This document shows, in pieces, positions 1-64,000 of a DNA stretch of 64,000 nt. The DNA is from Nosocomiicoccus ampullae (GTDB lineage: Bacteria > Bacillota > Bacilli > Staphylococcales > Salinicoccaceae), in NCBI RefSeq assembly GCF_019357495.1, contig NZ_CP079110.1:682001-746000 (forward strand), in the 5' to 3' direction. Under the pieces are notes generated by a model. That model did no database searches. It saw only the letters and a list, made by a program, of their open reading frames with translations, and was not told the origin of the DNA. Numbering within the stretch: position 1 is the first letter of the stretch; each line of letters starts with the position of its first letter. Position numbers and translations under genes: made by a program.

Positions 1-26
1 TTCAAATCATAACTATACTTTGACAT
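1..26 (-). CDS. transposase OrfA, N-terminal fragment (runs off the window)
   Basis: On the minus strand an ATG at 24-26 opens a frame reading MSKYSYDL before the window ends. IS3-family OrfA proteins commonly start this way, and the OrfA at 59212 begins MKYKKHSFEFKVKVV, with the same K-Y/H-S-aromatic pattern. The position just inside the IS left end and behind its hairpin fits. Only eight codons are visible, so the call rests mainly on context. Confidence 0.6.
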
Positions 27-72
27 ACGAATAACCCCCTAAATCCGTGTCCGGATTTAGGGGGTCAGTGCA
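1..72 (-). mobile_element. IS3-family (IS150-group-like) element, left end only, cut by window edge
   Basis: Read on the minus strand from position 72, the sequence begins TGCACTGACCCCCTAAATCC and continues GGACA. It aligns with the left end of the complete IS at 59158, sharing the TG tip, CTG, CCCCTAAA and GGACA blocks. A 14-bp perfect inverted repeat (34-47 with 52-65, 4-nt loop) follows the tip, just as a hairpin follows the tip of the other copy. An orfA-like reading frame then starts at 26 and leaves the window. The end lies only 5 bp beyond the stop codon of the flanking monooxygenase gene and points the same way. The rest of the element and any target duplication are outside the window. 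Confidence 0.75.
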
Positions 73-77
73 GACCC

Positions 78-1082
78 TTATTGCTTTTTATTATACTCCT
101 TAACAACATCTTCAAATAATTTATAGCTTTTTATAAATGCATCTGTGTCGTAAATCGCTGTAGCTGCGATAATTTCGTCTGCATTATACTCTTCTTGGAA
201 TTTTTCTAAATCTCTAAGTGCTTTTTCTTTATCGCCAAGAATTTGAACTGGGAATCTTGTTTGAATTATTTCTTTATGCTGCATTGACCATATATCATCC
301 ATATTTGTTACTGGGCGTTTCATCGGTCCACGGTGATTTGTAATCATACCAAAGACATTTTGATAATGACTCGTTACGACGTATTCAGCTTCTTCTTGTG
401 TATCTTGAACACAGACATTTAAGCATGCCATTTTATAAGGTTCTTTTAATTGTTCGCTCGGTTGGAAGTTTCGTTCGTATATTTCAAATGCCTCTTTCAT
501 CATCGCTGGTGCGAAGTGAGCTGCAAATGCATATGGTAATCCTAATTTAGCTGCAATGTGTGCAGAATCTGTAGAACTACCGAGTACATATAATGGCACA
601 TTTGTATTTAAACCAGGGTTTGCAATGACGTGCGCTTCTTTATCTGATAAAAAGAATTGTAACTCACGAATTTCATCTTCAAAGTTAAACATCCCTTGGT
701 GATTTCCTCTGCGAATTGCGTTTGCTGTTAATTGGTCAGTACCTGGTGCGCGTCCAAGACCAATATCTAAACGGTCACCAAATAATTCATACATCGTTCC
801 GAATTCTTCAGCAACAATATACGGCGTATGGTTAGGTAACATGACACCACCACTTCCAACGCGGATTCTATCAGTATGTTGTAATGTATATTGAATTAGT
901 AAACGTGTCGCACTTGAAGCGATTGATTTCATATTGTGGTGTTCACTGATCCAGTAGCGTTCATAAGTTGTGTGGTCGAGTTCTTCAGCTAAAAGACGCA
1001 TACGAGTAAACGCATCTTTAGAATCGTACCCTTCACGCACATAAACTAAGTTTAATACTGAAATTTTTAAATCTTTACTCAC
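78..1082 (-). CDS. LLM-class flavin-dependent oxidoreductase (MsnO8-type luciferase-like)
   Basis: The 334-residue product belongs to the bacterial-luciferase-like monooxygenase superfamily, TIM-barrel proteins that use reduced flavin. It is of the single-subunit MsnO8 type, whose substrate is generally unknown. Family blocks include RYWISEHHNM (42-51), VGSGGVMLPNHTP (75-87) and the strongly conserved RLDIGLGRAPGTD (104-116). Translation starts at a GTG behind a good AAGGAGAG site. The gene stands alone and is divergent from the cysteine desulfurase operon, so the neighbours give no hint of substrate. An IS end lies 5 bp behind the stop codon and may have replaced the native terminator. The family call is firm and the function open. 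Confidence 0.88.
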   Translation of the reverse strand: MSKDLKISVLNLVYVREGYDSKDAFTRMRLLAEELDHTTYERYWISEHHNMKSIASSATRLLIQYTLQHTDRIRVGSGGVMLPNHTPYIVAEEFGTMYELFGDRLDIGLGRAPGTDQLTANAIRRGNHQGMFNFEDEIRELQFFLSDKEAHVIANPGLNTNVPLYVLGSSTDSAHIAAKLGLPYAFAAHFAPAMMKEAFEIYERNFQPSEQLKEPYKMACLNVCVQDTQEEAEYVVTSHYQNVFGMITNHRGPMKRPVTNMDDIWSMQHKEIIQTRFPVQILGDKEKALRDLEKFQEEYNADEIIAATAIYDTDAFIKSYKLFEDVVKEYNKKQ

Positions 1083-1226
1083 TTTAATCTCTCCTTTTTT
1101 ATCTTCATCTAACTTACAAGAGATATGATTATTTTTCTAAAGAAACGACTTAGAGCACTCGACTATATTTATCGTTTTAAAAATGGTAAAATCTCTACTG
1201 AATCTAGTTTTTAAAGGAGAAGTGTC

Positions 1227-2339
1227 ATGAGTGTTTATTTAGATTATGCGGCAACAACACCAGTCGATAAAGATACTTTAAATGGAATGGTAAAACACGC
1301 GAATATTTACGGAAATCCTTCAAGTATTCATCGTGTTGGTAAAGAAGCAAAATCATTTTTAGAAAGTAGTCGTAGCAAGGTTGCGAAGATGATTGGTGCA
1401 AAACCCGAAGAAATTATATTTACGAGTGGTGCAACAGAATCTAATAACTTAGCAATTCGTGGAACACTCTCACATTTTAAATCAAATAGTAATATGATTA
1501 CGACAAATATTGAACATATGTCAATCATAGAAACAGCAGAATCATTAGCTAATGATGTAAAGTATCTATCAGTTGATCAGACAGGTCTAATCAGTTTGGT
1601 TGAATTAAATGAGTTGTTAGACGATAATACTTCTCTCGTGTCACTTCATTATGTAAATAACGAAGTTGGTTCAGTACAGCCAATTAAAGAAATAAAAGAT
1701 AAGTTACCAGAAGACGTACTACTTCACATCGACGCTGCACAAGCAGTCGGTCACGTTGACATTAATGTTGACAGATTAGGTGTTGATCTTATGAGTATGA
1801 GTGGCCATAAGTTATATGCACCTAAAGGTATCGGTGTGTTATACGTCAGAAAAGGGACGCATTTACACGCACAACTTGTCGGTGGTAAACAAGAGCGTGA
1901 GCGCCGCGCAGGCACTGAAAACTTACTCTATAGTTATGCAATCAGTGAAGCAATTAAAAATGCGGTAGAGTCGTTAGATGAAAGAAATACGGTTATTTCA
2001 TCTCGTAAAAAAATGTTAATCGACGGCTTAAAAGAAGCGGGTATTGAGTTTGAAGTTAATGGTGACTTAGATAATCAGTCTCCGCACATTTTAAACATTT
2101 ACGTACCATTTTCTGAAACAGAATTTTTACTTACAGCGCTCGATCTAGAAGGTATTTACATTTCAGGCGGTAGTGCATGTAACGCTGGAACAGTGACACC
2201 CTCACATGTCATTACTGAAATGTATAACGAAAACCGAGCGGCACATTCACTTAGAATAAGCTTTAGTCATTTAACGACTGAAGATGATATTACAAAAACA
2301 ATTGAGGCATTTAAAAAATTATATGAACGATTAAAATAA
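1227..2339 (+). CDS. iscS: cysteine desulfurase (IscS/NifS family)
   Basis: This PLP enzyme (370 residues) takes sulfur from cysteine and leaves alanine, holding a persulfide for transfer. The PLP lysine is K195 in SGHKLYAPKG, and the persulfide cysteine is C318 in GGSACNAG. The N-terminal LDYAATTPVD and GATESNN are standard. The start ATG follows AAAGGAGA. mnmA begins 15 bp later, and this pairing (YrvO-MnmA in Bacillus) indicates a dedicated sulfur donor for tRNA 2-thiouridine rather than a suf-type cluster enzyme. That role is inferred from context. The divergent 144-bp region upstream should hold its promoter, but I see no convincing -35 box. Confidence 0.92.
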   Translation: MSVYLDYAATTPVDKDTLNGMVKHANIYGNPSSIHRVGKEAKSFLESSRSKVAKMIGAKPEEIIFTSGATESNNLAIRGTLSHFKSNSNMITTNIEHMSIIETAESLANDVKYLSVDQTGLISLVELNELLDDNTSLVSLHYVNNEVGSVQPIKEIKDKLPEDVLLHIDAAQAVGHVDINVDRLGVDLMSMSGHKLYAPKGIGVLYVRKGTHLHAQLVGGKQERERRAGTENLLYSYAISEAIKNAVESLDERNTVISSRKKMLIDGLKEAGIEFEVNGDLDNQSPHILNIYVPFSETEFLLTALDLEGIYISGGSACNAGTVTPSHVITEMYNENRAAHSLRISFSHLTTEDDITKTIEAFKKLYERLK

Positions 2340-4102
<1,763 letters not shown>

Positions 4103-4104
4103 AT

Positions 4105-6474
4105 ATGACACAAATGACGTTAGAAGATGATTTATTCATCAATGGAACAGTTGAAAAAATAATATTTCATAATAGTGATAATCACTTCTACGTCATTGTT
4201 GTTAAAATCGACGAGACGAACACAGAGTTAAGTGACGAAGCGGTTATTACTGGGAACTTTCACCAGATCGATAAGGGTGAGACTTATCAGTTTACTGGAG
4301 AAATTGTCGAACACGTAAGATACGGTAAACAGTTTAAAGCAATTAGTGCAAAAAAGAATATTCCAAAAACAAAAGACGGTATTATTAAGTACTTATCTGG
4401 TGAAAAATTTAAAGGAATTGGTCAAAAGACCGCCCAACTTATCGCTCATACACTCGGTGACAATACGCTAGATTTAATTATTGAAAATAAGTCCAACTTA
4501 GACAAGGTTAAAGGACTATCTGAAGATAAAAAGAACATCGTCTACCGAACAGTTGTTCAAAATGAATCGACTGCACGTGCAGATCTTATAATGATTGAGC
4601 TTCAAATTGATGCGTCAAAGCGTGCCAAAATTCTTGATACGTATAAAAATGAAACGCTCCATATACTAGAAAATAATCCGTATAAACTTGTTGAAGATAT
4701 CTTTGGCATTGGTTTTAAAAAAGCAGATGAAATTGCGTTAAAAGCAGGTATTGATATCCATTCAAACGAACGTTTATATGCGGGAATTAAATATGCGATT
4801 GACACAGAACTTAATGAGTTTGGGCATACGTATGTCGAGTTAGAACAATTAATTGAAGTTTCTCTTATTTTACTTAACGGTAAAGGGGATATATTTACAC
4901 GTGATGATATTTTAAAAAGTGTCAATTTACTTGCTGAAGAAGACGAGCTAGTCATTCGTAATAACAAAATTACTTTGAAAAAGTTTTTTATTAGCGAAAG
5001 AAAGTCAGCTGAAAAAATACATTCATTGAGTCAAATTAAAGTGCACACACCAAGTGATGAACGTATAAATGCAGTTATAAGACAAGTCGAACATTCATTA
5101 GAAATTAAATTTAACGAAGAACAAAAAGAAGCAATCATTCGCGCGGTGACAAGTCCAATTTCTGTAATTACTGGTGGTCCAGGTACTGGTAAAACAACAA
5201 TTGTTTCTGGAATTATTGAAGTGTATAGAAAGCTTCATAATATCGAAAGGTTTATCGATTATGAAGGTGATGACTACCCGATTCAACTCGCAGCCCCGAC
5301 GGGTCGTGCTGCAAAGCGTATGAAAGACGCAGCAGGTATAGAAGCTTCGACGATCCATAGAATTATTGGCTATGGTAGAGATACTGAAGAAGATGAAATA
5401 CTTGATAATATCATCGATGCAGATTTAATTATTATTGACGAGATGTCGATGGTCGATACGTGGCTCTTTTATCAGCTAATTAAAAATGTGTTACCTGAAA
5501 CCCAAGTTGTTTTTGTCGGAGATGACGCTCAGCTTCCGTCAGTAGGACCAGGTACAGTGTTTAAAGATTTAATTGAATCAAGTACAGTTCCTGTTACTAT
5601 ATTAAAAAAGATTTATAGACAGATGGAGTCATCCTCGATTATTAAACTTGCATATCAAATTAATAACAATCTTCCTGTAAATATATTAGAACGTTTCCCA
5701 GACCGAACATTTTTTAAAACAAATGCAAGTGGTATTATCGACGTCGTTGATATTGTTGTAAAAGGTGCAGTAAAAAAGGGTTATGATATGCGTGACGTAC
5801 AAGTTCTCGCTCCGATTTATAAAGGACCTGCTGGAATTGACCAGTTAAATAAAGTGATTCAAAAAGTATTAAATCCAAGTAGTGATGATAAAAAAGAAAT
5901 CGAATTTGGAGATAAGATTTTTAGAGAAAATGATAAAGTGATTCAACTAGAAAATAGACGTGAAGATAATGTTTTTAACGGTGACAGTGGAATTATTACT
6001 GAAATTACGTATAACGATGAGAGTCCAGGCGAAAAAGAATCGATAACCGTCGACTTTTTAGGAAACGAAATTGTCTATGAAAGAAAAGATTATACGGAAT
6101 TATCACATGCATATTGTACAAGCATACATAAAGCCCAAGGCAGTGAGTATCGAATTGTTATCATGCCAATCGTTAGACAGTATTATCACATGCTCCAAAA
6201 AAATATTATCTATACAGGAATCACTCGCGCAAAAGAATCTCTCGTATTATGCGGAGAAGAGGACTCATTTATAGAAGCGATTCATCGTGAAGGTATCGAA
6301 AGAAAAACACTGTTATCCGAGTATTTAACAGAAATATTTAATGGCGACACGAAAGCACACGTTAAACTTAGTAATAGTGAAGAGAATTATATGTTAACGA
6401 TGGATTTAGTGTTAAATAAAAACATCGATCCGATGATTAATATGGAAGGTATTTCACCATTTGATTTTAATTGA
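4105..6474 (+). CDS. recD2: RecD2-type ATP-dependent DNA helicase
   Basis: This is an SF1B 5'-3' helicase of the RecD2 class, which acts without RecBC and contributes to DNA repair and fork maintenance. The N-terminal part (about 1-330) is the OB and helix-hairpin-helix region typical of RecD2. Walker A is GGPGTGKTT (357-365), Walker B is IIIDEMS (442-448, D445-E446), and HKAQGSEY (675-682) is the conserved C-terminal helicase motif. The 789-residue length is normal. The TGA stop lies inside the -35 box of the alaS promoter. Confidence 0.95.
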   Translation: MTQMTLEDDLFINGTVEKIIFHNSDNHFYVIVVKIDETNTELSDEAVITGNFHQIDKGETYQFTGEIVEHVRYGKQFKAISAKKNIPKTKDGIIKYLSGEKFKGIGQKTAQLIAHTLGDNTLDLIIENKSNLDKVKGLSEDKKNIVYRTVVQNESTARADLIMIELQIDASKRAKILDTYKNETLHILENNPYKLVEDIFGIGFKKADEIALKAGIDIHSNERLYAGIKYAIDTELNEFGHTYVELEQLIEVSLILLNGKGDIFTRDDILKSVNLLAEEDELVIRNNKITLKKFFISERKSAEKIHSLSQIKVHTPSDERINAVIRQVEHSLEIKFNEEQKEAIIRAVTSPISVITGGPGTGKTTIVSGIIEVYRKLHNIERFIDYEGDDYPIQLAAPTGRAAKRMKDAAGIEASTIHRIIGYGRDTEEDEILDNIIDADLIIIDEMSMVDTWLFYQLIKNVLPETQVVFVGDDAQLPSVGPGTVFKDLIESSTVPVTILKKIYRQMESSSIIKLAYQINNNLPVNILERFPDRTFFKTNASGIIDVVDIVVKGAVKKGYDMRDVQVLAPIYKGPAGIDQLNKVIQKVLNPSSDDKKEIEFGDKIFRENDKVIQLENRREDNVFNGDSGIITEITYNDESPGEKESITVDFLGNEIVYERKDYTELSHAYCTSIHKAQGSEYRIVIMPIVRQYYHMLQKNIIYTGITRAKESLVLCGEEDSFIEAIHREGIERKTLLSEYLTEIFNGDTKAHVKLSNSEENYMLTMDLVLNKNIDPMINMEGISPFDFN

Positions 6475-6499
6475 CTTTAAAGCGTACGCTTCATATAAT
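6471..6499 (+). promoter_or_regulatory. sigma-A promoter of alaS
   Basis: The -35 box TTGACT (6471-6476) and the perfect -10 box TATAAT (6494-6499) are separated by 17 bp. The -35 box contains the recD2 stop codon (6472-6474), so the two genes are packed without any gap. The start of transcription should be near 6506, just upstream of the T-box leader. Confidence 0.85.
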
Positions 6500-6505
6500 T
6501 ATACT

Positions 6506-6683
6506 GAACAAATAATAAAATGAAGTTGATGACATGACAGAAACATTGCGGTAGATGAGAGCAATGCATCGACAAAAATGTGCATAAATTTTAATAAATT
6601 TAAAGTGATGAATAACATTCATAACATGGGTGGTACCGCGGATAGAATTCGCCCCTTTTTATAAGGGTGAATTCTATTTTTTA
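6506..6683 (+). promoter_or_regulatory. T-box riboswitch controlling alaS
   Basis: The leader has the T-box core GGGTGGTACCGCGG (6628-6641), which pairs with the uncharged tRNA acceptor end. It is followed by a terminator (arms about 6642-6657 and 6663-6677, then a T-run). A short hairpin (ATTGC...GCAAT, 6545-6565) carries a loop like the apical part of Stem I. A GCA alanine codon at 6582-6584 is the best specifier candidate by analogy with the glyQS leader. The distance from transcription start to specifier is only about 77 nt, so Stem I looks short. Low charged tRNA-Ala should allow read-through into alaS. Confidence 0.85.
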
Positions 6684-6700
6684 TTTTAGGAGGAATATTA

Positions 6701-9328
6701 ATGAAAAAAGTATCGACAAACGAACTGCGTCAAATGTTTTTAGATTTTTTTAAATCTAAAGGACATAGTATCGAACCAAGTAGAAGTTTAATCCCTGTAA
6801 ATGACGACACACTATTATGGATTAACTCAGGAGTGGCGACATTAAAGAAATATTTTGACGGAACAGAAAACCCAGACAATCCAAGAATTGCGAACGCACA
6901 AAAATCAATCCGTACAAACGATATTGAAAACGTCGGATTTACAGCAAGACACCATACGTTTTTTGAGATGCTCGGCAACTTTTCAATCGGTGACTATTTT
7001 AAAGAAGAAGCGATTGAATTTGCATGGGAATTTTTAACGAGTGAGAAATGGTTAAATTTTGAAGAGGAAAAACTGTATGTCACAATTCACCCTGAAGATG
7101 ATGAATCTTATCATATTTGGAAAGATGATATTGGTATTGAAGAAAATCGTATTATTCGTATAGAAGGAAACTTCTGGGATATCGGAGAAGGGCCATGTGG
7201 TCCAAACACTGAGATTTTCTACGATAGAGGTGAATCCTATGAGGGTGATACACCACGTGAAGAAATGTATCCAGGCGGAGAAAATGAGCGCTATTTAGAA
7301 ATTTGGAATTTAGTATTCTCTGAATTTAACCATAACAGTGATCATACCTACACACCACTTCCTAAACAAAATATTGATACTGGTTTAGGGCTTGAAAGAT
7401 TATCAAGTGTGATTCAAGACGTACCAACAAACTTTGATACAGATGTTTTCATCCCAATTATTGAAGAAGTTGAGAAAAAATCTAACAAGAAATACCGTGA
7501 TAATGACAAAGATGACGTAGCATTTAAAGTGATCAGTGACCATATTCGTACAGTTGCTTTTGCAATTGGTGACGGTGCACTTCCAGGTAACGAGGGTAGA
7601 GGTTATGTGTTAAGACGTCTCATCCGCCGTGCAACGCGTTATGTTAAAGAACTCGGTATTAATGGCACTTTCCTTTACACGTTAGTTGACGTCGTTAATG
7701 ACGTTATGAACGAATTCTATAAAGAAATCGATGAAAACAAAGACTTTATTAAAAAAGTAATCGAACAAGAAGAAGCGAGATTCCTTCAAACGTTAGATGA
7801 GGGACTTGAAATCTATAAGAATGTTAAAGAAAAAGCTTTAAAAGAAGACAAAGTCATTAGTGGTAAAGATGCATTTAAATTATATGACACATTCGGATTC
7901 CCTGTAGAGATGACGACTGAATATGCTGAAGAAGATGGGCTTACTGTAGATCTTGAAGGATTTAAAGATGAAATGGAACTTCAAAGAGAACGTGCACGTG
8001 CAGCACGTAAATCATCAGATTCTATGAATGTTCAATCCGAAACGTATCAAAAGTTAACGAAAGATAGCATTTTTACTGGTTATAATAGCTTAAAAGAAAA
8101 TTCTAAACTACTCTATATCGTTAACAATGAAGAAACACTCGATAGTTATGATGGCACTGATTATGTCGATGTCATTTTCGATAAAACACCATTTTATGCT
8201 GTAAGTGGTGGTCAAGTTGCAGATAAAGGAATTATCTATAATGATCACGGTAAAATGGAAGTGACAAATGTCTATAAAGGACCGAACGGCCAAAATATTC
8301 ATACAGTAAAAGTGTTAGAAGGTGTCATTCAAATTGATGAAGATTACACATTAGAAGTAAATCGAGAGAGCCGTTTATTTATCATTAAAAACCATACGGC
8401 AACTCACTTACTGCACCAAGCACTTAAAGATGTTGTTGGAAGTCATGCAAACCAGGCAGGATCTCTTGTTGAAAAAGAACGATTACGTTTTGACTTTACA
8501 CATTTAGAAGGTTTAAAAGAGGATGAAATTAAAGAAATAGAGCGTATCGTAAATAAAAAGATATTTGAATCACTTCAAGTAGTGATTGAAGAAATGCCAA
8601 TCGAGGATGCGAAACGTAAAGGTGCAATGGCATTATTCGGTGAAAAATATGGAGATGTAGTAAGAGTTGTAGATATAGATGAATACTCAGTTGAATTATG
8701 TGGGGGTATCCACGTTAAAAATACAGCTGAAATTGGTCTATTTAAAATTGTTTCTGAAAGTGGAATTGGTGCAGGTGTAAGACGTATTGAAGCAGTTACA
8801 TCAAAATATGCAGTGAAATATTATGAAGAAAAAAATGAAACTGTTGAATCTGTAAACTATCTTGTTAAAGCAAAAGCGGACAATACAGTTTCTAAAGTTG
8901 AGAATTTAATTGAAGAGAAAAAACAACTTGAAAAAGAAGTAAAATCTCTAAAAGCAGAACTTCAACAAGATGCATTATCTGATTTAAGTGATGATACGTT
9001 CAAAATAAATGACTTTAATTTAATCGCAACTGAAGTAAAAGTAGATAGTGTTAAAGAATTAAGAGAGACAATGGATATAGTTAAATCTAAAAATCAAGAA
9101 AGTATTATCGCACTTATCTCTAATATTGATGACAAAGTATCGATGATTGTCACAGTACCGAAAGCACAAACAAAAATTGTAAAAGCTGGAGATATAATCA
9201 AGAAAATGGCTGAAGCGGTCGATGGTAAAGGTGGTGGACGTCCAGATATGGCTCAAGGTGGCGGTACAGATGTTAAAAATATGTCTGAAGCGTTACAGTT
9301 TGTTAAGGATTATCTTAATAGTTTTTAA
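6701..9328 (+). CDS. alaS: alanyl-tRNA synthetase
   Basis: This class II synthetase charges tRNA-Ala and hydrolyses mis-made Ser- and Gly-tRNA. The catalytic domain starts with [19 protein letters not shown] in the first 100 residues. The editing domain has its zinc ligands H565 and H569 (HTATHLLH), and C667 and H671 (CGGIH). The C-terminal glycine-rich oligomerisation segment ([14 protein letters not shown]) is complete. At 875 residues it is full length. AGGAGG sits at 6688-6693. Expression is controlled by the T-box leader upstream. Confidence 0.98.
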
Positions 9329-9341
9329 TAATTTAAAAGTT

Positions 9342-9350
9342 TGTTATAAT
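9342..9350 (+). promoter_or_regulatory. extended -10 promoter before ireB
   Basis: TGT directly before a perfect TATAAT (9345-9350) makes an extended -10 element in the 59-bp gap between alaS and ireB. No recognisable -35 box is present, which extended -10 promoters tolerate. It would give a leader of about 30 nt. Confidence 0.5.
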
Positions 9351-9387
9351 GTTTCTATCTAACCTAAGTAGTCGAGGAGTGTTATAC

Positions 9388-9651
9388 ATGGATAACTTAA
9401 ATAAGACAATGAAGTTTAATATTGAAGACGCAACGAATGAAAATGTTAAAAACGTACTTTCAAATGTATACAAAACACTTGAAGAACGCGGCTACAATCC
9501 TGTAAACCAAATTGTAGGATACCTACAAAGTGGGGATCCGGCATTTATTCCGCGCCATAATGAAGCGAGAAATCAAATTCGTCACATTGAACGTGATGAG
9601 ATTATGGAAGTTCTTGTGAAAAGTTACGTGACACGTGAACTCAATGAATAA
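9388..9651 (+). CDS. ireB: IreB family regulatory protein (UPF0297, YrzL)
   Basis: This 87-residue soluble protein ([11 protein letters not shown]... through [14 protein letters not shown] to the end) is highly conserved in Bacillota. In Enterococcus, IreB is a substrate of the PASTA kinase IreK and affects cephalosporin resistance. The start chosen is the ATG at 9388 behind GAGGAGT. An upstream in-frame ATG at 9349 overlaps the likely promoter and lacks a binding site. ruvX overlaps its end, and the ireB-ruvX-DUF1292 trio is conserved across the phylum. Confidence 0.92.
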
Positions 9652-10066
9652 GACACTTGGACTTGATGTAGGTACTAAAACAATTGGCGTTGCAATAAGT
9701 GATAGCCTTGGTTGGACAGCTCAAGGACTAACAACTCTTAAAATTAATTCTGAAAAAGATGATTTTAAAATTGAGGAATTAGTAAAAATTATAGAAAAAG
9801 AGAATGTATCTACGGTTGTCGTTGGTTTACCAAAACATATGAATAATTCAGTTGGTGAAAGTGGAGAACGTTCAATTTATTTTTCAGAGAAATTAAAAGA
9901 AAGATTTCCTTCAATTAAAATTGAATTATGGGATGAGCGTTTAAGCACGATGGCAGCTGAAAGAACATTGTTAGAAGCTGATTTATCTAGAAAGAAAAGA
10001 AGTAAAGTAATCGATAAAATGGCAGCTGTGTTTATTTTGCAGGGCTATCTAGATCGGTTTAATTAA
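9644..10066 (+). CDS. ruvX: Holliday junction resolvase-like nuclease RuvX (YqgF/YrrK)
   Basis: The 140-residue protein has the RNase H-like fold of YqgF. It carries [16 protein letters not shown] at the N-terminus with catalytic D8, the central [16 protein letters not shown], and the C-terminal WDERLST and [14 protein letters not shown]. The family is linked to pre-16S rRNA 5' end maturation and was earlier proposed to resolve Holliday junctions. I chose the ATG at 9644, overlapping ireB by eight bases, because the family motif starts right after it. A GTG at 9635 is also in frame. Confidence 0.93.
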
Positions 10067-10078
10067 AGGAGAATTTTG

Positions 10079-10387
10079 ATGTCAGAAGAATTTGAATTAA
10101 ATCAAGAAGAAGAATTATTAACACTCTTCGATGAAGAAGGTAATGAAACACTCTACAGAAAATTATTAGAGTTTGAACACCCAGGGTTCAATAAGCACTA
10201 CGTTATTTTAGCTGAGGAAAGTAATTTCAACTCAGATGACGACGAAGAGCAAATTGATTTAATCCCAATGATTGTTGAAGAACTTGAAGATGAGGAAAAC
10301 ATGAAGTTCTCACCAGTTACTTCAGATGAAGAATGGGATATGATTGAAGAAATAGTAAACACAAACTTTGATGAAGTTGAAGAATAA
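10079..10387 (+). CDS. DUF1292 family protein (YrzB-like)
   Basis: This strongly acidic protein of 102 residues belongs to the DUF1292 family that always follows ruvX in Bacillota. The pattern [19 protein letters not shown], then YVILAEES, is diagnostic. The function is unknown. The ATG at 10079 is spaced seven bases from AAGGAG, whereas the in-frame TTG just before it is too close. A strong terminator follows, closing the ireB-ruvX-DUF1292 unit. Confidence 0.9.
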
Positions 10388-10394
10388 TTGAAAG

Positions 10395-10427
10395 ATTGCT
10401 TCCGGTATTGCCGGAAGCAATTTTTTG
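10395..10427 (+). terminator. rho-independent terminator after the DUF1292 gene
   Basis: The 11-bp stem ATTGCTTCCGG/CCGGAAGCAAT (10395-10405 and 10411-10421) has a 5-nt loop and is followed by a T-run. It ends the ireB operon just before mltG. Confidence 0.92.
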
Positions 10428-10443
10428 AAAATAAGGAGAAATT

Positions 10444-11568
10444 ATGCCAAATAATGATGATTTAAAGTTCTCTAAAAACGTTTCAAGCTACATTTCGGTA
10501 TTTATCGTACTTATTATTGTACTACTTATAATCATTGGTACACTTTTTAGTGTGTTTTACATTAAGCAAGGTATGAAACCTCTAGACGAAGATTCATCGA
10601 AAGTTGTACAAGTAGAGGTTCCAACAGGTGCATCTTCAAGTGACGTGAGTCAATTGTTAGAAGATGAGGGGATTATTAAAAATAGCACGCTATTCCAGCT
10701 GTATTTACGTTTAAATAGTATTTCAGAATACCAAGCGGGACAATTTGAGTTATCACCTTCTATGGATTATGAAACAATCTCAAAAACACTTGAAACAGGT
10801 GTTTTATATGAAGAAGTGTTTTATAAATTAACAGTGCCTGAAGGGTATACTGTCGATGAAATTGGCGATTTACTTGAAGAGGTACTCCCTGTCAATAAAG
10901 ATGATTTTATTGAACTTGTTCAAGATGAAGAATATTTAAAAGAGTTACAAGAGGATTATCCAGATATGTTATCAGATGAAATATTTGCTGATGATATTAA
11001 GTATCCGTTAGAAGGTTATTTATATCCAGCAACATATGATATTACAAAAGAGCAACCAGACTTAAATGAAATTGTTCGTCAAATGTTAGATGCAACGAGA
11101 GCAAATTCGTTTAGCTTATATAACTCTGGCGATTATACGGCAACGATTGAAGATGAAGAAAAAGAATTTTCATTCCACGAGTTTTTAACATTTGCCTCAT
11201 TAGTTGAAAAAGAAGCAACAAGTCTTGCAGACCGTGCGAAAATTACGAGCGTCTTTTTAAATCGTCTCGCTGAAAATCCTTCAATGCCACTGCAGACAGA
11301 TCCGACAGTTTTATATGCTAAAGGAATTCATAAAGACGTCGTTTTATATGAAGATTTAGAAGTGGAAGATCCATTTAATACGTATATTCATAAAGGATTA
11401 ACACCTGGTCCAATCGCGTCACCTGGTCCTGAATCAGTACAAAGTATCTTAAACCCAGCAAATACAGATTACTTCTATTTCTTAGCAGATAAAGACGGTA
11501 AGAACCACTTTGCTGAAACGTATGAAGAACATCAAAAAAACAGAGAAAAGTATATAGAAAGTGACTGA
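10444..11568 (+). CDS. mltG: endolytic murein transglycosylase MltG
   Basis: MltG cleaves nascent glycan strands at the membrane and is thought to set their length. The 374-residue protein has one N-terminal transmembrane helix (about 16-38), an extracellular LysM-like part, and a YceG catalytic domain. The catalytic glutamate is E255 in ASLVEKEA, and LQTDPTVLYA and LTPGPIASPG are family hallmarks. The ATG follows AAGGAG. The gene lies between two terminators and appears to be transcribed alone. Confidence 0.95.
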   Translation: MPNNDDLKFSKNVSSYISVFIVLIIVLLIIIGTLFSVFYIKQGMKPLDEDSSKVVQVEVPTGASSSDVSQLLEDEGIIKNSTLFQLYLRLNSISEYQAGQFELSPSMDYETISKTLETGVLYEEVFYKLTVPEGYTVDEIGDLLEEVLPVNKDDFIELVQDEEYLKELQEDYPDMLSDEIFADDIKYPLEGYLYPATYDITKEQPDLNEIVRQMLDATRANSFSLYNSGDYTATIEDEEKEFSFHEFLTFASLVEKEATSLADRAKITSVFLNRLAENPSMPLQTDPTVLYAKGIHKDVVLYEDLEVEDPFNTYIHKGLTPGPIASPGPESVQSILNPANTDYFYFLADKDGKNHFAETYEEHQKNREKYIESD

Positions 11569-11615
11569 TTTCGCTTTCATTTATTAAAGGTTTATGTTAG
11601 TATCTAACTATTATC

Positions 11616-11648
11616 TACAACTGGCATTCTATGCCGGTTGTATATTTT
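11616..11648 (+). terminator. terminator after mltG
   Basis: Arms TACAACTGGCAT (11616-11627) and ATGCCGGTTGTA (11631-11642) form a 12-bp stem with one wobble pair and a 3-nt loop. A T-rich tail (ATTTTTG) follows. An ATG at 11631 falls inside the second arm, which argues against it as the start of the next gene. Confidence 0.8.
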
Positions 11649-11660
11649 TGTGGTGAAAAT

Positions 11661-12269
11661 ATGAAAATAGAGGATTATTTAAGACAATTAAATACAAAAA
11701 AAGAAGTATTTCAGGAAGTGTTTGAATATGCTGTTGATCATCGAGTGCCAATTATTGACAGTGACGCATTAACTTTTTTAAAGCAGATTATTCAACTCAC
11801 AAAAAGTAAAAACATATTAGAAATTGGTACAGCTATTGGCTATAGTGGTCTCCATATGTTAAACGTAAATGAAGATGTTACGTTAACGACAATTGAAAAA
11901 AACGAAGAGTCTTATAATATAGCAAAAAATAACTTTAAAGCATATAACGTTTCAGAAAGAGTGACACAAATTCTTGGTGATGCGAAAGAAGTAGAAATTA
12001 ATGATACTTTTGATTTAGTGTTTATCGATGCATCTAAGGGAAATAATCTTCTCTTCTTTGAAAAGTTTAGCCAGCTATTAAGTGAAGATGGTATCGTCGT
12101 CGTAGATAATATTCTTTTACGTGGACAAATTGTCGATAACAATCTGGAAAGTAAAAACAGAATTAAGCTACGAGATAAAGTTCAGAAATTTAATGAATAT
12201 ATATATGAAAACTATCCATCCGCATCATTTTTAAATATTGGTGATGGATTATTAATTATTAATAAATAA
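11661..12269 (+). CDS. class I SAM-dependent O-methyltransferase (YrrM-like)
   Basis: The 202-residue protein matches the CaffeoylCoA-type O-methyltransferase family. The SAM-binding motif is ILEIGTAIGYSGLHM, followed by the metal-site region LVFIDASKGN and VVVDNILLRGQIVD. Bacillus YrrM, in the same place after mltG, corresponds to TrmR, which makes 5-methoxyuridine at tRNA position 34. That function is inferred from synteny. I start at ATG 11661 because the longer frame begins inside the mltG terminator stem. Confidence 0.87.
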   Translation: MKIEDYLRQLNTKKEVFQEVFEYAVDHRVPIIDSDALTFLKQIIQLTKSKNILEIGTAIGYSGLHMLNVNEDVTLTTIEKNEESYNIAKNNFKAYNVSERVTQILGDAKEVEINDTFDLVFIDASKGNNLLFFEKFSQLLSEDGIVVVDNILLRGQIVDNNLESKNRIKLRDKVQKFNEYIYENYPSASFLNIGDGLLIINK

Positions 12270-12284
12270 CGGAGTGAAGAAATA

Positions 12285-12764
12285 ATGGATATAAATAATA
12301 AAGAATACCCAATGACACAAGAAGGTTTTGACAAGTTAGTAGAAGAACTAGATTACTTAAAAACAGTTAAGCGACCAGAAGTGGTAGAAAAAATAAAAGT
12401 TGCACGTAGTTTCGGAGACCTTTCTGAGAACTCTGAATATGATGCAGCAAAAGACGAGCAAGGATTCGTTGAACAAGAAATTTCTAAAAATGAAGAGATG
12501 ATTCGTTACGCAAAAATTATTGAAGAAAACGTTGATAATACTGTAGTTCAAATCGGTAAAACAATCACGTTCCAAGAATTACCAGATGGACCTGAAGAAA
12601 CATATAAAATTGTTGGTTCAGCAGAAGCAGATCCATTTGAAGGTAAAATTTCTAACGAATCACCAATTGCTGAAGCGTTAATCGGTGCAAAACTTAAACA
12701 AGAAGTCAATGTTCCACTTCCAAATGGAAATGAAATGAAAGTGAAAATCGTTAAAATTGACTAA
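12285..12764 (+). CDS. greA: transcription elongation factor GreA
   Basis: GreA rescues backtracked RNA polymerase by stimulating transcript cleavage. The protein is 159 residues, the normal length. It has an N-terminal antiparallel coiled coil (about 5-77) whose tip carries the conserved acidic segment [17 protein letters not shown] (42-58). The C-terminal FKBP-like domain ends [13 protein letters not shown]. It lies 15 bp after the methyltransferase and overlaps mtnN by eight bases, so the three are probably co-transcribed. Confidence 0.97.
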
Positions 12765-13455
12765 TATAATTGGAATTATCGGTGCAATGCGACCAGAAGT
12801 TGAAATTCTTAAAAGCGACATGGATATCAAACATACTGTAAATATCGCTCATGTTGAATTCTATGAAGGTACGCTAGAAAATAAAAATATTGTTCTTGTT
12901 GAAAGTGGAATCGGTAAAGTAAACGCGTCAATTATAACAACACTTCTCATTAATGAGTTTAAAGTGGACAGTGTAATTAATACTGGTGTTGCCGGTAGTC
13001 TAACTAAGGAATTAAATATATTAGATATGGTTATTAGTAGTCATACCGTGCATCATGATGTTGAAGCGACGACATTTGGTTATGATATCGGTCAGGTGCC
13101 ATCAATGCCGTTAAATTATGATGCTGAAGCTGATCTAATTGAAGCTGCAAAAGATGCACTTGAAGCTTACGACAAAGTAAAATACACTGTTGGTGAAGTC
13201 GTTAGTGGTGATCAGTTTATCGATACTGATGAGAAAAAACACATTATTTTAAACACATTTAAAGATGCGAAAGCAGTTGATATGGAATCAGCAGCGATCG
13301 CACAGACGTGTTACCAATTTAAAACACCTTACTTAATTTTACGTTCAATGAGTGATAAAGCAGACGGCTCAGCAGATATGAACTACGACGAGTTTCTTAG
13401 AAAAGCTTGTATTCACTCATCTAACACTGTAAAATTAGTATTGAAAGAACTGTAA
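12757..13455 (+). CDS. mtnN: 5'-methylthioadenosine/S-adenosylhomocysteine nucleosidase
   Basis: MtnN removes adenine from methylthioadenosine and S-adenosylhomocysteine, clearing by-products of methylation and polyamine synthesis. The catalytic residues are E14 (GAMRPEVE), E177 (VDMES) and D200 (MSDKADGSA). The protein is 232 residues. It starts at TTG 12757, overlapping the end of greA. A later ATG would delete the conserved first strand IIGIIGAM, so TTG is preferred. Confidence 0.95.
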
Positions 13456-13472
13456 TTCGGAGGGGTATAGTA

Positions 13473-13574
13473 ATGCTATTTCTTATGGTTTTTGCTCTAG
13501 TAGTAACAGCAATTGTTGGTTTCTTCATTTACAAAGAAACTGAAGTTGAACAAACACGTGGAATTGAAGAATAA
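13473..13574 (+). CDS. 33-residue single-pass membrane peptide
   Basis: An ATG behind a strong CGGAGGGG site opens a 33-codon frame. It encodes MLFLMVFALVVTAIVGFF, one hydrophobic helix, followed by a charged tail that is mostly acidic (IYKETEVEQTRGIEE). It lies 17 bp behind mtnN and directly before a terminator, so it is probably the last gene of the greA-mtnN unit. I do not recognise the family. The good ribosome site, its placement and the sensible membrane topology argue that it is translated. Confidence 0.7.
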   Translation: MLFLMVFALVVTAIVGFFIYKETEVEQTRGIEE

Positions 13575-13581
13575 TTTATTT

Positions 13582-13607
13582 GGCGCCTAATTTTTTGGGC
13601 GCTTTTT
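13582..13607 (+). terminator. terminator after the 33-codon gene
   Basis: A short GC-rich stem (GCGCC at 13583-13587 with GGCGC at 13598-13602) is closed by an AT loop and followed by a T-run. It separates the greA unit from yqeG. Confidence 0.75.
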
Positions 13608-13634
13608 ATTTTTAAAATTTAAGAGGTTAATAAT

Positions 13635-14165
13635 ATGAAACGTTTATTAAAAAAGTATTTTTTACCGAGTGATTATATAAATCACTTTACTGATATCTCA
13701 CCGGAATATTTAAAATCACATAATAAAAATGCAGTGATGATTGATTTAGATAATACGCTCGTAGCATTTGATGATCCAGATTCAAATGATGAGGTTATCG
13801 AATGGATTGAAAAATTAAAAAAAGCTAAAATTCAAGTGTTAATTTTATCAAACGGTAAGCGACCAAGGGTTGACCGTTTTTCAAAAAATTTAGGAATAGA
13901 CTATATTTATACTGCTAGAAAACCTGCAATGAGAGGTTTCCATAGAGGCATTACGATGCTTGGTGTAAGTAAAAAAGAGGTTGTCATGATTGGTGATCAA
14001 TTAATGACAGACGTTTTTGGTGCAAATAGAACAAGGATTGATAGTATTTTAGTATTACCAATAAAAGAAAAAGATTTACCAATCACACGATTTAATCGTT
14101 TATTAGAACGTAAGATTATGATTATGCTAGGCGATCAAGATTTATTAAAATGGAGGAATGGTTAA
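13635..14165 (+). CDS. yqeG: YqeG family HAD-type phosphatase
   Basis: The 176-residue protein belongs to the HAD superfamily, subfamily IIIA. It carries the nucleophile motif MIDLDNTL (D37, D39), LILSNGKR as motif II, and the motif-IV block VVMIGDQLMTDVFGANR. Its substrate is not established. It opens the yqeG-yqeH-aroE-yhbY-nadD-yqeK-rsfS cluster, and its TAA overlaps the ATG of yqeH by one base. Confidence 0.92.
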   Translation: MKRLLKKYFLPSDYINHFTDISPEYLKSHNKNAVMIDLDNTLVAFDDPDSNDEVIEWIEKLKKAKIQVLILSNGKRPRVDRFSKNLGIDYIYTARKPAMRGFHRGITMLGVSKKEVVMIGDQLMTDVFGANRTRIDSILVLPIKEKDLPITRFNRLLERKIMIMLGDQDLLKWRNG

Positions 14166-15268
14166 TGACGGAATATAAATGTGTTGGCTGCGGTGCCGTT
14201 CTACAGTCTGAAGATAAAAACGAAAGCGGATATGTACCGAGTAGTCGAATTCACGAAGAAGACGTAATTTGTCAAAGATGTTTTCGTCTAAAAAATTACA
14301 ATGAAACACCTGATGTTAACGTTGAATCGGGAGAATTTATGACGATGTTAAATTCGATTTATGAAAAAGACGGTCTCATTGTAAAAGTTATTGATGTCTT
14401 TGATTTTGAAGGTAGTATTATACCGTCATTTAACCGCATTGTTGGAAATAAGAAAGTGATTGTCGCTGTAAATAAAATTGATTTACTCCCAAAATCTACA
14501 AATATTAGCCGTTTGTTGAATCGTCTTAAAAAAATGCTTAGAGATGAAGGAATCATCGCAAATGAAACAGTTGTTGTATCAGCGAGTAAAGGTTTTGGAC
14601 TTAATGAATTAGTTGATACAATTAACGCGCACAGTGAAGGTAAAGACGTATATATAGTAGGGACGACAAATGTTGGTAAATCGACGTTAATTAATAAGTT
14701 AATTGAAGCAACGACAGGTGAAAAAGAAGTGATTACAACTTCAAATATTCCAGGTACAACGCTTGGAATGATTGATATCCCACTTGGTGAAAATCAGTTT
14801 ATGTACGATACACCAGGGGTTATCTCTAAAAGCCAAATGAGTAATATTTTATCTTTAGATGACGTCAAATATATTATGCCGAGAAAAGAGATTAAACCTC
14901 TCACTTATCAACTGGATGAAGGTCAAACTCTTTTCGTATCAAATTTAGCACAACTTGATTTTGTGTCTGGTGATCGCTCAAGTTTTACAATTTATAGAAG
15001 TGATAGACTTAACGTCCACCGTACGAAGTTAAATAATGCGAGAGACTTTTATGAAAAGCACTATAACGGTTTGCTCGCACCACCAGAACTTACGAAACGC
15101 ATTTTAATTGATGATGCTGAAACATATACGTTTCAAACAGATGTCAGAAGTGATATTTTAGTCAGTGGATTATGTTTTATTACGGTAGATAAAGACATTA
15201 CTGTGAAAGTCACTGTTCCTAAAGGAGTTAAAGTTATTGCAAGACAAACAGTTTTTAAGGAGAAATAA
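14165..15268 (+). CDS. yqeH: ribosome biogenesis GTPase YqeH
   Basis: YqeH is a circularly permuted GTPase needed for 30S subunit assembly. The order of motifs shows the permutation: a CxxC...CxxC zinc finger first (C6, C9, C36, C39), then G4 NKID (103-106), G1 GTTNVGKST (166-174) and G3 DTPG (215-218). The ATG at 14165 is eight bases from GGAGG and gives 367 residues, the family length. A longer in-frame start upstream has no support. Confidence 0.96.
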   Translation: MTEYKCVGCGAVLQSEDKNESGYVPSSRIHEEDVICQRCFRLKNYNETPDVNVESGEFMTMLNSIYEKDGLIVKVIDVFDFEGSIIPSFNRIVGNKKVIVAVNKIDLLPKSTNISRLLNRLKKMLRDEGIIANETVVVSASKGFGLNELVDTINAHSEGKDVYIVGTTNVGKSTLINKLIEATTGEKEVITTSNIPGTTLGMIDIPLGENQFMYDTPGVISKSQMSNILSLDDVKYIMPRKEIKPLTYQLDEGQTLFVSNLAQLDFVSGDRSSFTIYRSDRLNVHRTKLNNARDFYEKHYNGLLAPPELTKRILIDDAETYTFQTDVRSDILVSGLCFITVDKDITVKVTVPKGVKVIARQTVFKEK

Positions 15269-15269
15269 A

Positions 15270-16067
15270 ATGGATTATGCTGTCATCGGACATCCAATTA
15301 AACATACGTATTCTCCATTAATTCATAATACGAATTTTAAGTTAAACAGGGATAATCTTTTTTACGATAAACTTGAAGTCACACCGGAATCACTATCTAA
15401 TATTCGTAATATTATGAATGAGAACAGTCTTCAAGGAATTAACGTCACAGTACCTCATAAAGAAACGATTATCCAGTACTTAGATTATGTGAATGGGCAC
15501 GGAAGAACTATTCAAGCAGTCAATACTGTCAAACGAGTGGATGATAAGTTATATGGGTATAATACAGATGTTTCTGGTTATAAAAAAACGATTATTGATA
15601 ATCACTTTACCTATGAAAAAGTACTTATTTTAGGTGCAGGGGGTGCAGCAAAAGCTGTCTTGCTTGCACATCAAGAACTCGGATCAAATGTGACAATAGT
15701 TGCGAGACGTAAAGAAAGTTTTGAAACTTTTAAAAATAAAAAGTTTAATGCAATAACAATTGATCAGTTTGATGGTGGTGAATTCGATATTGTTATTAAC
15801 GCAACACCACTTGGGTTAAATAATGAAGATCCGTTTAAAGTATTTAAACTCGATTTACTAAGTAATTTAACAGATACAGTTGGATATGACCTCATTTACA
15901 ATCCAGCGGTTACACCATTTATGGCGCATTTTAATAAAAGTATAAATGGACTAGATATGCTCGTTAACCAAGCGATGTTATCATATGAAATTTGGACGGG
16001 TAAAGCTGGAAATAAAGAAGCTGTAAAGTCGACGTTAAAACAATTTTTAGAGGAGAGTCATGAATGA
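15270..16067 (+). CDS. aroE: shikimate dehydrogenase
   Basis: AroE reduces 3-dehydroshikimate to shikimate with NADPH in aromatic amino acid synthesis. The catalytic pair is K64 (NVTVPHKE) and D100 (GYNTDVSG). The NADP-binding loop is LGAGGAAKAV (121-130). At 265 residues it has normal length. The ATG at 15270 follows AAGGAG and abuts yqeH. The end overlaps yhbY by four bases. Confidence 0.96.
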   Translation: MDYAVIGHPIKHTYSPLIHNTNFKLNRDNLFYDKLEVTPESLSNIRNIMNENSLQGINVTVPHKETIIQYLDYVNGHGRTIQAVNTVKRVDDKLYGYNTDVSGYKKTIIDNHFTYEKVLILGAGGAAKAVLLAHQELGSNVTIVARRKESFETFKNKKFNAITIDQFDGGEFDIVINATPLGLNNEDPFKVFKLDLLSNLTDTVGYDLIYNPAVTPFMAHFNKSINGLDMLVNQAMLSYEIWTGKAGNKEAVKSTLKQFLEESHE

Positions 16068-16357
16068 CATTAACAGGTAAACAAAAAAGATATTTAAGAA
16101 AGTTAGCACACGATTTAAAGCCCGTATTCCAAGTGGGTAAACACGGAGTTACTGAGGAATTTAACAATCAAATTATCGATTATTTTGATACACATGAATT
16201 ATTAAAAATTTCTGTGCTACAAAATAGTATTGAAAGTAAAGATGAAGTTGCACTTAAAGTAAGTGAGGGTACAAACTCAACTGTTGTTCAAATTATTGGG
16301 AGTATTATCGTGTTATACAAAGAAAACAAAGAACATAAAGAAATTGAACTTCCATGA
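16064..16357 (+). CDS. yhbY: YhbY/CRM-domain RNA-binding protein
   Basis: The 97-residue protein is a single CRM domain (MTLTGKQKRYLRKLAHDLKP, then VFQVGKHGVTEEF and LLKISVLQN). Such proteins bind pre-50S ribosomes or their rRNA. The Bacillus counterpart is YqeI. It overlaps both neighbours by four bases (ATGA-type junctions), so translation is probably coupled along the operon. Confidence 0.94.
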   Translation: MTLTGKQKRYLRKLAHDLKPVFQVGKHGVTEEFNNQIIDYFDTHELLKISVLQNSIESKDEVALKVSEGTNSTVVQIIGSIIVLYKENKEHKEIELP

Positions 16358-16917
16358 GCAAAATCGGTGTTTTTGGGGGGACTTTAAATCCAGTCCACTT
16401 AGGACATATAAATTTAATCACTGAAGCGAAACGTTCATTTAATTTAGATCATGTCTTAATCGTACCGGCATTTCAATCACCGCATAAAACTGAACTACCA
16501 GTAAGTGAAGCACATCGTTTAAAAATGATTGAGCTTGCGACAAAAGATTTAAGCTTTACATCTATTGATGATTATGAATTAAAAAATAAAGGTAAAAGTT
16601 ACACTTATCATACGATTAGATTTTTAAAAGAAAAATATAAAGATGATGAACTCTACTTTATTATGGGTGAAGATCAGTTTACTGCTTTTGATCGTTGGTA
16701 TCGTTACGAAGACTTGTTAGATATGGTGCATTTTATTGTTCTTAAAAGATCTACGAATGATTTAAAGATTACTGCCCCATTTTTAACTGCGGAAGTACCA
16801 ATATTTGAAGTGAGTTCAAGTGAAATTCGTAAACGCATTTTAAATGATGATTATTATAATCATTTTGTTCATAAAGATGTCTATCACTATATAGAGGAGC
16901 ACGGACTGTATGAATAG
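16354..16917 (+). CDS. nadD: nicotinate-nucleotide adenylyltransferase
   Basis: NadD joins nicotinate mononucleotide and ATP to deamido-NAD. The nucleotidyltransferase motif GGTLNPVHLGH (8-18) and the C-terminal VSSSEIRKRI, equivalent to ISSTxIR, are present. The length of 187 residues fits. It overlaps yhbY by four bases and yqeK by eight. Confidence 0.96.
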   Translation: MSKIGVFGGTLNPVHLGHINLITEAKRSFNLDHVLIVPAFQSPHKTELPVSEAHRLKMIELATKDLSFTSIDDYELKNKGKSYTYHTIRFLKEKYKDDELYFIMGEDQFTAFDRWYRYEDLLDMVHFIVLKRSTNDLKITAPFLTAEVPIFEVSSSEIRKRILNDDYYNHFVHKDVYHYIEEHGLYE

Positions 16918-17467
16918 TATAGAAGCAAAAAAAGTCGTTGAAGAGAAATTACCTAAAAAACGCTTTGACCATTCAGTGAGAGTTGCTGAAACTGCTGTAA
17001 AGATGGCAGAAATTTTTAATGCAGATAAAGATAAAAGTTACCTCGCAGGGGTGCTACATGATTACTGTAAATATGATAATGATAATGACATGAAACAAAT
17101 TATTAAAGAATCAGCATTTAGTGAAGAGTATTTAGACTATGGTAATGCGATACTACATGGTCCAGCTGCGGCAGCGATTATGAAAAAAGAGTTTTATATT
17201 AATGATAAAGAAATACTCTTCGCAATTAAAAACCATACCTCTGGTCGAGCGGGCATGGGCTTAATCGAAAAAATTATATTTGTTGCAGACTATATTGAAC
17301 CTGGTAGAGATATACCAGGTGTTGAAGATATACGTAATATCATATTTAAAGAAGAGAATTTAGACCAAGCAGTTTATGAAATTTCAAAACGAAATATTAC
17401 ATTTTTAATCAGTAAAAATGTAAAAATATTTAGTGAAACGTTTAAATGTTATAACTATTATAATTAA
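16910..17467 (+). CDS. yqeK: HD-domain hydrolase YqeK (probable Ap4A hydrolase)
   Basis: The 185-residue protein has HD phosphohydrolase signatures: H21 (FDHSVRVAET), H50-D51 (GVLHDYCKYD), then H-rich ILHGPAAAA and IKNHTSGRAGMG, ending in a metal-site D (IIFVADYIEPGRD). Proteins of this family split diadenosine tetraphosphate symmetrically. The link with nadD and rsfS is conserved throughout the phylum. Confidence 0.92.
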   Translation: MNSIEAKKVVEEKLPKKRFDHSVRVAETAVKMAEIFNADKDKSYLAGVLHDYCKYDNDNDMKQIIKESAFSEEYLDYGNAILHGPAAAAIMKKEFYINDKEILFAIKNHTSGRAGMGLIEKIIFVADYIEPGRDIPGVEDIRNIIFKEENLDQAVYEISKRNITFLISKNVKIFSETFKCYNYYN

Positions 17468-17482
17468 AAAAGGATGGATAAT

Positions 17483-17818
17483 TTGGAAAGTAAAGCATTA
17501 TTAGATTTAGCAGTGGAATCAGTTGATGGTAAACGTGCAGAAGATATTCGAGTGTTTGATGTTAGAGAGTCAAGCACGATTGCAGATTATATTTTAATTT
17601 GTCATGGAACGTCAGACCGTCAAGTAAAAGCGATTGCTAGAGCGTTAGAAGATCTTGCTGAAGATAAAGGATTAAATGTATCAGTAGAAGGTGCACGTGA
17701 AGGTCAATGGATTTTAATCGATCTTGGTGACGTTGTTGCACATATATTTACTAAAGTAGAGCGTGAATATTATAATTTAGAACGCCTTTACTATGATGGT
17801 GAAGCGGTTGAGCTCTAA
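17483..17818 (+). CDS. rsfS: ribosomal silencing factor RsfS
   Basis: RsfS binds L14 on the 50S subunit and blocks subunit joining in starvation. The diagnostic segments are KRAEDIRVFDV, ADYILICHGTSDRQVKAIA and GAREGQWILIDLGDVVAHIF, ending with REYYNLERLY. I prefer the TTG at 17483 because AAAGGA at 17469-17474 lies at a proper distance from it. The in-frame ATG at 17474 touches that site. The resulting MESKALLDLAV resembles other family N-termini. The protein is 111 residues. Confidence 0.93.
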   Translation: MESKALLDLAVESVDGKRAEDIRVFDVRESSTIADYILICHGTSDRQVKAIARALEDLAEDKGLNVSVEGAREGQWILIDLGDVVAHIFTKVEREYYNLERLYYDGEAVEL

Positions 17819-18521
17819 ATACGAGGCGTTTAGCTACTTATATGATGCAATGAATTATGATATACCGTATAGTTTATGGTTAGATATTATACACCCGTAT
17901 AATAAAGAAACGTCGATATTAGATATAGGTTGTGGTACAGGTGAAATATTAAAGCAATTAAAAGCCGATAAAAAAATTGGTGTCGATAATTCAGAAACGA
18001 TGATTGAAATCGCAAAAAATGGTGATTCTACAAGTGATTATTACGTAAAAGACATGACAGACTTTCAGTTAAATGAACAATTTGATTTAATAATCGCTAC
18101 AGTTGATGTCTTAAACTACGTTGAAGATTTTGATACTTTTAAAAAAGTTATAAAAAATGTGTACAATCATTTAAATGATGACGGGGTGTTTATCTTTGAT
18201 ATTCATAGTGAAAGCAAAGTAAATGCTCTAATTGAAGGTGAAATGTTTAGTGATGAGAGTGATGATTTCGTCTATATTTGGAATACATTTAAAGATGATG
18301 AATTATCACTATATCATGAATTGACGTTTTTCATTAAAAATGATGATGATACGTATAATCGTTATTTTGAGACACATTATCAAAAAACATTCCCACATAA
18401 AACTGTATTAAATGTATTAGAATCATTTGATTTTACGCTTCTTAAAACATTTAGTGATTTTGATCCTGACGGAGAAATTAGAGAGTACTCTGAGCGTACA
18501 TTTTATATTGCAAAAAAATAA
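17793..18521 (+). CDS. class I SAM-dependent methyltransferase (YqeM-like)
   Basis: The 242-residue protein has the SAM-binding motif ILDIGCGTGEIL and a motif-IV segment FDLIIATVDVLNYV. Its position behind rsfS matches Bacillus YqeM, whose substrate is not known to me. The reading frame opens 26 bases inside rsfS. There is no clear ribosome site at the ATGs (17793, 17796), and a TTG at 17808 is another candidate, so the exact start is uncertain. Confidence 0.85.
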   Translation: MMVKRLSSKYEAFSYLYDAMNYDIPYSLWLDIIHPYNKETSILDIGCGTGEILKQLKADKKIGVDNSETMIEIAKNGDSTSDYYVKDMTDFQLNEQFDLIIATVDVLNYVEDFDTFKKVIKNVYNHLNDDGVFIFDIHSESKVNALIEGEMFSDESDDFVYIWNTFKDDELSLYHELTFFIKNDDDTYNRYFETHYQKTFPHKTVLNVLESFDFTLLKTFSDFDPDGEIREYSERTFYIAKK

Positions 18522-18571
18522 AAAAAGATAATTCAGCATTTGACAGCATATGTATGTAAAGAGGTGTCGAT

Positions 18572-19162
18572 ATGGCTGAATTATTTTTTAAATATAAAAC
18601 AATTCTTTTAAGTAGTGTATTAGGTATACTATGTATCTTTTTGATTGCAATATTTTTTAAAACGACGGATGATATTGAATATACTGAACCAGTTGAGGTA
18701 AATAACTCCGTTAGTGCAAACGAAGAGATTGAAGAAGTAATAGATAACGCGTATATTTACGTTGAAATTAAAGGCGCGGTGAAACATTCAGATGTCTATA
18801 AAATTTCTAAAGATGCGAGAATTAAAGATTTAATTATTTTAGGAGACCCGCTTCCAAACGCTGATTTAAACTCGATTAACCAATCAGAAAAACTTCACGA
18901 TGAAAAAAGTGTGTATGTTCCAGTGAAAGGTGAAGTGGTTGACGTTAAAGAAAGCGAAACTAGTGATAAAATCGTTGTCAATATTAATACTGCGACTAAA
19001 GATGAGTTAATGCGTTTAAATGGTGTTGGAGAAAAGAAAGCTGAAACGATTATAGAGTATCGTGAAGAAAATGGCTTGTTCAATAAAAAAGAAGATTTAA
19101 TGAACATACCAGGTATTGGTCAGAAAACATTTGAAAATTTACAAGAACATATTGAAATCTAG
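18572..19162 (+). CDS. comEA: competence protein ComEA (DNA receptor)
   Basis: ComEA is the membrane-anchored double-stranded DNA receptor of the transformation machinery. The 196-residue protein has one N-terminal transmembrane helix (about 11-29), an acidic linker, a SLBB-like domain (about 64-125) with YVEIKGAVKHSDVYKI, and a C-terminal helix-hairpin-helix DNA-binding domain (VNINTATKDELMRLNGVG, then NIPGIGQKTFENL). comEB and comEC follow, so the operon is complete and looks functional. I see no clear sigma-A promoter in the 50 bp upstream. Confidence 0.95.
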   Translation: MAELFFKYKTILLSSVLGILCIFLIAIFFKTTDDIEYTEPVEVNNSVSANEEIEEVIDNAYIYVEIKGAVKHSDVYKISKDARIKDLIILGDPLPNADLNSINQSEKLHDEKSVYVPVKGEVVDVKESETSDKIVVNINTATKDELMRLNGVGEKKAETIIEYREENGLFNKKEDLMNIPGIGQKTFENLQEHIEI

Positions 19163-19172
19163 AGGTGGAATC

Positions 19173-19637
19173 ATGGAGCGAATTAATTGGCACGAGTATT
19201 TTATGGCTCAGGCGATGCTACTTGCGCTTCGTTCAACGTGTGAACGTTTAAATGTTGGCGCAACAATCGTAAAAGATAATCGTATTATCGCAGGTGGTTA
19301 TAACGGTTCTGTAAGTGGAGAGGATCACTGTATTGATGTTGGATGTTACTTAGAAGATGGACATTGTATACGTACGATTCATGCCGAGGTAAATGCTTTA
19401 CTACAGTGCTCAAAAAACGGGGTATCAACTGAGGGTGCTTCTGTTTATGTGACACACTTTCCGTGTGTACATTGTACTAAAGCACTTATCCAAGCAGGAA
19501 TTAAAAATATTTACTATAGAGAATCATATAAAAACCATCCGTATGCAATAGAATTGCTTAAAAAAACAGGTGTGAATTATAGTCAAGTTGATCTTGATGT
19601 TGATAAGATTACGGACTATTTAAAGTTAATGCTATGA
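19173..19637 (+). CDS. comEB: ComEB, dCMP/deoxycytidylate deaminase family
   Basis: This zinc deaminase of 154 residues has the active-site HAE (H70, E72) and the PCxxC metal site (C98, C101), plus RLNVGATIVKDNRIIAGGYNG near the N-terminus. The family converts dCMP to dUMP. It is not strictly needed for transformation although it sits in the com operon. ATG 19173 follows AGAGGTGG. A longer frame from 19116 lies within comEA and is not supported. The stop overlaps comEC in an ATGA junction. Confidence 0.94.
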   Translation: MERINWHEYFMAQAMLLALRSTCERLNVGATIVKDNRIIAGGYNGSVSGEDHCIDVGCYLEDGHCIRTIHAEVNALLQCSKNGVSTEGASVYVTHFPCVHCTKALIQAGIKNIYYRESYKNHPYAIELLKKTGVNYSQVDLDVDKITDYLKLML

Positions 19638-21841
19638 TTTTATTTTTATTATTTTTAACCTTAGTAAGTGGAGCTTTATTAATTAAAATACCACTACTAG
19701 GGTTATTTTTTATGGTCATAATTACGTATATCTCTATTGTCAAAAAGATAAGTTTATATAAAATAAGTATCTTATTTATCGCATTACTTATTTCGAGTAG
19801 TTACTTTTATAATGACAGAAATCAATTTAACGAGAGAACAGTTGATCATTTTTTAATTTATGATTATAAGTACTATAATGATTCGATTCAGTATGTGGGT
19901 AAAAATAATAAAGAAAAATTTAATGTTTATTTAAATGATGATACACATTTACCGATTGGTACACTCTGTAAAGGTAATTTTAAAGTAACTGTGCCAGATA
20001 AAGAGAGAAATTTTATAAAGCGAAATCAGCAGCTATCAATGAAAATATCAAAAACAAGTGGCAATATATACATCGACAGTTCTTTAATCTGTGAGAAGCA
20101 ACCGCTATCAATCTTAATGAAAATAAATGAATTAAAATATACGTACACGAAGAAAGTATTAAATAGTAGTAGTTATAATTACATAGGAGATATACTAATG
20201 CTTTCTATTGGTAATAAGATGACGCTAAGTAATGAATTCTTTTCAGCACTCCAAAAGCTCGGAATTTATCATTTATATGTTATTTCAGGAACTCATGTCG
20301 CATATATTACGATGATTTTAATGTTTGTATTCTCAAAGCTTAGGATACCAATTGAGTATGTAAAGATGATTACAATCATTATTTTAATTTTATTTTTACT
20401 GATGAACGTATTTTCTCCAAGCGTACTTCGTGCAGTGTTAATGGCGATACTTCTTATTACTGCAAGCTTTTTTAATAAACGACCGTACTTAGCCGTAATA
20501 AGTGCTACAGCAATTGTTCAATTTATTATAAATCCTTATATTATATTCCACGCAGGCTTTCAGTTATCCTATGTGACGACATTCATTATCATTTTAAGTC
20601 GAGACTTTTTTAAAGAGAAATCATCATTATTACAAATTTTAATAGTAACTGTTATTTGTGAAATATGTACAATCGTATTAATAATTTTTCACTTTAACGA
20701 AATTTCAATTAGCGGAATTGTCATGAATATATTATTTAGTCCTGTATTTAGTTGTGTTATATTTCCTGCAGTCCTTATTTATAATGTTTCTCTCTTTACG
20801 TATTTTCCTAAGTTTTTAGATGAAAGTCTAAATATAATATTTGTACTCAATCATAAAATTATTTTATTTTTAGGTCAGATTATTGAACATAGATTCACGA
20901 TTCAAAATATAAGTGCGTATTATATCGTAATATTCATTATTTTAAGTTATATATTAATTAGGGTTATACTTACTAAAAGATTTTCACATATTATTTTAGT
21001 TACTTTTATATTTATTATTGCTATATTTTTATCATCACTTAAATTGAGCAATGATATTAAACTTGTCATGGTAGACGTTGGACAAGGAGATGCGTTTTTA
21101 ATAATTGACGAGAAGTACGATCAAACAGTACTCGTTGATACCGGAGGTAAATTCTATAGAAATGATTATGAACTACCGTTATCAGAGAAGACGGTGTTAC
21201 CATATTTAAAAGAATCGGGTATTAAAACGATAGACTTACTCGTAATTAGTCATATGGATAACGATCATATGGGTGAAGCATTACATATTAACGATAAATT
21301 AAATATAAAAAACTTATATATAAATCCACTAGATGAGAAAATATCGGATGAGTTTTTAAATCAGTTTAATAATACGAATATTATATTCTCTACAGAAGTC
21401 GATGAGTTAAATTTTAAACGGATGCAATTGAAAAATGTAAATAACATCGATAATGTAAATAATTCTAATGATCAATCAATTGTTTTAGATATATCACTAT
21501 TAAATAATAACATTTTAATGCTCGGAGATATAAGTTTAGAATATGAAAAAGAAATCTTAAAAAAAGTAGAAAATATAGATGTTGTAAAGATTGGTCACCA
21601 CGGATCAAACACGAGTACAAGTGTGGAATTAGCTGAGTATCCGTTTCATTTAGCATTAGTATCAAGTGGAGTCAATAACAGATATGGTCACCCACATAAA
21701 GAAGTGATTGAACGGTTAATAGAAAACGATAAGAAAATATTAAATACACAGTACACCGGGATGGTTGAAATTACATTTAAAAAAGAGTATTACTGTGTGA
21801 GAACAAAATTACAAAAACAAGAGAGTAAATGTTACAAATAA
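19634..21841 (+). CDS. comEC: ComEC/Rec2 DNA-uptake channel
   Basis: ComEC forms the membrane channel through which single-stranded DNA enters during transformation. The 735-residue protein starts with membrane helices and an extracellular OB-like part. It continues with the multi-helix competence domain (around 190-430, with ISGTHVAYITMIL and SPSVLRAVLMAIL). It ends in a metallo-beta-lactamase-like domain (from about 475) with HMDNDH (540-545) and VKIGHHGS. No frame damage is visible. A shared terminator separates it from the convergent yqzM-like gene. Confidence 0.96.
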   Translation: MILFLLFLTLVSGALLIKIPLLGLFFMVIITYISIVKKISLYKISILFIALLISSSYFYNDRNQFNERTVDHFLIYDYKYYNDSIQYVGKNNKEKFNVYLNDDTHLPIGTLCKGNFKVTVPDKERNFIKRNQQLSMKISKTSGNIYIDSSLICEKQPLSILMKINELKYTYTKKVLNSSSYNYIGDILMLSIGNKMTLSNEFFSALQKLGIYHLYVISGTHVAYITMILMFVFSKLRIPIEYVKMITIIILILFLLMNVFSPSVLRAVLMAILLITASFFNKRPYLAVISATAIVQFIINPYIIFHAGFQLSYVTTFIIILSRDFFKEKSSLLQILIVTVICEICTIVLIIFHFNEISISGIVMNILFSPVFSCVIFPAVLIYNVSLFTYFPKFLDESLNIIFVLNHKIILFLGQIIEHRFTIQNISAYYIVIFIILSYILIRVILTKRFSHIILVTFIFIIAIFLSSLKLSNDIKLVMVDVGQGDAFLIIDEKYDQTVLVDTGGKFYRNDYELPLSEKTVLPYLKESGIKTIDLLVISHMDNDHMGEALHINDKLNIKNLYINPLDEKISDEFLNQFNNTNIIFSTEVDELNFKRMQLKNVNNIDNVNNSNDQSIVLDISLLNNNILMLGDISLEYEKEILKKVENIDVVKIGHHGSNTSTSVELAEYPFHLALVSSGVNNRYGHPHKEVIERLIENDKKILNTQYTGMVEITFKKEYYCVRTKLQKQESKCYK

Positions 21842-21843
21842 AA

Positions 21844-21866
21844 AAGAGCTAATAAATATAGCTCTT
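21844..21866. terminator. bidirectional terminator between comEC and the yqzM-like gene
   Basis: Arms AAGAGCTA (21844-21851) and TAGCTCTT (21859-21866) form an 8-bp stem with A- and T-rich flanks. It can serve comEC on the plus strand and the small gene on the minus strand. The stop codon of the small gene overlaps the second arm. Confidence 0.7.
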
Positions 21867-22002
21867 AAAGTGTTGAAACGATATCGAAGACTTGCGCAAT
21901 AACGTAGATTGCTGTAAAACCTAATATTCCTACAAGAAATGCAAGTCCTGAATCGATTACGTCGTTATTTTTAGACTGTACATTTTTTTCAAATTTATTC
22001 AT
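21865..22002 (-). CDS. YqzM-like small membrane protein
   Basis: The minus strand has an ATG behind AGGGGGTT and a 45-codon frame. It begins MNKFEKNVQSKNNDVIDSG and continues with one hydrophobic helix (LAFLVGILGFTAIYVIAQVF). This closely resembles Bacillus YqzM, which lies in the same place opposite comEC and holA. Its function is unknown. The match in both sequence pattern and position makes the call fairly safe. Confidence 0.85.
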   Translation of the reverse strand: MNKFEKNVQSKNNDVIDSGLAFLVGILGFTAIYVIAQVFDIVSTL

Positions 22003-22086
22003 GACATAACCCCCTACGACTTACTTATAGTATAGAATAGAGTTAAGGAAAAATCTATAGTGAATTATAATAAGAACGGTGATTTA

Positions 22087-23049
22087 ATGAATACACTCTA
22101 CTTAATTTATGGAGAGAATAGAATTCGTATTGACGAAAAAGTTAATGAATTAACCAGACAATATTTAAAAGAAATTGATGAGTTCAATAGAATTGTATTT
22201 GATTATATCGATACACCGGTTGAGATGATTATTGAAGAGTGTTTAACACTTCCGTTTTTATCTGACCGTAAAGTCGTTATTGTAAATGATACATTTTCTT
22301 TTACGTCTGAAAAGAAAAGAACAAATGTTGATCATAACATCAATCTTTTAATTGAATATTTAGAAGAAAAAAATGACGACACATTACTTATATTTGTTGC
22401 AAATAGTGAAAAGCTCGACAGTCGTAAAAAACTAACAAAAACAATGAAGAAAAATGGTAAAGTCATTGAAATTGAAGCAATGAATGAAAGAGAGTTAAGA
22501 GATTATATTTTTGACAGTGCTTCAAAAGAAAGTGTTCATATTTCAAATGATGCTGTCGAGGAGTTAATTAAACGAACAGATGCGGATTATTCACGTGTTA
22601 AAAGTGAATTAGAAAAGTTAACGTTATACGTTGAAAATGAAATTACAATCACAGACATCGATGATATCGTTAGTAAAAGTCTAGAAGCAAACGTATTTTC
22701 ATTGACCGATTTAATTTTAAAAAATCAAAAGCAAGAAGCGGTAGAGACATTTAGAGATTTAATATTACAAAAAGAGGAACCGATTAAATTACTTGGTTTA
22801 ATATCATCGCAGTTTCGCTTATATTATCAGACGAAAATTTTGTCTAGTGAAGGACTTCGACAAGATGAAATCGCAAAACAACTAAAAGTCCATCCTTATA
22901 GAGTAAAGTTAGCACTCAGTGCAGTCAGTCGATATTCGTTAGACAATTTATTAAAAAAGATGGTCGTCATTAGAGATATGGATTATGAGTTAAAATCGAC
23001 ATATTTAGATAGTGAAGCACTATTTGAAATATTCATTAATAAGATATAA
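22087..23049 (+). CDS. holA: DNA polymerase III delta subunit
   Basis: The delta subunit opens the sliding clamp within the clamp loader. The 320-residue protein begins LYLIYGENRIRIDE and has VNDTFSF and LSSRQ-type segments (ISSQFRLYYQTKIL) typical of HolA. The ATG at 22087 follows GGTGAT. A longer frame from GTG 22060 lacks a ribosome site and is not favoured. The end meets rpsT on the opposite strand at a shared terminator. Confidence 0.93.
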   Translation: MNTLYLIYGENRIRIDEKVNELTRQYLKEIDEFNRIVFDYIDTPVEMIIEECLTLPFLSDRKVVIVNDTFSFTSEKKRTNVDHNINLLIEYLEEKNDDTLLIFVANSEKLDSRKKLTKTMKKNGKVIEIEAMNERELRDYIFDSASKESVHISNDAVEELIKRTDADYSRVKSELEKLTLYVENEITITDIDDIVSKSLEANVFSLTDLILKNQKQEAVETFRDLILQKEEPIKLLGLISSQFRLYYQTKILSSEGLRQDEIAKQLKVHPYRVKLALSAVSRYSLDNLLKKMVVIRDMDYELKSTYLDSEALFEIFINKI

Positions 23050-23050
23050 A

Positions 23051-23078
23051 AAAGAACTTCCTGTAAAGGAAGTTCTTT
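23051..23078. terminator. bidirectional terminator between holA and rpsT
   Basis: Arms AAAGAACTTCC (23051-23061) and GGAAGTTCTTT (23068-23078) make a perfect 11-bp stem with a 6-nt loop. Flanking A- and T-runs let it act for both convergent genes. Confidence 0.88.
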
Positions 23079-23079
23079 A

Positions 23080-23322
23080 TTATTTAGCAAGTTTTGATTT
23101 TAAACGACTTGCTTTGTTTTTGTGTAGTAAGTTTTTCTGAGAAGCTTTGTCAACTAAGCGAATTGCTTTGTTCACTAATTCTTCTGTGTTTTCAGCGCCA
23201 TTCTCTTTAGCTTCTAATGCGTGTTTAACAGCAGTACGCATTTCGTTTTTCTGAGAGAAGTTACGCTCTGATTTTACTTGTGTTGTTTTAACACGTTTAA
23301 TTGCTGATTTAATGTTAGCCAT
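23080..23322 (-). CDS. rpsT: 30S ribosomal protein S20
   Basis: S20 binds 16S rRNA early in small-subunit assembly. The basic 80-residue protein starts MANIKSAIKRVKTTQVKSER and ends HKNKASRLKSKLAK, as in other low-GC Gram-positives. The start follows GGAGGTG. The frame extends upstream to 23403, but that extension overlaps the promoter and is not translated. Confidence 0.97.
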   Translation of the reverse strand: MANIKSAIKRVKTTQVKSERNFSQKNEMRTAVKHALEAKENGAENTEELVNKAIRLVDKASQKNLLHKNKASRLKSKLAK

Positions 23323-23342
23323 ATTTGCACCTCCAGAGATTA

Positions 23343-23358
23343 AAAGTTGTACAACTTT
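23343..23358. repeat. 16-bp perfect palindrome in the rpsT leader
   Basis: AAAGTTGTACAACTTT is a perfect palindrome between the rpsT promoter and its ribosome binding site. In RNA it would give a 6-bp hairpin with a 4-nt loop. It might be an operator, an mRNA-stabilising hairpin or an autoregulatory element. I know of no factor for it. Confidence 0.6.
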
Positions 23359-23374
23359 GATTGCAACAAAAAAC

Positions 23375-23403
23375 ATTTTATCAAAATTGTTCGTATAATG
23401 CAA
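23375..23403 (-). promoter_or_regulatory. sigma-A promoter of rpsT
   Basis: On the minus strand TTGCAT (23398-23403) and TAAAAT (23375-23380) are spaced by 17 bp. Each box matches consensus at four or more positions. It faces left and yields a leader of about 45 nt. Confidence 0.75.
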
Positions 23404-23422
23404 TGTATAGCTTTAAAATCAA

Positions 23423-23451
23423 TTGATGAATCATGTCGAAGTTGATATAAT
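23423..23451 (+). promoter_or_regulatory. sigma-A promoter of lepA
   Basis: TTGATG (23423-23428) and the perfect TATAAT (23446-23451) are spaced by 17 bp, about 30 bp before the start of lepA. Confidence 0.8.
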
Positions 23452-23486
23452 TAGTACAATTGTATGAAAAGGTGTTGGATATATTT

Positions 23487-25310
23487 ATGAACGATAAACA
23501 GCGTATTGAGAGACAAAAGAAAATTAGAAACTTTTCTATTATAGCTCATATCGATCACGGTAAATCTTCTTTAGCAGATAGATTACTTGAGCATACTGAA
23601 TCTGTGGCAGCGCGTGATATGTCCGACAGACTGTTAGATGCAATGGATCTAGAACAAGAGCGCGGAATTACGATTAAATTAAATGCTGTACAGTTAAAGT
23701 ATACAAGACCAAATGGTGAAGAGTACATATTCCATCTTATAGATACACCAGGACACGTAGACTTCTCATATGAAGTGTCACGTTCACTTGCAGCATGTGA
23801 AGGTGCAATTTTAGTAGTTGATGCGGCACAAGGTATCGAAGCACAAACGCTTGCGAACGTATACCTTGCTCTTGATAATGATTTAGAATTAGTACCAGTT
23901 GTAAACAAAATAGATTTACCTGCAGCAGATCCAGAACGTGTTGCAGAGGAAGTTGAAGATGTAATTGGGTTAGATAAAGATGATGCGGTATTTGCATCGG
24001 CAAAATCTGACATTGGTATCGACGAAATTTTAGAAAGTATTGTAGAAACAGTGCCGGCACCTGAAGGTGACCCAAGTGCACCGTTAAAAGCGTTAATCTT
24101 TGATTCAGAATATGATCAGTACCGAGGTGCGATTTCATCAATTCGTGTCATTGATGGTACTGTCAAAGTTGGAGATAAAATCCGAATGATGCAAACAGGT
24201 ACGGAATTTGAAGTCACTGAAGTTGGAATTCATACCCCTGCACCAATGGCAGTGGATGAACTAACAGTTGGAGACGTAGGGTTTCTAGCAGCTCAAGTTA
24301 AATCTGTGTCTGATGCACGTGTTGGTGATACGATTACACATGCTGATAATCCAACTGACACACCATTACCTGGATATAAGCGTATGAATCCAATGGTCTA
24401 CTGTGGACTTTATCCAATTGATTCAGGTGATTATGTTGATTTACGTGAAGCGTTAGAACGATTACAACTAAACGACTCAGCATTAGAGTTTGAAGCTGAA
24501 TCTTCTCAAGCTCTAGGTTTTGGTTATCGTACAGGATTTTTAGGGATGCTTCATATGGAAATTATCCAAGAGCGCCTAGAGCGTGAATTTGGTATCGATT
24601 TAATTGCTACAGCGCCATCAGTAATTTATAAAGTGCATACAACTGACGGTGAAGTATTAAACGTCGACAATCCGTCACAAATGCCTAGCCCAGATCTTAT
24701 TGACTATATTGAAGAGCCGTTCGTAGAAGCACAAATTATGGTGCCAAGTGACTATGTCGGTCCAGTCATGGAGTTATGTCAAAAGAATCGTGGGAACTTT
24801 ATTACAATGGATTATTTAGATGATATTCGAGTGAATATTAAATATGAGATTCCATTATCTGAAATCGTCTTTGATTTCTTTGATACTTTAAAATCTCATA
24901 CTAAAGGTTATGCATCACTAGATTATGAAATGATCGGCTATAAAGAATCACGCTTAGTTAAAATGGACATTTTATTAAATAATGAAGTGGTCGATGCATT
25001 AAGTTTAATTGTGCATAGAGATTTTGCGTATGAAAGAGGACGTGCATTAGTAAGTAAACTAAAAGAATTAATACCACGTCAACAGTTTGAAGTCCCAGTA
25101 CAAGCAGCAATTGGAAATAAAATTATTTCTCGTACGAACATTCGCTCAGTCGGTAAAAACGTACTTGCGAAATGTTACGGTGGGGACATTTCTCGTAAAC
25201 GTAAGTTATTAGAGAAACAAAAAGAAGGTAAAAAGAAAATGAAAGCTGTTGGATCAGTTGAAATCCCTCAAGAAGCTTTCCTTGCAGTTCTCAGAATGGA
25301 TGAAGATTAA
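23487..25310 (+). CDS. lepA: elongation factor 4 (LepA)
   Basis: LepA is a translational GTPase that affects stalled or assembling ribosomes. The G motifs are AHIDHGKSS (20-28), DTPGH (86-90) and NKID (140-143). The C-terminal LepA-specific domain is intact. Starting at ATG 23487, behind AAAAGGTG, it has 607 residues, the usual staphylococcal length. A TTG at 23460 is in frame but falls at the predicted transcription start. Confidence 0.97.
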
Positions 25311-25320
25311 TAATTAATTT

Positions 25321-25356
25321 AATGAGAAATCATGAATAATGATTTCTCATTTTTTA
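25321..25356 (+). terminator. terminator after lepA
   Basis: Arms AATGAGAAATCAT (25321-25333) and ATGATTTCTCATT (25339-25351) form a perfect 13-bp stem with a 5-nt loop followed by T5. It separates lepA from hemW. Confidence 0.88.
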
Positions 25357-25371
25357 TTAAGGGGCGAAATT

Positions 25372-26490
25372 ATGGATAGTTTATATATACACATCCCATT
25401 TTGTAATAGAATTTGTGCATATTGTGACTTTAATAAGTTTTTAATTAAAAATCAGCCAGTGGATGAATATGTCGATATGCTCATTAAAGAATTAAGTTTT
25501 CTAGAAGATAAAAATTTAAAAACAATATACGTCGGTGGAGGAACACCGACAGCATTAAATATGAATCAGCTTGAAAAGTTATTAAAATATATTAAAGAAA
25601 ATTTTAATGTAAGTGATGAATATACGTTTGAAGCAAACCCTGACGAACTTACTACAGAAAAGATCAGCCTTTTAAAAGATTATGGTGTGAATAGAGTATC
25701 TTTAGGTGTACAGACATTTAATAACAAGTTACTCGAAGTGCTTGGTAGAACTCATAATTTTGATGATATTTATACATCGATTAATCATATGGAAAAAATC
25801 GGTCTCGATAATTATTCAATTGATTTAATGTACAACTTACCTGGCGAAGAGATGTCAGATATTGAAGATTCTCTTAAAAACATTCAAATACTAAAGCCAA
25901 AACATATTTCATGGTATTCATTAATTATTGAAAAACACACAATTTTTTATAACAAGATTAAATCTGGCCAATTAAATATCGCGAGTAGTGAAGTCGAAGG
26001 TGAGAGGTATCACCGAGTCATGCAAGGTTTAAAAGATATTGGATATCACCAATATGAAATTTCAAACTTCTCATCAAAACCTGAATTTGAATCATCACAT
26101 AATAAAACGTATTGGAAAAATAATGAGTATTACGGTGCAGGTGCAGGAAGTCATGGTTATGTGAATGGTCAAAGATACTTTAATGTTAAACCTGTCCCAC
26201 ATTACATCAATCGAATGAAAGAGGATACGAATGCGGTTAAAGACATTCATACACTGAGTAAGAAAGAAATGTATGAAGAAGAGATGTTTTTAAACTTAAG
26301 GTTAAATAAAGGATTACGAATAAATCAATTTAAAGAAAAATATGGTGTCAGCTTGTTTGATATTTATCAAAATGTGATAGATAAACATGTAACGTCAAAT
26401 AATCTTGAAATTAGAAACGGCTATTTAAGACTCACAGAGCAAGGTAAAGTGGTTGGGAATGACGTATTCATCGACTTTTTAATTGATTAA
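25372..26490 (+). CDS. hemW: HemW-type radical SAM protein (heme chaperone-like)
   Basis: The 372-residue protein is often annotated as coproporphyrinogen III oxidase. The cluster motif CNRICAYCDF (C11, C15, C18) lacks the fourth cysteine that HemN has after the third, which marks HemW, a heme-binding protein rather than the oxidase. VGGGTPTAL and GVQTFNNKLLEVLGR are typical. ATG 25372 sits just behind a GGGGCG site. The position between lepA and hrcA is conserved in Bacillota. Confidence 0.92.
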   Translation: MDSLYIHIPFCNRICAYCDFNKFLIKNQPVDEYVDMLIKELSFLEDKNLKTIYVGGGTPTALNMNQLEKLLKYIKENFNVSDEYTFEANPDELTTEKISLLKDYGVNRVSLGVQTFNNKLLEVLGRTHNFDDIYTSINHMEKIGLDNYSIDLMYNLPGEEMSDIEDSLKNIQILKPKHISWYSLIIEKHTIFYNKIKSGQLNIASSEVEGERYHRVMQGLKDIGYHQYEISNFSSKPEFESSHNKTYWKNNEYYGAGAGSHGYVNGQRYFNVKPVPHYINRMKEDTNAVKDIHTLSKKEMYEEEMFLNLRLNKGLRINQFKEKYGVSLFDIYQNVIDKHVTSNNLEIRNGYLRLTEQGKVVGNDVFIDFLID

Positions 26491-26500
26491 AGTTTAAGCC

Positions 26501-26529
26501 TTGACATTCTTTGACCTATGTTTTACTAT
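26501..26529 (+). promoter_or_regulatory. sigma-A promoter of the hrcA-grpE-dnaK operon
   Basis: A consensus -35 box TTGACA (26501-26506) and TACTAT (26524-26529) are separated by 17 bp. Transcription should begin near 26536, inside the CIRCE element, so HrcA bound there would block initiation. Confidence 0.85.
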
Positions 26530-26533
26530 ATAG

Positions 26534-26560
26534 TTAGCACTGATTGATGACGAGTGCTAA
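26534..26560. promoter_or_regulatory. CIRCE operator (HrcA binding site)
   Basis: TTAGCACTG (26534-26542), a 9-nt spacer and GAGTGCTAA (26552-26560) match the CIRCE consensus TTAGCACTC-N9-GAGTGCTAA, apart from the last base of the left arm. Its place over the start site and directly before hrcA shows autoregulation and heat-shock control of the operon. Confidence 0.95.
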
Positions 26561-26572
26561 CGAGGTGAAAGG

Positions 26573-27538
26573 ATGCTTACAGATAGACAAGAAATCATTC
26601 TTCATTTTATTGTAGATGATTTTTTAAATGTGAGTATGCCGATTAGTTCGAAACGATTATTAGAAAAATATCCACTAGATGTATCAAGCGCAACAGTGCG
26701 TAATGAAATGGCAGAGCTTGAAGATCTCGGATATCTTTCTAAAGCACATACTTCATCAGGACGAATACCATCAAGAAAAGGTCTTAGAAAATATATTAAT
26801 AATATTAGTAAAGAAATTGAAAGTGTGCCGTCACAGTTTGATTTTGATATTAACTTTGATGATTCAAACTTAAATCGTTTAGGACAAGGTATTGCTCAAA
26901 CACTTAGCAATAAAACACAGCATTTAACTTACGTTACACTAACAGATGAAAAAGAAGTAGTTAAAGGTGTTTACCTTACATCGATTTCAGACACACTTGT
27001 GTTGCTAGTCATCGTTTTTGATAGTGAAGCAGTTAAGCAAGTGACGATTGAAAAGTCTAAGGATATTACTCAAAATGATTTAGAAGAGTTAACAAGAGAA
27101 TTAAATTTCTTGCTTGTGGATGCTTCGATCAATGAGTCAGTTAATATAATGACTCACTTAGGTGATAAAAGACCTGAGGTGCGGTCTTTCATTCAAATGC
27201 TGTCTCATCATATGAATGAGTTAAATAGTGAAAATTCTGTTTCATTTTATTCAGGTCTCGGATTTTTACTTAGAGATTTTGAACGAGACGTTGAAACATT
27301 AACTCAGTTATATAACGATATAGAAAATAATAGATTACCAATTTTAACGAATAAGAGTAATGGTATAGAGGTTAAATTTGGTGAAGAAATTGATACGAAT
27401 TATCAGTTGTTATCTATTATTTCATCTAACTTTACACACAATGATGTGACTCTAAATCTAATGATTATCGGCTCAGAATTTATGGGGTATCAAAAAATAA
27501 TCTCGCTACTACATGCATTTAATCAAAAGGAGAGTTAG
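26573..27538 (+). CDS. hrcA: heat-inducible transcription repressor HrcA
   Basis: HrcA binds CIRCE and is kept active by the GroE chaperonin. The 321-residue protein has the N-terminal winged helix (MLTDRQEIILHFIVDDFL, then VSSATVRNEMAELEDLGYL and AHTSSGRIPS), followed by the dimerisation domain. The start lies 12 bp behind the CIRCE element with GAGGTGAAAGG as ribosome site. It is the first gene of hrcA-grpE-dnaK. Confidence 0.97.
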   Translation: MLTDRQEIILHFIVDDFLNVSMPISSKRLLEKYPLDVSSATVRNEMAELEDLGYLSKAHTSSGRIPSRKGLRKYINNISKEIESVPSQFDFDINFDDSNLNRLGQGIAQTLSNKTQHLTYVTLTDEKEVVKGVYLTSISDTLVLLVIVFDSEAVKQVTIEKSKDITQNDLEELTRELNFLLVDASINESVNIMTHLGDKRPEVRSFIQMLSHHMNELNSENSVSFYSGLGFLLRDFERDVETLTQLYNDIENNRLPILTNKSNGIEVKFGEEIDTNYQLLSIISSNFTHNDVTLNLMIIGSEFMGYQKIISLLHAFNQKES

Positions 27539-27541
27539 TGC

Positions 27542-28123
27542 GTGGAAAAGAAGAATGAAACTATAAACGAAGAAGAATTAAAAGAAACTGAAGACACAGA
27601 AGAAGAAAACACTCTTTCTGAAGAAACAGAAGAAACAATTGAAGATTCAAACTCTGAAGAAGTTGAAGAAGAAAAAGATCCAGTTGAATTACTGGAAGAA
27701 AAACTTGAAAAAGAAGAGAACAAGTATTTAAAACTTTACGCAGAATTTGAAAACTATAAAAGACGTTCGAGAGAAGAAGCAGAAAGAAATAATAAGTACA
27801 AAAATCAAAGCTTAGCGACAGACTTACTTTCTGTTTTAGATAATTTAGAGCGTGCACTTCAAGAAACAGGTGACTCTGAATCATTTGAATCACTTCATAA
27901 AGGTGTAGAAATGGTTTACAAAGATTTCCTTAATAAACTGGAAGTTAATGGCATTACTCAGATTCAAGCACTTGATGAACCATTTGATCCGAACTATCAT
28001 CAAGCAGTAATGGCTGAGTCAAAAGACGGCGTTGAAGCTGGAATTGTAATTGAAGAATTACAAAAAGGATATTTACTAAAAGACCGTGTGATTCGACCAA
28101 GCATGGTTAAAGTAAGTGAATAA
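27542..28123 (+). CDS. grpE: nucleotide exchange factor GrpE
   Basis: GrpE releases ADP from DnaK. The 193-residue protein begins with a very acidic, glutamate-rich region (1-50), then the long dimer helix (KYLKLYAEFENYKRRSREEAE), and the beta domain with FDPNYHQAVM and LLKDRVIRPSMVKV. It starts with GTG behind AAAGGAGAG, three bases after hrcA. Confidence 0.96.
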   Translation: MEKKNETINEEELKETEDTEEENTLSEETEETIEDSNSEEVEEEKDPVELLEEKLEKEENKYLKLYAEFENYKRRSREEAERNNKYKNQSLATDLLSVLDNLERALQETGDSESFESLHKGVEMVYKDFLNKLEVNGITQIQALDEPFDPNYHQAVMAESKDGVEAGIVIEELQKGYLLKDRVIRPSMVKVSE

Positions 28124-28168
28124 GTTTATAACAGATATAATATAGATATTTTAATGGAGGAATTTTGA

Positions 28169-29989
<1,821 letters not shown>

Positions 29990-30002
29990 TATAAATAGAC
30001 AC

Positions 30003-30038
30003 AAAGTCAAAGCCAATGCATTTGGCTTTGACTTTTTT
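30003..30038 (+). terminator. terminator between dnaK and dnaJ
   Basis: Arms AAAGTCAAAGCCAA (30003-30016) and TTGGCTTTGACTTT (30022-30035) form a perfect 14-bp stem with a 5-nt loop and a T-run. It probably limits, rather than abolishes, read-through into dnaJ, as no strong promoter is visible between them. Confidence 0.88.
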
Positions 30039-30071
30039 AAATGGTAATATTTGTATGTTGGAGGAGAAAAA

Positions 30072-31208
30072 GTGGCTAATAAAAGAGATTATTATGAAAT
30101 ACTAGGTGTTAATAAAGACGCAACGAAAGATGAAATTAAACGTGCGTATCGTAAGCTTTCTAAAAAATATCACCCAGATATCAATAAAGAAGAGGGTGCA
30201 GATGAAAAATTTAAGGAAGTAACAGAAGCTTATGACGTACTATATGATGACGAAAAGCGTCGTCAATACGACCAGTTTGGTCACAGTGCATTTGATGGTA
30301 CTGGTGGCTTTGGTGGCGGAGGATTTAGCGATTTTGGTGGTAGCGGCTTCGGAGGATTTGAAGATATATTCTCTAGTTTCTTCGGTGGTGGCCGTCGTCA
30401 AGATCCAAATGCGCCGCGCCAAGGTGATGACTTACAATACACGATGACGATAGACTTTAGAGAAGCTGTATTTGGTGGTAAGAAAACTGTAACAATCACT
30501 AAAGAAGTTGAATGTGATGTTTGTAATGGAAATGGTGCCAAACCAGGAACTTCTAAAAAGACATGTTCAACATGTTCAGGAACTGGTCATGTAAACGTTG
30601 AACAAAATACACCATTTGGAAAAATTAGAACACAGCGTACATGCCCAACATGTGGTGGTACAGGTCAAGAAATCGAACAACCTTGTGACAAATGTCATGG
30701 TAAAGGGACAGTCCAAAAAGATGTGGAAATCGAAGTTACAATTCCTGAAGGTATTGATAACGGACAACAAGTACGTATTCAAGGTTACGGCGAACCTGGA
30801 TATAATGGTGGACCAGCAGGAGATCTGTACATCGTATTTAGAGTAAAACCTGATAATGAATTCATTCGAGATGGTGATGATATTCACTATGAACTATCAA
30901 TTACATTCTCTCAAGCAGCTTTAGGTGATAAAATCCAAGTACCAACGTTACATGGCGATGTTGAGCTTGATATTAAAGCAGGTACACAATCTGGACGTAA
31001 ATTACGTCTAAGAGAAAAAGGTGTGAAAAACGTAAACGGATTTGGTTATGGTGATCAAATCGTTACAATACGCGTTGAAACACCATCTAAACTTTCAGAC
31101 GAAGAAAGAGAACTATTTGAAAGACTTGCTGAATTAAACGGAAATAAAGTAAGAGGATCTAATGAGTCATTTACTGATAAGGCACGTAGATTCTTTAAAG
31201 GAGACTAA
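30072..31208 (+). CDS. dnaJ: chaperone DnaJ (Hsp40)
   Basis: DnaJ delivers substrates to DnaK and stimulates its ATPase. The 378-residue protein has the J domain with HPD (34-36), the G/F region (about 70-115), and four CxxCxGxG zinc repeats ([32 protein letters not shown]). I start at GTG 30072 behind GGAGGAG, which gives the standard [12 protein letters not shown]. The longer frame from TTG 30051 includes the ribosome site itself. Confidence 0.97.
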
Positions 31209-31210
31209 TC

Positions 31211-32143
31211 ATGAAGTGGACGAAGATATCGATATTTTCAAGTATTGAAAACGAGGATGTTTTATCATTCTTTTTAACAGAAATATCTAATGGAATTTCT
31301 GTTGACTATTCAATGGACATAATGAAAGATAGTATCGATGACTTTCATGAAAAATTTCGTTTAAACCCGGATGATTACCCTGAAACTGACATAAGAATTT
31401 CAGTATATTACGATGAGACTGATGATGTTGATAGTAAGATTAAAGAAATTAATGAATTTATAAATTCTAACGATGAATTAATTAACCAGGATAGTATTGA
31501 GGTTAAAATTGAAACAGTTGAAGAAAGTGATTGGGAAAACGAATGGAAAAAATATTTCCATAGTTTTAGAGTATCAGATCAATTTGTTATCGTTCCTTCT
31601 TGGGAAATCGATGGTTATGAATTCAACGATTCTGACAAGGTAATTCGTTTAGATCCAGGAATGGCATTTGGTACTGGAGACCATCCGACGACTTCAATGT
31701 GTTTAAAGTTTATTGAACGAATAATAACTCCAAAACAAAAAATTATAGATGTTGGTACAGGTTCTGGAATTTTAACAATTGGCTCATATTTAATGGGTGC
31801 AAGAGACTTAACAGCTACTGATATTGACACGTTATCATTAAAAGTTGCGAAAGAAAATTTTGAACTAAATGACACGAAAAATGTTGATTTAAGAAAAGCG
31901 GACTTATTAAAAAATGAGAATAATTACTATGACGTCGTAATTGCAAATATCCTTGCCCATGTAATTGAAGAAATGATTGACGATTCTTATAGAGTATTAA
32001 ATAACGGTGGACACTTTATCGCTAGTGGTATAATAGTAGAGAAGAAGGATTCAATCATAAGTCAACTTAAAAATACAGGTTTTACTGTATTAGAAGTATT
32101 AGAAGACAATGGCTGGGTCAGTATACTTTCTCAAAAAGGATAA
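31211..32143 (+). CDS. prmA: ribosomal protein L11 methyltransferase
   Basis: PrmA trimethylates L11. The 310-residue protein has the N-terminal substrate-recognition domain, LDPGMAFGTGDHPTTSMCL, and the SAM motif IIDVGTGSGILTIGS, followed by VIANILAHVI. It follows dnaJ by two bases and precedes rsmE by five, an order fixed in Bacillota. Confidence 0.96.
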   Translation: MKWTKISIFSSIENEDVLSFFLTEISNGISVDYSMDIMKDSIDDFHEKFRLNPDDYPETDIRISVYYDETDDVDSKIKEINEFINSNDELINQDSIEVKIETVEESDWENEWKKYFHSFRVSDQFVIVPSWEIDGYEFNDSDKVIRLDPGMAFGTGDHPTTSMCLKFIERIITPKQKIIDVGTGSGILTIGSYLMGARDLTATDIDTLSLKVAKENFELNDTKNVDLRKADLLKNENNYYDVVIANILAHVIEEMIDDSYRVLNNGGHFIASGIIVEKKDSIISQLKNTGFTVLEVLEDNGWVSILSQKG

Positions 32144-32148
32144 TTGAA

Positions 32149-32862
32149 ATGCAAAGATATTTTATAGATGAAGTGCTACAAATTAATGAAACATATACTG
32201 ATTTAAACATAGACACGCATCACATTTTTAATGTGATGCGTATGTCTGTTGGTGACAAATTTGAAATTGTCGATAAGGAAAAATATGTCTTCATTGCTTT
32301 AATTGAAAATAAAGCTCCTTTTACGTTAAAAATTATCGAACAGCTAAAAACAAGTCAATCTAATGTTGAAGTTACTGTATTTACTCCATTTCTTAAAGGT
32401 GATAAGCTCGATTTTATGCTTCAAAAATGTACGGAACTTGGAGCAAGTCGTTTTATCTTTTATAATGGTCAGCGTTCGATTGTTAAACTGGATGATAAGA
32501 AAAAAGAAAAGCGTAAAACACGTTATGAAAAAATCGTGAAAGAAGCGAGCGAACAATCTAAACGTATCGAAATTCCACCAATTATATTTGAAAATAATTT
32601 AAAGCAAATTGACTTTAAATTATATGACGCGGTATATATTGCTTACGAAAATCTTTCTGGAAATGTAAGTAAAAAGTTCATAGATCAATTACATATAGAC
32701 AATCAAAAAATTGCGATTATATTTGGACCAGAAGGTGGACTTACTGAAGATGAAGTAAATTCTCATAAAGAATTTACAACAGTTCAATTAGGAAGTAGAA
32801 TATTACGTGCTGAGACAGCACCGCTTTATATGCTTTCAATTATCGATAGTTTCTATAATTGA
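32149..32862 (+). CDS. rsmE: 16S rRNA (uracil1498-N3)-methyltransferase
   Basis: RsmE methylates U1498 of 16S rRNA. The 237-residue SPOUT-fold protein shows the N-terminal HIFNVMRMSVGD PUA-like part and the knot signature IAIIFGPEGGLTEDEV with LGSRILRAETAPL. It ends the dnaJ-prmA-rsmE run. Confidence 0.95.
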   Translation: MQRYFIDEVLQINETYTDLNIDTHHIFNVMRMSVGDKFEIVDKEKYVFIALIENKAPFTLKIIEQLKTSQSNVEVTVFTPFLKGDKLDFMLQKCTELGASRFIFYNGQRSIVKLDDKKKEKRKTRYEKIVKEASEQSKRIEIPPIIFENNLKQIDFKLYDAVYIAYENLSGNVSKKFIDQLHIDNQKIAIIFGPEGGLTEDEVNSHKEFTTVQLGSRILRAETAPLYMLSIIDSFYN

Positions 32863-32925
32863 AGCCAAAAATTCAGTATGCTAAACTTTACTGAAGATTA
32901 TTTGTAAAAGAAAGATTTGATATAG

Positions 32926-34311
32926 ATGGAAAAAACAGTTGCTTTTTCTACCCTTGGGTGTAAAGTAAATCATTATGAAACTGAAGCAATGTGGCAAATT
33001 TTTAAAGATGCCGGCTACTCACGTGTTGAATTTGAAGATAATGCAGATGTTTTCGTTGTCAACACATGTACAGTTACAAATACCGGTGACAAAAAATCAA
33101 GACAAGTGATTAGACGTGCAATTCGTCAAAATCCAGACGCTGTCATTGCGGTTTCAGGGTGTTATGCACAAACTGCACCAAAAGAAATCGAAGCGATTCC
33201 TGGAGTAGACGTAATTATCGGAACAGAAAATAGAGATAAGTTAATCGATTATGTTGAACAGTATCATGAGGAAAGACAACCGATTAACCAAGTTCAAAAT
33301 ATTATGAAAAAACGTACGTTTGAAGAAATGGATGTACCGTACTTCACAGACCGCACACGAGCGACGTTAAAAATACAAGAAGGATGTAACAACTTCTGTA
33401 CGTTTTGTATTATCCCTTGGGCACGTGGGTTAATGCGTTCTAGAGATCCAGAAAAAGTCATCGAACAAGCGAAAAAACTTGTCGAATCAGGTTACAAAGA
33501 AATTATTTTAACTGGTATTCACACAGGTGGTTATGGTGAAGATTTAAAAGATTATAACTTAGCAATGCTCTTAAGAGATCTTGAGAAAGTTGAAGGACTA
33601 AATCGCTTAAGAATATCTAGTATTGAAGCATCACAATTAACAGATGAAGTACTCGATGTTATTTATAATTCAAATAAAATTGTTAGACATTTCCATATCC
33701 CAGTTCAGTCAGCATCAGACACAGTATTAAAACGTATGCGTCGTAAATATACGATGGATTTTTACGAATCTAGAATACTGAGATTAAAAGAGATGATGCC
33801 AGGAGCTGCGATTACGTCAGATGTTATTGTTGGATTCCCTGGAGAAACTGAAGAAGAGTTTATGGAAACTTATAATTTTATTAAAAAGCATCATTTTTCT
33901 GAGTTACACGTATTCCCATACTCGACGCGTACTGGAACACCAGCTGCTCGTATGAAAGATCAGATTGATAACGAAACGAAACATGAACGTGTTGAAAGAC
34001 TCATCGCTTTATCTGATGAACTTGCATTAAGTTATGCAGAAAAGTTTAAGGACGACGTATTAGAAATTATTCCTGAAAAGATAGAAGATGGTATGCTCGT
34101 CGGTCACGCAGATAATTATATGAAAATTGCTGTAAATGGGGACGAAAGTCTCACAGGAGAGCTTGTAAAAGTTAAAGTAACAGAGCCAGGTTACCCAGTA
34201 TCTAAAGGTGAAATTGTGAAAGTATTAGATAAACCTATGGTAAAAGAATATGCATTCGCTGACAGACATATTGACACAAGTGAAGCAATTCAACTAGAAA
34301 GAAGGATTTAA
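32926..34311 (+). CDS. mtaB: tRNA t6A37 methylthiotransferase MtaB
   Basis: MtaB converts t6A to ms2t6A at position 37 of ANN-decoding tRNAs. The N-terminal domain binds an auxiliary [4Fe-4S] cluster through C12, C48 and C79. The radical SAM motif is C154, C158 and C161 (CNNFCTFC), and a C-terminal TRAM domain follows. The 461-residue length is typical. The ribosome site before ATG 32926 is poor (only an A-rich GAAAG). deoC starts directly after its stop. Confidence 0.94.
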   Translation: MEKTVAFSTLGCKVNHYETEAMWQIFKDAGYSRVEFEDNADVFVVNTCTVTNTGDKKSRQVIRRAIRQNPDAVIAVSGCYAQTAPKEIEAIPGVDVIIGTENRDKLIDYVEQYHEERQPINQVQNIMKKRTFEEMDVPYFTDRTRATLKIQEGCNNFCTFCIIPWARGLMRSRDPEKVIEQAKKLVESGYKEIILTGIHTGGYGEDLKDYNLAMLLRDLEKVEGLNRLRISSIEASQLTDEVLDVIYNSNKIVRHFHIPVQSASDTVLKRMRRKYTMDFYESRILRLKEMMPGAAITSDVIVGFPGETEEEFMETYNFIKKHHFSELHVFPYSTRTGTPAARMKDQIDNETKHERVERLIALSDELALSYAEKFKDDVLEIIPEKIEDGMLVGHADNYMKIAVNGDESLTGELVKVKVTEPGYPVSKGEIVKVLDKPMVKEYAFADRHIDTSEAIQLERRI

Positions 34312-34977
34312 ATGAAATTAGAAAGATTTATTGACCATACTTTATTAAAACCAGACACAACAGTTGAAGACATAAAAAAAATCTGTGAAGAAGCAAAAGA
34401 ATATAATTTCTTTAGTGTTTGTATTAATCCATCGTACGTTAAGCTAAGTAAAGAATTGCTTGATGGTAGTGAAACTAAAGTATGTACAGTTATTGGTTTC
34501 CCACTTGGTGCAACAACAAGTGAAGTAAAAAGCTATGAAACAAAAGATGCAATTAATAATGGTGCAGACGAAGTTGACATGGTTATTAATATCGGTGCAT
34601 TAAAATCAGGAGACTATGATTTAGTAAAAGAAGATATTCAAGCAGTAGTTGATGCTGCAGATGGTCAAGCGTTAGTGAAAGTTATTATAGAATCTGCATT
34701 ATTAACGTCAGATGAGATAGTGACAGCGTCTAAATTATCAAAAGAAGCAGGTGCTGATTTTGTAAAAACATCTACTGGATTTAACGGTGGAGGTGCAACA
34801 GAAGAAGCAGTTGCATTAATGAGAATGACTGTCGGAGAAGATCTCGGTGTTAAAGCAAGTGGAGGTATTCGTTCTAGAGAAGACGCATTAAAAATGATAG
34901 AAAAAGGTGCAACAAGGCTCGGAGCATCTAGCGGAGTTAAAATTATTCAAGGTGAAAAAAGTAATTCTGAATATTAA
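34312..34977 (+). CDS. deoC: deoxyribose-phosphate aldolase
   Basis: DeoC splits 2-deoxyribose-5-phosphate into glyceraldehyde-3-phosphate and acetaldehyde in nucleoside catabolism. The Schiff-base lysine is K152 (FVKTSTGF) and D89 is the catalytic aspartate (ADEVDMV). The 221-residue length is normal. Its ATG touches the TAA of mtaB, with AAAGG inside the mtaB end, so the two are translationally linked. In Bacillus this slot between mtaB and rpsU does not hold deoC. Confidence 0.95.
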
Positions 34978-34983
34978 AAGACC

Positions 34984-35013
34984 TTGACCACTATATAAAA
35001 GCTATAATATAAT
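34984..35013 (+). promoter_or_regulatory. sigma-A promoter of rpsU
   Basis: TTGACC (34984-34989) and TATAAT (35008-35013) are spaced by 18 bp. A second TATAAT at 35003 would leave only 13 bp and is less likely. The leader to rpsU is about 60 nt. Confidence 0.8.
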
Positions 35014-35080
35014 ATTAATAGATATTATTTTAATATCTGAAATAATTGTTCTTTGTGTTATTCGGAGGGAGGGGAACACG

Positions 35081-35257
35081 TTGACTAAAACAGTAGTAAG
35101 AAAAAACGAATCTATTGAAGATGCGTTACGCCGTTTCAAGCGTACAGTTTCTAAGAGCGGTACGATTAAAGAAGCACGTAAAAGAGAATATTACGAAAAA
35201 CCTTCTGTAAGACGTAAGAAAAAATCAGAAGCAGCACGTAAGCGTAAATTTAGATAA
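35081..35257 (+). CDS. rpsU: 30S ribosomal protein S21
   Basis: A TTG behind a very strong CGGAGGGAGGGG site opens a 58-codon frame that reads [18 protein letters not shown] and continues through [16 protein letters not shown] to the lysine- and arginine-rich end AARKRKFR. This is a complete S21, which helps mRNA selection on the 30S subunit. It has its own promoter and a strong terminator. Confidence 0.97.
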
Positions 35258-35293
35258 TTCGTGTAACTCCCTCGAGTAACAGAATTATATATT

Positions 35294-35324
35294 AAAAGGG
35301 ATGATGAAAATCATCCCTTTTTTG
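35294..35324 (+). terminator. terminator after rpsU
   Basis: Arms AAAAGGGATGAT (35294-35305) and ATCATCCCTTTT (35310-35321) form a perfect 12-bp stem with a 4-nt loop and T-run. It isolates rpsU from the NfeD-floA unit. Confidence 0.92.
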
Positions 35325-35371
35325 TATCTTAAAAAGAGTATTTTATGTATACTAAATTGGAGGGAGACAAT

Positions 35372-36046
35372 GTGAGTGGGTGTTTAATAAATATAATAAG
35401 TTTGATAGCAAGTCCCGTGATTTCTACGATTTTATTACTCATATTCTTTTTAGGAATTACATATCAACTATTGAACTATAGAGTAAATGTTTTTGGAGTT
35501 TTAAGTATTGTTTCGCTTATTATTTATTATGTTGCGCATATATTAAATGATGAGTCGAGTATATTTTCACTGACATTACTTATACTTGCACTTGGCTTAT
35601 TCGTCGTAGAATTTTTTATTGTTGGATTAGTGCTTGGAGTAATTGGTATTTTATTACTCTTTCTTAGTATTATATTTATTACAGAAGATCCCGCCTTCTA
35701 CAGTCTCGTATTACTTTTCATCTTAATTTTAGTGTTAATAGAGGTAGGTGTTTTTGTCAAAGTGAAAAAGAAAAAAGTTCCTTTCTGGAAACGATTTGTC
35801 CTTACAGACGCTACAGATAGTGAAAGTGGTTATACATCTTTTGATGACCGCTCTCATTTAGTCGGTAAAGTTGGAGTGACAACTACACCACTTAGACCAT
35901 CTGGTACAGTCATCATAGACGATGAGCGGATTGATGCTGTTGCAGAGGGGTCATTTATACCTGGTCAAGTTGAGGTGAAGGTTATACTTGTTGAAGGTAC
36001 TAGAATCGTTGTCAGACCAATAAAATCTGATGAGGTGAATCACTAA
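35372..36046 (+). CDS. NfeD-like membrane protein
   Basis: The 224-residue protein has a hydrophobic N-terminal half with about four to five membrane helices (roughly 5-125). A cytoplasmic OB-fold domain (about 155-224) contains [31 protein letters not shown], the NfeD C-terminal signature. NfeD-like proteins pair with flotillins, and floA starts one base before this stop ends. GTG 35372 is used because GGAGGGAG precedes it at good spacing. The upstream in-frame ATG includes that site. Confidence 0.9.
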
Positions 36047-37038
36047 TGGCAGGTGGAATTGCTACTCTCGCAATTTTTATAGTTATTATATTTATTGCGG
36101 TTATGTTTATATTATCATTCGTTCCAGTAGGATTATGGATTTCAGCACTAGCTGCTGGTGTAAAAATTGGAATCTTTACATTAATTGGAATGCGCTTAAG
36201 AAAAGTAAAACCTAAGCGAGTCGTTGAGCCGTTAATTAAAGCACGTAAAGCAGGTATTGATGTTACAACAAACCAACTAGAGTCACACTACCTTGCAGGT
36301 GGTAACGTTGATAGAGTGATCGACGCATTAATTGCTGCACAGCGTGCAGATATTAACTTAACGTTTGAAAGATGTGCGGCGATTGATTTAGCGGGTCGTG
36401 ACGTACTTGAAGCGGTACAAATGTCAGTTAACCCGAAGGTTATTGAAACTCCATTCATAACAGGTGTTGCGATGAATGGTATCGAAGTAAAAGCGAAAGC
36501 ACGTATTACAGTTCGTGCCAATATTGACCGACTAGTCGGTGGTGCTGGTGAAGATACGATTGTTGCGCGTGTTGGTGAGGGGATTGTTTCAACAATTGGT
36601 TCATCTAAACACCACACTGTTGTATTAGAAAATCCAGATTTAATTTCAAAAACTGTACTCGACAAAGGGCTTGATTCAGGGACGGCATTTGAAATTTTAT
36701 CAATTGATATTGCAGACGTAGACATCGGTAAAAACATTGGTGCAGACTTACAAACTGAACAAGCTGTTGCAGATAAAAACATCGCACAAGCAAAAGCAGA
36801 AGAGCGCCGTGCGATGGCAGTTGCTGAAGAGCAAGAAATGAGAGCACGTGTTCAGGAAATGCACGCGAAAGTTGTGGAATCTGAATCTAAAGTTCCACTC
36901 GCATTTGCTAAAGCGTTAGAAGAAGGAAATATTACGGTTTCTGAATACTACGATTTAAAAAATGTTGAAGCAGATACAAAAATGAGAGATTCAATTAACA
37001 AAATGACAGATCCGACAAAATATAATGAAGAAGAGTAA
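36046..37038 (+). CDS. floA: flotillin-like protein FloA
   Basis: FloA is a scaffold of bacterial functional membrane microdomains. The 330-residue protein has an N-terminal membrane-inserted hairpin (about 4-45), an SPFH/band-7 domain, and a C-terminal coiled region rich in A, E and K ([21 protein letters not shown]). It overlaps its NfeD partner by one base. The small following gene is probably co-transcribed. Confidence 0.95.
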
Positions 37039-37046
37039 GTGATATT

Positions 37047-37505
37047 ATGGAGTTACTCGTACCATTAATTATATTTGCGATTGGCGGTATTATTTCATAC
37101 TTTAATAATGCTGAACAACAAAAAAAGCAGCGAGAAAATCCGAGAAACATTGATTTTGATAAGTTAAATGAAAAATACCAAAAATCAAAACAAGAAGCGG
37201 TTGATGAATTCAAACGTTTAAAAGAAGAGTCTTCTAACTTTGAATTTGAAAAAGAAGTTAAAAAGACACAACCAAAAATAAAACGTAAACTTCAAGACAC
37301 TGTAAAAAAAGAAGTTGAAAGACCTGTTGAAACTGCGAAGTTAAGTGAGTTTGAGAACGAAGTTAAAAAAGAGCGTAAACGTACTGTAAGTGAAAATAAT
37401 GACAGTAAAAGCGCATTATCTTTTGATAAAGAAGCGGTCGTTAACGGTATTATTATGCAAGAAGTTCTCGGACCACCTAAAAGCAGGCAAAGAAGAGTTA
37501 GATAA
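37047..37505 (+). CDS. hypothetical membrane-anchored charged protein
   Basis: I do not recognise this 152-residue protein. It has one N-terminal hydrophobic helix (ELLVPLIIFAIGGIISYF, 2-19), followed by a highly charged, probably coiled or disordered tail rich in K and E. The tail ends VVNGIIMQEVLGPPKSRQRRV. It starts eight bases after floA and ends in a terminator, so it likely belongs to the flotillin unit. In Bacillus, floA is followed by yqfB, but I cannot confirm a relation. Confidence 0.75.
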   Translation: MELLVPLIIFAIGGIISYFNNAEQQKKQRENPRNIDFDKLNEKYQKSKQEAVDEFKRLKEESSNFEFEKEVKKTQPKIKRKLQDTVKKEVERPVETAKLSEFENEVKKERKRTVSENNDSKSALSFDKEAVVNGIIMQEVLGPPKSRQRRVR

Positions 37506-37523
37506 TACTAACTCTTCTTTTTT
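37490..37523 (+). terminator. terminator after the floA unit
   Basis: Arms AAGAAGAGTTAG (37490-37501) and CTAACTCTTCTT (37508-37519) form a perfect 12-bp stem followed by a T-run. The first arm overlaps the last codons of the upstream gene. Confidence 0.9.
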
Positions 37524-37565
37524 ATGGTTAAATAATCATAGTATAATGAAAGAGAGGTGTAATTT

Positions 37566-38300
37566 ATGCAGTTTAAATTTAAAAAACAAAATCAGCATGG
37601 TGCATGGGCGATGGTTTTTATGCCACCATTATTAGGTATGGTTGCAGGAGGATTTCATGCTTCGCAATTGTTTTTTATCATTGGATGGTTATTTATATTT
37701 TTCTCAGCAGATCACATACTATATTTTTTCAAGAGATTTAAACGTAAAGAATTTGAGATTCTAAATAGTGCTCTTTTATTTGGGGTTATTTCACTACTAT
37801 TTCTTCTCTACCCGATTATGGTTGAGTACCGAGTAATTTATTTTTTCCTTTGTATGATTCCTTTTGGTACTGTTAATGCTTATTTCTCATTTAAACGTAA
37901 TGAACGAAATATGCTGAATAATATCTCAGCGATTATCATATTTAGTTTAGCAGGTGGTGCTACAGGAATTTTAAATACTCACGAAGTTACAAATAAGTTA
38001 ATATTTATAATGATTATCACTACGCTATATTTTGTTGGATCAGCACTAGTTGTAAAAACAGTAATACGCGAAAAGAACAATCCAAAGTATAAATGGGCAT
38101 CATTTATTTATCATTTTATTATTATGGTTGCAGGATTTATTTATCATCCGATTGTAGGTGTTGCATTTTTATTTGGATTTATTAGAGCAGTATATGTGTA
38201 TGGAAAAGGATGGAAACCGAAACAACTCGGTATTTTAGAAATCATTCATGTAGTATACGTGACTATTGTTATCTCGCTATTTATGGTATATTTTAGTTAA
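37566..38300 (+). CDS. YwiC-like multi-pass membrane protein
   Basis: The 244-residue protein begins with a short basic tail and then QNQHGAWAMVFMPPLLGM, the signature of the YwiC family. About seven membrane helices follow. The family's function is unknown; Bacillus ywiC lies near nitrate respiration genes. Here the gene is a single unit between terminators and phoH. A TATAAT at 37542-37547 may serve as its promoter, with a poor -35 box. Confidence 0.85.
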   Translation: MQFKFKKQNQHGAWAMVFMPPLLGMVAGGFHASQLFFIIGWLFIFFSADHILYFFKRFKRKEFEILNSALLFGVISLLFLLYPIMVEYRVIYFFLCMIPFGTVNAYFSFKRNERNMLNNISAIIIFSLAGGATGILNTHEVTNKLIFIMIITTLYFVGSALVVKTVIREKNNPKYKWASFIYHFIIMVAGFIYHPIVGVAFLFGFIRAVYVYGKGWKPKQLGILEIIHVVYVTIVISLFMVYFS

Positions 38301-38340
38301 TCTATTGAGAGTTTTACTTCAAATAAGAAAGGGTTAGTAC

Positions 38341-39303
38341 ATGCCAAAAGTATTACATTTTGATAATTTTGACGACGCACAACAAATCCTAGGAGTGAAT
38401 GATGAACATATTCGTATATTAGAAGATGAGTTTGACGTTCATATTTACTCTAACGGACATGAGGTTAAAATTAAAAGTGATGATGAGTCAATTGAACAAA
38501 AAACGTTAGACATACTAACGTCTCTACTTCGAATTAGAAAACAAGGTCACCAAGTGACGTTAAGAGATCTTCAATCTGCCATCCAAATGTCTGAAAAAGG
38601 AACTTTAGAATATCTAGAAGATCTTTATAAAGAAGAAATTGCTAAAGACTTTAGAGGAAAACCAATTCGCGCAAAAACAACAGGACAACAAATTTATATT
38701 AATCATATTAAAAATAATGATTTAACATTTGGTATTGGTCCTGCAGGAACGGGTAAAACATTTCTAGCAGTCGTAATTGCGTGCCAAATGTTAAAAGATA
38801 ACGATATTAAACGAATTGTATTAACAAGACCAGCAGTAGAAGCTGGAGAAAACCTAGGATTTTTACCAGGTGATTTAAAAGAAAAAGTAGACCCATATTT
38901 AAGACCACTATACGATGGATTACACATGATGCTTGGCGCTGAACATACAGATCGTCTAATTGAGCGTGGAATCATTGAAGTAGCGCCACTTGCGTACATG
39001 AGAGGTCGTACGTTAAATGATGCGTTTATTATACTCGACGAAGCACAAAACACAACAACGATGCAGATGAAAATGTTCCTAACACGTCTTGGATTTGGTT
39101 CGAAGATGGTCGTTACAGGTGACGAAACACAAATCGATTTACCAAGTAAAACGAGAAGTGGTTTAATTGAAAGTGTAGATAAGCTAAAAGACGTCCGCGG
39201 AGTTAAAATTAATCACTTTACAGACCAAGACGTCGTGAGACATCCACTCGTATCAAGAATAATTCGCGCATATGAAGCAGGTGATATACATGTTAACGAT
39301 TGA
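38341..39303 (+). CDS. phoH: PhoH family ATPase
   Basis: The 320-residue protein has an N-terminal KH-like region and a C-terminal P-loop domain with GPAGTGKT (133-140) and ILDEAQNTT as Walker B. PhoH is an ATPase suspected to act on RNA, in keeping with its fixed neighbour ybeY, a 16S rRNA endonuclease. It overlaps ybeY by 14 bases. Confidence 0.94.
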   Translation: MPKVLHFDNFDDAQQILGVNDEHIRILEDEFDVHIYSNGHEVKIKSDDESIEQKTLDILTSLLRIRKQGHQVTLRDLQSAIQMSEKGTLEYLEDLYKEEIAKDFRGKPIRAKTTGQQIYINHIKNNDLTFGIGPAGTGKTFLAVVIACQMLKDNDIKRIVLTRPAVEAGENLGFLPGDLKEKVDPYLRPLYDGLHMMLGAEHTDRLIERGIIEVAPLAYMRGRTLNDAFIILDEAQNTTTMQMKMFLTRLGFGSKMVVTGDETQIDLPSKTRSGLIESVDKLKDVRGVKINHFTDQDVVRHPLVSRIIRAYEAGDIHVND

Positions 39304-39751
39304 TTTTTTAGATGAAGAAAACTATACAACAGAAAAAGAACGAGAAGACATTGAAACTCTAATTAACTATACGTATGACTATTTAAAAAAAGATAAAGAC
39401 GCTGAAGTGTCAATATCATTTGTATCTGAAGAAGAAATACAAACAATTAATAGAGATTATAGAGATAAAAATGAAGTTACAGATGTCATTTCATTTGCGC
39501 TTTTAGATGATGATAGTGATGTAGATATTAAAGGTATGCCAGTTACTTTAGGCGATATTATTATCAATACGAACCGTGCACATGAGCAAGCAAAAGAATA
39601 TAATCATTCATATAAAAGAGAGTTAATGTTTTTATCTTTACATGGTTTTCTACATTTACTTGGATATGACCATATGAATGAAGAAGATGAAAAAGAAATG
39701 TTCGGACTTCAAAAAGAAATTTTAGATGCGTTTGGACTTTCTAGAGATTAA
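39290..39751 (+). CDS. ybeY: endoribonuclease YbeY
   Basis: YbeY is a zinc endoribonuclease for 16S rRNA 3' end processing. The metal site HGFLHLLGYDH contains H118, H122 and H128. ATG 39290 follows CAGGTGAT inside the phoH end and gives 153 residues. The frame opens earlier at 39272, but without a binding site. Confidence 0.95.
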   Translation: MLTIDFLDEENYTTEKEREDIETLINYTYDYLKKDKDAEVSISFVSEEEIQTINRDYRDKNEVTDVISFALLDDDSDVDIKGMPVTLGDIIINTNRAHEQAKEYNHSYKRELMFLSLHGFLHLLGYDHMNEEDEKEMFGLQKEILDAFGLSRD

Positions 39752-40107
39752 TGATGGAGCGGTTTAAATACCCTTTAGAAGGGTTTAGACGATTACTTAA
39801 TAAAGATATTCATTTCTTACTTCACGTAATTACATCAATTATTGTGTTAATAATTTCAGTAATATTCAAACTTAATAGCGTAGAGTGGTTATTAATTATC
39901 AGTGCAATATTTTTAGTACTCATAACTGAAGCACTAAATACAGCAATTGAAGAAGTTGTGGATTTAACGACAAATGAATATCAACTTCATGCAAAATACG
40001 CTAAAGACGTCGCAAGTTTTGCAGTACTTTTATCGAGTCTTTACGCTATGATTATTGGCGTTATAATATTTTTACCAAAAATTTTAAAATTATTAGGAGT
40101 GTTTTAA
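39751..40107 (+). CDS. dgkA: undecaprenol/diacylglycerol kinase (DgkA family)
   Basis: The 118-residue membrane protein has three helices and the DgkA signature EALNTAIEEVVDL. The Gram-positive enzymes mainly phosphorylate undecaprenol, feeding the cell-wall lipid carrier. The start overlaps the ybeY stop (TAATG), and a second ATG directly follows. cdd begins one base after the stop. Confidence 0.93.
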   Translation: MMERFKYPLEGFRRLLNKDIHFLLHVITSIIVLIISVIFKLNSVEWLLIISAIFLVLITEALNTAIEEVVDLTTNEYQLHAKYAKDVASFAVLLSSLYAMIIGVIIFLPKILKLLGVF

Positions 40108-40108
40108 T

Positions 40109-40525
40109 ATGGCGATTATCGATGATGGAATTTTTAAAGACGAATGGTATGACGAAGTTTTAAACGCACAACAAAATGCTTATACACCATATTCTAAATT
40201 TAATGTAGGTGCATTACTGATTACTGAAGATGACGAATATATTTACGGTGCAAATATTGAAAACGCATCGTATCCTGCAACAATTTGTGCAGAACGTACA
40301 GCACTCGTATCAGCTTATGCTAGAGGAATTACTAAATTTAAAGCATGTGTAGTGATCACTGATGCAGACGATCCAGCGAGTCCATGTGGTGTATGTCGAC
40401 AGGTCTTAAAAGAACTTACACATGACAAGATGCCTGTATATATGTTAAGTAAAGATAAGCGCGTGATTAAACGTACAGTCGATGAATTATTACCGCTAGG
40501 ATTTAGTGGAAAGGATATGGACTAA
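40109..40525 (+). CDS. cdd: cytidine deaminase
   Basis: Cdd turns cytidine and deoxycytidine into uridine forms. The 138-residue protein has the zinc site C60-A-E62 (ICAERTAL) and P-C93-x-x-C96 (PCGVCRQVL), and NVGALL for nucleoside binding. Its stop overlaps the start of era in TAATG. Confidence 0.96.
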
Positions 40526-41427
40526 TGACACAATTTAAATCCGGGTTTATAACTATTTTAGGAAGACCAAACGTTGGTAAATCGACGTTTATGAACCACG
40601 TACTTGGACAAAAAGTTGCGATTATGAGTGATAAACCACAAACGACAAGAAATAAAATTCAAGGAGTTTACACAACAGATACGGTTCAAATGATTTTCAT
40701 TGATACACCTGGTATTCATAAACCAAAACACCAGCTCGGTGAACATATGATGCGCGTTGCGAAACGTACTTTAAAAGAGACTGAAGTGATTTTATTCGTT
40801 GTAAACGCAACAGAAAAAAAAGGTCCTGGTGACGAATATATTTTAAATATGATTAAAGATACGAAGACACCTGTCATTTTAGTCATAAATAAAATTGATC
40901 TCATCCATCCGGATGAACTTCCTGAAATCATTGAGCGCTATACTAATGAGTTTGAATTTGCAGATGTCGTACCAATTAGTGCACTACAAGGCACAAATAC
41001 TACAAATCTTCTAGACGTTATTGAATCACACTTAGAAGAAGGGCCGATGTACTATCCGAAAGATCGTGTCACTGATCACCCTGAACATTTTATCGTTTCA
41101 GAGTTAATTCGTGAAAAAATCTTACTGTTAACAGAACAAGAAATTCCGCATTCAATTGGTGTAGAAGTGACTAAAATGAAGCGAGAAGACGATAGAGAAA
41201 AAGTAAAAGTTGAAGCGATTATTTACGTCGAAAGAGATTCTCAAAAAGGTATGGTTATCGGTAAAGGTGGTAAAATGCTAAAACGTGTCGGAACGCTTGC
41301 ACGTAAAGATATTGAAGCATTACTTGGAGATAAAGTATATTTAGAATTATGGGTGAAAGTTCAAAAAGACTGGAGAAATAAGCCACAATTTATTAGAAAT
41401 CTTGGCTATAAAGATGAAGAATATTAG
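40525..41427 (+). CDS. era: GTPase Era
   Basis: Era binds the 3' end of 16S rRNA and is needed for 30S assembly. The G motifs are GRPNVGKST (13-21), DTPG (60-63) and NKID (122-125). A KH domain (about 200-290) with [13 protein letters not shown] ends the 300-residue protein. It belongs with ybeY in the rRNA maturation operon. Confidence 0.97.
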
Positions 41428-41435
41428 GTGATAGT

Positions 41436-42176
41436 TTGATCCACCAAAATAAAGGTTTTATGATTCGACACACCAATTATAGTGAATCAAGTAAAATTAT
41501 CACTGTACTGAGTGAAAATGGTGCACTTGTTCCGCTTATGGCGCGCGGATTTAATAAGCCAAGAAGTCCATTTAATAGTTTAAAGCAAGGTTTTAACCAT
41601 AGTCTTTATACGTATTCAAGACATCGAGGAATGGGGACGCTAACTGAAGTTGACGTAATTAGTCAGTATAACAATATTAACGGTGATTTTGATACGTATA
41701 CAGTTGCAAGTTTTATTGTAGAAATTATTAACCGTATTACTGATGAAGAAATTGCTGACCCAGCATTATATAAATTGATGTACCAAGCATTTAAATTGTT
41801 AGATGATAAAAACGAAAAGTATTCGGTACTAAGCTTTGTCATAATAAAATTATTTCCAAAATACGGAGCATTATTAAACGTCGATCAATGTGTATTATGT
41901 GGAAGTTATAATTATGAAAATATGAATCGTTATTCGTTTAAATATCATGGTGTTTTATGTAATAACCATACGAATGACGAAGAGTTAGAACGCTCAGTTT
42001 TTGTTAATAGCCGGTCAATTTATTTAGCAGCATTTTTAAAGCATGTTCAAATCGAACATTTAAACTCGATCAATATCGACGAGGCTGACGGTAAGAAATT
42101 ATTTAAATTTGTCGATATGTTATTTCAAGAATATACTGGAGAGTTTTTTAAAACGAGAAAATTACTCCAAATATAA
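41436..42176 (+). CDS. recO: DNA repair protein RecO
   Basis: RecO loads RecA with RecR and anneals strands. The 246-residue protein has the N-terminal OB fold (KGFMIRHTNYSESSKIITVLS, then LVPLMARG) and a zinc-site region with QCVLCGS and LCNNH. It starts at TTG 41436 behind TAGGTGA, and a later start would remove the first OB strand. Confidence 0.93.
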   Translation: MIHQNKGFMIRHTNYSESSKIITVLSENGALVPLMARGFNKPRSPFNSLKQGFNHSLYTYSRHRGMGTLTEVDVISQYNNINGDFDTYTVASFIVEIINRITDEEIADPALYKLMYQAFKLLDDKNEKYSVLSFVIIKLFPKYGALLNVDQCVLCGSYNYENMNRYSFKYHGVLCNNHTNDEELERSVFVNSRSIYLAAFLKHVQIEHLNSINIDEADGKKLFKFVDMLFQEYTGEFFKTRKLLQI

Positions 42177-42206
42177 AAGCAGTGTCGTTAGACACTGCTT
42201 ATTTTT
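42177..42206. terminator. terminator between recO and glyQS
   Basis: Arms AAGCAGTGTC (42177-42186) and GACACTGCTT (42191-42200) form a perfect 10-bp stem with a 4-nt loop. A T-rich tail follows on the plus strand, and A-rich flanks allow action on the convergent glyQS transcript. Confidence 0.85.
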
Positions 42207-42212
42207 GATTAA

Positions 42213-43604
42213 TTAATTCATTTTTTCTTTTAAATAATCGTTTAAGTCTTCGATTGCGATACGTTCTTGTTCCATCGTATCTCTGTCGCGTACTGTGACT
42301 TTGTTGTCTTCTACAGAGTCGAAGTCAAATGTAATACAGTACGGAGTACCGATTTCGTCTTGACGACGGTAACGTTTACCAATTGACTGACTTTCATCAA
42401 ATTCAATATTAAAGTCTGGTGCCAGCTGTTCATATACTTTCATTGCTTCATCACTTAATTTTTTAGATAATGGCAACACCGCAGCTTTAAATGGTGCAAG
42501 TCTATGGTGTAACTTTAATACGTTACGTTTTTGACCGTCACCGAGGTCTTCAATTTCATAAGCATCCACTAAAAATGCAAGAGTCATACGATCTAAACCT
42601 AGAGACGGTTCGATAACGTTTGGCACATATTTTTCATTTGTTTCAGGATCATGATATTTAAAGTCCGCACCAGAATACTCCATATGTCTAGATAAGTCGA
42701 AGTCTGTACGTGACGCGATTCCCCATAACTCTCCCCAGCCGAACGGGAATAAGTATTCAAAATCTACAGTTGAGTTAGAGTAGTGTGATAGTTCATCTTC
42801 ATCGTGTGCACGAATTCTAACTTTATCCATATCAATTTCTAAATCTTTTAACCATTGTTCAGCATAGTCTCTCCAATAGTCGAACCACTTTAATTCTGTT
42901 CCTGGTTTACAGAAGAACTGTAACTCCATTTGGTCAAACTCACGTGTACGGAACGTAAAGTTACCTGGAGTAATTTCGTTACGGAACGATTTACCGATTT
43001 GGCCAATACCAAATGGTAATTTTTTACGCATTGAACGTTGAACATTTCTAAAGTTAACGAAAATACCTTGTGCTGTTTCAGGACGTAAGAAAATATCAGT
43101 TGATGAGTCTTCTGTGACACCTTGGCTTGTTTTAAACATTAAGTTGAATTGACGAATTTCAGTGTAATTATGTGACCCACATACTGGACATTTAATATCT
43201 TCTTCTTCGATTAATTTACTCATCGCATCAAATGACATACCATCTGCAACGAATGTATCGTCTGTTTTATGCATATGTTCTTCAATTAACTTGTCCGCAC
43301 GTAAGCGTGATTTACACTCTTTACAGTCAAGCATTGGATCGTTAAAGTTTTCTAAGTGACCTGATGCTTCCCATACTTTAGGGTTCATTAAAATCGCAGC
43401 ATCAATCCCGACGTTATACGGTGATTCTTGAACAAACTTTTTCCACCATTGCTGTTTAACGTTATTTTTTAATTCGATACCTAACGGACCATAGTCCCAA
43501 GTATTTGCAAGTCCACCATAAATTTCTGAACCTGGGAACACAAAACCTCTCGTTTTGGCAAAATTAACAATTTCATCCATAGAGTACTTTTTTTCTTCTG
43601 ACAT
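42213..43604 (-). CDS. glyQS: glycyl-tRNA synthetase (dimeric class II type)
   Basis: This single-chain alpha2 glycyl-tRNA synthetase has 463 residues from ATG 43604 behind GGGAGAAG. Family segments include [47 protein letters not shown] and [13 protein letters not shown]. It also has a C..C/C..C zinc element (CKEC, CPVC). The frame continues upstream into the T-box leader and that part is not translated. Expression is controlled by the glycine T-box. Confidence 0.97.
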
Positions 43605-43624
43605 TTTATCTTCTCCCTTTACAT

Positions 43625-43779
43625 AAAAAAACCTGGATAACAAAAAACTGTTACCCAGGGGCGAGTAAAAAACCCGCGGTTCCACCCTAATTTATATTTT
43701 TATAATTGCTTCATTTCGTCATATTATATTTTAAATGCCAAGTCATTTGTTAAGCTTTCACTATTCTTAACTCGCTGTT
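43625..43779 (-). promoter_or_regulatory. T-box riboswitch controlling glyQS
   Basis: On the minus strand the T-box core AGGGTGGAACCGCGGG (43673-43688) is followed by a terminator (arms CCTGGGTAACA and TGTTATCCAGG, then T7). A short hairpin with arms GTTAAG and CTTAAC and a GTGAAAG loop precedes a GGC glycine codon (43737-43739), the likely specifier. Only about 40 nt separate the predicted transcription start and the specifier, so Stem I is much shorter than in the Bacillus glyQS leader. Confidence 0.9.
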
Positions 43780-43785
43780 ACAAAT

Positions 43786-43814
43786 ATTATATAATTAATA
43801 TATTACCAATGCAA
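43786..43814 (-). promoter_or_regulatory. sigma-A promoter of glyQS
   Basis: On the minus strand TTGCAT (43809-43814) and the perfect TATAAT (43786-43791) are spaced by 17 bp, just upstream of the T-box leader. A TATAAT at 43849-43854 on the plus strand may serve the divergent ppsR. Confidence 0.8.
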
Positions 43815-43887
43815 GAATACTATGCTTTCATAAATTTAAATATGTCGTTATAATTATTTACTATGACTTAAAAGGGATGAGTGTTAT

Positions 43888-44694
43888 TTGAAAGATTTAA
43901 AGTTGTTTATCGTTTCAGATTCAATCGGTGAAACTGGAGAACTTGTTGCACGTGCTGCACTTGCACAGTTTAATATTGATTCAACAGAACATTATGTAGA
44001 ACGAATTTCTCACATTGCAACAAAAGAAGATATCGACAAATTTATTAGTAGTATACAAGATGAAAATATTGCAGTGCTATATACATTTGTCGCGCCAGAA
44101 CTTTCAAAATATATAGCGTCAAAATTAGATGAACTTAAAATTCCATACGTTGATATTATATCGCCGATTATAGATATGATTAGCCAAAGTGTTGACGAAG
44201 CACCTTTAGAAGAACCAGGGCGTGTCCATCAACTAGATTCAGATTACTTTAAAAAGATTGACGCGATTGAATTTGCAGTGAGATACGATGATGGTAAAGA
44301 TCCGTCAGGGTTAAAACATGCGGATATTGTGTTGATTGGAGTTTCAAGGACGTCAAAAACCCCACTGTCACAATTTTTAGCATATAGAGGATATAAAGTT
44401 GTAAATATTGCGTTAGTACCAGAGGTAAATTTACCTGTAGAATTATTTGAAATTGATTCAACTAAATGCATCGGTTTAAAAATAGATTCTGACGTTTTAT
44501 TTAAAATTCGAAAGCAAAGACTTCAACAACTTGGATTATTTGAAAATGCAACGTATGGACAAAATGAACGTATTGTAGAAGAACTAGAGTATTTTGAAGA
44601 CACGATTGAAAAAATTGGATGCCGAACAATTAACGTGACAAATAAAGCAATTGAAGAAACTGCGAGCGAAATTATTCGTATCATGAATTTATAG
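43888..44694 (+). CDS. ppsR: PPDK regulatory protein-type kinase/phosphorylase
   Basis: Members of this family (DUF299, YqfL) phosphorylate and dephosphorylate pyruvate phosphate dikinase or PEP synthase, using ADP and phosphate. The 268-residue protein has FIVSDSIGETGELVARAALAQF at the start and an unusual P-loop GVSRTSKTPLS (151-161). It starts at TTG 43888. In Bacillus, the regulator gene ccpN precedes it. Here ccpN is absent and the gene follows the glyQS promoter region. Confidence 0.93.
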   Translation: MKDLKLFIVSDSIGETGELVARAALAQFNIDSTEHYVERISHIATKEDIDKFISSIQDENIAVLYTFVAPELSKYIASKLDELKIPYVDIISPIIDMISQSVDEAPLEEPGRVHQLDSDYFKKIDAIEFAVRYDDGKDPSGLKHADIVLIGVSRTSKTPLSQFLAYRGYKVVNIALVPEVNLPVELFEIDSTKCIGLKIDSDVLFKIRKQRLQQLGLFENATYGQNERIVEELEYFEDTIEKIGCRTINVTNKAIEETASEIIRIMNL

Positions 44695-44705
44695 AGGTGT
44701 GTTAA

Positions 44706-46457
44706 GTGGCGAATCAGTCAGTTACCGAGCAAGTAAAAGAATCCGTTGATATCGTTGACTTAATTTCTGAATATGTCGACCTAGAAAAAAGAGGAAGTAA
44801 TTATTTAGGGCTTTGTCCATTTCATAATGAAAACACCCCTTCATTTAACGTAAATAAAGAAAAGGGTTTTTATTATTGTTTTGGTTGCCAAGCTAGTGGA
44901 TCTGTTATTGATTTTTATAAAGAAATGGAGAACTTATCGTTTAGTGAAGCGTTAAGAGATTTAGGAAATCGTGCAGGTTTAAAAATAAAATATAAACAAG
45001 AAAGTATAAACTCCAAAGATTTACAATTAATTAAAATGCATGAACATCTCGTTGATTTATATCATGAAATTTTAACAGAAACAAAAGAAGGCGAAACGGC
45101 ATTAAATTATTTACTCGATCGTGGATTTACACTAGAACAAATTAAACGTGAAAAAATTGGACTCTCACCGAATATGTCTGACGGTACAATAAAAGTTTTA
45201 GAAAAATTAGGATACTCAAAAGAAATGATGTACCAAGCAGGACTTGTTGCTAGAAATGAAGAGACTTTTCAATACTTCGACCGGTTTAGAAATAGAATTA
45301 TGATTCCAATTAAAAATCATAAAGGGAGATATGTTGCATTTACTGCACGTGCTTTAGGTGATGATCACCCAAAATATTTAAACTCACCCGAAACTGATAT
45401 ATTCCATAAAAGTCGTTTAATTTTTAACTTATCAGATTCTTATAAAGTTATACAAGACCGTAAAGAAGTTATTATGATGGAAGGTCATATGGATGTTTTA
45501 AAAGTAAAAGGCACGAATATTAAAAACGTTGTTGGAACAATGGGGACAAGTGTGTCTAAAGAGCAAATTGAAATTCTTAAAAGAGTCACTCAAAACATCA
45601 CACTGATGTTTGATGGAGATAAAGCAGGTAAAAATGCAACAACTTCAGTTGGTGAAAAGATATTAGAAATGCAAGCAAACCCATATGTCATTTCACTCCC
45701 TAGTGGTATGGACCCAGATGAGTATATTGAAAAATACGGCAGTGAATCATTCGAAAATTATATTAAAGAAAATAGAGATCATTTTATTTTATATGACGCA
45801 AAAGAAAAACTTAAAGATTCTAAAGACAATGATTTAATGTTCACTGAAAATTTAAACCGTTCAATTCAATTACTTAAATATGTTCAAAATGAAGTTGAAG
45901 AAAGTAGAATTTTAAGAGGGCTTTCTGATTTATACGAAATTGAAGCTGACTTAATTAAACGACAGCTACCAAAAAGAAAAGAAGTCAGAAGGCAAAAAGA
46001 AACATTTCATCGACCGTCAATTTTAAATGTTACGTCAAGAGAATTTAAAGAAAGACATATTATTCATACATTTATCAATGATAAATCAGCACTTGAAACA
46101 TTTAAAAGTAAATTAGACTCTGAATTATTTCAAACTGAAGGTTATTATGGTATAATTAAGAACTTAGTGGAGTATTTTAGCGAATTCGATACATTTGATA
46201 AGCAAATGTTTTTATCCTATATTGACCATGAACAATTAAGTAATTTAGAGCGTATATTAGACACTGACTTACCTATATTAGGAGAAAGTGAATTAAATGA
46301 TTACGTGAATGCAATAAGTGGTATGAGTTCAAGTAGTGGAGAAAAAAATAAGCTAATCAAAGAAATTGAGCAAGCGGAACTCATTGGAGATGATACACGA
46401 GCATTAGAACTATTTAGTCAGCTAATAGAACTACAAAAATCTCCAAAGTCAAAATAA
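44706..46457 (+). CDS. dnaG: DNA primase DnaG
   Basis: DnaG lays RNA primers for replication. The CHC2 zinc site is C37, H40, C58 and C61 (CPFH...CFGC). The TOPRIM core includes MMEGHMDVL and [12 protein letters not shown]. The C-terminal helicase-binding domain is present in the 583-residue protein. It starts with GTG behind AGAGGTG, 11 bp after ppsR, and leads the primase-sigma pair. Confidence 0.97.
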
Positions 46458-46473
46458 TTATAGGGGGATTTCA

Positions 46474-47580
46474 ATGTCCAATAAAAAGACAACATTAATA
46501 GATGAAAATGAGATTGACATGACGAATATTGAGTCTGTTAAAAGTTATCTACTTGAAAAAGGTAAGCAATCGGGAGAATTATCGCATGAAGAAATTGCCG
46601 ATAAGCTACAAAATTTTGACTTAGATTCAGATGCAATGGATGAGTTCTTTGAACAAATCCATACGGCTGAAATTGAACTAGTAAACGAAAAAGATGCAGA
46701 TGATAAAGACGAAAAATTAGATGTTCGTGATATGTCAGCGCCTGTTGGTATTAAAATTAATGACCCAGTACGTATGTATTTAAAAGAAATTGGTCGTGTT
46801 GATTTACTAACAGCTCAAGAAGAGGTCGAATTAGCTAAAAGAATTGAACAAGGTGATCTCGAAGCAAAAAATAAACTCGCGGAAGCGAATTTACGTTTAG
46901 TTGTAAGTATCGCAAAACGTTACGTTGGTCGTGGTATGTTATTCCTAGACCTTATTCAAGAAGGTAATATGGGACTTATTAAAGCAGTAGAGAAATTTGA
47001 CTTTACAAAAGGATTTAAATTCTCAACTTATGCAACATGGTGGATACGTCAAGCAATAACACGTGCTATAGCTGACCAAGCGAGAACGATTCGTATACCA
47101 GTTCATATGGTTGAAACAATTAATAAATTAATACGTATCCAAAGACAATTACTTCAAGACTTAGGCCGTGAACCTACACCTGAAGAAATCGGTGAGGAAA
47201 TGGATATCCCAGCAGACAGAGTAAGAGAAATTCTTAAAATTTCACAAGAACCAGTATCATTAGAAACACCAATTGGGGAAGAAGATGACTCTCACCTAGG
47301 TGACTTTATTGAAGATATTGAAGCACAAAGTCCTTCGGATCACGCGGCATATGAAATGCTTAAAGATCAACTAGAAGACGTTTTAGATACACTTACAGAC
47401 CGTGAAGAGAATGTGCTTCGCTTACGTTTTGGATTAGATGATGGACGTACACGTACACTTGAAGAAGTTGGAAAAGTATTTGGTGTAACACGTGAACGTA
47501 TTAGACAAATAGAAGCCAAAGCTTTAAGAAAGCTTCGTCATCCGTCACGATCAAAGAAACTAAAAGATTTTATGGATTAA
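46474..47580 (+). CDS. rpoD: primary sigma factor RpoD (SigA)
   Basis: The housekeeping sigma factor of 368 residues has region 1.1, region 1.2 ([16 protein letters not shown]), region 2 ([12 protein letters not shown] through [13 protein letters not shown]), region 3, and region 4 ([11 protein letters not shown], then [19 protein letters not shown]). Its predicted specificity, TTGACA/TATAAT, agrees with the promoters noted in this window. It follows dnaG by 16 bp behind AGGGGG. Confidence 0.98.
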
Positions 47581-47615
47581 TTGTGAACAAAGTGTATATT
47601 TACTACAAAAACTCG

Positions 47616-47644
47616 TTGGAATTTATTTGCAATTAGTATACAAT
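47616..47644 (+). promoter_or_regulatory. sigma-A promoter of the cytochrome c gene
   Basis: TTGGAA (47616-47621) and TACAAT (47639-47644) are spaced by 17 bp in the 103-bp gap behind rpoD, leaving a leader of about 33 nt. Confidence 0.7.
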
Positions 47645-47683
47645 TGAATAAGAATATGCTAATTAAAAGGGGAGGGCAATTTA

Positions 47684-48055
47684 ATGAATAAGAATCCAAT
47701 TATCCCATTCTTATTAATCATCTTCTTAGGTGTTGGACTTGTTTTCTTACTATCTTCATACGGCGCAACGGATGATGGTAGCAGTGAAACAGCTGACAAC
47801 GGAAGTGAAGAGCAAGAAAGCGCGTCATCTGGAGACGTAGATGGTGAAGCAATTGCAAAAGATAACTGTGCTTCATGTCACGGTCAAGACTTCTCAGGCG
47901 GTATGGGTCCTGCTTTAGCTGGAACTAGCTTAGACGAAGATACTTTCCATGACGACGTAAGAAATGGTATTGATGGTACTTCAATGCCAGCACACTCTGA
48001 AGATCAAATTTCAGATGAAGAAATCTCTGCTATGTATCAATTCTTTACAGAATAA
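47684..48055 (+). CDS. cccA: membrane-anchored c-type cytochrome (c550-like)
   Basis: The 123-residue protein has one N-terminal transmembrane anchor (about 6-25), a disordered S/E/D-rich linker, and a small cytochrome domain with C62-A-S-C65-H66 as heme site and M101 (GTSMPAH) as probable sixth ligand. The order sigA then cccA is the same in Bacillus, where CccA is the c550 electron carrier. The anchor lacks a lipobox, which favours CccA over the lipoprotein CccB. Confidence 0.88.
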   Translation: MNKNPIIPFLLIIFLGVGLVFLLSSYGATDDGSSETADNGSEEQESASSGDVDGEAIAKDNCASCHGQDFSGGMGPALAGTSLDEDTFHDDVRNGIDGTSMPAHSEDQISDEEISAMYQFFTE

Positions 48056-48069
48056 TTAATAATGAATTT

Positions 48070-48102
48070 AAACTCCTACATATATTAGTGTAGGAGTTTT
48101 TT
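48070..48102 (+). terminator. terminator after the cytochrome c gene
   Basis: Arms AAACTCCTACA (48070-48080) and TGTAGGAGTTT (48089-48099) form a perfect 11-bp stem with an 8-nt loop and a T-run. Confidence 0.9.
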
Positions 48103-48124
48103 ATTTCTAAAATAGGTGAAAATA

Positions 48125-48805
48125 ATGATAGATTTGAGATTAGAAGCAGTTAGTAAATATGTAGTAGGAACTAAATTATTAGATGTTGGTAGTGATCATG
48201 CATATTTGCCAATTTATTTAATTAACAATAACCAAATAGAGTCAGCAGTCGCAGGCGAAATCGTTAAAGGGCCTTATGAAAATTCTATTTCTAATATTAA
48301 AGGTCATAATTTAGAAGACGTGATTGAAGTTAGGCTTGGCTCTGGACTAAGTGTCATTAAAGACTCTGAAAAGTTTGATACAATTACAATATGTGGTATG
48401 GGTGGACCATTAATCGCATCGATTATTAAAGACGGAGTAAAGTACTTAAACAATACACCACGCTTTGTCATTAGCTCAAATATATATGGTGAGTCCGTCA
48501 GAAGACAAATGACTAACGAAGGGTATTCTATTGTACAAGAAGAAATTAATTACTATAATGACAAATTCTATGAATTAATGGTTTTTGATTATGGTAGAAA
48601 AGATTATACAGATTTAGAATATAAATTTGGTCCAGTAAATTTAAGTGAACGTACAGATTTATTTTTATTAAAATTAAAGAAAGATAAATCTCATCTAGAA
48701 CATATTAAAAAACAAATCGAAGCGTCAGGTAAAACGAACCATAAGTTAAAAGAAATTACTGATGAAATTAATTTAATAAGTCAGGTGATTAATAATGAAT
48801 ATTAA
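48125..48805 (+). CDS. trmK: tRNA (adenine22-N1)-methyltransferase TrmK
   Basis: TrmK makes m1A at position 22 of tRNA. The 226-residue protein has the SAM motif LLDVGSDHAYLPIYL, the catalytic-region ITICGMGGPLI, and a C-terminal coiled coil (KLKKDKSHLEHIKKQIEA). ATG 48125 follows AGGTGA. The earlier GTG at 48116 lies within that site. It overlaps the Nif3-like gene by 11 bases. Confidence 0.94.
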   Translation: MIDLRLEAVSKYVVGTKLLDVGSDHAYLPIYLINNNQIESAVAGEIVKGPYENSISNIKGHNLEDVIEVRLGSGLSVIKDSEKFDTITICGMGGPLIASIIKDGVKYLNNTPRFVISSNIYGESVRRQMTNEGYSIVQEEINYYNDKFYELMVFDYGRKDYTDLEYKFGPVNLSERTDLFLLKLKKDKSHLEHIKKQIEASGKTNHKLKEITDEINLISQVINNEY

Positions 48806-49859
48806 ACAGTTAGTAGAAAAGCTTAATAATATTGCACCATTTAATGATGCTGAAGACTGGGATAATGTTGGCTTACTAGTAGGATCTAACAAAAACGAAG
48901 TGACAGGTGTAATGACGACTTTAGATTGTAATTTAGAAGTGATTGAAGATGCAATAGATAATGATGTAAATACAATTATCGCGCACCATCCGATTATCTT
49001 CCCTAAAATTTCAAAACTTGATGATAGTTATCACTCAGATATTATTAAAACATTAATTAAAAACGATTTAAATTTAATTGCAATGCATACGAATTTAGAC
49101 CATCAAAGTAATGGTGTCAGTAGTATTATTGCAAAAAATCTTGGGCTAAAAGCCGTATCGCCTTTAATTAGACATGATGAAATATCTTATAAATTAAGAG
49201 TAAATATTCCTAAAGAAGATAAAGAAGATTTTAAAAAGCAGTTAAATCAAATTGGATTTGGAAATCAAGGGGACTATAGTGAATGTTTCTTTGAATATGA
49301 TGTTCAAGGTCAATTTAAACCAAACGAACAAGCGAATCCGACAATTGGAACAAATAACGAATTAGAATACGTAGACGAAGTTATCATTGAGTCAATCTTC
49401 GATGGAAGTAGAGAAAAAATATTAAATATGATTGAAGCTCATCCATATGAAGAACCAGCATATGATGTATTTAAAATTACGAAACCTACAAGTAAAGGGC
49501 TCGGTGTCGTTGCTGAATTTAATGGAACGATGGATGATTTAGTTGAAGTTGTACGTAATCAATCAAAATCTCCTGTCGTTAATGTCGTTAAAGGTAATGA
49601 CGGAAAAATGACGCGTGTGGCAATAATCGGCGGAAGCGGTGCGAGCTTTATCTCTGAAGCAAGAAAACAAGCAGACTGTCTAATTACTGGAGATATTAAA
49701 TACCATGAAGCATTCGATGCTAAAGAAGAAGGGTATAATTTAATTGATGCCGGCCATTATTTAGAGTATATGATGATCGAAGGTTTAAAAGATTTACTGA
49801 TTGAGCAGTTAGATTTAAAAGTAGTTGCTACAAAAGTGAATACAAATCCATTTATGTAA
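48795..49859 (+). CDS. Nif3/YqfO family dinuclear metal-binding protein
   Basis: The 354-residue protein has the Nif3 metal ligands H64-H65 (IIAHHPIIF), HTNLD near residue 100, and the C-terminal GDIKYHEAFDA and AGHYLEYMMIEGL. A central insertion (about 125-230, with LRVNIPKEDKEDF and MIEAHPYEEPAYDVF) is the CutA-like domain of the Gram-positive type. It is often annotated as GTP cyclohydrolase 1 type 2, but the true reaction is uncertain. The pairing with trmK is conserved. Confidence 0.92.
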   Translation: MNIKQLVEKLNNIAPFNDAEDWDNVGLLVGSNKNEVTGVMTTLDCNLEVIEDAIDNDVNTIIAHHPIIFPKISKLDDSYHSDIIKTLIKNDLNLIAMHTNLDHQSNGVSSIIAKNLGLKAVSPLIRHDEISYKLRVNIPKEDKEDFKKQLNQIGFGNQGDYSECFFEYDVQGQFKPNEQANPTIGTNNELEYVDEVIIESIFDGSREKILNMIEAHPYEEPAYDVFKITKPTSKGLGVVAEFNGTMDDLVEVVRNQSKSPVVNVVKGNDGKMTRVAIIGGSGASFISEARKQADCLITGDIKYHEAFDAKEEGYNLIDAGHYLEYMMIEGLKDLLIEQLDLKVVATKVNTNPFM

Positions 49860-49890
49860 AATAATATATTGATGTCTTGAATTATATTTT

Positions 49891-49940
49891 AAGCATTCTT
49901 TAACGCAAATACGATTTGCGTTAAAGGGTGCTTTATTTTA
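49891..49940 (+). terminator. long terminator hairpin after the Nif3-like gene
   Basis: Arms 49891-49910 and 49914-49933 pair over 20 bp with two G-U pairs and a 3-nt loop, followed by a T-rich tail. It ends the trmK unit. Confidence 0.8.
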
Positions 49941-49959
49941 TTAATGATTACAGTAATTG

Positions 49960-50043
49960 CGTAAACGAATGACTAAGTGTATTTACATAAACATGATTTA
50001 TATTAAAATAGTAATAATACGTAAACGAAACGAGTGTTTACGT
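49960..50043. repeat. repeated CGTAAACGAA motif with a palindrome
   Basis: CGTAAACGAA occurs at 49960-49969 and again exactly 60 bp later at 50020-50029. The second copy opens a palindrome, ACGTAAAC (50019-50026) with GTTTACGT (50036-50043) and a 9-nt gap. The first has a weaker matching arm (ATTTAC). It lies between two terminators of convergent genes, where no promoter is expected. No gene is visible in 49941-50085. Confidence 0.55.
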
Positions 50044-50085
50044 TAACTAATAAAATTTAATTTAACGAAAAATAAATCTCCATAT

Positions 50086-50120
50086 AAAAACGTAGATGTT
50101 GATAGACATCTACGTTTTTT
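50086..50120. terminator. terminator after the YfcC-type carrier gene (bidirectional)
   Basis: Arms AAAAACGTAGATGT (50086-50099) and ACATCTACGTTTTT (50106-50119) form a perfect 14-bp stem flanked by A- and T-runs. It lies just past the stop of the minus-strand carrier gene. Confidence 0.88.
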
Positions 50121-50131
50121 TAATGTATCTA

Positions 50132-51538
50132 TTACATTGGACCATAGTTGATAAAGTACGCAATGACGAGTAATACCGCAGCGATTGTATACCAAATAAG
50201 AAGTAACGGCCAAATGAATTTGATCCAATCTGTATATTTAATTTTTGCGATTGCTAATGCCGCCATGAAGTATCCAGATGTCGGGTAGAAAATGTTTGAG
50301 AATCCGTCACCAAATAGGAATGCAAGTACTGCTGTTTGTCTAGTCATTTCTGTTAAGTCAACAATTCCAATAATGATTGGCATCGTTGCAGCTGCTTGAC
50401 CACTACCTGACGGGATTAAGAAGTTGATTAATGCTTGTACGATCATCATTGCTACTGGAACTACTGTTTCAGGTAGAACGACTACGATTTTACTTAGACC
50501 GTAGACAATTGTATCCATAATCATACCATCTGCTAATACGACTGAGATTGCACGCGCCACCCCAACAATAAATGCGCCAAGTAAAATCATACGCATACCA
50601 TCATTCATGTATTCAGCAATTTTAGATGGCTTTAATCCGGCAATTAATCCAATCACAATACCAGAAAAGATATAGTAACCACCTAATTCTAAGAAGTACC
50701 ATTTATATTGGAAGATCAAGAATGCCATTAATACAAGTAAAATGACTAATACAAATGTTGCAATCATTGTTCTTGTTTCTGACTTTGGATATTTAATCTC
50801 TTCTTTTACGAATTCACTATCATCAACGTCGTCTGTAACAAGAGATGCTTCTGGATTTTTTTGTACTTTTTTAATATACCTACTTACAAAGATGATACCA
50901 ACCGTTAGCATAATGACTAATGCAATCGCACGATACCATAAACCTGAGAATAAAGGTAGTTCAGCAATTGTATGTGCAGTACCGACGTTTGCTGCAGTTG
51001 TTAAACCACAGGCAAAACCAACAACCGTTGAAATTAATATAATAGCTGTAGATGCAATACGATCATACCCAAATTTTAAAAATAGGGGTAGCAATGCTGG
51101 TAAGAATATTAGAGACGCTTCAATCATCCCTGTCATTGCAACGAATAGTGCAAGCGTAAAAGAAATTACTGGAATAATAAGTAATCCTTTATTTCCAAAC
51201 GTCTTAATTAAGAAGTTTAGAATCATGTCGATAATTCCCGCTTTCTCAATTACACCAAACATCGCACCAATGGCTAAAATACCAAAGATAATAATTACTG
51301 TTTCTTCAATACCTCTTGGAATCGCTGTCATAAATTCCATAAAAGTTACTGGTGCTTGCTCAATATAATGGAATGTATCTGCGATTATTACATTGATACC
51401 GTTTACTTCTTCACGGTCAAATTCTCCAGCAGGTATAATATACGATGCGAGTGCTGCAAGAAAAATAATTAGAAATAAAATGACATAGATATGGGGCATT
51501 TGAAAGCCTTGTTTCTTCTCATTACTTGTTTTACGCAA
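50132..51538 (-). CDS. YfcC/DcuC-family membrane carrier
   Basis: The 468-residue protein has about 11-12 membrane helices and the YfcC-type features of an early PAGEFDRE segment after the first helix, GMIEASLIFLPALLPLF, and a late LIPSGSGQAAATMPI. The family includes putative C4-dicarboxylate and basic amino acid carriers, and the substrate here cannot be read from sequence. I prefer TTG 51538 because AGAGGTGAT lies at proper spacing. The GTG at 51547 overlaps that site. Confidence 0.85.
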   Translation of the reverse strand: MRKTSNEKKQGFQMPHIYVILFLIIFLAALASYIIPAGEFDREEVNGINVIIADTFHYIEQAPVTFMEFMTAIPRGIEETVIIIFGILAIGAMFGVIEKAGIIDMILNFLIKTFGNKGLLIIPVISFTLALFVAMTGMIEASLIFLPALLPLFLKFGYDRIASTAIILISTVVGFACGLTTAANVGTAHTIAELPLFSGLWYRAIALVIMLTVGIIFVSRYIKKVQKNPEASLVTDDVDDSEFVKEEIKYPKSETRTMIATFVLVILLVLMAFLIFQYKWYFLELGGYYIFSGIVIGLIAGLKPSKIAEYMNDGMRMILLGAFIVGVARAISVVLADGMIMDTIVYGLSKIVVVLPETVVPVAMMIVQALINFLIPSGSGQAAATMPIIIGIVDLTEMTRQTAVLAFLFGDGFSNIFYPTSGYFMAALAIAKIKYTDWIKFIWPLLLIWYTIAAVLLVIAYFINYGPM

Positions 51539-51569
51539 ATTAATCACCTCTTAAGTCTATTTGTTGTTA

Positions 51570-51599
51570 AGTATACAGAATATTTTGTGAATAAATCAA
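51570..51599 (-). promoter_or_regulatory. sigma-A promoter of the YfcC-type gene
   Basis: On the minus strand TTGATT (51594-51599) and TATACT (51570-51575) are spaced by 18 bp and give a leader of about 25 nt. Confidence 0.7.
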
Positions 51600-51670
51600 T
51601 GATTTAATTAAATTAATAAAAAATGATATATTATATAGTGAGGTAATTAGTCTCAATGGAAGGTGATTTT

Positions 51671-51934
51671 TTGGAGGCATTTGGAGAGAAGTACGGTGTA
51701 ACTTTAATGTTCTTAATACCAATTGCTATATTTACTGTTGCATTTACAGATCATTTTATTAGTTACATAGTAATGGCAATTATTTTTGCGATTTTTAGTT
51801 TTATTATTGAAAAAAATATAAAAGAAAAGCATAAAGATGAAGCAAAAGAAATTGTGAATAAACGTGTCGGTAATATTGTCATTCCTGCTGTATTTGTATT
51901 TATGATTGTCAATCTTATCATTGTATTTATTTAA
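51671..51934 (+). CDS. small three-helix membrane protein, unknown
   Basis: I do not recognise this 87-residue protein. It has three hydrophobic helices (around 11-26, 29-47 and 67-87), with a charged loop (EKNIKEKHKDEAKEIVNKR) between the second and third. TTG 51671 is preferred because GAAGGTGA lies just before it. An ATG at 51656 would put that site inside the gene. It is divergent from the YfcC-type gene and shares a terminator with ispH. Confidence 0.7.
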   Translation: MEAFGEKYGVTLMFLIPIAIFTVAFTDHFISYIVMAIIFAIFSFIIEKNIKEKHKDEAKEIVNKRVGNIVIPAVFVFMIVNLIIVFI

Positions 51935-51967
51935 AAAAGCGACTGATTAATATCAGTCGCTTTTTTT
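51935..51967. terminator. bidirectional terminator between the small membrane gene and ispH
   Basis: Arms AAAAGCGACTGAT (51935-51947) and ATCAGTCGCTTTT (51952-51964) form a perfect 13-bp stem with a 4-nt loop. A- and T-runs on both sides serve both convergent genes. Confidence 0.9.
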
Positions 51968-52928
51968 ATTTCAAAATCTTAACAGGTTTTGGATTTTTTA
52001 TATTCGGTAAAATCTTTTCTTTTGGTACTGTTGAAACTGGTTGTTGTGGGTTTTCAGGATCATAGTTTGTAAAGTAGTCAATCACTTCTTTAACGATTTG
52101 TGTTGGTGTTGAAGCACCTGCAGTAATCGCGACTGACTCTATACCGTGAAGCCACTCTAATTTTAACTCACTAAGTGATGAGATTCGGTAAGCATTCGTA
52201 TGAGCGATTTCTTTTGATACTTGGGCAAGTCTATTTGAGTTGTTACTTTTTGGGTCACCTACAACGATTAATAGATCAGCTTCTTTTGCTTGCTCAGCAA
52301 CTGCTTCTTGTCGAACTTGAGTTGCCATACAAATTTCTCTATGGACTTCGATGTGTGGGAATTCTAATTTCAATGCATCCATAATATGTTGCACGTCCCA
52401 CTGACTCATCGTTGTTTGGTTTGTTACGATGAGTTTTTTATCTTGTAAACGTTCCGGAAGATGTTTAACTTCTTCTTCAGTTTCAATTAAGTGAACTTTG
52501 TCAGGTGAAACTCCAACAGCGCCCTCAGGTTCTGGGTGCCCTTTTTTACCGATGTAAATAACTTCATAGCCTTCTTCAGTTTTATTTTCTATAAGGTCAT
52601 GAGTAAATTGAACATCAGGGCATGTTGCATCTATACAAGTGAGACCTTTCTCACGCGCGCGTTTTTTTACTTCAGGTGAGACACCGTGAGCAGTAAAAAT
52701 AACTGTTCCTTCTTCAATTTGTTCTAATATTTCTAAGCGGTTTTCACCATCTAATGTGATGATACCTTCATCTTCAAATGCATCTGTTACGTGTTTGTTA
52801 TGAACGATCATTCCTAAAATATAAATGGGTCTAGGTAATGACTGATCTAGTGATGCGTTTTTAGCAATTACCATCGCATCAACAACACCGTAACAATATC
52901 CACGTGGCGCAATTTTTATAATATCCAT
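51966..52928 (-). CDS. ispH: 4-hydroxy-3-methylbut-2-enyl diphosphate reductase
   Basis: IspH carries out the last step of the MEP isoprenoid pathway, using a [4Fe-4S] cluster. The three cluster cysteines are in APRGYCYGV (C12), DATCPDVQ and [28 protein letters not shown] is also typical. From ATG 52928, behind a GGAGG-like site, it has 320 residues. The extension upstream to 52961 is not supported. ispG lies in the same window at 60686. Confidence 0.95.
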
Positions 52929-53054
52929 TAAGATGCCTCCTCTGTACTGATTATATATCATTATAATGTGATTTCAAATGAATCACTTAAGCTATCTTAA
53001 TCATCCATGTTCATGTATAATATAGACCGAGCTAAAATAGAAATAGGTGAGAAC

Positions 53055-54374
53055 ATGAATGCATTTAAGCGATTTGATTTTAAAGAAGAAATGCTAAAAG
53101 CGGTTGAAAATATACACTTTACACACCCAACTTTAGTACAGGAACGAGTAATACCAAAAATCTTAAAAGGAAATAATGTTATTGTTCAAAGTTCAACAGG
53201 TAGTGGTAAAAGTCACGCATTTTTATTACCGATAATTAATAATATTCATCCAGAAGATAAAAAAGTTCAGTCAATAATTATCGCGCCAACACGCGAACTC
53301 GCGCGCCAATTATATAATATGGCGTCAGAGGTCTTAAAGACTTTTCCTGAAATTGAAGCAAAGCTTTTTATCGGTGGAAAAGATTTTGAAAGAGACCAAA
53401 CACGTGCAGAAAACAGTCCGCACATAGTAATTGGTACACCAAACCGTATATTAGAACTAATTCACTCATCAAATTTAAAAGTATCAGAAGCGAGCTCTTT
53501 AGTTATAGATGAAGCGGATTTAAGTATTGATTTAGGATTTTTAGAAACAATCGATAAAATATCAAATGCTATAGATTCGTCTGCACAATTTTTAGTTTTC
53601 TCTGCAACAATCCCAAACGATTTGCAACACTTTTTACAGAAATATTTAACACATACTGAAGTGCTTGTCATTGATAACACAAAGCAAAAAGCGAATATTC
53701 ACTATAGCTTAATTCCAGTACGTAGTGATAATAAAATGTCAAAAGTACTTGATATTACACAAAACATTACGCCTTACTTAGGTTTTATATTCGCAAATAG
53801 TCGTGAAAGAGCAGATGAGTTGTACGAATACCTAGCACAAAATGGTGTAAATGTCGGTATATTCCACGGGGGATTAAAACCGAGGGAACGTAAACAAGTC
53901 ATTAACCAAATTCACAATTTAGAATATATGTGGGTTGTCGCGAGTGACCTTGCAGCTAGAGGTTTAGACTTTGACGGTGCAAGTCACGTAATTAACTACG
54001 ACATCCCAAGAGAAATTGAGTTCTTTACTCATAGGGTTGGTCGTGTCGGTCGTGGTGAATATAGTGGGGTTGCAATTACTTTATATGAACCGAACGAAAC
54101 AGACCTCCTCGACCAAATTGAAAGTAAAGGCTATAAATTTAAACATGAAGATTTAATACGAGGTGAATTACGAGAAATTAAAGATCGTAAAAAACGCTCA
54201 GAGAGACGTAAAAAAGAAGTACAACTCGATGAAGATTTATCTTATAAAGTAAGAAAGCCAAAAAAAGTTAAACCTGGTTATAAGAAAAAGATGAAACAAG
54301 ACTTAGAAAAACTAAAGCGTGATAAGCGTAAGCAATATGCACAAAATCAAAAAAGAAAAAGTAAAAAGAGGTAA
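53055..54374 (+). CDS. cshB: DEAD-box RNA helicase CshB
   Basis: CshB-type helicases act in mRNA turnover and cold adaptation. The 439-residue protein has motif I SSTGSGKS (46-53), DEAD (152-155), SAT (183-185) and HRVGRVGR, then a very basic C-terminal tail (RKKRSERRKKE onwards) for RNA binding. ATG 53055 follows AGGTGAG. The longer frame from 53007 covers a TATAAT at 53016-53021, the likely -10 box. nfo follows by six bases, as in Bacillus yqfR-yqfS. Confidence 0.95.
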   Translation: MNAFKRFDFKEEMLKAVENIHFTHPTLVQERVIPKILKGNNVIVQSSTGSGKSHAFLLPIINNIHPEDKKVQSIIIAPTRELARQLYNMASEVLKTFPEIEAKLFIGGKDFERDQTRAENSPHIVIGTPNRILELIHSSNLKVSEASSLVIDEADLSIDLGFLETIDKISNAIDSSAQFLVFSATIPNDLQHFLQKYLTHTEVLVIDNTKQKANIHYSLIPVRSDNKMSKVLDITQNITPYLGFIFANSRERADELYEYLAQNGVNVGIFHGGLKPRERKQVINQIHNLEYMWVVASDLAARGLDFDGASHVINYDIPREIEFFTHRVGRVGRGEYSGVAITLYEPNETDLLDQIESKGYKFKHEDLIRGELREIKDRKKRSERRKKEVQLDEDLSYKVRKPKKVKPGYKKKMKQDLEKLKRDKRKQYAQNQKRKSKKR

Positions 54375-54380
54375 GATAAT

Positions 54381-55280
54381 ATGTTGATTGGTTCACATGT
54401 TCCGATGAATGGTAAAAAAATGTTAGAGGGTGCCGTAGAAACAGCACATTCATATGGAGAAAATACATTTATGATCTATACCGGTGCACCTCAAAATACG
54501 AGAAGAAAACCTATTGAAGAATTAAATATTGAAAAAGGACAATCATTGATTAAAGAATATGGAATGAAAGATATCGTCGTTCATGCACCATACATTATTA
54601 ACATAGGAAACACGACACGTGAAGGTGTGTTTGACCTGGGTGTTGATTTTTTAATTAATGAAATCGCACGTACTGAAGCAATTGGTTCTAATCAAATCGT
54701 ACTACATCCAGGCGCACATGTTGGTGCTGGAGTAGATGCAGGTATTGAATCGATTATTAAAGGCTTAAACATTGTCTTAGAAGAAAAACACGATGTTCAA
54801 ATTGCTTTAGAAACAATGGCAGGTAAAGGAACTGAAATTGGTCGTAACTTTGAAGAAATCGCAAGAATAATAGACGGTGTGACACATAACGAACGTTTAA
54901 GTGTCACATTTGATACTTGTCATGTTCATGATTCTGGATATGACATTAAAAATGATTTTGACGGTGTCTTAAATGACTTTGACAAAACAATTGGTATCGA
55001 CCGCATTAAAGTGCTTCACATAAATGATTCTAAAAACGAAGTCGGTGCAAAAAAAGATAGGCACGAAAACTATGGGTTTGGTCATATCGGTTTTGATGCG
55101 TTACAATACATCGTTAACCATGAAGAATTTAAAGATTTACCAAAAATTTTAGAAACACCTTTTGTTGGGCTTGACAAAAAAGATAAACAGCCCCCATACA
55201 AACATGAAATCGAAATGATTAAAAGTGGTCAATTCGACCCTGAATTACTTGAAAAAATTAATCCAAATATTAAGCAGTAA
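54381..55280 (+). CDS. nfo: endonuclease IV
   Basis: Endonuclease IV cuts DNA at abasic sites with a three-zinc centre. The 299-residue protein has the AP2 signatures [46 protein letters not shown] and [22 protein letters not shown]. It shares a transcription unit with cshB and ends in a strong terminator. Confidence 0.97.
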
Positions 55281-55285
55281 GTTAT

Positions 55286-55313
55286 AAAGAGCACTTGTAA
55301 TAGTGCTCTTTTA
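55286..55313 (+). terminator. terminator after nfo
   Basis: Arms AAAGAGCACT (55286-55295) and AGTGCTCTTT (55302-55311) form a perfect 10-bp stem with a 6-nt loop and a T-rich tail, directly before the znu promoter. Confidence 0.88.
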
Positions 55314-55314
55314 T

Positions 55315-55343
55315 TTTACAATTCGTAATGGTTACGGTAAAAT
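55315..55343 (+). promoter_or_regulatory. sigma-A promoter of the znuC-znuB-zur operon
   Basis: TTTACA (55315-55320) and TAAAAT (55338-55343) are spaced by 17 bp, and the spacer is almost entirely filled by the Zur box. The predicted transcription start is near 55350. Confidence 0.8.
55323..55337. promoter_or_regulatory. Zur box in the znu promoter
   Basis: TCGTAATGGTTACGG fits the 7-1-7 Zur box consensus TCGTAATnATTACGA at 12 of 14 fixed positions, with CGTAA and TTACG as the inverted core. Lying between -35 and -10, bound zinc-Zur would block RNA polymerase. The operon's last gene encodes a Zur protein, so this would be autoregulation. Confidence 0.85.
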
Positions 55344-55379
55344 AGAACAATTGAAGTGATAGAAAGTGAAGGTGAAAAC

Positions 55380-56177
55380 ATGACAGCACCAATATTTGAA
55401 ATTAAAGATGTTAGCTATAAATATTATGAAAAAATGGAAACTACAGTCGCTTTACAAAATATCAATCTAAAAATTGATAGAGGTGAATTTATGGCGATTG
55501 TTGGACCAAATGGCTCTGGTAAATCAACATTATTAAAGTTGATATTGGGAATTAAAAAGCTACAAGAAGGTGAAATACTCATAAACGGTAAGCCTGCCAG
55601 TCGAAAAAATAGAGAGACGAAAGTCGGCTACGTGTCACAAAAAGCTGCTTCATTTGCAAAAGGTTTCCCAGCAACTGTTAAAGAAGTTGTATTAAGTGGC
55701 TTAACCAAAAAACGTGGATTATTTAAAAGATTTAATAAGGAAGACTATGAAGCATTAGATTATGTTTTAAATTTATTAGATATTAAAGATTTAAAAAACA
55801 AAAATATCGCAAGTTTATCAGGTGGTCAAACACAGCGTGTGTTTATTGCGAGAGCATTAATTAATAATCCAGAAATTCTCGTGTTAGACGAGCCGACTGA
55901 AGGAATTGATGCAAGAAATATTAATAGCTTCTATGAAGTATTAACACTTTTAAAAGAAGAGGGTACGACAATCCTTCTTGTCACACATGATATAGGTGTT
56001 GTTATTGATCAAGCAGATACTGTAGCTTGTCTGAATGAGCATTTACATTTCCACGGTACGAATCAAGAATTTCGTAATTTAGATGAAGCACAACTCTCTA
56101 AAGTTTATGGATTTCCAATTCAACTCGTGAGTCATGACCACGATAGAAGCTGTTGTGAGGTGCCACATGTTAATTGA
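55380..56177 (+). CDS. znuC: zinc ABC transporter ATP-binding protein
   Basis: The 265-residue ATPase has Walker A GPNGSGKST (42-50), signature LSGGQ (146-150) and Walker B LVLDEP (167-172). Its C-terminus is rich in H, D and C (SHDHDRSCCEVPH), which might bind metal. ATG 55380 follows GAAGGTGAA. With znuB and zur it matches the staphylococcal mreA-mreB-zur operon, which likewise lacks a binding-protein gene. The zinc role is inferred from the Zur box and zur. Confidence 0.92.
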   Translation: MTAPIFEIKDVSYKYYEKMETTVALQNINLKIDRGEFMAIVGPNGSGKSTLLKLILGIKKLQEGEILINGKPASRKNRETKVGYVSQKAASFAKGFPATVKEVVLSGLTKKRGLFKRFNKEDYEALDYVLNLLDIKDLKNKNIASLSGGQTQRVFIARALINNPEILVLDEPTEGIDARNINSFYEVLTLLKEEGTTILLVTHDIGVVIDQADTVACLNEHLHFHGTNQEFRNLDEAQLSKVYGFPIQLVSHDHDRSCCEVPHVN

Positions 56178-57003
56178 TGCATTACAAAATTATGAATTTA
56201 TGAGATATTCTTTTATTAGTGGGATTATTGTCGGATTAATTGCACCGTTACTTGGTACATTTATTGTCGTAAGAAGGCTAAGTTTAATCGCCGATGCACT
56301 ATCTCATATCTCCCTTGGTGGAATAACTTTCGGTGTTTATATAACAAGTATCACTGGATTTTTAATTAATCCATTAATCACAGCAGTCCTATTTTCAATC
56401 GTCGGTGCTTTAAGTATTGAAAAAATGCGTACAGTATATAAACACTTTTCAGAGATTTCAATACCAATTATTATGAGTCTCGGTATTGCATTGTCTGTAG
56501 TTTTTTTATCGTTATCTAATGGATTTAATCAAGACTTATTTGGATACCTATTTGGTAGTATTAGTGCCGTGACGAGAAACGATTTAATTTTAATTAGTAT
56601 TATTGGAGTTATCGTGGTTTCATTCGTTGTATTACTATATAAGGAAATGTTTTTACTGTCATTTGATGAAGAATATAGTGAAGTTATGAAGATTAGCGGT
56701 GTGATTCATTTTATTTTTATTGTGTTAGTTGCTTTAGTCATTAGTGCATCAATGAGAATTGTCGGTACGTTATTAGTAAGTGCTATGATGACTCTACCTG
56801 TCGCAGCAGCTATGAGAATAACTTCAAGTTTTAAAACATTAATTCTAGTGAGTATTATTTTTGGTGAAATATCTGTACTTATTGGTCTAGTGATAGGATT
56901 TTATTTAGATATTGCTCCAGGTGGAATGATCGTATTAGTTGCGATATTTATTTTAGCGATGACATTTGTCGTCAATCGAATTGGAGTGAAGATGAATGCA
57001 TAA
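56167..57003 (+). CDS. znuB: zinc ABC transporter permease
   Basis: The 278-residue protein has about eight membrane helices and ABC-3 family features (GLIAPLLGTFIVVRRLSLIADALSHISLGG, then RIVGTLLVSAMMTLPVAAA). It overlaps znuC by 11 bases. The ATG at 56167 follows GAGGTG. No solute-binding protein gene lies nearby, so one must be encoded elsewhere. Confidence 0.92.
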   Translation: MLIDALQNYEFMRYSFISGIIVGLIAPLLGTFIVVRRLSLIADALSHISLGGITFGVYITSITGFLINPLITAVLFSIVGALSIEKMRTVYKHFSEISIPIIMSLGIALSVVFLSLSNGFNQDLFGYLFGSISAVTRNDLILISIIGVIVVSFVVLLYKEMFLLSFDEEYSEVMKISGVIHFIFIVLVALVISASMRIVGTLLVSAMMTLPVAAAMRITSSFKTLILVSIIFGEISVLIGLVIGFYLDIAPGGMIVLVAIFILAMTFVVNRIGVKMNA

Positions 57004-57424
57004 TCATACTATTGATAAAGAAGAAGTTAAATCAATATTAAAGGAAAATAATTTAAAGTTAACTAAGCAAAGACTGTCATTACTCGACATCTTTTTAGAA
57101 AATGAAAATTATGTAAGTGCAAAATATGTTTATGATAAAATGGCTGAGATTTATGAAGGAATTAGTTATGATACGATATATAGAAACTTATATACACTAT
57201 ATGAAATCAATGTCCTAGAAGAAACGACATTTAATGGTGAGAAGCATTATATGATTTCTTGTAGTGACCATCATCACCATCATTTTATTTGTGAAAATTG
57301 TGGTATGGTAAAAATTATTCATTATTGCCCAGTAGAAACATGGCAAAAAGAAATACCAGGCGCTAAAATTAATAGTCACAAAATAGAGCTATATGGCCTC
57401 TGTTCAAAATGTCAGAAAGGATGA
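56996..57424 (+). CDS. zur: Fur-family zinc uptake regulator Zur
   Basis: The 142-residue protein has the Fur winged helix (LKLTKQRLSLLDIFLE, then ISYDTIYRNLYTLYEINVL), a histidine run H92-H96 (DHHHHHF), and the structural zinc site C99, C102, C136 and C139. The location behind znuCB and the Zur box at the operon promoter favour Zur over Fur or PerR. It overlaps znuB by eight bases. Confidence 0.93.
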   Translation: MHNHTIDKEEVKSILKENNLKLTKQRLSLLDIFLENENYVSAKYVYDKMAEIYEGISYDTIYRNLYTLYEINVLEETTFNGEKHYMISCSDHHHHHFICENCGMVKIIHYCPVETWQKEIPGAKINSHKIELYGLCSKCQKG

Positions 57425-57432
57425 TACAATTC

Positions 57433-59139
57433 ATGAGAAATAAATGGTATTTTTTAATACCACTTCTATGTATTTTTCTTGCTTCCTGCAGTGCTGAAGG
57501 CACATTAAATAAAGAAACAAAAAATGTTACTGAGTACAATCAATCTTTAAAAGATAATATTGAAGAGATTTCACAGTTAGAAAATAATATTTCTAACAAA
57601 TTAAAAGAAGTTTCTTCTTCTGAAAAAGAATTTCAGCAAAAAAAGCATGAAGGTCTTGAATTATTAAAAGATCAAGAGAGTAAATACGAAGACATAGAAA
57701 AAGATTTTGAAGACTATGAAAAGTCATTAGAAAAGTTAGACAAAGTAAATACTGAAAAGCTCGACGAAGATAATGTTAATAATTTCAAGCAACTTCATGA
57801 AAGCTTAACAGATCACGTGAATCTTTTAAAAGGCTATTTAAAAGATGTCGATCATTTAAATAATAAACAAAAAAATATGTTTAACACTTTAAAAGAAGAT
57901 GAAGCTACTTTTAAAGAAGCTTCACTATACATTAAAGAAAATAATGATATTATAAGCGAGTTAAATAAAAATCTATCTAAACTCATTACTTCACATAATA
58001 ATTTAAATAAGATCATAGCAACTAAAGACGAGTCATTAAAAGATAACTTAGAAGATATGACTAACTTAACGGTTGAAAATATCACTATGGAAAATAGTTT
58101 CCCAGAACGATTAGCATTTGTACCTGATATTAACATTCCATACCCAGAAGACGGGGTAAAAGGTATTTATGTATCTGGTTATAATGCTGGAGGAGCGCAG
58201 CTAGATGAATTAATAGGATTTATGAATGAATCTGGTTTAAACTCAGTCGTTATTGACGTAAAAGGCGATTATGGTGATATTATGTTTGATATTGATACAG
58301 GAAATGAATTAATTTCAAACTTTACATTTAATTATTATGACGCTGAAGCGGTACTTAAAAAGCTTGAAGAAAACAATATATATCCAATCGCTCGTATCGT
58401 AACTTTTAAAGACACATTACTCGCTGAAGAAAAGCCAGAATGGTCATTTAAAAAATCTGATGGTACTTTATGGAAAAACGGAAACGGTGAAAGTTTTATA
58501 AATCCATTTTTAAAAGAAGTATGGGATTATAATTTAGATGTTGCCGTTGCAGCAGCAAAAGCTGGGTTTAAAGACATTCAGTTTGACTATGTAAGATTCC
58601 CCGAAGGATTTGAAACTTACAGTAACGAACTTGCTTTTGATAGCGGATCATACGATAAAAACGACCGTGTATCTGCAATACTAGACTTCGTCAATTATGC
58701 GCATGAACACCTAAAGCAATATAATGTAGATGTAAGTGTAGATTTATTTGGTTATGCTGCAATTGAAGGAGAAGCACCAGGGATTGGACAAAACTTTGGA
58801 CAATTAGCTGAAGCAGCGGACGTTATGTCAGCGATGATTTACCCGAGTCACTGGAGTGAAGGTTATTTTGATGTACTCGCTCCAGATACCGAGCCATATA
58901 AAGTAATCGATGGTTATATAGAAGTTGAAAAAGAAGTGTTTAATACACTTGAAAACCCACCAGTTTCTAGACCATGGTTACAAGACTTCACAGCAAGTTA
59001 CTTAGGTGCTGGAAACTTTATACAATATAATAAAGAAGAAGTAGAAGCTCAAGTAAAAGCATTAAACGATCACGGTGTGAATGAGTTTCTATTGTGGGAT
59101 GCGACTAATAAATATAGTCGTGGAGTAAATTTTAAATAG
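57433..59139 (+). CDS. lipoprotein with coiled coil and DUF4015 glycoside hydrolase-like domain
   Basis: The 568-residue protein has a lipoprotein signal peptide with lipobox LASC (cysteine 19). A long coiled-coil region follows (about 35-200, rich in K, E, L and N), then a C-terminal domain from about 230. That domain carries YVSGYNAGGAQLDELIGFM, VIDVKGDYGD, IARIVTFKD, IQFDYVRFPEG and MIYPSHWSEG, features of the DUF4015 TIM-barrel family of putative glycoside hydrolases. ATG 57433 fits AAAGG at 57416 and the signal peptide. Its terminator has been split by the IS element. Confidence 0.85.
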   Translation: MRNKWYFLIPLLCIFLASCSAEGTLNKETKNVTEYNQSLKDNIEEISQLENNISNKLKEVSSSEKEFQQKKHEGLELLKDQESKYEDIEKDFEDYEKSLEKLDKVNTEKLDEDNVNNFKQLHESLTDHVNLLKGYLKDVDHLNNKQKNMFNTLKEDEATFKEASLYIKENNDIISELNKNLSKLITSHNNLNKIIATKDESLKDNLEDMTNLTVENITMENSFPERLAFVPDINIPYPEDGVKGIYVSGYNAGGAQLDELIGFMNESGLNSVVIDVKGDYGDIMFDIDTGNELISNFTFNYYDAEAVLKKLEENNIYPIARIVTFKDTLLAEEKPEWSFKKSDGTLWKNGNGESFINPFLKEVWDYNLDVAVAAAKAGFKDIQFDYVRFPEGFETYSNELAFDSGSYDKNDRVSAILDFVNYAHEHLKQYNVDVSVDLFGYAAIEGEAPGIGQNFGQLAEAADVMSAMIYPSHWSEGYFDVLAPDTEPYKVIDGYIEVEKEVFNTLENPPVSRPWLQDFTASYLGAGNFIQYNKEEVEAQVKALNDHGVNEFLLWDATNKYSRGVNFK

Positions 59140-59141
59140 TT

Positions 59142-59157
59142 AAAGACGCTTGAGAAA
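59142..59157 (+). terminator. left half of a terminator split by the IS element
   Basis: AAAGACGCTTGAGAAA is the exact reverse complement of TTTCTCAAGCGTCTTT at 60662-60677, on the other side of the IS. With one copy of the AAA target duplication removed, the halves join into a perfect 32-bp palindrome followed by a T-run. That was the original terminator between the lipoprotein gene and the convergent ispG. Confidence 0.9.
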
Positions 59158-59211
59158 TGAGCTGCACCCCTAAAGTTGGACATGAAAATCCAACTTTAGG
59201 GGTGTTTTTGT

Positions 59212-59754
59212 ATGAAGTATAAAAAGCATAGCTTTGAATTTAAGGTAAAAGTAGTTAATGAATATTTAAATGGAGCAGGAGGATATAAATTTTTAGGTGA
59301 AAAGCATAATGTGGCTAGATCGCTTGTTGAAAATTGGGTAAAACAATATAACACATATGGCTATCAGGGCCTCACTAAATCTCTAAGTAATACTCAATAT
59401 ACTAGTGAATTTAAGCGAGCTGTTTTAAAATATAGAGAAGAAAATCAATTATCCTATAGAGAAACAGCGGAATACTTTGGTATCAAGCATTTTTCAACAA
59501 TCACTAACTGGCATCGCAAGATCCAAGAAGGTGGTCCAGCTGCTCTAGAGGGCAAACAAGGGAGACCAATAAAACATATGTCTAAGAAAGAAAATAACCA
59601 AAAACAAGTATCGAAGAGTGAACCTTTGAATGAAACAGAACGCGAAGAGTTAGAACGTCTAAGAGAAGAACTCAGAATGAAAGAACTGGAAAATATCATT
59701 CTAAAAAAGTTAAACGCCTTACCGACAGATCCAACAGACAAAAAACGAAAGTAG
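59212..59754 (+). CDS. IS3-family transposase OrfA
   Basis: The 180-residue protein has two helix-turn-helix units (YKKHSFEFKVKVVNEYLNG onwards and YTSEFKRAVLKYREEN onwards) and a C-terminal leucine zipper-like coiled coil (EREELERLREELRMKELENIILKKL), as in IS150-group OrfA proteins. Near the end A AAA AAG (59703-59709) lies in frame. A -1 slip there enters orfB without meeting a stop. It lacks a clear ribosome site. Confidence 0.9.
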   Translation: MKYKKHSFEFKVKVVNEYLNGAGGYKFLGEKHNVARSLVENWVKQYNTYGYQGLTKSLSNTQYTSEFKRAVLKYREENQLSYRETAEYFGIKHFSTITNWHRKIQEGGPAALEGKQGRPIKHMSKKENNQKQVSKSEPLNETEREELERLREELRMKELENIILKKLNALPTDPTDKKRK

Positions 59755-60626
59755 CGCTTGAGGTAAGGCAAGAAACGACTTATACACTAAAAGAGATTTT
59801 AACAGTGTTGAAGCTACCAAAGTCTGTATATTACTACTGGATAAAACATATGGATGATCAGAAACAAAAAGATCGATGGCTAGTAGAAAAAATTAGAAAG
59901 ATAGTCTCAAGACATAAAGGTAGATATGGTTACAGAAGAATCAAAGCGATACTCGAAAACAGAGAACAAATTGTGGTGAATCATAAGCGCTTGTTACGCA
60001 TTATGAAGACCTATAATTTACTATGTCAAAAATTCAAAAACAAATCGAGGACGCGTTACAGTTCATATAAAGGACAAGTTGGAACAGTCGCTCCAAATAA
60101 GGTAAAGCGTAACTTTAAGCCGAAAACATTTAATCAACTATGGGTGACAGATGTCACAGAGTTTGCGTTACCTATCAAAGGCAAGAAATTATATCTATCA
60201 ACAATTATGGATTGTTATAACTCTGAAGTGATTGCTTATCAATTAAGTCGTTCACCAAACCTAGCAATCGCTCTAAATCCTTTAAATAAAGCACTTGAGG
60301 AACACCATCACAATCTAAACCAATTAGTTGTTCACTCGGATCAAGGATTTCATTATCAGCATAGTAGTTGGGGAAATACCATAACAGAATTTGGTGCAAC
60401 AATGAGTATGTCACGTAAAGGAAACTGTTTAGATAATTCACCGATGGAGAACTTCTTTGGCTTATTAAAGCAGGAAATGTTTTAAGGAGAAGTCTTCAAA
60501 ACATATGAAGCATTAGAAATCGCAGTACATGAATATATTAGATACTATAATAAAGATAGAATTAAGCTAAAATTAAAAGGCATGTCTCCTGAAGAATTCA
60601 GGAAACATACCTTACAATCTGCTTAA
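59709..60626 (+). pseudogene. IS3-family transposase OrfB with in-frame TAA
   Basis: The frame entered after a -1 slip at A AAA AAG continues to 60626, with the rve integrase core. The DDE residues are in WVTDVTEF, VHSDQGFHYQ and SPMENFFGLLKQE. TAA at 60483-60485 interrupts it directly after KQEMF, where relatives usually have a tyrosine. The frame then goes on in register (GEVFKTYEALEIAVHEYIRYYN, then KGMSPEEFRKH) to a normal stop. The catalytic triad is upstream of the stop, but the last 47 residues are cut off. An internal start at GTG 59805 gives the 226-residue open part. Confidence 0.9.
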
Positions 60627-60658
60627 TTCCCAAAGTCCAACTTTTGGGTAGCACATCA

Positions 60659-60680
60659 AAATTTCTCAAGCGTCTTTTGT
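60659..60680 (+). terminator. right half of the split terminator
   Basis: The AAA duplication (60659-60661) is followed by TTTCTCAAGCGTCTTT (60662-60677) and T-rich sequence. It can no longer fold locally with its partner at 59142, so ispG transcripts coming from the right may have lost their terminator. Confidence 0.88.
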
Positions 60681-60685
60681 TTTGT

Positions 60686-61804
60686 TTATTTATTTTTTAA
60701 TAGCTCTTCTTTACGTTTTCTTTCCTTTTCGTAATGTGCTTCTGCTAAAATATCGATTTCTTTTTTCAGTTCATCGACCATCGTTTCTTCAGGTACTTTT
60801 CTGACAGTTTTACCATGCATAAATAGTAAACCTTCACCACGAGCACCTGCAATTCCGATGTCTGCTTCACGCGCTTCTCCTGGACCGTTTACTGCACATC
60901 CAAGCACAGCAACTTTAATTGGTGCATTGATATTTTGAATGTATTCTTCAACTTCGTTTGCGATTGCAATTAAATCGATTTCGATACGTCCACATGTTGG
61001 GCAAGCAATGAGTGTGGCAGCGTTTGAGGCAAGTCCAAATGTTTTTAATAGTTCTTTTTGAACTTTTACTTCTTCAACTGGATCTGCAGATAGTGAAATT
61101 CTCATTGTGTTACCGATACCTTTATCGATTAATACACCGAGTCCTGCAGCACTTTTAACTGTCCCAGCAAATAGGGTACCACTTTCAGTAATACCGATGT
61201 GTAGTGGGTAGTCAAATGCTTTAGAAGCTTTTTCGTATGCTTCAATCGCAAGGTGTACGTCTGAAGCTTTCATAGATACGATAATATCGTGGAAATCTAG
61301 ATCTTCTAAGATTTTAATATGATGTAATGCACTCTCTAACATACCATCCGCAGTTGGATATCCATATTTTTCAATAATATGACGTTCTAAACTTCCTGCG
61401 TTTACTCCGATACGAATTGGAATTCCTTTTTCTTTACATGCGTTAACGACCGCTTCAACACGCTCACGTTTACCGATGTTACCAGGGTTAATACGGATTT
61501 TATCCGCACCACCTTCAATTGCGAGTAATGCAAGTCTATAGTCGAAGTGAATATCGACGACTAATGGAATGTTAATTTGTTTTTTAATTTCTTTAATTGC
61601 GAGTGCGTCTTCTTCACGAGGACAAGCCACTCGAACGATTTGACAACCCGCTTCTTCTAAACGCTTAATTTCAGCAACTGTCGCTTCAACGTCGTGCGTT
61701 TTAGTCGTTGTCATACTTTGAATGATGATCTCATCAGAGCCACCAATCACTAAATCGCCAACTCGAACAGGACGAGTGTTTTTACGATGTGTAATTTCTG
61801 ACAT
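60686..61804 (-). CDS. ispG: 4-hydroxy-3-methylbut-2-enyl diphosphate synthase
   Basis: IspG makes HMBPP from MEcPP in the MEP pathway with a [4Fe-4S] cluster. The 372-residue protein has cluster ligands C268, C271 and C303 ([17 protein letters not shown]) and E310. The TIM barrel occupies the N-terminal two thirds. The start follows AAGGAGATA. Its downstream terminator was disrupted by the IS element. Confidence 0.96.
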
Positions 61805-61889
61805 TTAATATATCTCCTTGAAACAATAATATTATTTTTTCGTAATTTTAATTATACAATAAATTGCCGTCGATGTAATGGTCAACGGT

Positions 61890-62624
61890 CTATATTGATG
61901 GTTTTCTCTTTTTCTTAAGTTCAGGTAACTTCTTATAATAATAAGTTAAAAAGATAATGACGAATACGTAAACCCACCAAAACTCTCTATGTGTCACAAA
62001 CTCAATCACTGCAAATATTACCGAAGGGATAACAAAAGAATATGAAATGATCTTAAACCAGTTCATATAATCAGTACGCTTATTTTTAATTTCAGCAACT
62101 TTATTTAATATAAATGAGAGTAATAACAATATTGTAAATACAAATGCTGACATGACGATAATTTGGATGATTGAATAAACGACGAAAAAGAATGTGGCAC
62201 TATTTTTATGCGTATCAATATAATTTTTAAGTTCTTGATCATTTTTAAATTTATCAAAACTTGAATATGATAAATAGTCTTCAGTCATATTTTGAATTTC
62301 TATTCCTTGCTTTTGAAAAGATATAAACGCATCTTTCGTATTTACTTCATCGTTTGTAAAAATAATTTTACCTTTTGATGAGTCGAGTGTTGCTTCACCA
62401 CCGGAATATTCATAATTGACAATTTCAAATTTTGGAATGTCATCTTTTACTTCATCTAAAGTTGATGCAAATTGATTTGTGTTAACGAAAGATAACATAT
62501 TTGGAATAGATAATAATATTCCTATAATTAAAATGTTTAATAGTAAGTACTTAAAGGGTACTGTTCTAAATAGAGGATACTTTTCAAACTTTACTAAACG
62601 TTTGAAATAAGTAAAATAATTCAT
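61890..62624 (-). CDS. DUF1189 family membrane protein
   Basis: The 244-residue protein has an N-terminal helix (YLLLNILIIGILLSIPNML), an extracytoplasmic domain of about 100 residues (KFEIVNYEYSGGEATLDSSKGKIIF onwards), then three to four membrane helices and a basic C-terminus. This is the DUF1189 architecture, of unknown function. ATG 62624 fits the GGATGTG site better than GTG 62630. It is divergent from sodA. Confidence 0.8.
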   Translation of the reverse strand: MNYFTYFKRLVKFEKYPLFRTVPFKYLLLNILIIGILLSIPNMLSFVNTNQFASTLDEVKDDIPKFEIVNYEYSGGEATLDSSKGKIIFTNDEVNTKDAFISFQKQGIEIQNMTEDYLSYSSFDKFKNDQELKNYIDTHKNSATFFFVVYSIIQIIVMSAFVFTILLLLSFILNKVAEIKNKRTDYMNWFKIISYSFVIPSVIFAVIEFVTHREFWWVYVFVIIFLTYYYKKLPELKKKRKPSI

Positions 62625-62648
62625 ACTCACACATCCATTTATGTTAAT

Positions 62649-62668
62649 AGTCAGACGTTAGTCTGATT
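62649..62668. repeat. operator-like palindrome between the DUF1189 gene and sodA
   Basis: AGTCAGAC (62649-62656) and GTCTGATT (62661-62668) flank GTTA. The inner CAGAC/GTCTG core is perfect. There is no T-run, so it is not a terminator, and its size and spacing resemble operators of TetR-like regulators. It lies in the divergent region and could act on either gene. No such regulator is encoded nearby. Confidence 0.5.
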
Positions 62669-62756
62669 TAGTGTCTACATGACGTATATACCTTTTATTG
62701 TAGCACTTAATTTGATATATTTGGATTGTAAACATCATTAGGAGGAGATTTTAGTT

Positions 62757-63359
62757 ATGGCATTTGAATTACCAGAGTTAGAATATGCATATGATGCATT
62801 AGAACCAACAATCGACAAGGAAACAATGGAGATTCACCATTCTAAACACCACAACACTTATGTTACAAACTTAAACAAAGCAGTTGAAGGTACTGATTTA
62901 GAAGGTAAGTCCCTTGAAGAGTTAGTAAAAGAAGTTGACTCATTACCTGAAGATGTGAAAACTGCTGTAAGAAACAACGGTGGCGGACACTATAACCACT
63001 CATTATTCTGGCAACTATTAACTCCAGAACAAAAAGATATTCCTGCTGAACTTAAAGAAGCAATCGAAGAAAAATTCGGTTCTGTAGATTCATTCAAAGA
63101 AAAATTTGAAGCTGCAGCTGCAGGTCGTTTTGGATCTGGTTGGGCATGGTTAGTTGTAGGAAATGATGGTTTAGAAATTACATCAACTCCTAACCAAGAT
63201 AACCCACTAAGTGAAGGTAAAACACCTGTATTTGGTGTAGACGTTTGGGAACATGCGTACTACCTTAAATACCAAAACAGACGTCCAGAGTACTTAGGTG
63301 CTATTTGGAATGTTGTTAACTGGGAAAAAGTAAACGAATTATACCAAGAAGCTAAATAA
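62757..63359 (+). CDS. sodA: superoxide dismutase (Mn/Fe)
   Basis: SodA removes superoxide. The 200-residue protein has the metal ligands H27, H81, D162 and H166 (DVWEHAYY) and the family segment [11 protein letters not shown]. The start follows AGGAGGAG. As in staphylococci it lies downstream of zur and nfo, though here an IS, ispG and the DUF1189 gene are between them. The hairpin behind it derives from an IS end. Confidence 0.97.
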
Positions 63360-63386
63360 TTTATTTAAATAAAAGCTGTGAGTATT

Positions 63387-63440
63387 TGAATTACTTCCCT
63401 AAATTTGGACATTAACATCCAAGTTTAGGGGAGTTTTTTT
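63387..63440 (+). mobile_element. solo IS150-group-like left end, now a likely sodA terminator
   Basis: Positions 63387-63411 match the left inverted repeat of the IS at 59158 at 19 of 25 bases, including the TGA tip and the CCCTAAA-TTGGACA block. As in that IS, a 16-bp hairpin (63394-63409 with 63418-63433) and a T7 run follow. No transposase frame follows. It begins 27 bp behind the sodA stop, in the same orientation, and can act as its terminator. Confidence 0.7.
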
Positions 63441-63678
63441 ATAATAAATAAAATAATCGTTTTTAATTGTATTTTATATTATAGTTCATTTAGTCAGTAT
63501 AATAATCTATATAAATATATTATTGTTGTATAGGTTTAATGAACTTTATGTATTGAGTTTCTACTATATATTTAGTAAACGATTTATATTTTGAATTCAA
63601 AATTTAGTATGTACCAATTTATTTTCAGTAACGTCAATATTATTTTATTTAAAAATATGATTTTTAGGAGAATATTTT
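63441..63678. other. AT-rich spacer without recognisable gene
   Basis: This very AT-rich stretch between the IS relic and the last gene has no supported reading frame and no further transposase remnants that I can recognise. A TATAAT at 63498-63503 lacks a -35 partner at proper spacing, so I do not name a promoter. Confidence 0.6.
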
Positions 63679-64000
63679 ATGAATTACACTATAAATTCAC
63701 CTTTAATACCATTATTTTTTAAACAAAGTATTTCATATAATATGGAAGAAAAAATTGGATATATAACAGCTACAAATATAACAAGACAATTACTTGGAGA
63801 AATGTCCTATAGAGTAAAAATATTTAATACTGAAGTAAGTATTATTGAACAAAAAAAAAGAGGAGAATAAGCGTAATTGGAATATATATATATTAACCGA
63901 AGAAAATAAAAGAAAGATAGGAAAGTTAATTTTAAATTCTAATACTACTCAAACTTTGAAATATGCAGAAACTCACTATGTATTTATGCATGAAAATTCC
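63679..64000 (+). pseudogene. unknown protein gene, frame broken at a run of nine A (runs off the window)
   Basis: An ATG behind AGGAG opens a frame (MNYTINSPLIPLFF, then MEEKIGYITATNI and MSYRVKIFNTEVSIIEQ) that stops at 63868 right after A9 (63851-63859). Removing one A would give EQKKEENKRNWNIYILTEEN and an open frame to the window end (KRKIGKLILNSNTTQ, YAETHYVFMHENS). Both parts are plausible protein. The pattern vaguely resembles tubby-C-like scramblase-type proteins of Bacillota, but I would not name it. It may be a true pseudogene, a phase-variable gene or a homopolymer sequencing error. Confidence 0.6.

Follow-up and report, generated by a model that had tools for sequence, protein, structure and literature searches.

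Glycine T-box leaders in the order of Nosocomiicoccus ampullae appear to keep only the distal head of Stem I

In a 64,000-nt stretch of the Nosocomiicoccus ampullae genome (NZ_CP079110.1, positions 682,001 to 746,000; hereafter the window), the minus-strand gene glyS is preceded by a transcriptional glycine T-box. We read this leader, with a probability of about 0.75, as a transcription-terminating glycine T-box of a reduced design found across its order, in which the head of Stem I stacks on the tRNA elbow and the codon is carried on a tether. The nascent RNA would begin with the distal head of Stem I, that is, the AG-bulge strand and then a 6-bp stem closed by a double T-loop, and this head would stack on the tRNA-Gly elbow. 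An 8-11-nt tether would follow on its 3' side and carry the glycine codon at its end, instead of in an internal loop of Stem I; there UGGN would pair with the anticodon, and the invariant U would probably contribute a further pair, to A37. At the other end of the tRNA, U73-CCA would pair with the UGGA bulge. Uncharged tRNA would stabilise the antiterminator and glyS would be transcribed; with charged or absent tRNA the terminator at 43659-43632 would form. The parts, their conservation, the covariation of the hairpin and the synonymous specifier changes are read from sequence; the elbow stacking, the tether as a ruler, the A37 pair and the regulation in Nosocomiicoccus itself are what we infer.

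The GlyRS of this genome is 99% identical to that of Candidatus N. stercorigallinarum. The gene has ppsR as a divergent upstream neighbour and recO as a convergent downstream one, and its leader is made up as follows (window coordinates).

43786-43814, minus strand: promoter, with -35 TTGCAT at 43814-43809, a 17-nt spacer and -10 TATAAT at 43791-43786
43778, minus strand: predicted transcription start, the A of ACAGCGAG, placed by analogy with S. aureus transcript distances
43771-43776, minus strand: AGCGAG at the RNA 5' end, matching the 5' AG-bulge strand of Stem I; six columns invariant in 71/71 leaders
43749-43771, minus strand: distal (head) hairpin of Stem I, 6 bp (GUUAAG/CUUAAC), loop AAUAGUGAAAG with the GUGNNAG signature; covarying
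43740-43748, minus strand: 9-nt spacer, its last base the invariant U(-1); 8-11 nt in 71/71 leaders
43737-43739, minus strand: GGC specifier, beginning at +40 of the predicted start
43692-43705, minus strand: putative Stem III, UUAUA-AAAA-UAUAA; by eye, weak, mismatched in the sister genome G002
43657-43688, minus strand: antiterminator, with A1 AGGG/CCCU, A2 CGGGU/ACUCG and the T-box bulge UGGA at 43684-43681 (UGGA in 71/71 leaders)
43674-43688, minus strand: T-box sequence AGGGUGGAACCGCGG
43632-43659, minus strand: intrinsic terminator, then seven T; its first 3 nt overlap antiterminator arm A1
42213-43604, minus strand: glyS, dimeric glycine--tRNA ligase, 463 aa (NF003211 at 696.1 bits against a cutoff of 312, for a query that began one codon earlier)

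A terminator scan of the window leader found one terminator against a shuffle mean of 0.2. Antiterminator arm A1 and the terminator have CCU in common, the shared sequence expected of RF00230, and the two forced structures come to -7.0 and -15.1 kcal/mol; taken alone, this leader has a predicted fold of no striking stability (z -1.59, equalled by 14 of 200 shuffles). The Rfam T-box model (RF00230), which the original prediction had proposed as a check, does match the leader (30.7 bits, E 3.7e-5), but so far under its gathering score of 93 that the leader is missed, and an Rfam scan of the whole window at the gathering threshold returned no match. Thirteen T-box matches with E<=3e-5 are found in the genome, of which the glyS leader is the weakest and ten, the glyS leader included, fall below the gathering score. 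A second T-box in the window (6506-6659, plus strand; 59.1 bits, also under the gathering score) lies directly upstream of a long ORF at 6701-9328 that looks by eye like alaS.

GlyRS searches find glyS in all but two of 157 genomes of the order (155, counting that of the window). Upstream DNA was taken from 71 of the other 154, giving 72 leaders with the window, of which 71 are usable (the sequence taken for L159, from G122, lay within the gene and was set aside; L169 and L170 are identical). All 71 share one layout, a start near AGCGAG, a single 6-bp hairpin and UGGN 8-11 nt further on, which is therefore neither chance nor peculiar to the window genome. The same layout was read by eye in named loci of Jeotgalicoccus, Phocicoccus, Salinicoccus and seven Staphylococcus species; families f3 and f4 of the sample are presumably Gemellaceae and Staphylococcaceae. 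The original prediction, a glycine T-box whose Stem I is very short, with a GGC specifier and an ordinary core and terminator, is borne out by the window sequence, but not as the oddity of one genome: the short form is the glyS leader of every usable relative sampled, that of S. aureus included. Among 80 loci from the GlyRS search, 12 have no GGNACCGCG within 520 nt upstream, and 7 of these 12, rechecked over 420 nt with GGTGGN(A/C)CC, had no match either.

In the gap-free alignment of these leaders (71 rows, 42 distinct), AGCGAG does not vary, nor do GUG and AG in the loop. The head stem varies in a paired manner: five of its six pairs have changed on both sides, 96.4% of cells are paired, and the covariation score is higher than in any of 500 shuffles (0/500 reach it) or any slid control. 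Further pair types are no more numerous than in shuffles (316/500). The T-box bulge is UGGA throughout and the window genome's own tRNA-Gly genes end in U-CCA or U, the bulge pairing with the NCCA of the cognate tRNA that is expected of RF00230.

By eye, the hairpin corresponds to the distal head of Stem I in full-length Bacillaceae leaders, where AGCGA(G/A) is the AG-bulge strand and GGAUGGUGNNAG the terminal double T-loop. The double T-loop head of class II is thus recognisable by sequence, in the GUGNNAG loop and its covarying stem. What is absent is the 5' strand of lower Stem I, which in Bacillaceae closes the specifier loop and kink-turn: the promoter stands in its place, and the predicted transcript holds no such strand for a specifier in the internal loop of a long Stem I with a kink-turn. 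The single small GTGAAAG hairpin of the original prediction is therefore present, but it is not a miniature Stem I that holds the specifier; as read from sequence it matches the distal head, with GGC outside the hairpin. From GGN to Stem III runs an AU-rich, poorly conserved linker.

The absence of a 5' strand depends on where transcription starts. With the pattern TTGnnn-16/18-nAnnnT, 67 of the 71 leaders have a promoter match that stops 8-13 nt short of GCGAG, and in the other four the distance is 18-22 nt; 200 mononucleotide shuffles give a mean of 3.8 such near promoters and a maximum of 10. The promoter of full-length glyS leaders lies 48-103 nt upstream of the hairpin in 42 of 43, a count made without L036, L052, L059, L061, L070 and L082 (hairpin pattern missed) and L034 (short upstream sequence); in five of the 43 there is, in addition, a weak promoter-like match at the near position (7-8 of 12). 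In the window the -35 agrees with the consensus at just 3/6 positions and a simple promoter scan did not list the glyS leader promoter; we accept it because its position is conserved across leaders. For S. aureus, the available text of PMC4608709 gives a glyS T-box RNA of 204 nt that RNase Y cleaves at +111; the same site is listed at -115 relative to the ORF, so that the ATG is at +226. When the A of ACAGCGAG is taken as +1, the ATG falls exactly at +226 and the T-run ends at 204 in genomes G076, G078 and G139, and at +225 and 204 in G134. We place the first three in the S. aureus complex because of their DnaG, which in G078 is nearly identical to PDB chain 4e2k and in G076 and G139 very close to it; we take this chain to be an S. 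aureus protein. The distances published by others for these close homologues thus fit the short RNA exactly in 3/3 S. aureus-complex-like genomes, and by analogy the Nosocomiicoccus RNA would be short as well. From the predicted start at 43778 the specifier begins at +40, in agreement with the roughly 40 nt first proposed, and 'around half' the Bacillus distance is a fair description given the 42/43 full-length promoters.

A conventional full Stem I could still be made if transcription began further upstream, with the TATAAT beside AGCGAG unused, the very start that the original prediction had named as its refutation. The Rfam model does align out to 43815, there are 110 nt between the leader and ppsR, and the window -35 is poor. 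Tested in relatives, such a start is contradicted by the conserved promoter position (67/71) and by the S. aureus transcript distances, and a specifier-loop/kink-turn strand was seen by eye upstream in 0/71 leaders, so that we hold it to be very improbable. Alternatively, Stem I may have been refolded and not lost, the linker making a new small helix around GGN with the specifier in its loop. Local pairing is possible in individual leaders (in the window, AAAUG/CAUUU around ACUUGG belongs to the minimum-energy fold), and the available text of a review (PMC9495366) describes for the S. aureus glyS leader a Stem I with specifier loop, AG bulge and apical loop. Among the leaders, however, no helix flanking GGN rises above shuffles, the best helix between spacer and downstream flank being no longer than theirs (64/100 reach the mean), and the flanking columns vary where UGG does not; refolding is unlikely. 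Predicted folding leaves the specifier no more open than usual (mean unpaired 0.45, against 0.49 over all nucleotides), which speaks neither for nor against a tether.

The 5' AGCGAG might also pair with CUCGY, a strand of the antiterminator, and so serve a different switch. In the window this pairing, GCGAGU/ACUCGC, has no mismatch and is part of the minimum-energy fold, but AGCGAG is invariant while its partner is UUCGU in 18/71 leaders and CCCGU in two, uncompensated, and AGCGA(G/A) is also the AG-bulge strand of full-length leaders, which leaves this idea barely credible. A last alternative confines itself to Nosocomiicoccus, whose leader may be decaying and terminate mainly constitutively or randomly. 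The window has the lowest model score among the order's glyS leaders listed (76.9 bits; the next has 86.9), its head loop is altered, with GAAUAG in place of the GGAUGG of relatives, and Stem III differs between the two Nosocomiicoccus genomes. Single head changes also occur in relatives, however (GAAUGG, GGAUAG), and promoter, GUGAAAG, UGGC, UGGA bulge and terminator are intact in both Nosocomiicoccus genomes read; we regard decay as improbable.

All 71 triplets are glycine codons before glyS, matching the amino acid of the downstream gene: 68 GGC, 2 GGA and 1 GGU. The single GGU belongs to L131 (G033); it would need a G-U wobble with the tRNA-Gly(GCC) there, which matches that of the window genome at 100% over 75 nt. 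The spacer from head to UGGN is 8-11 nt (mean 9.4) in all 71. U precedes the triplet in 71/71 leaders and in 0/48 full-length ones, where the base is A in 28, C in 19 and G in one; positions -3, -2, +1 and +2 vary while UGG is constant. Our first count searched TGG(C/T/A) and so presupposed the U; a recount that took whichever GG came first in the range 8-30 nt past the head loop again found U before it in 71/71, and in 67 it is the sole GG in that range. Among full-length leaders GGC was counted in 48/49 by excluding L032 (Neobacillus sp. SuZ13), a full-length glyS leader apparently with GGA. By one measure applied to both groups, the codon is separated from the end of the GUGNNAG loop by 14-17 nt (mean 15.4) in the order and by 22-24 nt (mean 23.3) in full-length leaders. 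Between GGN and the T-box the length ranges from 44 to 69 nt, whereas the spacer keeps to 8-11 nt, as expected of a ruler.

An A-form strand rises about 2.8 A per nt and an extended one 5.5-6 A. The tether's reach is plausible because the 8-9 nt saved are close to what exchanging an A-form for an extended strand allows: 17-18 nt of A-form (about 50 A) would be swapped for 9-10 extended nucleotides (52-57 A). The window genome's tRNA-Gly(GCC) has the anticodon loop UUGCCAA, with U73, and U(-1) can therefore pair with A37 and A(+1), where present, with U33; UUGGCA of the window is complementary to tRNA positions 33-38. The invariant U may thus add a pair with A37, as suggested by its conservation within one related group. 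The same genome holds an odd tRNA-Gly(UCC) at L201:240-314 (minus strand), with a D loop lacking the usual GG, an altered T loop and U37 (arm as read), which to our eye resembles the non-proteinogenic pentaglycine tRNAs of staphylococci.

One GGA leader offers a view of how the specifier may follow the tRNA supply. A tRNA cluster Leu(UAG)-Gly(GCC)-Leu(UAA) is present in G041 and G033, and Gly(GCC)-Leu(UAA) in G045, with specifiers GGC, GGU and GGC, respectively. In G043 (family f3, specifier GGA) the same cluster has between its two Leu genes an 80-nt stretch (L259:1757-1836) that neither ARAGORN nor the tRNA model recognised. It aligns collinearly with tRNA-Gly(GCC) at a score of 11.5, reached by 7 of 2000 shuffles, against at most 8.5 for the other 13 tRNAs tried. 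No other GCC tRNA-Gly gene was found in G043, and two UCC genes were. In this one case the sequences suggest that the GCC tRNA decayed and that the leader reads GGA, a codon for UCC. The argument is made from G043 alone: the assembly of G046, also GGA, is incomplete (14 tRNAs), and its missing GCC tRNA is no evidence. The tRNA-Gly(GCC) pattern finds the gene in 4 of 17 genomes and misses the one of G041, which has a variant T-loop, so that absence by pattern alone proves nothing.

A covariance model built from 40 leaders (R1) was run over 398 genomes of the class. It also matches ordinary T-boxes; among the matches listed, the order's glyS leaders score at least 76.9 bits and those outside the order at most 66.4. 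Twenty outsiders, a selection from the strongest listed, all showed by eye further leader sequence between promoter and head. Within this sample, the head-only form is seen only in this order. Two of the twenty, L245 and L254 of family f29, have a Stem I of intermediate length with the specifier loop seemingly kept (by eye), and are possible intermediates.

The S. aureus leader is known and studied. Some descriptions of it speak against our reading: Apostolidi 2015 reportedly ascribes to it 'a long stem I, lacking features previously described', and a specifier hairpin was drawn for S. aureus glyS in 2010 by alignment to tyrS, according to the available text of PMC2873960. Our literature search, whose scope did not extend to the main S. 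aureus structural papers, found no statement of a head-only Stem I; this does not prove its absence from print, and the description is new as far as that search goes. Readthrough into glyS in S. aureus falls with PKZ18-22 in the available part of PMC7927825, in support of the homologue working as a switch. The same result also raises a contrary point: PKZ18 is described there as a specifier-loop binder, and its effect is not obviously predicted for a leader lacking a canonical specifier loop.

If a whole order, S. aureus among its members, can do without the specifier-hosting half of Stem I, tRNA sensing needs a smaller minimal unit than had been assumed, and this is directly testable. It also bears on drugs aimed at the specifier loop of Stem I, given that the S. 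aureus glyS leader would lack a canonical one. Going further, the order's glycine T-boxes might form a fifth architectural class, defined by a head-only Stem I, an unstructured tether of fixed reach and a codon-anticodon duplex of at least four pairs (U-A37, sometimes A-U33) that compensates for the lost specifier loop; we put this forward tentatively, with the odds somewhat against it. If true, the T-box caliper would work as a head on a string and not as a rigid arm.

T-boxes fall into at least four classes by the design of Stem I and Stem II, as far as the available text of PMC10482949 goes, and a head without a specifier arm is none of the four described there. Among the closest systems is the S. 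aureus glyS T-box (TB-glyS / RsaOD), which in S. aureus-complex-like genomes shares with the window the gene, the AGCGAG start, the head hairpin, UGGC, Stem III and the UGGA bulge; in many Staphylococcus leaders stem Sa is inserted above the antiterminator (32 nt in one of the 9 measured, 44-59 nt in the other 8), whereas the window has none. The full-length Bacillaceae-type glyS T-box (L066, L030) shares the downstream gene, the head and the T-box core, but its promoter is about 40-90 nt further from the head, leaving room for the 5' strand that forms the specifier loop. Class II glycine T-boxes of the B. subtilis glyQS type are, on the same partial source (PMC10482949), likewise glycine-specific and attenuate transcription with a double T-loop head; the order's leaders differ in lacking the specifier-hosting lower Stem I and kink-turn, in a shorter path from head to codon and in the U before the specifier. 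The short stems of actinobacterial ileS, to which the window leader had been likened, resemble it in a shortened Stem I, but the comparison runs the wrong way round. In the available texts, classes III and IV keep the specifier within a shorter Stem I, lack the elbow-binding head and are mostly translational (PMC10482949), and the actinobacterial truncation removes the elbow motif (PMC7583486); the leaders of the order reverse this, with the head present and the specifier outside it.
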